Origin: Paracoccaceae bacterium
Lineage (GTDB): Bacteria; Pseudomonadota; Alphaproteobacteria; Rhodobacterales; Rhodobacteraceae
DNA length: 34,027 nucleotides
Direction: 5' to 3'
Assembly: GCA_007695345.1 (NCBI GenBank)
Contig: REDZ01000112.1
Coordinates: forward strand, 1-34,027
Shown: piece after piece, positions 1 through 34,027 of the stretch
Layout of the letters: every line of letters begins with the position of its first letter
Numbering within the stretch: position 1 is the first letter of the stretch
Program-made: the position numbers and the translations under genes
Notes under the pieces: generated by a model
What the model saw: the letters and a program-made list of their open reading frames with translations, nothing else
Databases searched by the model: none
Told to the model about the DNA's origin: nothing

Positions 1-2
1 CC

Positions 3-1349
3 AAAATCGCCTTTATCGGGGCGGGATCGACCGTCTTCATGAAAAACCTGATCGGCGATGCGCTTCTGCGCCCCGCCCTGTCGGACGCCCATATCGCGCT
101 GATGGATATCGATGCCGCACGGCTGGAGGAATCGGCACTGGTCGCGCGCAAGCTTGTGGCCAGCCTTGGCGCAGGCGCGACCGTCAGCGCCACGACCGAC
201 CAGCGCGCCGCCCTCGATGGTGCGGATTTCGTGATCGTCGCCTTTCAGATCGGCGGCTACAAACCCTGCACCGTCACGGATTTCGACATCCCCAAGGCTT
301 ACGGATTGCGCCAGACCATCGCCGACACGCTGGGCGTGGGGGGCATCATGCGCGGGCTGCGCACAGTCCCGCATCTGTGGCGGCTGGCGCAGGATATGCG
401 CGCGCTCTGCCCCGATGCCGTGATGCTCAACTACGTCAACCCCATGGCGATCAATACCTGGGCGCTGACCGCCCGCTACCCCGATATCCGGCAGGTGGGG
501 CTGTGCCATTCGGTGCAGGGGACAGTGGCGGAACTGGCCCGCGATCTGGGTCTGAACCCGGCCGATCTGCGCTACCGCGCGGCGGGCATCAATCACATGG
601 CATTTTACCTGACGCTTGAGGCACGCGAGGGCGCAGGCTGGCGCGACCTCTACCCCGCCCTGCGCGACGGCTACCGCGCTGGGCGTATCCCGCTCGAAAG
701 TGACTGGAACCCCCGCTGCCCCAATCTCGTCCGCTATGAGGTGATGGAACATTTCGGGGCCTTCGTCACCGAATCGTCCGAACATTTCGCCGAATATGTG
801 CCCTGGTTCATCAAATCCCACCGCCCCGACCTGATCGGGCAGTTCCGCATCCCGCTTGACGAATACCCCAAGCGCTGCGAGGAACAGATCGCGGCCTGGT
901 CGGCACAGGCCACAGCGCTGAAATCCGCCCCGCGCATCGACCACGTGGCGTCGAACGAATATGCGGCCACCATCATGGACAGCATGATCACAGGCACACC
1001 CTCCGTCATTTATGGCAACATCGCCAATCACGGCTACATCCCACAACTGCCCCAGGGTGCGGCCGTCGAGGTGCCGACACTCGTCGATGCCAATGGCCTG
1101 CAACCCACTGTGGTCGATGACCTGCCGGCGCATCTGACGGCGCTCATGCGCACCAACCTGAACGTGCAGGAACTGACCGTGCAGGCGCTGCTGACCGAAA
1201 ACCGCGACCATATCTATCACGCGGCCATGCTCGATCCGCATACCGCAGCCGAGCTGGACCTTCGCCAGATCCGCGCGCTTGTCGATGACCTGCTGGCCGC
1301 GCATGGCGACTGGTTGCCTAGCTGGTGCCATGGACGCAAGGCGGCATGA
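3..1349 (+). CDS. Glycoside hydrolase family 4 enzyme, alpha-galactosidase type (5' end outside window)
   Basis: The reading frame is open from the first bases of the window. The residues before the first Met read KIAFIGAGSTVF, the dinucleotide-binding start of GH4 enzymes, so only a few codons are missing on the left. GH4 enzymes are cytoplasmic glycosidases that use NAD+ and a divalent metal in an oxidation-elimination-addition mechanism. The metal-binding segment CHSVQGT (Cys codon at 504) and the preceding NYVNPMAINTW, followed by GINHMAFYLTLE, fit the alpha-galactosidase (MelA/AglA) branch better than the 6-phospho-glucosidase branch. The visible length of about 448 residues is normal. 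No signal peptide is seen. A 52-bp gap leads to a galactose-type SDR, dgoK and dgoA, so the likely role is releasing galactose from alpha-galactosides. The anomer and sugar specificity are inferred from family and context. Confidence 0.85.
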   Translation, partial: KIAFIGAGSTVFMKNLIGDALLRPALSDAHIALMDIDAARLEESALVARKLVASLGAGATVSATTDQRAALDGADFVIVAFQIGGYKPCTVTDFDIPKAYGLRQTIADTLGVGGIMRGLRTVPHLWRLAQDMRALCPDAVMLNYVNPMAINTWALTARYPDIRQVGLCHSVQGTVAELARDLGLNPADLRYRAAGINHMAFYLTLEAREGAGWRDLYPALRDGYRAGRIPLESDWNPRCPNLVRYEVMEHFGAFVTESSEHFAEYVPWFIKSHRPDLIGQFRIPLDEYPKRCEEQIAAWSAQATALKSAPRIDHVASNEYAATIMDSMITGTPSVIYGNIANHGYIPQLPQGAAVEVPTLVDANGLQPTVVDDLPAHLTALMRTNLNVQELTVQALLTENRDHIYHAAMLDPHTAAELDLRQIRALVDDLLAAHGDWLPSWCHGRKAA

Positions 1350-1401
1350 TCTTCATCTTGCCAAAAATACTCAAATCCACCCTCAATGCCCGGAGAACCG
1401 C

Positions 1402-2166
1402 ATGACCCCTGTCTATCCCGATCTTGATGGCGCATCCGTCTTCATCACTGGTGGTGGCTCGGGCATCGGCGCGGGCCTGACCGAAGCATTCCTGCGCCAG
1501 GGCGCACGCGTGGCCTGTGTCCAGCGCTCCGATGCCAGCGGGTTTTGCGATGAAATGGAACAGGCTACGGGCAATCGCCCCCTCTTCATCGCCTGTGACA
1601 TCACCGACCCGGAGGCCCTGCAAGCTGCCATCGCGCAGGCCGCAGACGCGCATGGCGACATTCAGGTGCTGGTGAACAATGCCGCCAATGACCAGCGCCA
1701 CACGCTTGCCGAGGTGACGCCGGAATTCATGGACTGGGCGCTTGCGATCAATTTCAAATGCTATGTGACCGCCTGTCAGGCCGTCATTCCCGCCATGCAG
1801 AAGGCCGGGCGCGGATCGGTCGTGAACCTGACCTCGATCAGCTACATGATGGGCAATGCGGGCTATCCGATCTACACCTCGGCCAATTCGGCGCTGAACG
1901 GGCTGACCCGCAGCCTTGCGCGCGAATTCGGCCCTGACCGTATCCGCGTGAACGCGCTGGTGCCGGGTTGGGTCATGACGCCCAAACAGATCGAGAAATG
2001 GGTCACACCGGAAAAGCTGGCCGCACATCTGGAACGCCAATGCCTGCCTGACAAGCTGGTGCCGCCCGATATTGCCGCAGGCGCGCTGTTTCTGGCCTCG
2101 GATGCCAGCCGCGCGATGACCGGGCAGGCGCTGGTGATCGATGGCGGCGTTGTGGTGACGGGATGA
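1402..2166 (+). CDS. SDR-family sugar dehydrogenase, probable D-galactose 1-dehydrogenase
   Basis: This is a classical short-chain dehydrogenase of 254 residues. The N-terminal TGGGSGIG cofactor loop, an NNAA motif and the catalytic Ser145 (NLTSIS) are all present. Tyr158 lies 13 residues after that Ser, the normal spacing. The usual YxxxK motif reads Y158-TSA-N162, so the catalytic lysine position is asparagine; the codon is AAT at 1885. The start is ATG 1402, because a GGAG ribosome site lies just upstream and the longer frame beginning at 1279 runs into the GH4 gene. It overlaps dgoK by 4 bp. Lying between galactosidase genes and dgoKA, it most likely oxidises galactose to galactonolactone, the first De Ley-Doudoroff step. 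That substrate is inferred, and related sugars such as fucose or arabinose are possible. Confidence 0.8.
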   Translation: MTPVYPDLDGASVFITGGGSGIGAGLTEAFLRQGARVACVQRSDASGFCDEMEQATGNRPLFIACDITDPEALQAAIAQAADAHGDIQVLVNNAANDQRHTLAEVTPEFMDWALAINFKCYVTACQAVIPAMQKAGRGSVVNLTSISYMMGNAGYPIYTSANSALNGLTRSLAREFGPDRIRVNALVPGWVMTPKQIEKWVTPEKLAAHLERQCLPDKLVPPDIAAGALFLASDASRAMTGQALVIDGGVVVTG

Positions 2167-3077
2167 GCGGCATCGACTGGATCGCTGTGGATTGGGGCAC
2201 CTCGCATCTGCGGGTCTGGGGGCTGGCGGGCGACAAGGTGATTTACCAGGCAAACTCGGATCAGGGCATGGCGCATCTGGCGCGCAGCGAATTCGAGGGG
2301 GCGCTTCTGGCGCTGGTGGCGGAGTGGCTGCCCGATGCACAGATCACGCCCGTCATCGCCTGCGGTATGCTGGGCAGCCGTCAGGGCTGGGTGGAGGCCC
2401 CCTATCGCGCGCTGCCCTGTGCGCCCCTTGGCGGCACGCTGGCGCAGGCGCAATGCCGCGATTTGCGCCTGTCTGTGCATGTCGTGCCGGGGTTGAAACA
2501 GACGCGACCCGCCGATGTGATCCGGGGCGAGGAAACCCAGATCGCCGGGTTTCTGGCGCAGCATCCCGGCTGGGACGGGGTGATCTGCCTGCCCGGCACC
2601 CACAGCAAATGGGTCCATGTCAGCGCGGGCGAGGTTGTGAGCTTCCAGACCTTTCTGACGGGTGAGATGTTTGCCCTGCTCTCGGACCAGTCCGTGCTGC
2701 GCCACACGACCGCGGGCTGGGATGATGCCGGGTTCCGCCCCGGTGTCGAACAGGGGATGGAACGCCCCGAGCGCTTGATGGCGCGGCTGTTCACGCTGCG
2801 CGCCGAAGGGCTGCTTGACGGGCTGGATCCGGGCCTTGCGCGGGCGCGGCTGTCGGGCCTGCTGATCGGGGCGGAACTCGCCTCGGCCAAGCCCTATTGG
2901 CTGGGCCAGCGCGTGGCGCTGATCGGGGCGGATGTGCTGATGCGAAACTATGCGCAGGCGCTTGGCCCGCTCTCGGTGCCGGTCAGCACGCATGATGCCA
3001 CGGAAATGACGCTTGCGGGGCTCTCTGCCGCGCGGGCGCTGTTGCCCGAAGCGGGGGCGCGCCCATGCGTGAACTGA
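2163..3077 (+). CDS. dgoK: 2-dehydro-3-deoxygalactonokinase
   Basis: DgoK phosphorylates 2-keto-3-deoxygalactonate at O-6 using ATP, in the cytoplasm, as the penultimate step of oxidative galactose breakdown. The 304-residue protein opens with [13 protein letters not shown], the phosphate-binding start of the family. It carries the characteristic [10 protein letters not shown] and LPGTHSKWV segments (nucleotide and substrate side) and the GEMFALL stretch. Length is typical. ATG 2163 overlaps the stop of the upstream SDR gene by 4 bp (ATGA), and the 3' end overlaps dgoA by 13 bp, so the three genes are probably translationally coupled. I see no damage to motifs. The assignment is firm because the aldolase for its product follows immediately. 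Confidence 0.93.
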
Positions 3078-3664
3078 TCGCTATTCTGCGCGGCATCACG
3101 CCACTTGAGGCCGCATCCGTTGCACGCGCGCTGATCGATGCGGGCATCACCCGGATCGAGGTGCCGCTGAACTCGCCCGAACCGCTGGACAGCATTGCCG
3201 CCATGCAGGCCGAATTCGGCGCGCAGGCGCAGATCGGCGCGGGCACTGTGCTGGATGTCACGCAGGTCCGGGACGTTGTTGCCACTGGCGCGCGGCTCGT
3301 CGTCTCGCCCGATTGTAACCCGGAGGTGATCGCCGCGACCCGCGCCGCCGGGCTGGACAGCTTTCCCGGCATCTTCACCCCGACCGAGGCCTTTGCCGCC
3401 CTGCGCGCGGGCGCCACCGGGCTCAAGCTGTTTCCGGCCGCCCAGGTCGGGGCAGCGGGGCTGGCGGCCATGCGTGCGGTCCTGCCACCCGGCACGCCCG
3501 TGTATGCTGTGGGCGGTGTCGGCCCGCAGGACTTCGCGACCTGGCGCAAGGCGGGCGCGACGGGCTTCGGTCTGGGCACCGCGCTCTATGCGCCGGGCCT
3601 GCCCGCGCCCGAGGTCGCCGCCCGCGCCCGTGAGGCCGTCGCCGCATGGGATGCCTGTGCCTGA
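3065..3664 (+). CDS. dgoA: 2-dehydro-3-deoxy-6-phosphogalactonate aldolase
   Basis: This class I aldolase of the KDPG/KDPGal family splits 2-keto-3-deoxy-6-phosphogalactonate into pyruvate and glyceraldehyde 3-phosphate. At 199 residues it has normal length. It shows the general base Glu32 in RIEVPLNSP, the IGAGTV strand, and the Schiff-base lysine Lys121 in TGLKLFPA. The IEVPLNSP wording and the dgoK neighbour favour the galactonate enzyme over the Entner-Doudoroff KDPG aldolase Eda, although the families overlap in activity. The start lies inside the end of dgoK (13-bp overlap). The gene ends 24 bp before the GH42 beta-galactosidase, which has its own weak ribosome site (AAGAGAG). Confidence 0.92.
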
Positions 3665-3688
3665 CAGGCCGAGATAAAGAGAGCATAC

Positions 3689-5593
3689 ATGACCCGCAGC
3701 CTTGGCGTTTGCTACTATCCCGAACACTGGCCCGAAGAAATCTGGTCGCAGGATGCCGCCCGCATGGCCGAAGCCGGGTTGACCTGGGTCCGTATCGGCG
3801 AATTTGCATGGTCGCGGCTGGAACCCACCCCCGGCCAGCTGGAATTCGACTGGCTGGATCGCGCGATTGCGGTCCTTGGGGCCGCAGGGTTGAAAGTGGT
3901 GCTGGGCACGCCCACCGCCACGCCGCCGCGCTGGATGCTGGACCGCCACCCCGACATGCTGGCGGTGGATGCGCAGGGCCACCCGCGCAAATTCGGCTCG
4001 CGCAGGCATTATTGCTTCAGCCATACGGGCTATCTTGGCGAATGCCAGCGCATCGTTACCTTGCTGGCCGAACGCTACGGGAGCTCCCCCCATGTCGCCG
4101 CCTGGCAGACCGATAATGAATATGGCTGCCATGACACGATCCACAGCTATTCCGACGCGGCCCGATCGGCCTTTCGCGACTGGCTGGCGCAGAAATATCA
4201 AAGCATGGACGCGCTGAATCGTGCCTGGGGCAATGTGTTCTGGTCGATGGAATATGCCAGCTTCGACCAGATCGATCTGCCCAATCTGACTGTCACCGAA
4301 CCCAACCCCGCGCATGTGATGGATTTCCGCCGCTTCAGCAGCGATCAGGTGGTGGCGTTCAACCGTGCACAGGCCCGGATCATTCGCCGCTATTCCAGCG
4401 CGCCGATCACGCATAATTACATGGGCCGGATCACCGAATTCGACCATTGGGCCGTCGGGGCGGACCTGGATATCGCCAGTTGGGACAGCTACCCGCTGGG
4501 GTTTCTGTCCGACCGGCTGGAGGCATCCGCCACACACAAGGCCGCCTTCCTGCGGCAGGGCGATCCGGATTTTCAGGCCTTTCACCACGACCTCTATCGC
4601 GGGGTCGGGCGCGGGCGCTGGTGGGTCATGGAACAGCAGCCCGGCCCGGTGAACTGGGCACCCTACAACCCCGCCCCCCTGCCCGGCATGGTACGACTCT
4701 GGACATGGGAGGCGTTCGCCCACGGGGCCGAGGCCGTGTGCTATTTCCGCTGGCGGCAGGCCCCTTTCGGGCAGGAACAGATGCATGCGGGGTTGTTGCG
4801 CCCCGACAGCGCCCCCGCCCCCGCTCTGGCAGAGGCCGCGCAGGTCGCGCGCGAACTGACGGACGCGCCCGAACAGGGCTGCGCACCCGGCGATGTGGCG
4901 CTGGTCTTCGACTATGAAAGCGCATGGGCCTGGACGACACAGCCGCAGGGCGCGGATTTCGATTATTTCCGCCTGTGCTTTGCCTGGTATCGGGCGCTGC
5001 GCAGGCTGGGGCTGAATATCGACATCATCCCCCCCGATGCCGAGGATTTGTCGCCGTGGCGGCTGGTGCTGGCACCAGGGCTGTTCACTCTGTCAGACCG
5101 CCTGCGCGCGGCGCTCCCCTCCTGCCGCGGTGCAGTGGTCTTTGGCCCGCGCGCCAATGCCCGCACGCGTGATTTCGCGATCCCCGATCCGCTGCCGCCC
5201 GACCTGCCGGGGCTGGATGCCAAGGTTGCGCGCGTGCAAAGCCTGCCCCCCGGCGCGTCCGAGATGCTTGATACCGGCGGCAGCTTCGTTCACTGGGTCG
5301 AGGATATCGAGACGACTGCCGAAACCCCGATCAGGCGGCAGGACGGTAGCCCCGCATTGATCCGCCATGACGCGATGCATTATCTGGCCGGGTGGCCCGA
5401 TGATGCCACGCTGACCGAGATCCTGAGGGGGATCTGCGCGGATCAGGGCATCGCGACGCTGGACCTGCCGCCGCAACTGCGCCTGCGCGACAGCGGGGGG
5501 CGGCGCTACATCTTCAACCACGGGGACGAGACAATCGTCTGGCAGGGGCGCAGCATCGCGCCTGCAGGGGTCGATATCCGAGCGATTGACTGA
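3689..5593 (+). CDS. Beta-galactosidase, glycoside hydrolase family 42
   Basis: A cytoplasmic GH42 enzyme of 634 residues, a size normal for the family, with no signal peptide. The (beta/alpha)8 catalytic domain starts with GVCYYPEHWPEE. It contains the acid/base Glu144 in WQTDNEYG and the nucleophile Glu315 in WWVMEQQPGPVNW, with spacing like that of characterised GH42 enzymes. The remaining C-terminal part fits the family's trimerisation and beta domains. It hydrolyses terminal beta-D-galactosides from small oligosaccharides taken up by the cell. As the last gene of the operon it complements the GH4 gene at the start, so the operon can accept both anomers of galactoside. The next gene, a ModE-like regulator, starts 69 bp later and belongs to another functional unit. 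Confidence 0.93.
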   Translation: MTRSLGVCYYPEHWPEEIWSQDAARMAEAGLTWVRIGEFAWSRLEPTPGQLEFDWLDRAIAVLGAAGLKVVLGTPTATPPRWMLDRHPDMLAVDAQGHPRKFGSRRHYCFSHTGYLGECQRIVTLLAERYGSSPHVAAWQTDNEYGCHDTIHSYSDAARSAFRDWLAQKYQSMDALNRAWGNVFWSMEYASFDQIDLPNLTVTEPNPAHVMDFRRFSSDQVVAFNRAQARIIRRYSSAPITHNYMGRITEFDHWAVGADLDIASWDSYPLGFLSDRLEASATHKAAFLRQGDPDFQAFHHDLYRGVGRGRWWVMEQQPGPVNWAPYNPAPLPGMVRLWTWEAFAHGAEAVCYFRWRQAPFGQEQMHAGLLRPDSAPAPALAEAAQVARELTDAPEQGCAPGDVALVFDYESAWAWTTQPQGADFDYFRLCFAWYRALRRLGLNIDIIPPDAEDLSPWRLVLAPGLFTLSDRLRAALPSCRGAVVFGPRANARTRDFAIPDPLPPDLPGLDAKVARVQSLPPGASEMLDTGGSFVHWVEDIETTAETPIRRQDGSPALIRHDAMHYLAGWPDDATLTEILRGICADQGIATLDLPPQLRLRDSGGRRYIFNHGDETIVWQGRSIAPAGVDIRAID

Positions 5594-5662
5594 CAATTCC
5601 CTGCCCGTTCAAGTCATGACACGGCGCTTGCAACTGGCGCCACATGGCCTGATTGTCCTGGC

Positions 5663-6028
5663 ATGGACAAGAGCACCCTGCGCCTGCGTATCCGGATCAC
5701 ATTTGGCGATCACGGCATGATCGGCCCCGGCAAGGCGGAATTGCTGGACCGGATCGCGCGCTGCGGCTCTATCGCTGCGGCCGGGCGCGAGATGGGGATG
5801 AGCTATCGCCGCGCCTGGGAACTGGTGGGCACGATGAATGCGATGTTCCGCGATCCGGTGGTCACCCGGACGCGTGGCGGTCCGGGCGGTGGCGGCGCAG
5901 CGCTGACCGAGGCCGGGCGCGAGGTGCTGGCCCTTTATCGCGCGTTCGAACGTGAGGCGATGATCGCCGGGGCCGAACAGATCGCGGAGCTGCAATCGCG
6001 GCTGCGCGATATTCCCGACGAAAAATAA
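5663..6028 (+). CDS. ModE-like winged-helix regulator lacking a molybdate-binding domain
   Basis: The 121-residue protein matches only the N-terminal, LysR-like DNA-binding domain of ModE/MopA/MopB. It shows a helix-turn-helix around residues 27-55 (SIAAAGREMGMSYRRAWEL) and then the wing, TRTRGGPGGGGAALTEAG, a hallmark of the family. The C-terminal Mop/TOBE molybdate-binding domains of full-length ModE (about 260 residues) are missing. The stop codon is followed directly by an intergenic region, so this is a genuine short form rather than a visible frameshift. It lies 64 bp upstream of modA, with a Mo-box-like palindrome between, so control of modABC is the obvious inference. It could act as a dimer without sensing molybdate itself, or work with a separate Mop protein. 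No clear ribosome site is seen before ATG 5663. Confidence 0.85.
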   Translation: MDKSTLRLRIRITFGDHGMIGPGKAELLDRIARCGSIAAAGREMGMSYRRAWELVGTMNAMFRDPVVTRTRGGPGGGGAALTEAGREVLALYRAFEREAMIAGAEQIAELQSRLRDIPDEK

Positions 6029-6054
6029 CGCTTGTGCCAGCGGGCCGTCTGCGG

Positions 6055-6078
6055 CGATATGGTTGCCGGATCATATCG
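6055..6078 (+). promoter_or_regulatory. Mo-box-like inverted repeat upstream of modA
   Basis: A perfect 7-bp inverted repeat, CGATATG (6055-6061) and CATATCG (6072-6078), is separated by 10 bp and lies 14 bp before the modA start. Its alternating AT core flanked by CG resembles ModE/MopA Mo-boxes. The half-sites are 17 bp apart, nearly two helical turns, as expected for a winged-helix dimer. Its overlap with the modA translation-initiation region suggests repression when molybdate is plentiful. Binding itself is inferred. Confidence 0.6.
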
Positions 6079-6092
6079 TACAAGGGACCCCC

Positions 6093-6881
6093 ATGCCGTT
6101 CTGCTTTGGCCGCCGGTTCTTGCTGGCGGCATTGTCATCGCTGACCCTTGCTGCCGCGCCCGCCTGGGCGCAGGAGGATGCACCATTGGTCGCGGCAGCC
6201 TCGGACCTGCAATTCGCGGTGGACGACATCGCTGCCGCCTTCGAGGACGAGACCGGGATGCGCGTGCGGCTCGCCATGGGATCGACCGGCAATTTCGCCC
6301 GCCAGATCCGCGAGGGCGCGCCGTTCGAGATATTCATGGCCGCGGATGAGCAATTCATCGCGGATCTGCATGCTGACGGTTTCACGCGGGATGAGGGCGA
6401 TCTCTATGCCATCGGGCGGCTGGCGATCGTCGCGCCCCATGGCGCGGATCTGACACCCGATGCGGACTTGGATAATCTGGCCGAAATGCTGGATGCCGGG
6501 CGGATCATGCGCTTCGCCATCGCCAATCCTGACCACGCCCCCTACGGGATGCGCGCGCGAGAGGCACTGCAGGCGCACGGGCTGTGGGAGGCCCTGCAAC
6601 CCGCCCTGGTGCTGGGCGAGAATGTCAGTCAGGCCGCCGCATTTGCGCTGTCGGGCAATGCCGAGGGCGGGATCATCGCCTGGTCGCTGGCACTTGCCCC
6701 GCAACTGGCCGAACGCGGGGACTACGCCCTGATCGACGCGGAGTTGCACAGCCCCCTGCGTCAGCGCATGGCGCTGCTGGAGAACGCAGGCCCGGTGGCA
6801 GAGGCGTTCTATGCCTATCTGATGGCCCCCGCCGCGCGCGAGATTCTGGCACAGTATGGGTTTGCGCCGCCAGAGGAGTAA
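6093..6881 (+). CDS. modA: Molybdate ABC transporter, periplasmic substrate-binding protein
   Basis: ModA captures molybdate (and tungstate) in the periplasm and hands it to ModBC. The 262-residue protein has a Sec signal peptide ending near AAPAWAQ (residues 1-25). The mature start, PLVAAASDLQFAVDDIAAAFE, shows the oxyanion-binding Ser of the ASDL motif. Further family segments are GSTGNFARQI, PFEIFMAAD and the hinge region FAIANPDHAPYGMRA. The start is ATG 6093, with AGGGA nine bases upstream. An in-frame ATG at 6063 lies inside the Mo-box palindrome and has no ribosome site. modB follows after 3 bp. The gene probably also supplies molybdenum for the SoxC cofactor in the next cluster. Confidence 0.93.
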   Translation: MPFCFGRRFLLAALSSLTLAAAPAWAQEDAPLVAAASDLQFAVDDIAAAFEDETGMRVRLAMGSTGNFARQIREGAPFEIFMAADEQFIADLHADGFTRDEGDLYAIGRLAIVAPHGADLTPDADLDNLAEMLDAGRIMRFAIANPDHAPYGMRAREALQAHGLWEALQPALVLGENVSQAAAFALSGNAEGGIIAWSLALAPQLAERGDYALIDAELHSPLRQRMALLENAGPVAEAFYAYLMAPAAREILAQYGFAPPEE

Positions 6882-6884
6882 GGC

Positions 6885-7553
6885 ATGGACTGGACAGCGC
6901 TGGAGCTTTCCCTGCGGCTGGCGGGGTGGACGGTCGCGATCCTGCTGCCCGTCTCGATCCTGTTTGGCCGGTTCCTCGCCTTTCGGCAGTTCCGTGGCAA
7001 GGCACTGGTCGAGGCGCTGGTGATGCTGCCGCTGGTGCTGCCGCCGACAGTGCTGGGCTTTTATCTGCTGGTCACGTTTGGCCGCAACTCGCCCATCGGG
7101 CAGCTTTGGCAGGATGTCTTTGGCAGCCAGTTGGTTTTCAGCTTCACCGGGCTGGTGATCGCCTCGGTCATCTTCAACCTGCCCTTTGCCATACAACCCG
7201 CCCAGCGCGGGTTTCAGGCCATTCCGGCAGAGCTGCGCGAAGCGGCCAGTTGCTGCGGGATGTCGCCCCTGCGCGCGCTCTGGCAGGTCGAGCTGCCGCT
7301 GGCATGGCCCGGCGTGGTGACCGCGATGGTGCTGACCTTCGCCCATACGCTGGGCGAATTCGGGATCGTGCTGATGGTCGGCGGTTCCATCCCCGGAGAG
7401 ACGCGGACCATCGCCATTTCGATCTATGACCGGGTGCAGGCGTTCGACACCGACTCTGCCGCGATCATGTCGGCTGTGCTGGTGGCGATTTCGGTGACCA
7501 CCATTGCAGTGACCTTTGCGCTGTCGGCGCGCGTGGGCAGAAGGCTGTCGTGA
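6885..7553 (+). CDS. modB: Molybdate ABC transporter permease
   Basis: A 222-residue inner-membrane permease with about five membrane spans. It carries the ABC-permease EAA loop, here ELREAASCCGMSPLRALWQVELPLA in the published sense (Glu-Ala-Ala then Gly 6 residues on), which contacts the ModC ATPase. The end of the protein shows GEFGIVLMVGGSIPGETRT, a segment typical of ModB and CysT/CysW relatives. The gene starts 3 bp after the modA stop and ends in a TGATG junction with modC, so modABC is one transcript. Length is close to the E. coli protein. Specificity for molybdate rather than sulfate is supported by the ModA and ModC neighbours. Confidence 0.93.
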   Translation: MDWTALELSLRLAGWTVAILLPVSILFGRFLAFRQFRGKALVEALVMLPLVLPPTVLGFYLLVTFGRNSPIGQLWQDVFGSQLVFSFTGLVIASVIFNLPFAIQPAQRGFQAIPAELREAASCCGMSPLRALWQVELPLAWPGVVTAMVLTFAHTLGEFGIVLMVGGSIPGETRTIAISIYDRVQAFDTDSAAIMSAVLVAISVTTIAVTFALSARVGRRLS

Positions 7554-8647
7554 TGGCGCTGGAGGTGAGCGCACAGGCCAGCGCGCCGATCCCGCTGGAT
7601 GTGGCGTTCCGGGTCGCACCGGGCGAGTTGCTGGCGCTGGTGGGGCATTCGGGGTCGGGCAAGACAACGCTCCTGCGCATGATCGCCGGGCTGTGGACAC
7701 CCACGCAGGCGCGGGTGGCGGTGAATGGCAAGACCTGGCTGGACACGCGCGCGCGGGTCAACCTGGCCCCGCATCGGCGCCGGGTGGGGTTGGTGTTCCA
7801 GAATTATGCGCTGTTTCCGCATATGAGTGCCGCGCAGAATGTCATGGCGGCGATGGATAAGCCCGATCCGGCGGAAGCCGGGCGCATCCTCGATCTGGTG
7901 AACCTGAAGGATCTGGGCGCGCGCCACCCGGCGCAACTGTCAGGCGGGCAGCAACAGCGGGTGGCGGTGGCCCGCGCGCTGGCGCGTCGCCCGCAAGCCT
8001 TGCTGCTGGATGAGCCGTTCTCGGCGGTGGACCGCGCGACTCGGGAAAAGCTTTATGCCGAAATCATCGCGCTGCGCGCACATCTGAACATGCCGGTGGT
8101 TCTGGTCACACATGATGTGAACGAGGCGCAGCTTCTCGCCGACCGGATGCTGGTGATCGAGAGCGGGCGCGTGCTGTCGCAGGGAACTGTGGCAGAGGTG
8201 ATGGCCGACGCAACCGCGCTGCGCGCCATGGGTATCCGCGAATTGGCGGCGCTGCTGCCTGCGACTGTCGCCGAACATCTGCCCGACGGCCTGACCCGCC
8301 TTGACACCCCGTCCGGCCCGCTATTCCTGCCGCGCGTGGCCAGCCCGCCCGGCACGCGCGTCCGGGTGCGCATCATGGCGCATGAGGTGATCGTGGCGCG
8401 CACGCGCCCCGAAGGGCTGTCGGCGCAAAACATCCTTGCGGGCACAGTTGCACAGATCGTGCCCGGACAGGGGCCTGCGGTGATGGTGCATATCACTGTG
8501 GGCGCGCATGAGATCATCGCGCGCATCACCCGCCGCGCCGCCGGTCAGCTTGCCCTGCGCCCCGGCGACCCGGTACATGCCATCGTGAAATCCATGTCGG
8601 TCGCGCGCGACCATGTCACACCCGCCGGGGCGACCATCGGCGATTGA
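7553..8647 (+). CDS. modC: Molybdate ABC transporter ATP-binding protein
   Basis: A cytoplasmic ATPase of 364 residues that powers ModB. The nucleotide-binding domain shows Walker A (GHSGSGKTT), the Q-loop region (GLVFQNYALFPHMS), the signature LSGGQQQRVAVARAL, and Walker B (ALLLDEPFSAVD) with the H-loop THDVNEA. The last ~70 residues (from about LSAQNILAGTV) form a TOBE/Mop-type oxyanion-binding domain, usual in ModC and useful for feedback inhibition by molybdate. ATG 7553 shares one base with the modB stop (TGATG). A GTG codon directly before it at 7550 would add one residue. The gene is convergent with soxS, 47 bp away, and no strong terminator is seen between them. Confidence 0.93.
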   Translation: MALEVSAQASAPIPLDVAFRVAPGELLALVGHSGSGKTTLLRMIAGLWTPTQARVAVNGKTWLDTRARVNLAPHRRRVGLVFQNYALFPHMSAAQNVMAAMDKPDPAEAGRILDLVNLKDLGARHPAQLSGGQQQRVAVARALARRPQALLLDEPFSAVDRATREKLYAEIIALRAHLNMPVVLVTHDVNEAQLLADRMLVIESGRVLSQGTVAEVMADATALRAMGIRELAALLPATVAEHLPDGLTRLDTPSGPLFLPRVASPPGTRVRVRIMAHEVIVARTRPEGLSAQNILAGTVAQIVPGQGPAVMVHITVGAHEIIARITRRAAGQLALRPGDPVHAIVKSMSVARDHVTPAGATIGD

Positions 8648-8694
8648 GCCGAGGTCAGCTTTGTGGTGACATATCAGACGGGCGCCGCACAGGT

Positions 8695-9078
8695 TCAGCC
8701 CGAGGGCTGGTCCAGACCCGCGTCAATTGCGCGGGTGATCATGCCGTCTATATAGGGCCAGAAGAAATCATCCCCCGGATAGCCGGTCAGGCGATCCACC
8801 TCTTGCCCGTCAGCATCCAGCAGGATGAAGGTCGGCGTGACATGCGCCCGAGAAGCCAGCGAAATATCATCGGGCAGGGTGTCACGCAGATCATAATGCA
8901 CCAGCGGCGCAAGGCGCCCCTCTTCGGATTTGTGATAGATCGGGGCGACATCGCGCTTGAAGACGACGCAATAGTAACAGCCCGGACGCTCGACCATCAG
9001 CAGGCGCAGCCCGTCAGCGGCCGCTGCCATTGGCAGCATCATCGCAAACGCAAAGACCAATACTCCCGTCTGGCGCAT
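8695..9078 (-). CDS. soxS: Periplasmic thioredoxin-like protein SoxS
   Basis: The protein (127 residues from the chosen start) has a signal peptide (MRQTGVLVFAFAMMLPMAAAADG) and a thioredoxin fold with the redox motif PGCYYC. A VTPTFILLDADG strand carries the cis-proline. SoxS proteins of sulfur oxidisers are periplasmic thioredoxins that receive electrons through SoxV and keep SoxY in its reactive thiol state. The divergent soxV gene and the sox cluster behind it make this assignment strong. The open frame extends up to 9219, with other possible starts at 9126 and 9219. I chose 9078 because it begins a clean signal peptide, but no good ribosome site precedes any of the three. A SoxW thioredoxin gene, often present as well, is not found here. 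Confidence 0.82.
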   Translation of the reverse strand: MRQTGVLVFAFAMMLPMAAAADGLRLLMVERPGCYYCVVFKRDVAPIYHKSEEGRLAPLVHYDLRDTLPDDISLASRAHVTPTFILLDADGQEVDRLTGYPGDDFFWPYIDGMITRAIDAGLDQPSG

Positions 9079-9134
9079 CGCGGCGCGCAGCAATGAAAGC
9101 GGGGATTGACGCGAGGGGCTAAACATCAGAACAA

Positions 9135-9146
9135 TGTAATATAACA
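9135..9146. promoter_or_regulatory. AT-rich imperfect palindrome between soxS and soxV
   Basis: TGTAATATAACA is a 12-bp palindrome broken by one mismatched pair, in an AT-rich pocket of the divergent soxS-soxV region. In Paracoccus the ArsR-type repressor SoxR binds the equivalent soxS-soxV intergenic region. The core TAATAT followed by CA recurs in the AT-rich island before soxY. The soxR gene itself is not in the window, so operator function is a guess. Confidence 0.35.
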
Positions 9147-9239
9147 ATCTGACAAACTCAAGCGAAAGCCGTCGCCATGACGGCAAGGTGGCGCACTCAG
9201 ACCGGCACCGCGCACCCATCCCGGAGCAAGAGGCAGGAC

Positions 9240-9977
9240 ATGCTGGATATCAGCTTTGGTGGCGCGGCGATTGCAGGGCTCTTGTCCTTTCTGACGCCTT
9301 GTGTCCTGCCCATCGTGCCGTTCTACCTGTGCTACCTGGCCGGGCTGTCCATGTCCGAACTGCGCGGCGAGCAGGAGATGCCAGCCGGCGCGCAGCGGCG
9401 ACTGGTCGTGTCATCCATGGCGTTCTCGATTGGGGTCACGTCCATTTTCATGCTGTTCGGGCTGGGGGCAACCGCACTGGGGCAGGCATTTCTGGAATGG
9501 CGCGAGGTGCTGCAATGGGTGGCGGCGGGCGTGCTGATGGCGTTCGGACTGCATTTTCTGGGGGTCTTCCGGATCGGGTTCCTGTATCGGCAGGCGCGGC
9601 TGGAAACCTCGGGCCCGCCCAAATCCGTTGCGGGGGCCTATGTGATGGGGCTGGCCTTCGGCTTTGGGTGGACGCCTTGCATCGGCCCTGCGCTGGCGGC
9701 GATTCTGATGGTGGCGTCGGGCATGGGTGATCTGTGGCGCGGCACCGCATTGCTGGCTGTCTACGGGCTGTCCATGACCCTGCCTTTCGTGCTGGCGGCC
9801 CTGTTCTCTCGCCCCTTCCTGAACTGGGTCGCCCGGAACCGCGCACGGCTGGCCCATGTCGAGAAGGTCATGGGCGCGATGCTGGTGCTATTCGCGATTC
9901 TGATCGGCACGAATACGGTCGAATATCTGGCCTTTGCGATGCTGGAATGGCTGCCATGGCTGGGGCGGCTGGGCTGA
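9240..9977 (+). CDS. soxV: CcdA-family thiol-disulfide electron transporter SoxV
   Basis: A 245-residue inner-membrane protein with six predicted membrane spans and the two cysteines of the CcdA/DsbD core: LTPCVLPIVPFYLCYLAG in span 1 and GWTPCIGPAL in span 4. SoxV carries reducing equivalents from cytoplasmic thioredoxin to periplasmic thioredoxins, and from there to SoxY. The start is ATG 9240, preceded by AGAGG, and the following MLDISFGGAAIAGLLSFLTPC is the standard CcdA start. An in-frame ATG at 9177 would add a soluble N-terminal piece and is unlikely. It is divergent from soxS. Cytochrome c maturation (ccdA) is the alternative role for the family, but the sox context decides it. Confidence 0.9.
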   Translation: MLDISFGGAAIAGLLSFLTPCVLPIVPFYLCYLAGLSMSELRGEQEMPAGAQRRLVVSSMAFSIGVTSIFMLFGLGATALGQAFLEWREVLQWVAAGVLMAFGLHFLGVFRIGFLYRQARLETSGPPKSVAGAYVMGLAFGFGWTPCIGPALAAILMVASGMGDLWRGTALLAVYGLSMTLPFVLAALFSRPFLNWVARNRARLAHVEKVMGAMLVLFAILIGTNTVEYLAFAMLEWLPWLGRLG

Positions 9978-10014
9978 TTCCGGGGTATCCCGCTCAGGGC
10001 CCCCAGCAAAAAAC

Positions 10015-10081
10015 CTTTTGAATTCCAGAGAAATATACAAATTCAGAGAAAATAATATTGCAGATATTGAATTTTTGTTTG
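10015..10081 (+). promoter_or_regulatory. AT-rich island with tandem direct repeats, candidate control region of soxYZ-BCDEF
   Basis: AATTC(C)AGAGAAA(T)A occurs twice in direct orientation, at 10021-10035 and 10040-10053, about 19 bp apart. An inverted pair AAATTC (10039-10044) and GAATTT (10069-10074) encloses a second small inverted repeat, AATAT (10054-10058) and ATATT (10064-10068). Such AT content is rare in this window. The spacing near two helical turns fits a protein-binding array, and a SoxR-type repressor or an upstream activating region are the natural candidates. No convincing -35/-10 pair could be fixed. Confidence 0.45.
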
Positions 10082-10215
10082 CGGCAACGGCATGCCATGG
10101 GCTACAGTCATAATGTCGCATCTTGGAGGAGGTGATGTGCAGGTCGCGCGGCGCGTCTGGAACGCCCGGCCCGCACCGACAAGGCGGAGGAATTCGATGA
10201 TGTGTCATCACGCAA

Positions 10216-10232
10216 TGCGGGGCATTCCCGCA
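10216..10232 (+). other. Small hairpin in the soxY leader
   Basis: TGCGGG (10216-10221) pairs perfectly with CCCGCA (10227-10232) around a five-base loop GCATT. No T-run follows, so it is not a standard terminator. It may shape the soxY leader RNA. Confidence 0.4.
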
Positions 10233-10306
10233 AACAGGGATCTGTTGCCTGTTAGGGCACGCCACGCGGGACGCACCTCCCTTACCCTGACCCGTGACAC
10301 AGGCGC

Positions 10307-10322
10307 GGCAGGCATTCCTGCC
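10307..10322 (+). other. Small hairpin 47 bp before soxY
   Basis: GGCAGG (10307-10312) pairs perfectly with CCTGCC (10317-10322) around the tetraloop CATT, nearly the same loop as in the hairpin at 10216. No T-run follows. Recurrence of a G-rich stem with a CATT loop suggests an RNA element or a protein-binding site, but chance cannot be excluded. Confidence 0.4.
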
Positions 10323-10368
10323 CCGAGCATTCTTGACCGTTTCGCGGTTGCTGAGAGGAAAAGCTGAT

Positions 10369-10791
10369 ATGTTCACACGACGTTCCACCATGGCGCTGGG
10401 CCTTGGCGCCGCTGCAGTGACACTCGCTCCGCTGAAAGCGAGCGCGAGCATTCCCACTGTCGAGGATGCGGTTGCAGATTTCACCGGCGGCGCCAGCGTC
10501 GCCGATGAAGGCGTGAGCGTTATCGCCCCCGAGATTGCCGAGAATGGCGAGAATGTACCGGTCGAGGTTGATGCCCCCGGCGCAGTCGCGATCATGCTTC
10601 TGGCGCCGGGCAACCCGACCCCGCGCGTGGTCGATGTCCGCTTCGGCGAGGCCTCTGGCGCGCCGCGTCTGGCAACGCGTCTGCGTCTGGGCGAAACGCA
10701 AGAGGTCACGGCCTATGCGCAGATGGCCGATGGCAGCTACAAGCGCGGCAAGGCCGAAGTGCGCGTCACGATCGGCGGCTGCGGCGGCTGA
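10369..10791 (+). CDS. soxY: Sulfur carrier protein subunit SoxY
   Basis: SoxY carries sulfur intermediates covalently on a C-terminal cysteine in the periplasm while the Sox enzymes act on them. The 140-residue protein begins with a Tat-type signal (RRSTMALGLGAAAV) and ends in the diagnostic swinging arm GGCGG, with Cys138 as the carrier. It forms a complex with SoxZ, encoded 38 bp downstream. The start is ATG 10369 with GAGAGGAA upstream. An in-frame ATG at 10294 would place a poor extension before the Tat signal. The Tat signal lets the folded SoxYZ pair be exported together, since SoxZ has no signal of its own. All functional residues are present. Confidence 0.95.
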   Translation: MFTRRSTMALGLGAAAVTLAPLKASASIPTVEDAVADFTGGASVADEGVSVIAPEIAENGENVPVEVDAPGAVAIMLLAPGNPTPRVVDVRFGEASGAPRLATRLRLGETQEVTAYAQMADGSYKRGKAEVRVTIGGCGG

Positions 10792-10829
10792 TCGCCCGCC
10801 CGCAAGCCCTGCCAGCAAGGAGAGAACAG

Positions 10830-11156
10830 ATGTCCAATGTCAGACCCCGTATCCGCCTGCCCCGCTCTGCCCGTCCGGGCGATGTCGTGCAGGTCCGCAC
10901 CCTGATCAGCCACCCCATGGAAACCGGTAACCGCCGCGACGCGGATGGTAATGTGATCCCGCGTCAGATCATCAACCGTTTCACCTGCGAATATGATGGC
11001 AAGATGGTGCTGGACGTGGATCTGGGCGTGTCGGTCGCGGCGAATCCGTTCATGGAGTTCGATGTCAAGGTCGAGCGCGCGGCCGATTTCGTCTTTACCT
11101 GGCATGATGATGACGGTTCGGTCTATTCCGAGACGCAGCATCTTGAGCTGAGCTGA
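10830..11156 (+). CDS. soxZ: Sulfur carrier protein subunit SoxZ
   Basis: SoxZ is the partner of SoxY in the SoxYZ sulfur carrier and is exported with it. The 108-residue protein matches the family from start to end. It opens with RPRIRLPRSARPGDVVQVRTLISHPMETG (shown here by its key elements: basic start, GDVVQVR, then ISHPMETG). It ends with FTWHDDDGSVYSETQHLEL, an immunoglobulin-like beta-sandwich strand pattern. It has no signal peptide, as expected. A ribosome site (AAGGAGAG) lies just before ATG 10830. In Paracoccus-type clusters soxA follows soxZ. Here a 149-bp gap with no coding content leads straight to soxB. Confidence 0.95.
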   Translation: MSNVRPRIRLPRSARPGDVVQVRTLISHPMETGNRRDADGNVIPRQIINRFTCEYDGKMVLDVDLGVSVAANPFMEFDVKVERAADFVFTWHDDDGSVYSETQHLELS

Positions 11157-11161
11157 CACGG

Positions 11162-11182
11162 CGCCCGGCCGCTTGTCGGGCG
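11162..11182 (+). other. Hairpin just after soxZ
   Basis: CGCCCG (11162-11167) and CGGGCG (11177-11182) form a 6-bp stem with a 9-base loop, 6 bp after the soxZ stop. No T-run follows. It could slow 3' decay of the soxYZ message or mark the scar where soxA is missing. Evidence for function is thin. Confidence 0.3.
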
Positions 11183-11305
11183 GGCAGATGCGCAGCAGGC
11201 AAATCTGTCCCGCAACTCCCCCGCAGATCCAACTGGTGCGGCGGATGCGCCGCGCGAACACAGCCCTGGCTGAACAGAACAGCCTTGCCCAAGAGAGGCC
11301 CCCGC

Positions 11306-12997
11306 ATGATTTCACGCCGCGCATTCCTGCAAGCCTCGCTCGCCGCATCAGCGCTGTATGGTGCGTCGGGCGTGGGCAACTGGGCGCGGCTGGCCGCGCA
11401 ACAGGTGCTGTCCGAAGAGGATCTGCTGCGCTTTGACAGCTACGGCAATGTTTCCCTGATTCATGTGACCGACATTCATGCCCAGACCCGGCCCATCTGG
11501 TTCCGCGAGCCGGAAGTGAATATCGGGGTCGGCGACGCCTCGGGACGCCCGCCGCATGTGGTGGGCAAGGCGTTTCTGGAGATGTTCGACATCGCCCCCG
11601 ACTCGCCCGAGGCCTATGCGCTGACCTATGCTGATTTCGAAGCACTGGGGCAGGCATACGGGCGCATGGGCGGGCTGGACCGCGTCGCGCGCGTCGTGAA
11701 CGCCATCCGCGCCGACCGGCCCGATGCGATCCTGCTGGATGGGGGCGATACCTGGCACGGGTCCATGACCAGCCATCTGACCCAGGGTCAGGACATGGTC
11801 AATATCATGAACCGCCTTGGCGTCGATGGCATGACAAGCCATTGGGAATGGACCTTCGGGCAGGACCGCGTGCACGAGATCGTGGATGCCCTGCCCTTCC
11901 CCTTCCTCGGGCAGAACATCTTCGAGCGGGACTGGGACGACCCCGAATTCGACGATTACGCCATCTTCGAACGCGGCGGGGCGCGGGTCGCGGTGATCGG
12001 GCAGGCCTTTCCCTATATGCCCATCTCGAACCCCGGCTGGATGTTCCCGGATTACAGTTTTGGCATTCGCGAGCGCCGGATGCAGGAAATGGTCGATGAG
12101 GTGCGCGCCGACGGGGCCGATCTGGTCGTGGTGCTGTCGCATAACGGATTTCCGACCGACCGGCAGATGGCGCAGCGCGTGCAGGGGATCGACGTGATCC
12201 TGACGGGCCACACGCATGACGCCCTCCCCGAGCCGGTGATCGAGGGGGAAACACTGCTGATTGCCAGCGGCAGCCACGGGAAATTCGTCACGCGGCTGGA
12301 TCTCGATGTGCGAGAGGGCCGCATGATGGGGTTTCGGCACAAGCTGATCCCGGTCTTTGCCGATGTCATCACCCCCGACCGCGACATGGCCGCCCTGATC
12401 GAGGCAGAGCGCGCACCCTACAAGGAGGATCTGGAAGAGGTGATCGGGCACACGGACTCGCTGCTGTACCGGCGCGGCAATTTCAACGGCACATGGGATG
12501 ATCTGATCGTGGACGCGATCATGTCCGAGCGTGACACGGAAATCGCGTTGTCGCCGGGTGTGCGCTGGGGCGCGAGCCTGATGCCGGGCGATGCGATCAC
12601 ACGCGAGGATATCCATGCCGTCACCACAATGACCTATGGCCAGTGCTACCGGATGGAAATGACGGGCGCGACGCTGAAAGCCACGATGGAGGATGTGGCC
12701 GAAAACATCTTCAACCCCGACCCGTATTTTCAGGCGGGCGGCGACATGGTGCGCATGGGGGGCATGGGCTACCGCATCGATGTGTCGCAATCGCAGGGCA
12801 GCCGGATATCCGAGATGGTGCTGCTTTCTACAGGCGAGGCCATTGACCCCGACCGCAGCTACACGGTCGGCGGCTGGGGCAGCGTCAATCAGGGCGTCGA
12901 GGGGCCGCAGATCTGGGATGTGGTCGAAACCCATATCCGCAAACTCGGGCGCGTCAGTCTGGAGCCGAACACCTCGGTTCAGGTGACGGGCACCTGA
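11306..12997 (+). CDS. soxB: Thiosulfohydrolase SoxB
   Basis: SoxB hydrolyses the terminal sulfonate from SoxY-bound S-thiosulfonate, releasing sulfate in the periplasm. The 563-residue protein starts with a Tat signal (SRRAFLQASLAASALYG). It carries the dimetal phosphoesterase motifs expected for its manganese site: VTDIHAQ (Asp56, His58), LLDGGDTWHGS, LSHNGF and LTGHTHDALPEP. A 5'-nucleotidase-type C-terminal domain follows from about residue 380. Length is normal. ATG 11306 is chosen because AGAGAGG lies upstream and the Tat signal starts here; an in-frame ATG at 11285 has no such support. Its substrate is normally made by SoxXA, which is not encoded nearby. Confidence 0.95.
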   Translation: MISRRAFLQASLAASALYGASGVGNWARLAAQQVLSEEDLLRFDSYGNVSLIHVTDIHAQTRPIWFREPEVNIGVGDASGRPPHVVGKAFLEMFDIAPDSPEAYALTYADFEALGQAYGRMGGLDRVARVVNAIRADRPDAILLDGGDTWHGSMTSHLTQGQDMVNIMNRLGVDGMTSHWEWTFGQDRVHEIVDALPFPFLGQNIFERDWDDPEFDDYAIFERGGARVAVIGQAFPYMPISNPGWMFPDYSFGIRERRMQEMVDEVRADGADLVVVLSHNGFPTDRQMAQRVQGIDVILTGHTHDALPEPVIEGETLLIASGSHGKFVTRLDLDVREGRMMGFRHKLIPVFADVITPDRDMAALIEAERAPYKEDLEEVIGHTDSLLYRRGNFNGTWDDLIVDAIMSERDTEIALSPGVRWGASLMPGDAITREDIHAVTTMTYGQCYRMEMTGATLKATMEDVAENIFNPDPYFQAGGDMVRMGGMGYRIDVSQSQGSRISEMVLLSTGEAIDPDRSYTVGGWGSVNQGVEGPQIWDVVETHIRKLGRVSLEPNTSVQVTGT

Positions 12998-13046
12998 CTT
13001 AACCAACTGCAGGGCCACCCTGCCAAGAGACAAAGGGACGAATGTC

Positions 13047-14324
13047 ATGACAGACAGGTCAGAGGCAAAGGGCGGCACCTCGCGCCGCGCTTTCCTGCGC
13101 ACGGCAGGGCTTGCTGCCGGGGGCGCGGCACTGGGGGCAGGCGGCGCGCGCGCGACATCGCCTGACCCGCTGATCACCGAGGTTCAGCCCTGGGCGATGT
13201 TTCTGGGCGAAGGCGTTGATGCAACGCCTTACGGAATGCCCATTCATTTCGAGGATCATGTGGTCCGGCGCAATGTGGACTGGCTGACCGCTGATCCTGT
13301 CGCCTCGATCAACTTCACGCCGATCCATGCGCTTGATGGCACCATCACCCCGCAGGGCTGCGCGTTTGAACGCCACCACTCGGGCGCAATTGAACTCAGC
13401 AAGGAAGAGTATCGGCTGATGATCACCGGGCTGGTGGAAAAGCCGCTGGTCTTTACGTTTGGCGATCTGATGCGCATGCCGCGCATCACCCGCACGGCGT
13501 TCTGCGAATGCGCGGCCAATAGCGGCATGGAATGGGGTGGTGCGCAGCTCAATGCGGTGCAGTTCACCCATGGCATGATCCACAACATGGAATACACCGG
13601 CGTGTCCCTGCGCACGCTTCTGAACGAGGCGGGCGTCAAGCCCGAGGGGACATGGATTTATGTCGAGGGTGCGGATGCCTCGTCCAATGGCCGCTCGATC
13701 CCGATGGAAAAGGCGCTGGACGACTGCATGATCGCCTTTACCGCCAATGGCGAGGCGCTGCGCATGGAACACGGCTACCCCGCGCGGCTGGTCGTGCCGG
13801 GATGGGAAGGGAACCTCTGGGTCAAATGGCTGCGCCGCATCGGTGTGCATGATGGCCCGATGGAAGCCCGCGAGGAAACCAGCAAATACACTGACCTGAT
13901 GCCTGACGGGCGCGCGCGCAAATGGACATGGGCCATGCACGCGAAATCGGTCATTACATCGCCCTCGCCGCAGATGCCGGTGGGCCACGGGCCGGGACCG
14001 ATGGTGATTTCGGGCCTCGCCTGGTCGGGGCTGGGCAGGATCGCGCGGGTGGATGTGTCACTCGATGGCGGGGCCAACTGGCAAGAGGCCCGCCTGGCGG
14101 GCGAGCCCGGCGACAAGGCCCTGACGCGCTTCTATGTCGACCACGAATGGGACGGCCAGCCGATGTATCTGCAATCGCGCGCCGTGGATGAGACCGGCTA
14201 TGTCCAGCCCACCAAGGACCAGCTGCGCGAGATCCGCGGTGTCAATTCCATCTACCATAACAACGGCATCCAGACCTGGTATGTCAACGAGAACGGAGAG
14301 GCCGAAAATGTCGAGATTGGGTAA
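13047..14324 (+). CDS. soxC: Sulfane dehydrogenase molybdenum subunit SoxC
   Basis: SoxC is the molybdenum-cofactor subunit of the periplasmic SoxCD complex, which oxidises the SoxY-bound sulfane sulfur and yields six electrons per sulfur. The 425-residue protein has a Tat signal (SRRAFLRTAGLAAGGAALGAG), a sulfite-oxidase-type molybdopterin domain with the cofactor-binding cysteine in CECAANSG (Cys155), and a C-terminal dimerisation domain with a VDVSLDGGANWQEA strand. Length matches the Paracoccus protein. It overlaps soxD by 17 bp, so the two subunits are translationally coupled. Presence of SoxCD predicts full oxidation of sulfur to sulfate without sulfur-globule formation. The molybdate uptake genes 4.4 kb upstream fit its cofactor need. 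Confidence 0.95.
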   Translation: MTDRSEAKGGTSRRAFLRTAGLAAGGAALGAGGARATSPDPLITEVQPWAMFLGEGVDATPYGMPIHFEDHVVRRNVDWLTADPVASINFTPIHALDGTITPQGCAFERHHSGAIELSKEEYRLMITGLVEKPLVFTFGDLMRMPRITRTAFCECAANSGMEWGGAQLNAVQFTHGMIHNMEYTGVSLRTLLNEAGVKPEGTWIYVEGADASSNGRSIPMEKALDDCMIAFTANGEALRMEHGYPARLVVPGWEGNLWVKWLRRIGVHDGPMEAREETSKYTDLMPDGRARKWTWAMHAKSVITSPSPQMPVGHGPGPMVISGLAWSGLGRIARVDVSLDGGANWQEARLAGEPGDKALTRFYVDHEWDGQPMYLQSRAVDETGYVQPTKDQLREIRGVNSIYHNNGIQTWYVNENGEAENVEIG

Positions 14325-15402
14325 GTTTCTGGCAAGCTCGGCCGTTGCGGGCTTTATGGCGGCCGCCCCGGCCCTTGCCGACCCGCTGGCAGACGCGCTG
14401 GGGCTGGGCCGCGCCGCCCTGCCCGAGGAAATCGCCGCATGGGATGTGGCGGTCATGCCTGACGGGCAGGGGCTGCCCCCCGGTCACGGCGATGTCTGGG
14501 ATGGCGAGGATCTGTGGATCGACCATTGCGCCGCCTGCCATGGCGATTTCGCCGAGGGCGCGGGCGCATGGCCCCCGATCGTGGGCGGGTCGGGCACGCT
14601 GACGGATGTGCGGCCGCTGAAAACGGTCGAATCCTACTGGCCCTATCTTTCGACTGTGTGGGACTACATCAACCGGTCCATGCCATTCGGCGCGGCCCAG
14701 ACCCTCGAGGTGGATGAAGTCTATGCGATCACTGCCTATATCCTGTTCTCGGCCGGACTGGTCGATGCTGATTTCGAGTTGACTCAGGACAATTTCACCG
14801 AAATCCGCCTGCCCAATGAGGATGGCTTCTATATCGACGACCGCGCCGAGGTGGAGTTTCCCGTCTTCACGCAAGAGCCCTGCATGAGCGACTGCCGCGG
14901 CGATGTGACGATCGTGGCGCGGGCCACCGATCTGGACGTGACCCCCGAATTTCCGGTGATCCGCAACCTGTATTCCGATCCGCTCCACCCGGAGGCTGCG
15001 AGGGATAACAGCATCGAGGACGCAGCCGCGCAGCCTGTTGAAGATGACAGCGCCAATGAGGTTCAGCTTGCCTCGCTTGATCCCGAACTGGTTGCTGCGG
15101 GCGAGATGGCCTGGCGGCAATGCCGGTCCTGCCACCAGCTTGGCGATGGCGCGCGCAACGGCGCCGGGCCGCAGCTGAACGAGATCGTGGGCGCTGCTGT
15201 TGCCGGGGTCGATGGCTTCCGCTATTCGCCGGCCTTCGAGGCGGCGCGCGACGAGGGACTGGTCTGGGATGCCGAGATGCTGGACACGTTTCTGGAAAAC
15301 CCGTCCGGGCTGATCCCGCGCAACCGCATGTCCTTTCGCGGGGTGCGCGATGCCGACGAACGCGCAGCATTGATCGCTTATCTGAAATCGCATACGGATT
15401 GA
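14308..15402 (+). CDS. soxD: Sulfane dehydrogenase dihaem cytochrome subunit SoxD
   Basis: SoxD accepts electrons from SoxC and passes them to small c-type cytochromes. The 364-residue protein has a Sec signal peptide (cleaved near APALADPL) and two haem c sites, CAACH at residues 74-78 and CRSCH at 272-276, each in its own cytochrome domain. An acidic linker of roughly 50 residues separates the domains. ATG 14308 lies inside the end of soxC and is preceded by GGAGAG. The longer open frame from 14134 overlaps soxC by 190 bp and has no signal peptide at its start. soxE begins 3 bp after the stop, so soxCDE is tightly linked. Confidence 0.94.
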   Translation: MSRLGKFLASSAVAGFMAAAPALADPLADALGLGRAALPEEIAAWDVAVMPDGQGLPPGHGDVWDGEDLWIDHCAACHGDFAEGAGAWPPIVGGSGTLTDVRPLKTVESYWPYLSTVWDYINRSMPFGAAQTLEVDEVYAITAYILFSAGLVDADFELTQDNFTEIRLPNEDGFYIDDRAEVEFPVFTQEPCMSDCRGDVTIVARATDLDVTPEFPVIRNLYSDPLHPEAARDNSIEDAAAQPVEDDSANEVQLASLDPELVAAGEMAWRQCRSCHQLGDGARNGAGPQLNEIVGAAVAGVDGFRYSPAFEAARDEGLVWDAEMLDTFLENPSGLIPRNRMSFRGVRDADERAALIAYLKSHTD

Positions 15403-15405
15403 GAT

Positions 15406-16125
15406 ATGAGGCACAGCACATACCTCTTTTGCGCGGTTGCGCTGACCCTTGCGCCGGGTGCCGCGCTCGCGCAGGCCGTCCCGCTGGGTGATCCGGCGCA
15501 GGGGGCCGAGTTGTACCAGCAGGAATGCGCGGCCTGCCACCAGATCGGCGAGGGAGCCGAGCATCGCATCGGTCCGAAGCTGAACCGCATCTTTGACCGG
15601 CGTGCGGGCAGCCTCGAGTTCGACGGGTATTCCGAAGCGCTGCCGCGTCAGGGCCGCGACGGGCTGCACTGGGATTTCCCGCGACTGGACGCCTATATCG
15701 CCAACCCCCGTTCGCTGGTATCGGGCACCAATATGGGCTATCCGGGGCTGGAGGATGCGGGCGAGCGCGCGGACCTGATCGCGTTTATCCGCGCCTTCTC
15801 GGACCGTCCCCAGGACATCCCGGAAGCTGCCCCCACGGCCTTTGCGCCCGAGGTGCAGCTTCCTGCCGAGGTGCTGGAGATCGAGGGCGATGCCGAATAC
15901 GGCGAATTCCTCAGCGCGTCCTGCACCACCTGCCACCAGCGCAGTGGCGATCATGCGGGTATTCCCGGCATTGTCGGATGGCCGGAGGAAGATTTCGTCG
16001 TCGCCATGCATGCCTACAAGCAGGAACTGCGCCCGCATCAGGTGATGCAATCCGTGGCACAGCGCCTTGACGATGAAGAGATTGCCGCGCTTGCGGCCTA
16101 TTTCCGCGCGCTGAGGCGCGAATGA
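15406..16125 (+). CDS. soxE: Dihaem cytochrome c SoxE
   Basis: A 239-residue periplasmic dihaem cytochrome. It has a signal peptide (ending near GAALAQ), a class I cytochrome domain with CAACH at residues 41-45, and a second domain with CTTCH at 173-177. The second domain resembles the cytochrome subunit of flavocytochrome c sulfide dehydrogenase, with the ending SVAQRLDDEEIAALAAYF. In Paracoccus SoxE pairs with the flavoprotein SoxF. soxF follows here too, but after a 183-bp gap that contains a long perfect hairpin rather than directly. Both haem sites look intact. TsdB-like electron acceptors are a remote alternative. Confidence 0.88.
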   Translation: MRHSTYLFCAVALTLAPGAALAQAVPLGDPAQGAELYQQECAACHQIGEGAEHRIGPKLNRIFDRRAGSLEFDGYSEALPRQGRDGLHWDFPRLDAYIANPRSLVSGTNMGYPGLEDAGERADLIAFIRAFSDRPQDIPEAAPTAFAPEVQLPAEVLEIEGDAEYGEFLSASCTTCHQRSGDHAGIPGIVGWPEEDFVVAMHAYKQELRPHQVMQSVAQRLDDEEIAALAAYFRALRRE

Positions 16126-16172
16126 CAGCGCGCGCGGGCAATCAGCCTTGCCTGCGCACGCGCGAATGCGAT

Positions 16173-16206
16173 GCCGTCCCGTATCCGCTGCGCCATACGG
16201 GACGGC
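16173..16206. repeat. Perfect 12-bp inverted repeat between soxE and soxF
   Basis: GCCGTCCCGTAT (16173-16184) and ATACGGGACGGC (16195-16206) are exact reverse complements with a 10-base loop. The transcript would form a very stable stem. No T-run follows, so a classical terminator is unlikely. An mRNA processing or stabilising element that separates soxE from soxF, or a protein-binding palindrome, is more plausible. Confidence 0.65.
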
Positions 16207-16308
16207 GTCATCAGACCAGCGGGTCCAGTCTGTGCACTGGGCACCGGGGTTTGGGAGGATCGGCGCGGTACATGCCTGTTTGAAGGCACCCAAGGGAGTG
16301 AAGTCATA

Positions 16309-17571
16309 ATGAAACTGAACAGACGCAGATTCCTCGGATCGGCAACAGCCGCATCCGCGATCCTGTCGGCCCCTGCTCTGCTGGGCAATGCCCGCCCGCG
16401 CGTGGTCGTGATCGGCGGTGGCTCGGGCGGTGGGACAGCCGCGCGCTATCTGGCCACCGACAGCAACGGCGCGCTGGACGTGACGCTGATCGAACCCTCG
16501 CGCATGTATTACACCTGCTATTTCTCGAACCTCTATCTGGGCGGGTTCTGGGAATTTGATGCGCTTGGGCATGATTACGGAAACATGGCGATGAGCGGTG
16601 TGAACATCATCCATGACTGGGCAATGGCCGTGGACCGTGATGCGCAGACCGTGTCACTGGGCGCGGGCGGCACAGTGCCCTATGACCGGCTTGTCGTGTC
16701 GCCGGGGATCGATTTCGTGGACGGGGCCGTCCCCGGCTGGGATGTGAGCCAGCAAGGCAAGATGCCCCATGCCTACAAATCCGGCACGCAGGCGCAGCTT
16801 CTGAAATCGCAGGTCGAGAATATGCGCGAAGGCGGGGTTTACGCCATGATTGCGCCCCCGAACCCCTATCGCTGCCCGCCCGGACCTTATGAACGGATCT
16901 CGATGGTCGCGCATATCCTGTCCGAACGGAACCCGACCGCCAAGATCCTGATCGTGGACCCGAAAGAGAATTTCTCGAAGCGGGGTCTGTTCGAAGAAGG
17001 CTGGAATCGCCACTACGCGGGCATGGTCGACTGGATCGGCCCGGATTTCGGCGGCGACAATGTCGAAGTGCGCCCTGATGACATGGAAGTCGTCATCGAC
17101 GGCATGGTCGAAAGTGTCGATGTCTGCAATGTCATCCCTGCACAAAAGGCGGGCAAGATCGCCGATCTGGCCGGGCTGACCAATGACGCGGGCTGGGCCC
17201 CGGTCATGCCACAGGACATGCGTTCGCGCATGGATGACAATGTCTTTGTGCTGGGGGATGCCAGCCAGCAGGGCGCGATGCCGAAATCGGGCTATTCGGC
17301 CAACAGCCAGGCCAAGGTGGTCGCCAATGTCATCCGGGGCGAACTGACCGACAGCCGCATCTTCCCTGCGCGCTACTCGAATGCCTGCTGGTCGCTGATC
17401 GCGACTGATGACGGGGTCAAGGTCGGCGCCAGCTACGAGCCCGGCGAGGATGAGATCGAGTCGGTCTCGAGCTTCATCAGCGAAACGGGCGAGGATGCCG
17501 AGCTGCGCCGCCAGACCTATGAGGAAAGCATCGGCTGGTATAACGGGATCGTGGACGACATCTTCGGCTGA
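16309..17571 (+). CDS. soxF: Flavoprotein SoxF, sulfide dehydrogenase-type
   Basis: SoxF is the FAD subunit related to flavocytochrome c sulfide dehydrogenase and oxidises sulfide in the periplasm. The 420-residue protein has a Tat signal (NRRRFLGSATAASAIL) and the FAD-binding motif VVVIGGGSGGGTAARYL. Cys70 in YYTCYFSNLYLGG corresponds to the residue that binds flavin covalently in FccB. Further cysteines in NPYRCPPGPYER and YSNACWSL match the redox-active pair of that family. ATG 16309 has GGGAG upstream. The open frame upstream to 16171 lacks a signal and crosses a hairpin. A strong terminator follows at 17596. With SoxE it could feed sulfide-derived sulfur onto SoxYZ, which matters because SoxXA is not found here. 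Confidence 0.92.
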   Translation: MKLNRRRFLGSATAASAILSAPALLGNARPRVVVIGGGSGGGTAARYLATDSNGALDVTLIEPSRMYYTCYFSNLYLGGFWEFDALGHDYGNMAMSGVNIIHDWAMAVDRDAQTVSLGAGGTVPYDRLVVSPGIDFVDGAVPGWDVSQQGKMPHAYKSGTQAQLLKSQVENMREGGVYAMIAPPNPYRCPPGPYERISMVAHILSERNPTAKILIVDPKENFSKRGLFEEGWNRHYAGMVDWIGPDFGGDNVEVRPDDMEVVIDGMVESVDVCNVIPAQKAGKIADLAGLTNDAGWAPVMPQDMRSRMDDNVFVLGDASQQGAMPKSGYSANSQAKVVANVIRGELTDSRIFPARYSNACWSLIATDDGVKVGASYEPGEDEIESVSSFISETGEDAELRRQTYEESIGWYNGIVDDIFG

Positions 17572-17595
17572 ACCCTGACCGGCACATGAAAGAAA

Positions 17596-17624
17596 GGCTG
17601 CGGGCAATGCCCGCGGCCTTTTTT
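17596..17624 (+). terminator. Rho-independent terminator of the sox operon
   Basis: GGCTGCGGGC (17596-17605) pairs with GCCCGCGGCC (17609-17618) around the loop AAT, with one T-G wobble, and six Ts follow at 17619-17624. It lies 25 bp after the soxF stop. Confidence 0.92.
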
Positions 17625-17726
17625 CATTCATGTGACGCAATCCGTGATGCCGATGGTCACGAAAGGAGCCGGGGCGGCATGGCCCCCGCAGCGGATTGCG
17701 GCAATTGCATGCACCGCGCGGCAGCG

Positions 17727-17753
17727 AAAAGCCCCGCCAATGGCGGGGCTTTT
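17727..17753 (-). terminator. Terminator of glnK-amtB, usable in both directions
   Basis: GCCCCGCC (17731-17738) and GGCGGGGC (17742-17749) form a perfect stem with an AAT loop. AAAA lies before and TTTT after, so a U-tail is made on either strand. It lies 24 bp past the amtB stop on the minus strand and also backs up the sox terminator. Confidence 0.9.
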
Positions 17754-17776
17754 GCAGTCTCTCTGGTCAGGCAAGA

Positions 17777-19123
<1,347 letters not shown>

Positions 19124-19161
19124 GTGTTCATGTCCTCTCTGTGTTGTCCCGGCCTGCGCTC

Positions 19162-19500
19162 TCAGAGCGCGTCATCCCCAGTTTCCCCTGTGCGCACCCG
19201 CGTAGCGGCAGCCAGGTCGAGCACGAAGACCTTGCCATCGCCGATCTTGTCGGTGCGCGCGGTCTTCTGCAGCGTGTCCACCACCTGATCGGCCATGGCA
19301 TCGGTCACTGCGATTTCAAGCTTCAGCTTGGGCACGAAATTGACGGCATATTCGGCACCGCGATAAATCTCGGTATGTCCCGACTGCGCGCCGAAACCCT
19401 TGATCTCGGTTACCATCATCCCGCGCACGCCGATTGCCGTCAGCGCTTCGCGGACCTCTTCAAGTTTGAACGGTTTGATCGCCGCTATGATGTATTTCAC
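19162..19500 (-). CDS. glnK: Nitrogen regulatory protein PII (GlnK)
   Basis: A 112-residue trimeric PII signal protein that reads 2-oxoglutarate and ATP/ADP levels and gates AmtB. The T-loop carries the uridylylation tyrosine Tyr51 in IYRGAEY. The B-loop reads TDKIGDGKVFV and the C-terminal loop has the TRVRTGE signature. The start codon is GTG at 19500, preceded by the ribosome site AGGGGA; there is no ATG nearby. The position directly before amtB favours GlnK over GlnB. A nitrogen-regulated promoter upstream is expected, but I could not find a clear sigma-54 (-24/-12) element. Confidence 0.95.
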   Translation of the reverse strand: MKYIIAAIKPFKLEEVREALTAIGVRGMMVTEIKGFGAQSGHTEIYRGAEYAVNFVPKLKLEIAVTDAMADQVVDTLQKTARTDKIGDGKVFVLDLAAATRVRTGETGDDAL

Positions 19501-19827
19501 CTGTTTTCCCCTTCCTTCTCGAACGCATATCGATTGGTCTGCACGGGGGACATCAAGCGGCCGAGGCGGCCCAAGTCACAACGATTTGGCGCCGCATCGC
19601 GGCAGCGCGGCATGAAAATGGAAATTATTGTGCAATTTTTTTAATCACTGCCTATTCTTTGGGCGCTGTCGAGATTGTGCCTTGAGGTCACAAAGCCTCA
19701 ATTCGAGTCAAAGACGGTGGCTTTCCGGCGGCGGGAATGGCAAAAGAACCGGATACAGGCAGCATCCCGCCACACGCAGGCATGCACAGAACAACATCAT
19801 GCGGGACGTATTGAAGGCTGAGCACGG
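19501..19827. other. 327-bp divergent intergenic region between glnK and the penicillin-binding protein gene
   Basis: No coding frame is supported. A short AT-rich patch (19613-19645) includes a run of seven Ts. The + strand shows TTGTGC and TATTCT with a 19-bp spacer, a poor but possible promoter for the right-hand gene. I looked for an NtrC-type palindrome and for TGGCAC-N5-TTGC and found neither in convincing form. The promoters of both divergent genes must lie here. Confidence 0.6.
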
Positions 19828-22014
19828 ATGAAGGGCTTCAGGGGTAGTCGCGGGCTGGTCGCGGATAAACGCAATGTGAAACCGTCCAGCACAGCCGCAG
19901 GCAAAAGCCGTCGCAAGGCCCCGGCCAAGGCGACGCCGCGCAAGGCCGCGGGCCGCAAGGCCCCAAGCGGAAATATCTTCGTGCGGATGATCTCCGGCAC
20001 CATCCGCCTGATCTGGCGCATCGTCTGGGGTGTGACGTGGCGCATGGGCGCAACCGTGGCGATGCTTCTGTTCGTTGCGACGGCGTATTTCTACGTCACG
20101 CTGCCACCCTTCCACGAATTTCTGGACGCCCGCGCGCGCGGGTCCGTCACGATGATGGACCACGACAACAATGTGTTCGCCTGGCGCGGCGAGACCTTTG
20201 GCGGGGTCATCACGGCAGACACAGTGTCGCCCCATCTGCGCAACGCCATCATCGCGACAGAGGACCGGCGCTTCTACAGCCATTTCGGGGTCAGCCCGCG
20301 CGGGATCATGGGCGCAATCCGCTCGAACATGCAGGCCGGGCGCTCGGCCTTTTCCGGGGCGGGCGGGTCCACCATTACCCAGCAGGTGGCCAAGCTGCTA
20401 TGCCTTGGCGTGCCCTTCGATTCGTCCGAGTGGGACTCCGAGGCCGCCTACGAGGCCGATTGCCGGCGCGGCACTGTCTGGCGCAAGATCCGCGAACTGC
20501 CCTATGCCTTTGCGCTGGAAGCTGCGTTTTCCAAGGATGAGATCCTGACCATCTACATGAACCGCGCCTTTCTGGGCGCGGGCGCACGCGGGTTCGAAGC
20601 CGCCGCCCAACGCTATTTTGCCCGCTCCGCAACCGAGGTTGGCCCCGCCGAGTCGGCGATGCTGGCCGGCCTGCTGGTCGCGCCCTCGACCTTCGCACCG
20701 ACGCGAAACCTCGAACGCGCGCAGGCGCGGGCGAATGTCGTGATCAGCCTGATGGCCGATCAGGGCTATCTGACCGAATATGAAGTGGTCGAGGCGCGGT
20801 CCTACCCCGCCACGCTGTCGCAACAGGCCGAAACGCAGCGCGGGATTCACTTCGCCGACTGGCTTATGCAATCCGGGCCCAGCTATCTGACCCGCGACAC
20901 GACCGAAGATGTGATGATGCGCACCACATTCGACCCGCGCATCCAGACCGCGATCGAGGATGCCGTTGACGACGTGTTCGAAAACCGCGTGCGCGAAGGC
21001 TCCGAGGCGCAGGTCGCGGTGGTGGTCATGTCGGCGGACGGGGCAGTGCGCGGCATGCTGGGCGGGCGGACGGCATCGGTCGGCGGGTTCAACCGCGCAA
21101 CACAGGCGATGCGGCAGACCGGGTCATCCTTCAAGCCGTTCCTTTATGCCGCGGCGCTGGAAAACGGGTTCGACCCGTTCGATATCGTCGAGGATGCGCC
21201 GCTCACGATCAATATTCCGGGCTCTGGCCCCTGGTCGCCGCGCAATTATGACAATCAGTTCCATGGCTTCGTCACCCTGACCGAAGCGCTGGCGCGGTCG
21301 CTCAACACGCCTGCCGTGCGCGTGTCCGAAGCGATGGGCCGCGATCAGGTGCGGCGTGTGGCCAACCAGTTCGGCCTGCACAGCGAACTCGCCGAAGGCC
21401 CGGCGCTGGCACTTGGCGCGTCCGAATCCAGCCTGCTGGAAATGACCGCCGCTTATGCCGGCATCCTGAATGGCGGCTCTGCCGTCCGCCCTTATGGCAT
21501 TCAGGAACTGACGCTTCTGGGCCAGACCGAGCCGCTGTTCGGCGCATCAACCGGGATCCGGGAGCGGGTGATCTCGGAGAACTCGGCGCAGGTGCTGACC
21601 TGGATGATGACCCGCGTCATCACCGAGGGGACAGGCGGGCGCGCGCGGCTGGATGGCTGGCAGGTGGCGGGCAAGACCGGCACGACCCAAGCCTCGCGCG
21701 ATGCATGGTTCATCGGCTACACGGCGGACCATGTGACCGGCGTCTGGATGGGCTATGACGACAATTCCCCCCTGCGCGGTGTGACCGGGGGCGGGCTGCC
21801 CGCCGAAATCTGGCGCGAAACGATGACGCGCGTCGTCCGCGACATGGAGCCGCGCCCGCTGCCGATGATCGAGCCGCAGCGCCCGGAACTGGAACCGCCC
21901 CGCTCGACCCCGCAACCCGACACGCGCGGACCTGCACCGCAAGCCTCTGGCGACGGCAGCGGGATCGAGGATACGATCCGCGGTGTGCTGGGGTCGATCT
22001 TTGGCCAGAACTGA
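19828..22014 (+). CDS. Class A penicillin-binding protein (transglycosylase/transpeptidase)
   Basis: A bifunctional peptidoglycan synthase of 728 residues. A basic N-terminal cytoplasmic tail (residues 1-50, many Lys, Arg and Ala) precedes one membrane anchor (about 72-92). The GT51 glycosyltransferase domain shows Glu145 in ATEDRRFYSHFGV and the GGSTITQQVAKLL motif, with a roughly 25-residue insertion containing two Cys after it. The transpeptidase domain shows the acylation motif S433-S-F-K, SLN in ARSLNTPAVR, and KTGTT. The tail is proline-rich. It polymerises and crosslinks peptidoglycan at the outer face of the inner membrane. Similar proteins are annotated as PBP1A-family or MrcB-like, and I do not assign a symbol. 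Confidence 0.92.
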   Translation: MKGFRGSRGLVADKRNVKPSSTAAGKSRRKAPAKATPRKAAGRKAPSGNIFVRMISGTIRLIWRIVWGVTWRMGATVAMLLFVATAYFYVTLPPFHEFLDARARGSVTMMDHDNNVFAWRGETFGGVITADTVSPHLRNAIIATEDRRFYSHFGVSPRGIMGAIRSNMQAGRSAFSGAGGSTITQQVAKLLCLGVPFDSSEWDSEAAYEADCRRGTVWRKIRELPYAFALEAAFSKDEILTIYMNRAFLGAGARGFEAAAQRYFARSATEVGPAESAMLAGLLVAPSTFAPTRNLERAQARANVVISLMADQGYLTEYEVVEARSYPATLSQQAETQRGIHFADWLMQSGPSYLTRDTTEDVMMRTTFDPRIQTAIEDAVDDVFENRVREGSEAQVAVVVMSADGAVRGMLGGRTASVGGFNRATQAMRQTGSSFKPFLYAAALENGFDPFDIVEDAPLTINIPGSGPWSPRNYDNQFHGFVTLTEALARSLNTPAVRVSEAMGRDQVRRVANQFGLHSELAEGPALALGASESSLLEMTAAYAGILNGGSAVRPYGIQELTLLGQTEPLFGASTGIRERVISENSAQVLTWMMTRVITEGTGGRARLDGWQVAGKTGTTQASRDAWFIGYTADHVTGVWMGYDDNSPLRGVTGGGLPAEIWRETMTRVVRDMEPRPLPMIEPQRPELEPPRSTPQPDTRGPAPQASGDGSGIEDTIRGVLGSIFGQN

Positions 22015-22099
22015 GGGCGCCGCACCAGACAGACCAGGTTGGCACGCCATCTTCCGGCATTGGTGTCGGGCATAAGCCTGACGGAGCAGGTATCAGGCG

Positions 22100-22828
22100 C
22101 TAGATACCGGCCAATTCCGCAATCGCCACGCGCGCGCTGTCCACCAGCCCGACATAGCCGGACAACGCAGGCTCAAGCGCGGGGACCAGATCGGCAAGCT
22201 CGGGCGCCGCGAGGTAGATCGCCGTCAGGATCAGCGCCAGCGCGATCGGGATCAGCATGCCCCCCATGAAGCTGCGCTTGCGGGTGGCCTGGGTTGCCGG
22301 CAGGTCCGTGTCGGGCGTGCCGGATTTGCGTGTCGCGCCCACAGGTTCCAGCGTTTCGCTGATATCGTCGATATCGGGCAGATCGGGATGGGCGGGCGCA
22401 GCCTCTGTCCGGTCGTGCACGGGGGGATCCTCGCGCAGCGGGTCCTCGTCGGATCGTGGCCAGGGGGCTTCATCCAGCAGGCCAAGCTCGGGTTGGCTTT
22501 CCAGATGCTCGGCTTCGCGCGCGCGTTGCTCTGCCTCATAGGCGGCCTCATCGCGCAGAACACTCAGAACCTCTTCATCCACCGGCTTTGGGGCGGGTTC
22601 TGCGGCTCGCGGCGCGGAATCGCTTGCGGGTGTGTGCTGCTCTGGCACGGGATCAGGCTGCGCGAGATAACCTGCGGCCGGGGCCTGTGTTGACCGGACC
22701 GCTGTGCCCGGCGCCTCCTGAAACCAGACATGCCCGCAGGCCGAACACTGCACCTCGCGCCCCTCGGCAGGCAGCATGGCTGCGTCAATCTCGTATTGTG
22801 TTCCGCAATTCGGGCAGGTCAGTCGCAT
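22100..22828 (-). CDS. Zinc-ribbon (MJ0042-type) membrane protein of unknown function
   Basis: A 242-residue protein. The N-terminus is a compact zinc ribbon, MRLTCPNCGTQYEID followed by VQCSACGHVWF, giving two CxxC pairs about 20 residues apart, the MJ0042 finger pattern. A long acidic, Pro- and Glu-rich stretch (about 40-180) has low complexity and is probably disordered. One membrane span near residues 195-218 precedes a short periplasmic tail. Such proteins are common in alphaproteobacteria and their role is unknown. ATG 22828 begins the zinc finger directly; a GTG three codons upstream is less likely. It is convergent with the penicillin-binding protein gene and divergent from ftsE. A weak stem, GCCTGA/TCAGGC, lies just past its stop. 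Confidence 0.82.
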   Translation of the reverse strand: MRLTCPNCGTQYEIDAAMLPAEGREVQCSACGHVWFQEAPGTAVRSTQAPAAGYLAQPDPVPEQHTPASDSAPRAAEPAPKPVDEEVLSVLRDEAAYEAEQRAREAEHLESQPELGLLDEAPWPRSDEDPLREDPPVHDRTEAAPAHPDLPDIDDISETLEPVGATRKSGTPDTDLPATQATRKRSFMGGMLIPIALALILTAIYLAAPELADLVPALEPALSGYVGLVDSARVAIAELAGI

Positions 22829-23014
22829 ATGACACACTTCACACCAGCATATGAGGCATTGGCCCCGGCAGTCTTATGATGTAGCAATCAGGCGTGAAAA
22901 CGCAAATTCTATTGTGTCAGGGCAGATGCGCGTGGGGCAGATGGCATCGCGACATCACAAAAGTTGCAAATCGGCAACATGTGGGCTGGCATATCCGGCA
23001 CCGCGCGGTGCTGC

Positions 23015-23686
23015 ATGATCGCGTTTGACGATGTCAGCCATGATTACGGCGGCGGGCGGCTGTTCGGCGATGTCAGCATAAAGCTGGACCAGGGCAGCTT
23101 TCATTTCCTGACCGGGCCATCGGGGGCGGGCAAAAGCACCTTTCTGAAACTCTGCTATGGCGAGCTGACCCCGAGCGCGGGCAAGGTCCTTGTCATGAAC
23201 AAGGATCTGCAGGGCCTGTCGCGCAACGATCTGGCCGCAATGCGCCAGCGGATCGGTGTTGTGCATCAGGACTGCCAGTTTCTGGACCATCTGAGCGTCG
23301 AGCAGAATGTCGCGCTGCCCCTGTCGGCGACAGGGCGTCCGGTGCCTGACAGCGATGTGGCCGACCTGTTGTCCTGGGTGGGACTGGCCAGCCATGCCGA
23401 GGCGCTGCCCCCCACGCTGTCGGGCGGTGAACGCCAGCGCGCCGCGCTGGCGCGCGCGGTCATCGCCGCGCCGAACATGCTGCTGGCGGATGAACCCACC
23501 GGCAACCTGGACTGGGACATGTCGCAGCGCCTGATGTCGCTGATGATCGAACTGAACCGCATGGGCACTGCGGTCCTGATCGCGACGCATGACCTGCAAC
23601 TGATCCGCTTTGCCAAAAGCCAGATCAACGCGCGCGTGCTGCGCATTGCCCGACGCAAGCTGCAGGTCGCGGGGGCCGATCTGTGA
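23015..23686 (+). CDS. ftsE: Cell-division ABC transporter ATPase FtsE
   Basis: FtsE is the cytoplasmic ATPase that, with FtsX, relays division-site signals to periplasmic murein hydrolase activators. The 223-residue protein shows Walker A (GPSGAGKST), Q-loop (GVVHQDCQFLDHLS), signature (LSGGERQRAALARAV), Walker B (MLLADEPTGNLD) and the H-loop ATHD. The start MIAFDDVSHDYGG at ATG 23015 is the family start. The upstream in-frame ATG at 22964 would add 17 unlikely residues. No clear Shine-Dalgarno is visible before 23015. The stop overlaps the GTG start of ftsX by 4 bp. Confidence 0.93.
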   Translation: MIAFDDVSHDYGGGRLFGDVSIKLDQGSFHFLTGPSGAGKSTFLKLCYGELTPSAGKVLVMNKDLQGLSRNDLAAMRQRIGVVHQDCQFLDHLSVEQNVALPLSATGRPVPDSDVADLLSWVGLASHAEALPPTLSGGERQRAALARAVIAAPNMLLADEPTGNLDWDMSQRLMSLMIELNRMGTAVLIATHDLQLIRFAKSQINARVLRIARRKLQVAGADL

Positions 23687-24558
23687 GCGCGGGGGCATCG
23701 ATCTCGCGGCTGGTGGTGCCGCGTCGGGGGCAGTCGGTCTGGCTGATCGTGCTGAGCGCCGGGGCAATGGCCTTTCTGGCGGTCTTCGCGCTGGCGCTGG
23801 CGGTCAGCGCCGCGCAACTCGCCCAGACCTGGAGCGCGGCGCTCAGCCAGACAGCCACGGTTCGCCTGTCCGCCCCGCCCGAGGACATCGACGAACAGAC
23901 CGCCATCGTGCTGGAGGTGCTGCGCACCACACCGGGGATCGAGTCGGCAGAACAGATCGCGCCCGGGGACCAGGCCGAGCTGCTGGAGGCCTGGCTTGGC
24001 CCCGATCTGCCCCTTGATGCACTGCCCCTGCCCCGCCTGATCGAAGTGACGGAAACGCCCGAGGGGCCTGACCGGCAGGGCCTGCGCCTGCGCCTGTCCG
24101 CCGAGGCTCCGGGGGCCGTTTTCGACGATCATACCCGCTGGCGCCGCCCGCTGGCCGAGGCTGCAGGGCGTTTGCGCGCGGTTGCGCTGGTGTCGCTGGT
24201 GCTGATCGGCGGGGTGACCAGCGCGATCATCGCGCTTGCGGCAAGTGCGGCGCTGGCGTCAAACGGGCAGGTGATCCGGGTGCTGCGGCTGGTGGGCGCG
24301 CGGGACCGGTTCATCGCGCGCGCCTTTGTGCGCCAGATCAGCCTGCGGGCCGGGCTGGGCGCGCTGGTGGGCACGGCGCTGGCGCTGGGTGCGCTGGCGG
24401 CGATCCCGCAGGCGGGGGGCGATGTGCATTTGCTGTCGGGGCTGGGCTTTTCGGGCGCGGGCTGGGCGCTGCCTGCCCTCATCCCGCTGCTGGCAATGAT
24501 CCTGGCCTGGCTGGCCAGCATGACGACCGCCTTTCAGGTCCTGCGAGGAGTGACATGA
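23683..24558 (+). CDS. ftsX: Cell-division ABC transporter permease FtsX
   Basis: A 291-residue inner-membrane protein with four predicted spans (near residues 22-45, 168-192, 225-250 and 262-285). A periplasmic domain of about 120 residues lies between the first and second spans, the FtsX layout. It works with FtsE in division and cell-wall hydrolase control. Sequence conservation in FtsX is low, so the call rests on topology, the VIRVLRLVGARDRFIARAFV segment typical of the family, and the upstream ftsE. The start is GTG 23683, overlapping the ftsE stop by 4 bp. The end overlaps plsC by 4 bp. Confidence 0.9.
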   Translation: MSAGASISRLVVPRRGQSVWLIVLSAGAMAFLAVFALALAVSAAQLAQTWSAALSQTATVRLSAPPEDIDEQTAIVLEVLRTTPGIESAEQIAPGDQAELLEAWLGPDLPLDALPLPRLIEVTETPEGPDRQGLRLRLSAEAPGAVFDDHTRWRRPLAEAAGRLRAVALVSLVLIGGVTSAIIALAASAALASNGQVIRVLRLVGARDRFIARAFVRQISLRAGLGALVGTALALGALAAIPQAGGDVHLLSGLGFSGAGWALPALIPLLAMILAWLASMTTAFQVLRGVT

Positions 24559-25295
24559 TGCGCAACCCGGTTCAGTTGATCCGTTCGGTTCTCTTCATCG
24601 TTCAGATGTATCTGGCCATGGTGGTGCTGGCGATCGTGTTCACACCCTTTGCGATTTTCCGGCGCGACATGGCGCTTCTGGCCTGTCACACCTATTGCCG
24701 CTATGTGCGCTGGTCGGCAGCGTGGATGATTGGCCTGCGCTCGGAAGTGCGTGGCACGGTGCCGGACGGCCCGGTTCTGATCGCGGCCAAGCATCAGTGC
24801 TTTTTCGACATCCTGATCATTTTCGGTGCCCTGCCGCGGCCGCGTTTCATCATGAAGAAGCAATTGAAATACGCCCCGATTCTGGGCTGGTACGCCTTGC
24901 AGGTTGGCTGTGTGCCCGTGGACCGGGGCAAGCGCGGGCAGGCGATCCGCCAGATGGTCAAGGGGGTGCGCAACAGTCCCGCCGGGCCGGGGCAGTTGAT
25001 CATCTATCCGCAGGGTACCCGCGTCGCGCCCGGCGCACATCTGCCTTACAAGGTGGGCACGGCGGTTCTGTATGAACAGCTTGGGCAGGATTGCGTGCCC
25101 GTGGCCACGAATGTCGGCGTGTTCTGGCCGCGCCACGGGCTGATGCGCAAACCGGGGCTGGCAGTTGTCGAATTCCTGCCCGCGATCCCCGCAGGCAAAC
25201 CGGCGCGCGCATTTCTGACCGAACTGGAAGAGGTGATCGAGACACGCTCGGACGCGCTGATGGCGGATGCGGGGTTTGAAAGGGACAAGACATGA
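24555..25295 (+). CDS. 1-acyl-sn-glycerol-3-phosphate acyltransferase (PlsC family)
   Basis: A membrane-bound acyltransferase of 246 residues that makes phosphatidic acid or a related lipid. An N-terminal hydrophobic segment (about 13-35) is followed by the catalytic HX4D motif in KHQCFFD, a PVDRGKRGQAIRQM block and IIYPQGTR, where many relatives have EGTR. The last is a substrate-phosphate-binding motif. It overlaps ftsX and the following gene by 4 bp each, so all four genes from ftsE are likely one transcript. Other PlsC-family members acylate lyso-ornithine lipid (OlsA), which remains possible without an olsB neighbour to decide it. Confidence 0.87.
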   Translation: MMRNPVQLIRSVLFIVQMYLAMVVLAIVFTPFAIFRRDMALLACHTYCRYVRWSAAWMIGLRSEVRGTVPDGPVLIAAKHQCFFDILIIFGALPRPRFIMKKQLKYAPILGWYALQVGCVPVDRGKRGQAIRQMVKGVRNSPAGPGQLIIYPQGTRVAPGAHLPYKVGTAVLYEQLGQDCVPVATNVGVFWPRHGLMRKPGLAVVEFLPAIPAGKPARAFLTELEEVIETRSDALMADAGFERDKT

Positions 25296-25897
25296 CCAGG
25301 ATCACGACGATCGCCGATCTGGAGGCGCTGTATGACGCCCCCTCAGCCGCAAGCCAGACCAAGGTCGCCCAGACCCTCACCCCCACCTATCGCCGATGGA
25401 TCGAAGCCTCGCGCTTTTGCATCCTCTCGACCGTGGGCATTCGGGGTGTCGATGCCAGCCCGCGCGGTGATGATGGTCCGGTCGTGCGGATCGTGGATGC
25501 GCAGACATTGCAGATGCCCGACTGGCGTGGCAACAACCGTCTGGATTCCCTGCGCAATATCGTGACGGATGGGCGCGCGTCGCTGATGTTTCTTGTGCCC
25601 GGTTCGACGAATGTGGTGCGCATCAACGGGCGCGCCAGCCTGTCGGCGGATGACGCGCTCTGCGCGGGCTTCGCGCGCAGGGGCATTGCGCCGCGCACGG
25701 TCATCACCTTCACCATCGCCGAGGTCTATGTGCAATGCGCCCGCGCTCTGTTGCGCGCGCGCTTGTGGTCGGGGGCGGATGACAGCGCGGACCTGCCCAG
25801 TGTGGGCGACATTCTGGCCGATGTCTCGCAAGGGGGCGTGGACGCGGCGGGCTATGATGCCGATTGGCAGAAACGCGGGATGCGCACGCTGTGGTAG
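25292..25897 (+). CDS. Pyridoxamine 5'-phosphate oxidase-like FMN-binding protein
   Basis: A 201-residue protein of the split-barrel FMN-binding superfamily, close to the MSMEG_1061-type group. The recognisable core is FCILSTVGIRGVDASPRGD, PDWRGNNRLDSLRNI and SLMFLVPGSTNVVRINGRASL. These strands build the flavin pocket in related proteins. The C-terminal part contains VYVQCARAL. The substrate is unknown; members of this group are usually annotated only as oxidoreductases. The start ATG 25292 overlaps the upstream acyltransferase stop (ATGA). A perfect 15-bp hairpin starts 2 bp after the stop and reaches into the convergent lipoprotein gene. Confidence 0.85.
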   Translation: MTRITTIADLEALYDAPSAASQTKVAQTLTPTYRRWIEASRFCILSTVGIRGVDASPRGDDGPVVRIVDAQTLQMPDWRGNNRLDSLRNIVTDGRASLMFLVPGSTNVVRINGRASLSADDALCAGFARRGIAPRTVITFTIAEVYVQCARALLRARLWSGADDSADLPSVGDILADVSQGGVDAAGYDADWQKRGMRTLW

Positions 25898-25898
25898 T

Positions 25899-25931
25899 GC
25901 CATGTCAGCCTGCGCGGCAGGCTGACATGGC
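25899..25931. terminator. Perfect 15-bp hairpin at the convergent gene ends
   Basis: GCCATGTCAGCCTGC (25899-25913) and GCAGGCTGACATGGC (25917-25931) are exact reverse complements around a GCG loop. It starts after the stop of the + strand gene and covers the last codons and stop of the - strand lipoprotein gene. The stem is strong enough to stop both transcripts, but neither side has a T-run, so it may instead act as an RNA-end stabiliser. Confidence 0.6.
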
Positions 25932-26270
25932 GCGCGCAGCCGCCGCCGCGATGCCGTCGCGCTGCGCGCGAAGGCTGGCCAGCCGTGCCTGTTCGGCAGG
26001 CACATTCACCGCTTCGCGCGTGGCCGGCTGGCGCGGCGTGTGCTGGGTGCAGAACAGCACCGGCTCGCGTGGCCAGGCGCAGATATGCAGTGTGGTGCGG
26101 CCCGCGACCTCGGGGCGGTCGCGGTAGCCGCGCGCAAGCGTGCGCTCGCTCTCGGCGATCTGACGGTCCAGTTCGACCAGATCCGCCTGCGCCGTCCGGA
26201 CACACCTTTGTTCGGGCGAGGCGCAGGCTGCAAGCAACCCGCCAAGCAATATGGGGGCAATGACACGCAT
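25905..26270 (-). CDS. Small predicted lipoprotein of unknown function
   Basis: A 121-residue protein beginning MRVIAPILLGGLLAACAS, with a lipoprotein signal and lipobox LAAC (lipidated Cys near residue 16). The mature part is rich in Arg and Ala. It contains a helical stretch (VELDRQIAESERTLARGYRDR), a short Cys-containing core (HICAWPREPVLFCTQ) and a second helix (EQARLASLRAQRDGIAAAAARAM), which suggests a coiled-coil pair. I do not recognise the family. ATG 26270 is chosen because it begins the signal; the open frame up to 26339 adds only a basic extension. The last codons form one arm of a perfect hairpin shared with the convergent gene's end. It lies 46 bp downstream of regA, on the same strand. 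Confidence 0.75.
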   Translation of the reverse strand: MRVIAPILLGGLLAACASPEQRCVRTAQADLVELDRQIAESERTLARGYRDRPEVAGRTTLHICAWPREPVLFCTQHTPRQPATREAVNVPAEQARLASLRAQRDGIAAAAARAMSACRAG

Positions 26271-26316
26271 TGATGCACGATAGCGCCGCGCCTGAAGCGG
26301 CGCAAACCTCGCTACG

Positions 26317-26874
26317 CTATTGCGGCGAGCGCTTGGCAAGGATGCGCTGCAAGGTGCGGCGGTGCATGTTCAGCCGGCGCGCCGTCTCGGACACGTTGCG
26401 GTCGCATTGCTCGAACACGCGCTGGATATGTTCCCAGCGTACCCGGTCGGCGGACATCGGGTTCTCGGGCGGCTCCGGCAGTGCATCACCGGGATCGGAC
26501 AGCAGGGCGCGCGCCACCTCATTCGCATCGGCGGGTTTCGACAGGTAATCCGTCGCACCGATCTTGACAGCGGCAACAGCCGTCGCAATCGCACCATAGC
26601 CGGTGAGCACCACAATGCGCGCATCCTCGCGCGCGTTGCGCAGCGCCTCGACCACATCCAGCCCGTTGCCATCTTCCAGCCGCAGGTCGATCACCGCATA
26701 GGCCGGGCGTCGCGCCTTGGCGATCACCGTACCGCTTTCGACCGAGCGCGCCGTCTCGACCGTGAAGCCGCGTTTTTCCATGGCGCGGGCCAACCGTTTG
26801 ACGAACACCTCGTCGTCATCAACCAGCAGAAGCGTCGGGTCGGGGCCAATCTCGGCAGCAGGGCTGTCAGACAT
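26317..26874 (-). CDS. regA: Redox response regulator RegA (PrrA/ActR)
   Basis: A 185-residue response regulator. The receiver domain shows the acidic pair in LLLVDDDE, the phosphorylated Asp63 in VIDLRLEDGNG, the switch Thr in VVLTGYG and Lys in YLSKPAD. A short proline-containing linker precedes a Fis-type helix-turn-helix at the end (NVSETARRLNMHRRTLQRIL), nearly invariant in RegA orthologues. It controls photosynthesis, respiration, carbon and nitrogen fixation genes in relatives. ATG 26874 follows GAGAGAG. An upstream start at 26928 would add 18 residues not usual in the family. It lies downstream of senC and divergent from regB, the standard layout. The hvrA gene often found after regA is missing; a lipoprotein gene takes its place. 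Confidence 0.95.
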   Translation of the reverse strand: MSDSPAAEIGPDPTLLLVDDDEVFVKRLARAMEKRGFTVETARSVESGTVIAKARRPAYAVIDLRLEDGNGLDVVEALRNAREDARIVVLTGYGAIATAVAAVKIGATDYLSKPADANEVARALLSDPGDALPEPPENPMSADRVRWEHIQRVFEQCDRNVSETARRLNMHRRTLQRILAKRSPQ

Positions 26875-26951
26875 GATAATGCTCTCTCTCATTGGCGGAG
26901 AGATAGGGCGCTCTGCCAGTAAGGTCAATTTTCCGACGCGCGAATCTGGGG

Positions 26952-27572
26952 TCAGGCATTCTCGATGAAACAGGCTGTCGTATCGGCCACCTGCTCGGGC
27001 GTCTGGTCGCGGCGGAGGATATCAACAAAACCATGTTCCGGCAGCATCAGGTAGCTGAAGGTCGAATGATCGATCAGGTAGAAATCGTCATCGGTTTCCT
27101 GAACGGCGTAATACATCCGATACGCCTGAGCGGCAGCGCGGATCTGCTCTTCGGACCCTGTCAGCCCGACCATGCGCGGATGCATGAAACGCACGAATTC
27201 TGCCAGCGCCTCTTGCGTGTCGCGCTCATGATCGACCGAGATGAAGACCGGCGTCACCTCATGCCCCTTTTCATCCAGCAGATCAATGGCTTCGGCATTG
27301 CGCGCCGTGTCCAGCGGGCAGACATCGGGACAAAACGTATAGCCGAAATAGATCAGCGTCGGCGTGTCGGCGAAATCCGCTTCGGTGACCGTGCGGCCAG
27401 TGTGATCGACCAGTTCGAATGGCCCGCCAATGGCTCCCGACCCGCCCGCGATAGAAGTCTCGCGGCATTGATCGAACCCGGTCTGGGACGATCCGGCGTA
27501 GATCATGTAGCCCAACCCCCCAAGCAGGGCGGCAACGGACCCGACAGCAATGGTGGAATAGAGGCGAATCAT
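26952..27572 (-). CDS. senC: SCO1/SenC (PrrC) family copper protein
   Basis: A 206-residue membrane-anchored periplasmic thioredoxin-fold protein, with an N-terminal anchor (about 7-26). It has the Sco copper site: Cys81 and Cys85 in FCPDVC, and His169 in IDHSTFSYL. It helps deliver copper to the CuA or CuB centre of cytochrome oxidase. In Rhodobacter the gene (senC/prrC) sits between regB and regA and influences signalling by that pair. ATG 27572 has GGAG upstream; the TTG four codons earlier overlaps that ribosome site and is rejected. The gene is divergent from regB, with a 101-bp shared promoter region, and ends 77 bp before regA. Confidence 0.92.
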   Translation of the reverse strand: MIRLYSTIAVGSVAALLGGLGYMIYAGSSQTGFDQCRETSIAGGSGAIGGPFELVDHTGRTVTEADFADTPTLIYFGYTFCPDVCPLDTARNAEAIDLLDEKGHEVTPVFISVDHERDTQEALAEFVRFMHPRMVGLTGSEEQIRAAAQAYRMYYAVQETDDDFYLIDHSTFSYLMLPEHGFVDILRRDQTPEQVADTTACFIENA

Positions 27573-27673
27573 TGCGATCTCCAACAGCGACGATTGGCGC
27601 CTTGATGCCTCAAGCCCCCGGCCCTATCAATCCGGTATGGCGCATCTGTGACAACGCGCCTCAAAGAGGTGCC

Positions 27674-29062
27674 ATGCAAAGCCCGCGATTCGGTGAAATT
27701 TCGCAAGATCATCACGGCGAATGGGTGCGTCTGCGCACCATGACCGGGCTGCGCATGGTCGCGCTGGCCGGGCAGGCCACGGCGCTGACGGTGGCGCATG
27801 TCTATTTCGATCTGCGGTTCGACCGGACGCTGGTCTGTCTGGTCTGGGGCGCGGGGGCGCTGTCGATCCTCGCTTCGCTTCTGTTGTTTCCGCAGACCAA
27901 GCGACTCAGCGATTCCGAAGCGATGCTGACCTTTCTGTTCGACATCGCGCTGCTGATCTGCCTGCTGTATCTGACCGGCGGTATCACCAACCCCTTCTCG
28001 CTGCTGGTGCTGGGGCCGGTAACCGTATCGGCCATGGCGCTCAAGCCGCGATCAACGCTGATCCTGGCACTGGTGGCGATCGCGCTGCTGACGCTTATCA
28101 GCCTGACCTATCAACCCTTGCGTTTTGCAGATGGCACGCCTTTGGTGGTGCCGCCGATCCTGACCTTCGGGTTCTGGGCGGCCATCGTGATCGGGATATT
28201 GTTTCAGGCCTTCTATGCCCATCGCGTGGCAGAAGAGGCCAGTTCCATGGCCAATGCGCTGCTGGCCGCGCAGATGGCGCTGACACGCGAGCAGAAACTG
28301 ACCGATCTGGGCGGTGTGGTCGCCGCAGCGGCGCATGAGCTGGGCACGCCCCTGGCCACGATCAAGCTGGTCAGCGCAGAGCTGGCCGAAGAGCTGCGCG
28401 ACCGCCCCGATCAGCAGGCCGATGCGCAGTTGCTGGTCGAACAGGCGGATCGCTGCCGCGATATCCTGCGCTCCATGGGACGGGCGGGCAAGGATGACAC
28501 CTATCTGCACCGCGCGCCCCTGGAGGCCGTTCTGATGGAGGCCGCCGAGCCGCATCGCGACCGGGGCAAGCAGGTGCGTTTCATGCTGGAGCCGGGTGCA
28601 GGGGGCGATGCGGCCCAGCCCGTCATCGAGCGCCGCCCCGAGATCATTCACGGGTTGCGCAACCTGATCCAGAACGCGGTGGATTTCGCGCAGTCGCAGG
28701 TCTGGATACAGGCAGAATGGACCGACACCATGCTGCGCATCCGCATCATCGATGACGGGCCGGGCTTTCCGCCCACGCTTCTGGGCTTCATCGGCGAGCC
28801 TTTCATCCGCCGCCGCCGCGACCCGTCGCGCAAACGCCACCGCCCCGATTACGAAGGGATGGGGCTGGGGCTGTTCATCGCCAAGACCTTGCTGGAACGC
28901 ACGGGCGCGCGCCTGTCCTTTGGCAATGGCGAGGGGGCGATCCCGCATATGCCCGGATCATCCACGCCCAGCGGGGCGGATATCCGGCTGGAATGGCCCC
29001 TGCGCCGCATCCGGGTCGATACCAGCGGCGCATTGCAGCCGAATCAGCCGCTGCCGGTGTGA
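27674..29062 (+). CDS. regB: Redox sensor histidine kinase RegB (PrrB/ActS)
   Basis: A 462-residue inner-membrane kinase with six predicted spans in the first ~180 residues, including the quinone-binding segment GGITNPF (102-108). The dimerisation domain has the phosphorylated His221 in AAAHELGTPLATI. Cys261 in QADRCRDIL lies 40 residues later, matching the position of the redox-active Cys in R. capsulatus RegB. The ATPase domain shows GLRNLIQNAVDFA (N box), DDGPGF and GMGLGLFIAK. ATG 27674 has AAAGAGG upstream; the open frame from 27572 adds 34 unlikely residues. It signals to RegA. All sensing features known in the family appear to be kept. Confidence 0.95.
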   Translation: MQSPRFGEISQDHHGEWVRLRTMTGLRMVALAGQATALTVAHVYFDLRFDRTLVCLVWGAGALSILASLLLFPQTKRLSDSEAMLTFLFDIALLICLLYLTGGITNPFSLLVLGPVTVSAMALKPRSTLILALVAIALLTLISLTYQPLRFADGTPLVVPPILTFGFWAAIVIGILFQAFYAHRVAEEASSMANALLAAQMALTREQKLTDLGGVVAAAAHELGTPLATIKLVSAELAEELRDRPDQQADAQLLVEQADRCRDILRSMGRAGKDDTYLHRAPLEAVLMEAAEPHRDRGKQVRFMLEPGAGGDAAQPVIERRPEIIHGLRNLIQNAVDFAQSQVWIQAEWTDTMLRIRIIDDGPGFPPTLLGFIGEPFIRRRRDPSRKRHRPDYEGMGLGLFIAKTLLERTGARLSFGNGEGAIPHMPGSSTPSGADIRLEWPLRRIRVDTSGALQPNQPLPV

Positions 29063-29142
29063 ACTGTCAGGCACTGCACAAGTGTGAATGGACAAATGCG
29101 TGCAGCCTGATAGGCTTGTCCCATGTCTTGAAAGGGTATGCC

Positions 29143-29427
29143 ATGGCGCTTCCACTCGCACCGATCGCGGTTTTCGCGGCAAAATACGGCTCTGTCGCGC
29201 TGGCAGGCTATGCGCTGGCCCGCCAGATTCAGGTGGGACGCACTGACCAGCGCGCCGAAGATGCGCTGGACGAGTTGCACGAGGGCATCAGTGCCCATCG
29301 CCCCCGTGACCGTGACCAGATGAATGCCGCCGCCCGGTTCCGCCGCACCATCCGGCTGGGCACAGCCGGACCGGGCATAGAGATTGACGCCTCGGCGCTG
29401 GGCCGGATACGGATGCGCCGGGTTTGA
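29143..29427 (+). CDS. Small conserved-looking protein of unknown function
   Basis: A 94-residue protein starting MALPLAPIAVFAAKYGSVALAGYALA, with one hydrophobic segment at residues 4-26 and then a charged soluble part (RTDQRAEDALDELHEG, RPRDRDQMNAAARFRRTIR). ATG 29143 has AAAGGG upstream at proper distance, and the frame's base composition is like its neighbours, so it is probably a real gene. It could be a small membrane-anchored protein. I do not recognise a family. The stop overlaps the TTG start of the next gene by 4 bp, implying coupled translation. Confidence 0.65.
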   Translation: MALPLAPIAVFAAKYGSVALAGYALARQIQVGRTDQRAEDALDELHEGISAHRPRDRDQMNAAARFRRTIRLGTAGPGIEIDASALGRIRMRRV

Positions 29428-30044
29428 GCGGTCTGACCCTCTATTACAGCGACGCCTCGCCCTATGCCCGCAAGGTGCGCGCCCTTGCGCATGAGGCCGG
29501 GCTGGAGGGGCAGATCACACTGGTGCGCGCCTCTGGCACACCGCTGGACCCTGGCACTACGCCAATCACAGCCAACCCGCTGGGCAAGGTGCCCACATTG
29601 CTGCGCGCGGATGGCGCAGCGCTTTATGACAGCCGGGTGATCTGCCAGTATCTCGACGCGCGCGCGGATGCGGGGCTATACCCAGCCGGGGCACGGCGCT
29701 GGGATGCGCTGGTGCTGGAGGCGACGGCCGATGGCATTCTCGATGCCGCGCTGAGCATGGTGTACGAATCCCGCCTGCGCCCCGAAGACATGCGTCTTGC
29801 CCCGATTGTCGAGGGGTACTGGACCAAGATCGCCCGTACGCTTGATGTGCTGGAGGCGCGATGGATGGCTTATCTGGCCGGCCCGCTATGCGTTGGACAG
29901 ATCGCGCTTGGCTGCGCGTTGGGCTATCTGGACCTGCGTCACGGCGCGCGCGACTGGCGCGCATCCTGCCCCGAACTCGCCCACTGGGAATCGCGCATCG
30001 CGGCGCGCGCCGCGATGCAGGCGACAGCGCCACCGCCGGGCTAG
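29424..30044 (+). CDS. Glutathione S-transferase family protein
   Basis: A 206-residue protein with a thioredoxin-fold N-terminal domain. It shows LYYSDASPYARKVRALAHEAGL, with the glutathione-site serine/cysteine position held by Ser in SDASPYARK. NPLGKVPTLL follows with the cis-proline, then DSRVICQYLD. An all-helical C-terminal domain completes the GST layout. The likely role is conjugation or reduction with glutathione in the cytoplasm; the substrate is unknown. The start is TTG 29424, since no ATG or GTG lies close upstream in frame and the next ATG would remove most of the N-terminal domain. It overlaps the upstream small gene by 4 bp. Confidence 0.85.
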   Translation: MSGLTLYYSDASPYARKVRALAHEAGLEGQITLVRASGTPLDPGTTPITANPLGKVPTLLRADGAALYDSRVICQYLDARADAGLYPAGARRWDALVLEATADGILDAALSMVYESRLRPEDMRLAPIVEGYWTKIARTLDVLEARWMAYLAGPLCVGQIALGCALGYLDLRHGARDWRASCPELAHWESRIAARAAMQATAPPPG

Positions 30045-30240
30045 GACGATGTTTGCGGTCACACACCCCCGGTCACCCCGGAATACCGGCAGATTCTGCA
30101 GGACTGCGACACCTTTACCCCTTGAGGATGCTGGACGACTATCACAAACCCCGCTAAATAGCCGCCGAGACAGGCTGCGGCGCGACTGCGGCCGCGTGTC
30201 CAAATGCAGCCATCGAACCCATTGAACAGGGAGAATGCTC

Positions 30241-30804
30241 GTGTCCAACGCTGAAGATCACGACAGCAGCCGCCGCGATTTCATCCACTACGCCGCAGGC
30301 GGTGCCGGTGTGGTTACAGTCGGCGCCGCTGTGTGGCCACTGGTCAACCAGATGAACCCGTCGGCAGATGTCGAGGCACTGTCGACGATTTTTGTTGATG
30401 TGGGTGATCTGGAACCCGGCGGTCAGGTCACGGTCAACTTTCTTGGCAAGCCCGTTTTCATCCGGCGCCGCACCGAAGAAGAAATCGCCGATGGCCGCGC
30501 TGTCGAGCTGTCGGACCTGAGCATCGACCGCGATAGCCGCAACCCCAACCGTCCGGGCAGCGATGCGCTCGACTCCAATCGCACAATGGATGAAGAGGGC
30601 GAGTGGCTGGTGATGATCGGCGTGTGCACCCATCTGGGCTGCGTTCCGCTGGGCGACGGCGCGGGTGATTTCGGGGGCTGGTTCTGCCCCTGCCACGGCT
30701 CGCATTACGATACTGCCGGGCGCATCCGCCGCGGCCCGGCACCGGAGAACATGCATATTCCGGTCGCCGAATTCGTAGATGATGTAACCATTCAGCTCGG
30801 CTAA
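30241..30804 (+). CDS. petA: Cytochrome bc1 complex Rieske iron-sulfur subunit
   Basis: The Rieske protein passes electrons from ubiquinol to cytochrome c1 at the periplasmic side. The 187-residue protein begins [14 protein letters not shown], with a Tat-type uncleaved anchor (about 12-34). The [2Fe-2S] ligands are Cys129 and His131 in CTHLGC and Cys149 and His152 in CPCHGSHYD; Cys134 and Cys151 form the usual disulfide. These residue numbers equal those of the R. sphaeroides protein. The start is GTG 30241, with AGGGAGA upstream, because it gives the conserved N-terminus; the ATG at 30235 overlaps that site. petB follows after 14 bp. The 196 bp before it must hold the operon promoter, which I could not delimit. 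Confidence 0.95.
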
Positions 30805-30818
30805 CAGAGGAGCGACTG

Positions 30819-32183
30819 ATGTCAGGTATCCCACACGACCATTACGAGCCCAAGAGCAACGCCGGGAAATACATGCATCGGCGCCTGCCGATCATCGGGT
30901 TGATCTACGACACGATCATGATCCCCACACCCAAGAACCTGAACTGGATGTGGATATGGGGCATCGTTCTCGTGTTCTGTCTGGTGTTGCAGATCGTCAC
31001 GGGCATCGTGCTGGCCATGCATTACACCGCTGACGTGAACATGGCCTTTGCCAGCGTCGAGCATATCATGCGCAACGTGAATGGCGGCCATATGCTGCGC
31101 TATCTGCACCAGAACGGTGCCATGCTGTTCTTCCTGGCGGTGTATCTGCACATGGCGCGCAGCATGTATTACGGCAGCTACAAGACCCCGCGAGAGATTA
31201 CATGGATCATCGGCATGCTGATTTACCTGCTGATGATGGCCACGGCCTTCATGGGCTATGTGCTGCCCTGGGGTCAGATGTCCTTCTGGGGCGCGACTGT
31301 GATCACCGGCCTGTTCGGTGCCGTCCCCGGTATCGGCGACATGCTGCAGGCCTGGATCCTTGGTGGGCCTGCTGTCGATAATGCCGCTCTGACGCGCTTC
31401 TTCTCGCTGCATTACCTGCTGCCCTTCGTGATCCTGGGGCTGGTGATTGTCCATGTCTGGGCCTTCCACACGACCGGCAACAACAACCCCACCGGGGTCG
31501 AGGTGCGCCGCGGATCGAAGGAAGAGGCGGAGAAAGACACCCTGCCCTTCTGGCCCTATTTCGTCATGAAGGACCTGTTCGCGCTGGCCGTGATCCTCGC
31601 ACTGTTCTGGGCGCTGGTTGCCTTCATGCCGAACTTCCTGGGCCACACCGACAACTATATCGAGGCGGATCCCCTGGTCACACCGCCCGAGATCGTGCCG
31701 GAATGGTATTTCCTGCCCTTCTACGCCATCCTGCGGGCCTTTACCTCGGATGTGTGGATCGTGATTGCCGTGAACTGGCTGTCCTTCGGGATCATCGATG
31801 CGACCTTCTTCGGGGTGCTGGCGATGTTCGGGGCGATCTTCGTCTGGGCGCTGATGCCCTGGCTCGACACGTCGTCGGTCCGCTCGGGGCGGTATCGACC
31901 CATGTTCAAGATGTTCTTCTGGGTCTTTATCGTGAACTTCGTGGTACTGACCTGGGTCGGCGCCATGCCTGCCGAAGGCATCTACACGACCATCTCGCTG
32001 ATCGGCACGACCTACTGGTTCGCCTATTTCCTGGTGATCCTGCCCTGGCTGGGCCTGAGCGAGAAGGCGACGACACCGCCGGCGACCATCGAGGAGGACT
32101 TCAACGAGTCGATCCGTCAGCAGATGGAGCGGAGCGGAAAGACCTCCTCCGGCCCCGAGCCCGAGCGGGTTCCGGCGGAATGA
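30819..32183 (+). CDS. petB: Cytochrome b of the bc1 complex
   Basis: A 454-residue membrane protein with eight spans that carries haems bL and bH and both quinone sites. Haem-ligand histidines lie in [22 protein letters not shown] and in [21 protein letters not shown] (shown as pairs of His 14 apart). The Qo-site motif PEWY is present in [17 protein letters not shown]. The protein is somewhat longer than usual at its C-terminus: after the conserved [10 protein letters not shown] it has a tail, [16 protein letters not shown] and then a Pro/Glu-rich end, that I do not recognise from relatives. Third codon positions become more GC-rich in the second half. petC follows after 25 bp with its own ribosome site. 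Confidence 0.95.
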
Positions 32184-32208
32184 TCGGTGCAAGGGAAAGG
32201 ATAGCGAC

Positions 32209-33024
32209 ATGAAACTCAGGAAACTGGCCCTTGCCACCGTCGCCGCGGCAGCGCTTGCGCTGCCGGGCGGGATGGCGGAGGCGTCCAAGGTGAAGGGAGA
32301 AGTCACCAATTTCGACTTCTCCTTCCAGGGGCCCTTCGGCAGCTATGACCGCAACCAGCTGCAGCGCGGCCTGCAGGTCTATCACAACGCCTGTGCGGCC
32401 TGTCACGGGCTGCAGTATGTGGCCTTCCGCACCCTGTCGGACCCGGGCGGCCCCGAGCTTCCGCCCGATCAGATGCGGGCCTTCGCCGAGATGTACGAGG
32501 TCTGGGACCCCGATGAGCGGGACTGGCGCACCGCCGGACCCAACGACCGCTTCCCCGACCCGGAGTTCGAGGGGGCACCGGACCTGAGCCTGATGGCCAA
32601 GGCGCGCGCGGGCTTCCACGGTCCCCACGGGCTGGGCATCAACCAGCTGCGCAAGGGCATCGGCGGACCGGAATACATCGCCTCCTATCTGGTCGGCTAT
32701 ACCGGCGAGGAGGATTTCCAGGCCGGCTCGATGTTCTACTACAACAAGGCCTATGGCGACTGGGTGAGCATGGCGCCGGTGCTGTTCGAGGACATGCTGG
32801 ACTATGCCGACGGCACCCCGGCGACCGAGGAACAGATGGCCAAGGACGTCGCGGCCTTCCTGATGTGGACCGCCGAGCCGCACCTCAACAGCCGCAAGAA
32901 TGCCGGCCTGACCGGGGTCATCATCCTGGGCGTGCTGACGGTGCTGCTGTATCTGACCAACAAGCAGCTCTGGGCGCCGATCAAGGCCCGCGCGAAGGCC
33001 GACATCAAGAAGCGCAAGGACTGA
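32209..33024 (+). CDS. petC: Cytochrome c1 of the bc1 complex
   Basis: A 271-residue membrane-anchored c-type cytochrome that takes electrons from the Rieske protein and reduces soluble cytochrome c. It has a Sec signal peptide (cut near GGMAEASK), the haem site CAACH in VYHNACAACHGLQY, and a C-terminal anchor (VIILGVLTVLLYLTNKQLW) with a basic cytoplasmic end. The Met haem ligand region is around SMAPVLFEDMLDY. Four sample lines of the gene give about 89% G or C at third codon positions, against about 68% in a sample of petA. A strong hairpin terminator follows at 33054. Confidence 0.95.
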   Translation: MKLRKLALATVAAAALALPGGMAEASKVKGEVTNFDFSFQGPFGSYDRNQLQRGLQVYHNACAACHGLQYVAFRTLSDPGGPELPPDQMRAFAEMYEVWDPDERDWRTAGPNDRFPDPEFEGAPDLSLMAKARAGFHGPHGLGINQLRKGIGGPEYIASYLVGYTGEEDFQAGSMFYYNKAYGDWVSMAPVLFEDMLDYADGTPATEEQMAKDVAAFLMWTAEPHLNSRKNAGLTGVIILGVLTVLLYLTNKQLWAPIKARAKADIKKRKD

Positions 33025-33053
33025 CGCGACAGCGGCCCGAAGCGGTCGGGTGA

Positions 33054-33085
33054 GGCGCGCCCCCTCGGGGGGCGCGCCTTGTCTT
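33054..33085 (+). terminator. Terminator of the petABC operon
   Basis: GGCGCGCCCCC (33054-33064) and GGGGGCGCGCC (33068-33078) form a perfect 11-bp stem with a TCG loop, followed by the T-rich stretch TTGTCTTT. It lies 30 bp after the petC stop. Confidence 0.85.
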
Positions 33086-33160
33086 TGCGGCCCACCCCGG
33101 GGCCGCCGCTGCCCACGGACCCACCTGCGGCCCGTCCGCCCCGCATCGCCGGGCCGAACG

Positions 33161-33192
33161 CAACGGGCGCGCCCCGCAGGGCGCGCCCGTTG
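33161..33192 (-). terminator. Probable terminator of galU
   Basis: CAACGGGCGCGCCC (33161-33174) and GGGCGCGCCCGTTG (33179-33192) form a perfect 14-bp stem with a CGCA loop, 24 bp past the galU stop on the minus strand. No T-run follows on either strand, so termination would rest on the stem or on Rho. Confidence 0.6.
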
Positions 33193-33215
33193 CCGTTGCG
33201 TCCCTGGTTGTGCGG

Positions 33216-34027
33216 CTACTGCGCCGCGCGGCGGGCCGCGACCACATCCTCGATGAACTCCAGCAGATCGTCGCGCAGCTCCGCCCGGTCCAGACCGAAG
33301 GCCAGCGTCGCCTGCAGGAACCCGGCCTTGGAGCCGCAATCGAAGCGCTGCCCGCGGAAGCGGAAGCCGTAGACATCGTTGGAGGCGCCGATTTCCTCGG
33401 CGATGGCGTCGGTCAGCTGGATCTCGCCGCCCGCACCGCGTTCCTGACGGCCCAGATTGTCGAACACCCGCGGCGTCAGGATATAGCGCCCGATCACCGC
33501 CAGCCGCGACGGCGCCACCGCCGGCTTGGGCTTCTCGACCATGCCGCGCACATGCACGAGCGAGCCCATGTCCTCGGCCACATCCAGCACGCCATAGGAG
33601 GACACCTTGTCCTCGGGCACCTCCATCGCGGCGACCATGTTGCCGCCGGTCTCGGCATAGGCGTCGACCATCTGCTTCAGACAGGGAATGTCCCCGGAAA
33701 TCACGTCATCGGGCAGGATCACCGCAAAGGGCTCATTCCCGATCAGCCGGCGCGCGCACCACACCGCATGGCCCAGCCCCAGCGGCTGGTGCTGGCGCAG
33801 ATAGGCGATGTCGCCGCTTTCCATGTTGGTCGAGCGCAGGACCTCCAGCAGGGCGTCCTTGCCATCGCGCTCCAGCTTCATCTCCAGCTCGGGCGCGGTG
33901 TCGAAGTAATCCTCCAGCGCGGATTTCCCGCGCGAGGTGACGAAGATGAACTCGGTTATGCCGGCCGCGCGTGCCTCGTCGATGGCATACTGGATCAGCG
34001 GCCGGTCCACGAGGGTCAGGATCTCCT
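33216..34027 (-). CDS. galU: UTP-glucose-1-phosphate uridylyltransferase (5' end outside window)
   Basis: GalU makes UDP-glucose from UTP and glucose 1-phosphate for polysaccharide and glycolipid synthesis. The frame is open to the right edge, where it reads EILTLVDRPLIQYAIDEA, the family segment that follows the nucleotide-binding start, so about 25-30 N-terminal residues are missing. Visible motifs are FVTSRGKSALEDYFD, LGHAVWCAR, VILPDDVI, MVEKPKPA and GGEIQLTDAI. The C-terminal end (FGLDRAELRDDLLEFIEDVVAARRAAQ in outline) is also typical of proteobacterial GalU. The bacterial enzyme is unrelated to eukaryotic UGPase. It is convergent with petABC, with two hairpins between. The link to the galactose operon at the left edge is not physical. 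Confidence 0.92.
   Translation of the reverse strand, partial: EILTLVDRPLIQYAIDEARAAGITEFIFVTSRGKSALEDYFDTAPELEMKLERDGKDALLEVLRSTNMESGDIAYLRQHQPLGLGHAVWCARRLIGNEPFAVILPDDVISGDIPCLKQMVDAYAETGGNMVAAMEVPEDKVSSYGVLDVAEDMGSLVHVRGMVEKPKPAVAPSRLAVIGRYILTPRVFDNLGRQERGAGGEIQLTDAIAEEIGASNDVYGFRFRGQRFDCGSKAGFLQATLAFGLDRAELRDDLLEFIEDVVAARRAAQ

Follow-up and report, generated by a model that had tools for sequence, protein, structure and literature searches.

The window, meaning the whole 34,027 nt stretch of DNA analysed here (contig REDZ01000112.1 of assembly GCA_007695345.1), belongs to a metagenome-assembled genome of a Paracoccaceae bacterium (G000; 231 contigs, 91% complete). The source appears to be a bacterium of the soda-lake type. 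The window carries a sox cluster in the order soxV-Y-Z-B-C-D-E-F, from which soxX, soxA and soxW are missing. Below, XA- and XA+ denote sox loci or genomes without and with SoxXA. The locus comprises the following features:

8695-9219, minus strand: gene for a soxS-like periplasmic thioredoxin, divergent from soxV (PF13098, 27.5 bits, cut-off 27)
9177-9977, plus strand: soxV, CcdA/DsbD-type membrane protein (PF02683, 58.7 bits)
9978-10368, plus strand: soxV-soxY gap, the site of soxW and soxX in relatives
10041-10113, plus strand: retained stretch found immediately 5' of soxX in XA+ relatives (73 nt, 78% identical to L315, E=3e-11), probably a promoter/leader
10369-10791, plus strand: soxY, carrier protein with an intact C-terminal GGCGG (TIGR04488, 126.5 bits, cut-off 125)
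10830-11156, plus strand: soxZ (TIGR04490, 101.7 bits, above cut-off)
11157-11305, plus strand: soxZ-soxB gap of 149 bp, the site of soxA in relatives
11306-12997, plus strand: soxB, thiosulfohydrolase (TIGR04486, 818.6 bits with the ORF taken from 11285, above cut-off)
13047-14324, plus strand: soxC, molybdoprotein of SoxCD (TIGR04555, 611.6 bits, above cut-off)
14308-15402, plus strand: soxD, diheme cytochrome c (CxxCH at 14527 and 15121; putative native start 14308, longest ORF from 14134)
15406-16125, plus strand: soxE, diheme cytochrome c with two CxxCH motifs, adjoining soxF
16171-17571, plus strand: soxF, flavocytochrome c sulfide dehydrogenase (FCSD) flavoprotein (PF21706, PF09242; probable start 16309)

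The module extends from the soxS-like gene to position 17571. A preliminary description had placed the cluster at 9978-17571; its end stands, whereas its start does not, as 9978 is merely the first base past soxV. The soxS-like product is 44% identical, across 8713-9009, to the presumed SoxS of Ruegeria, and the place of soxV agrees with the soxV position of Ruegeria and Paracoccus pantotrophus. Judged against the loci of these two organisms, neither soxW nor, by tblastn, soxR and soxT were present in the window.

All frames of the window sox genes are open. With soxY, soxZ, soxB and soxC above their cut-offs and two CxxCH motifs in soxD, the catalytic components other than SoxXA look intact, SoxCD included, as had been proposed. 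SoxY aligns to the solved SoxY 2oxg through its GGCGG end and SoxB to the solved SoxB 2wdc, and the best solved match of SoxC was 2xts. SoxF matched the solved structures 5n1t (1.9e-98) and 1fcd (1.1e-92), which places it in the FCSD family; the adjoining diheme SoxE is the candidate cytochrome partner, and sulfide:cytochrome c activity is predicted.

Profile searches were run on the full genome. SoxA (TIGR04484) had no match in the window genome, and control genomes were silent in the same search too; it gave matches in 15 of the 37 genomes of the genus. SoxX (TIGR04485) had only two matches in the window genome, of 29.5 and 25.7 bits against a cut-off of 61, the frames concerned being 327 and 245 residues long. 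On the sox strand, the soxV-soxY and soxZ-soxB intervals are free of CxxCH motifs. The soxV-soxY gap showed no soxX coding remnant beyond chance (the best SoxX match was equalled by 1 of 100 shuffles), and the soxZ-soxB gap held no convincing SoxA remnant. The profile searches and the lack of CxxCH in both gaps confirm the original observation that soxX and soxA are absent from this cluster. The pattern across the genus likewise marks the absence as real: 11 of its 26 SoxB-bearing genomes, including that of the window, had no SoxA match and no SoxX above cut-off. A relocation of soxXA, which had also been considered, is not supported, given the lack of any SoxA match in the window genome or the 10 other XA- genomes of the genus.

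Three candidate replacements were rejected. TsdA was set aside, as the SoxA/TsdA-type domain PF21342 had no match in the 11 XA- genomes. SoxE, acting through a cysteine-ligated heme, was rejected because the mature protein has no cysteine outside its two CxxCH motifs, in the window or across 12 XA- loci. A second SoxYZ module is present in only some XA- genomes.

In relatives, soxX and soxA flank soxYZ, and several loci lack both genes yet keep the soxYZ between them, which supports the suggested joint loss of the two SoxXA subunits. In the window, soxY is now preceded by the DNA that in relatives lies ahead of soxX; thus the loss happened in place, soxX and soxA being deleted together with soxW. 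The group A locus L230 keeps soxT-R-S-V and soxY-Z-B-C-D-E-F and lacks only W, X and A; G046 and G326 show the same pattern. The genes V, Y, Z, B, C, D, E and F are kept together in six group A genomes, and soxV-Y-Z-B is contiguous within one contig in nine.

Similar SoxXA-less clusters occur elsewhere in the family, with four changes on the SoxB tree (which leaves out the G205 SoxB, too short, and whose change count leaves out three loci of undefined state, L027, L076 and L305). One of these clusters holds relics of soxX and soxA. A further locus of the window genome, G000:C112, pairs SoxYZ with a flavocytochrome c, and it is without XA, B, C and D, as is the soxY-Z-E-F locus of G001. XA is missing with no SoxEF nearby in G061 and G085. 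Among loci with soxC and enough flank, SoxF was found at 12 of 13 XA- versus 50 of 66 XA+ loci (raw counts, some XA+ genomes being counted twice); SoxEF is therefore not special to XA- loci, and was rejected as a marker of the loss.

Key motifs of the retained proteins are intact. The C-terminal GGCGG of SoxY was found in 17 of 19 XA- rows, window included; the exceptions are G001, which has GGCTG, and G011, where GGCGG is encoded but no stop codon closes the frame. The SoxF motif C[PA]PGPYER was present in 16/16 XA- rows versus 37/57 XA+ rows, the latter including weak best hits. SoxE shows no fixed residue difference that would set group A apart from its XA+ relatives. The SoxY residue before VTIGGC is K in all 78 XA+ rows, and R in 12 and K in 5 of the 19 XA- rows (pattern unmatched in 2). 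It was discarded as an XA- marker, as two changes on the tree are enough to account for R, and the median p of the independent-pairs test was 0.5. By eye, L015 also has R at this position and G001 has Q.

We consider the chances even that the window encodes a functional Sox system without SoxXA, in which SoxEF is the most likely loader of SoxYZ, supplying sulfur from sulfide or polysulfide on which SoxCD and SoxB then act. With the thiosulfate-loading enzyme SoxXA and SoxW gone, the remaining parts could suffice to carry sulfide-level sulfur all the way to sulfate by a closed route in the periplasm. SoxEF would oxidize sulfide or polysulfide and place sulfane sulfur on the SoxY cysteine; SoxCD would convert the SoxY-bound sulfane to a sulfonate, and hydrolysis by SoxB would release sulfate and free SoxYZ, both activities being known for these families. 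The published text available treats SoxXA as an essential part of the Sox pathway, and relatives that share the gap and keep the rest suggest another door for sulfur into the pathway. Loading by SoxEF had already been proposed in the preliminary description; the proposal is plausible and agrees with the set of genes retained, but two lines of published work stand against it. According to the accessible portions of the work on Paracoccus enzymes, SoxY(Sn)Z was not oxidized unless SoxAX was present, and H2S degradation required all of the recombinant Sox proteins; as far as is evident there, neither assay contained SoxEF. The second is Roseinatronobacter sp. S2, an isolate with a published complete genome, for which the available text lists SoxBCDYZ, Sqr and FccB, reports oxidation of thiosulfate to sulfate and infers nothing from the lack of SoxXA (PMC10508151). 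Because S2 reportedly makes sulfate from thiosulfate, a route confined to sulfide leaves this activity unexplained. The SoxF counts at XA- and XA+ loci, the lack of a SoxE difference that marks group A, the XA- cases G061 and G085 and the slightly raised omega of some group A genes (below) also weigh against this reading.

It is therefore conceivable, at perhaps half the credence of the SoxEF reading, that thiosulfate still enters through another enzyme or chemistry, after which SoxB and SoxCD act as usual. Tetrathionate, from neighbours or another enzyme, could convert the SoxY thiol to SoxY-S-SSO3, and tetrathionate treatment is described in part of the literature as yielding SoxY(SSO3)Z without an enzyme; alternatively, a periplasmic rhodanese could pass the sulfane of thiosulfate to SoxYZ. 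The six-contig genome G033, which matches the published S2 genome and which we take to be S2, has no SoxA match and no SoxX above cut-off. Against such entry, the 11 XA- genomes lack a TsdA-type domain, and thiosulfate oxidation in Hyphomicrobium denitrificans is reported, in the text available, to be impossible without SoxXA and SoxYZ. If S2 entry does accept thiosulfate, then an undescribed enzyme or route must load it onto SoxYZ. A broader proposition, which we hold tentatively at about one chance in three, is that SoxXA is dispensable: several lineages of the family would have dropped SoxXA and SoxW and run SoxYZ-CD-B from another entry, which in S2 even takes thiosulfate. With the absence of SoxXA real in this genus, the unexpected requirement of SoxAX for pre-loaded SoxYZ in vitro, as partially available reports describe it, becomes a question that can be answered in the cultured and sequenced S2.

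A cluster on its way out, with XA lost first and the remainder decaying, is unlikely. Consistent with decay, G001 has lost B, C and D too, G205 carries a relic of soxA as well as a stop within its SoxB frame, the soxY frame of group A member G011 lacks a stop, and long branches mark the ends of five XA- SoxB rows outside the genus and the stem of group B. The soxXA absence in Acidithiobacillus has also been interpreted as degeneration in the part of that report available (PMC10531304). However, the group A frames used are open apart from the G011 soxY, and six of these genomes keep the eight genes together. Median omega of the retained genes (NG86, trimmed alignments, without the L012 SoxY) was 0.074-0.173 in group A, close to the 0.087-0.158 of XA+ relatives, and 0.060-0.150 in the single group B pair; for soxV, soxY, soxB and soxD the group A values slightly exceeded those of XA+ relatives. 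Purifying selection thus acts on the retained genes to an extent similar to that seen in SoxXA-bearing relatives, and the window, with its open frames, does not resemble a degenerate cluster.

Slightly less probable still is a strongly diverged cytochrome elsewhere that does the job of SoxXA. The window genome does encode other c-type cytochromes (e.g. G000:C132, C18, C20, C162 and C112), but the SoxA-TsdA domain is unmatched in all 11 genomes, and XA+ relatives also have SoxX matches in frames as long as the two sub-threshold ones. An assembly gap or relocated soxXA is very improbable despite the fragmented, 91% complete genome, given soxV-Y-Z-B within single contigs of nine group A genomes and the result for the six-contig G033; in a soda-lake survey of metagenome-assembled genomes, the text available attributes the partial sox sets of Roseinatronobacter and Roseovarius to incomplete genomes.

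The SoxXA-less reading with entry through SoxEF can be set beside known systems. The window shares with the complete Paracoccus-type system (soxTRS-VW-XYZABCDEF) the gene order, SoxYZ with its GGCGG arm, SoxB, SoxCD, SoxEF, SoxV and a SoxS-like protein, and differs in lacking SoxX, SoxA and SoxW; nor were soxR and soxT detected in it. Like truncated systems such as that of Hyphomicrobium, as far as the accessible text describes it, one catalytic component is missing; there it is SoxCD, with SoxXA present, and in the window the reverse. In the TsdA-SoxB pathway of Erythrobacter flavus (PMC7608252, PMC9426585), SoxB is likewise proposed to act without SoxXA, but TsdA is needed according to the text available, whereas the window has SoxYZ and SoxCD and no TsdA match. 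S2, whose published list gives SoxBCDYZ, Sqr and FccB, shares with the window the absence of SoxXA and, if G033 is S2, the genus; its cluster is placed in another group (B), and no soxV adjoins it. Acidithiobacillus iron/sulfur oxidizers also carry a partial sox cluster without soxXA (PMC10531304); in contrast to the possible gradual degeneration that the available text describes there, the window keeps SoxCD and selection persists.

The sox locus of the window belongs to a metagenome-assembled genome (MAG; G000) of 3.26 Mb in 231 contigs, 91.4% complete, and is arranged with its neighbours as follows.

5663-8647, molybdate transport operon (ModE-type regulator and modABC; modA, TIGR01256), directly upstream of the sox genes
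8695-9219, minus strand, soxS-like thioredoxin gene, in front of the sox stretch
9177-9977, plus strand, soxV
10369-10791, plus strand, soxY
10830-11156, plus strand, soxZ
11306-12997, plus strand, soxB
13047-14324, plus strand, soxC
14308-15402, plus strand, soxD
15406-16125, plus strand, soxE
16171-17571, plus strand, soxF
downstream of the sox stretch, minus strand, ammonium transporter gene

The preliminary description reported that soxX and soxA were missing from this cluster, and genome-wide profile searches confirmed that the absence is real: the window genome gave no SoxA match (TIGR04484) and no SoxX match above cut-off. Scanning of the sox strand revealed no heme motif in the soxV-soxY or soxZ-soxB gaps. 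The observation is also broader than a single stretch could show, as the same gap occurs in 10 further genomes of the genus. SoxA matched 15 of 37 genus genomes; SoxB was above cut-off in 24, and was split across two contigs in G013 and G025. The 26 SoxB-bearing genomes comprise 15 with SoxA and 11 without (G000, G006, G009, G011, G013, G015, G018, G028, G031, G032 and G033), eight of the latter being at least 90% complete. SoxX was above cut-off in 16 of the 37 genomes and in none of these 11; the sixteenth, G010, is an 83% complete MAG with no SoxA match and no SoxB over cut-off. Matches to the SoxA-TsdA cytochrome domain (PF21342) coincided exactly with the 15 SoxA genomes, so that no TsdA-type domain was matched in the 11 SoxXA-less genomes.

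These 11 genomes are treated here as group A (nine genomes, including the window) and group B (G028 and G033). SoxC is a molybdoenzyme, and modA and modC also lie upstream of the cluster in G009 (L011/L224); they were not found in the remaining group A loci read. The soxY frame of G011 (L012/L225) contains GGCGG, lacks a stop and runs on for ~60 residues into soxZ, which could be either real or an assembly slip.

In relatives, soxX (with soxW) lies on one side of soxYZ and soxA on the other; because both are gone while the intervening soxYZ remains, one simple deletion is insufficient to explain the locus. Within the soxV-soxY gap, the 73 nt at 10041-10113 match, at 78% identity, the DNA immediately upstream of where soxX is inferred to start in genome G003 (blastn, E 3e-11), and in G031 the corresponding gap gives a 97-nt alignment to that position (blastn, E 1e-18). 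The DNA upstream of soxX has therefore been kept, and now precedes soxY.

A single loss within the genus would be consistent with the SoxB tree, which joined groups A and B with modest support (85), and with the residues that are fixed in group A, not in SoxXA-bearing relatives, and common to group B (2/5 in SoxY, 2/2 in SoxZ, 2/3 in SoxC and 2/4 in SoxF). The concatenated tree of seven Sox proteins placed the groups apart, with group B on a long branch, and rejected the constraint uniting them (AU p 0.011). Two separate losses are therefore likelier than one, although the long branch of group B tempers this rejection. Group A was scattered among SoxXA-bearing species in the rpoB tree, whereas it formed one clade on Sox proteins, hinting that the SoxXA-less cluster may have been transferred between species within the genus. 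The residue preceding VTIGGC in the soxY carrier arm was K in all 78 SoxXA-bearing rows; among 19 SoxXA-less rows it was R in 12 and K in five, with two unmatched by the pattern. That change had two origins on the tree and gave no significant test.

The pattern extends into the family. In all, 417 SoxB relatives were confirmed, and among the best 80 loci, both soxX and soxA were present in 71 and missing from their place in seven (L010-L015 and L054); L076 ends at a contig edge, and L027 has soxA, with the rest past the contig end. In a draw of 395 family genomes, almost all of them 90% complete or more, SoxB was found in 255 (E up to 1e-120) and SoxA in 253 (E up to 1e-20), and 11 carried SoxB without SoxA. 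At the thresholds used, nine genomes had SoxA without SoxB (G049, G053, G081, G114, G177, G213, G315, G337 and G394).

Ten of the 11 genomes with SoxB but not SoxA lie outside the genus and were examined, SoxX being assessed at the locus only. G052, G046 and G326 keep soxY-Z-B-C-D-E-F, with W, X and A absent from the locus (G052 also lacks V). The expected gaps of G326 hold weak relics of the SoxX start (33.1 bits, shuffle maximum 26.6) and the SoxA heme region (27.3 bits, shuffle maximum 25.4), each reached by 0/100 shuffles. In G240, soxX is decayed and soxA absent. G188 and G283 carry diverged clusters (L310 and L312; SoxB 48-49% identical to that of the window), at which soxX and soxA were not found; their order is soxY-Z-C-(cytochrome)-B, with soxF-E on the opposite strand. 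G061 has YZ and B-C-D with no EF nearby, G085 has YZ-B only, G205 has soxX together with a relic of soxA and a stop within the SoxB frame, and the locus of G269 is interrupted by a contig end. A quick tree built from 100 SoxB rows needed four changes to account for the SoxXA-less state, and several such rows were long-branched and of unsure position.

SoxXA attaches thiosulfate, and SoxCD and SoxB act on SoxY-borne sulfur. As SoxF belongs to the flavocytochrome c sulfide dehydrogenase family, SoxEF, SoxYZ, SoxCD and SoxB could jointly carry sulfide or polysulfide to sulfate. A pairing of SoxYZ with a flavocytochrome of this kind agrees with two reduced modules. The first, in G001 (L237, G001:C65, 9476-12445), keeps only soxY-Z-E-F, with soxY ending GGCTG; the genome, listed as 100% complete, gave no match to SoxA or SoxC and none over cut-off to SoxB or SoxX. 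The second, on contig C112 of the window genome (L218, 1666-4114), comprises a small cytochrome c and an FccB-like flavoprotein together with SoxY- and SoxZ-like proteins, the SoxY-like one ending GGCVT, with no further sox gene recognized within the 12 kb read. Counting against the route, published passages report that Paracoccus SoxYZ pre-loaded with sulfur still required SoxAX in vitro, that recombinant Paracoccus Sox required every part for H2S, and that Hyphomicrobium without SoxXA and SoxYZ cannot oxidize thiosulfate. As far as those passages show, SoxEF was in neither Paracoccus assay.

G033 is a six-contig genome that we infer to be Roseinatronobacter sp. S2, whose announcement (PMC10508151) describes six circular contigs and lists SoxBCDYZ, Sqr and FccB; on this identification a published isolate shares the SoxXA gap. 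The announcement, citing earlier work, states that S2 oxidizes thiosulfate to sulfate, which would need a further entry besides the sulfide route, candidates being tetrathionate chemistry or another enzyme. Of two later papers on the same spring, PMC10308030 notes that Sox completeness varies, and PMC12198100 does not contain 'SoxX'. Excerpts of a Siberian soda-lake survey hold that incompleteness probably explains why MAGs of Roseinatronobacter and Roseovarius have only part of the sox set, and report full sets in Natronohydrobacter and Rhodobaca. In extracts of open-licence PMC papers, a scope that falls short of proving absence, nothing beyond the S2 gene list described a cluster of the family that has SoxCD but no SoxXA; the searches led to an Acidithiobacillus review and cave epsilonproteobacteria. 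The SoxXA-less pattern points to use of the Sox core independently of SoxXA.

The standard locus, represented by Ruegeria sp. SCSIO 43209 (annotated, with the names soxR, S, T, V, W and D-F assigned here by position) and plasmid pPAN3 of P. pantotrophus DSM 11072 (order by tblastn), reads soxT-R-S on the minus strand, then soxV-W-X-Y-Z-A-B-C-D-E-F. In ten SoxXA-less loci compared (the window, L224, L225, L228, L230, L222, L229, L306, L307 and L308), every one lacked soxW as well as soxX and soxA, while eight retained soxS and seven soxV. The group A genome G031 (L230) keeps soxT-R-S-V and is missing W, X and A; the window yielded neither soxR nor soxT. Relative to the standard locus, the window is without soxW, soxX and soxA; SoxW may serve SoxXA, or its gene may have left with soxX in one deletion.
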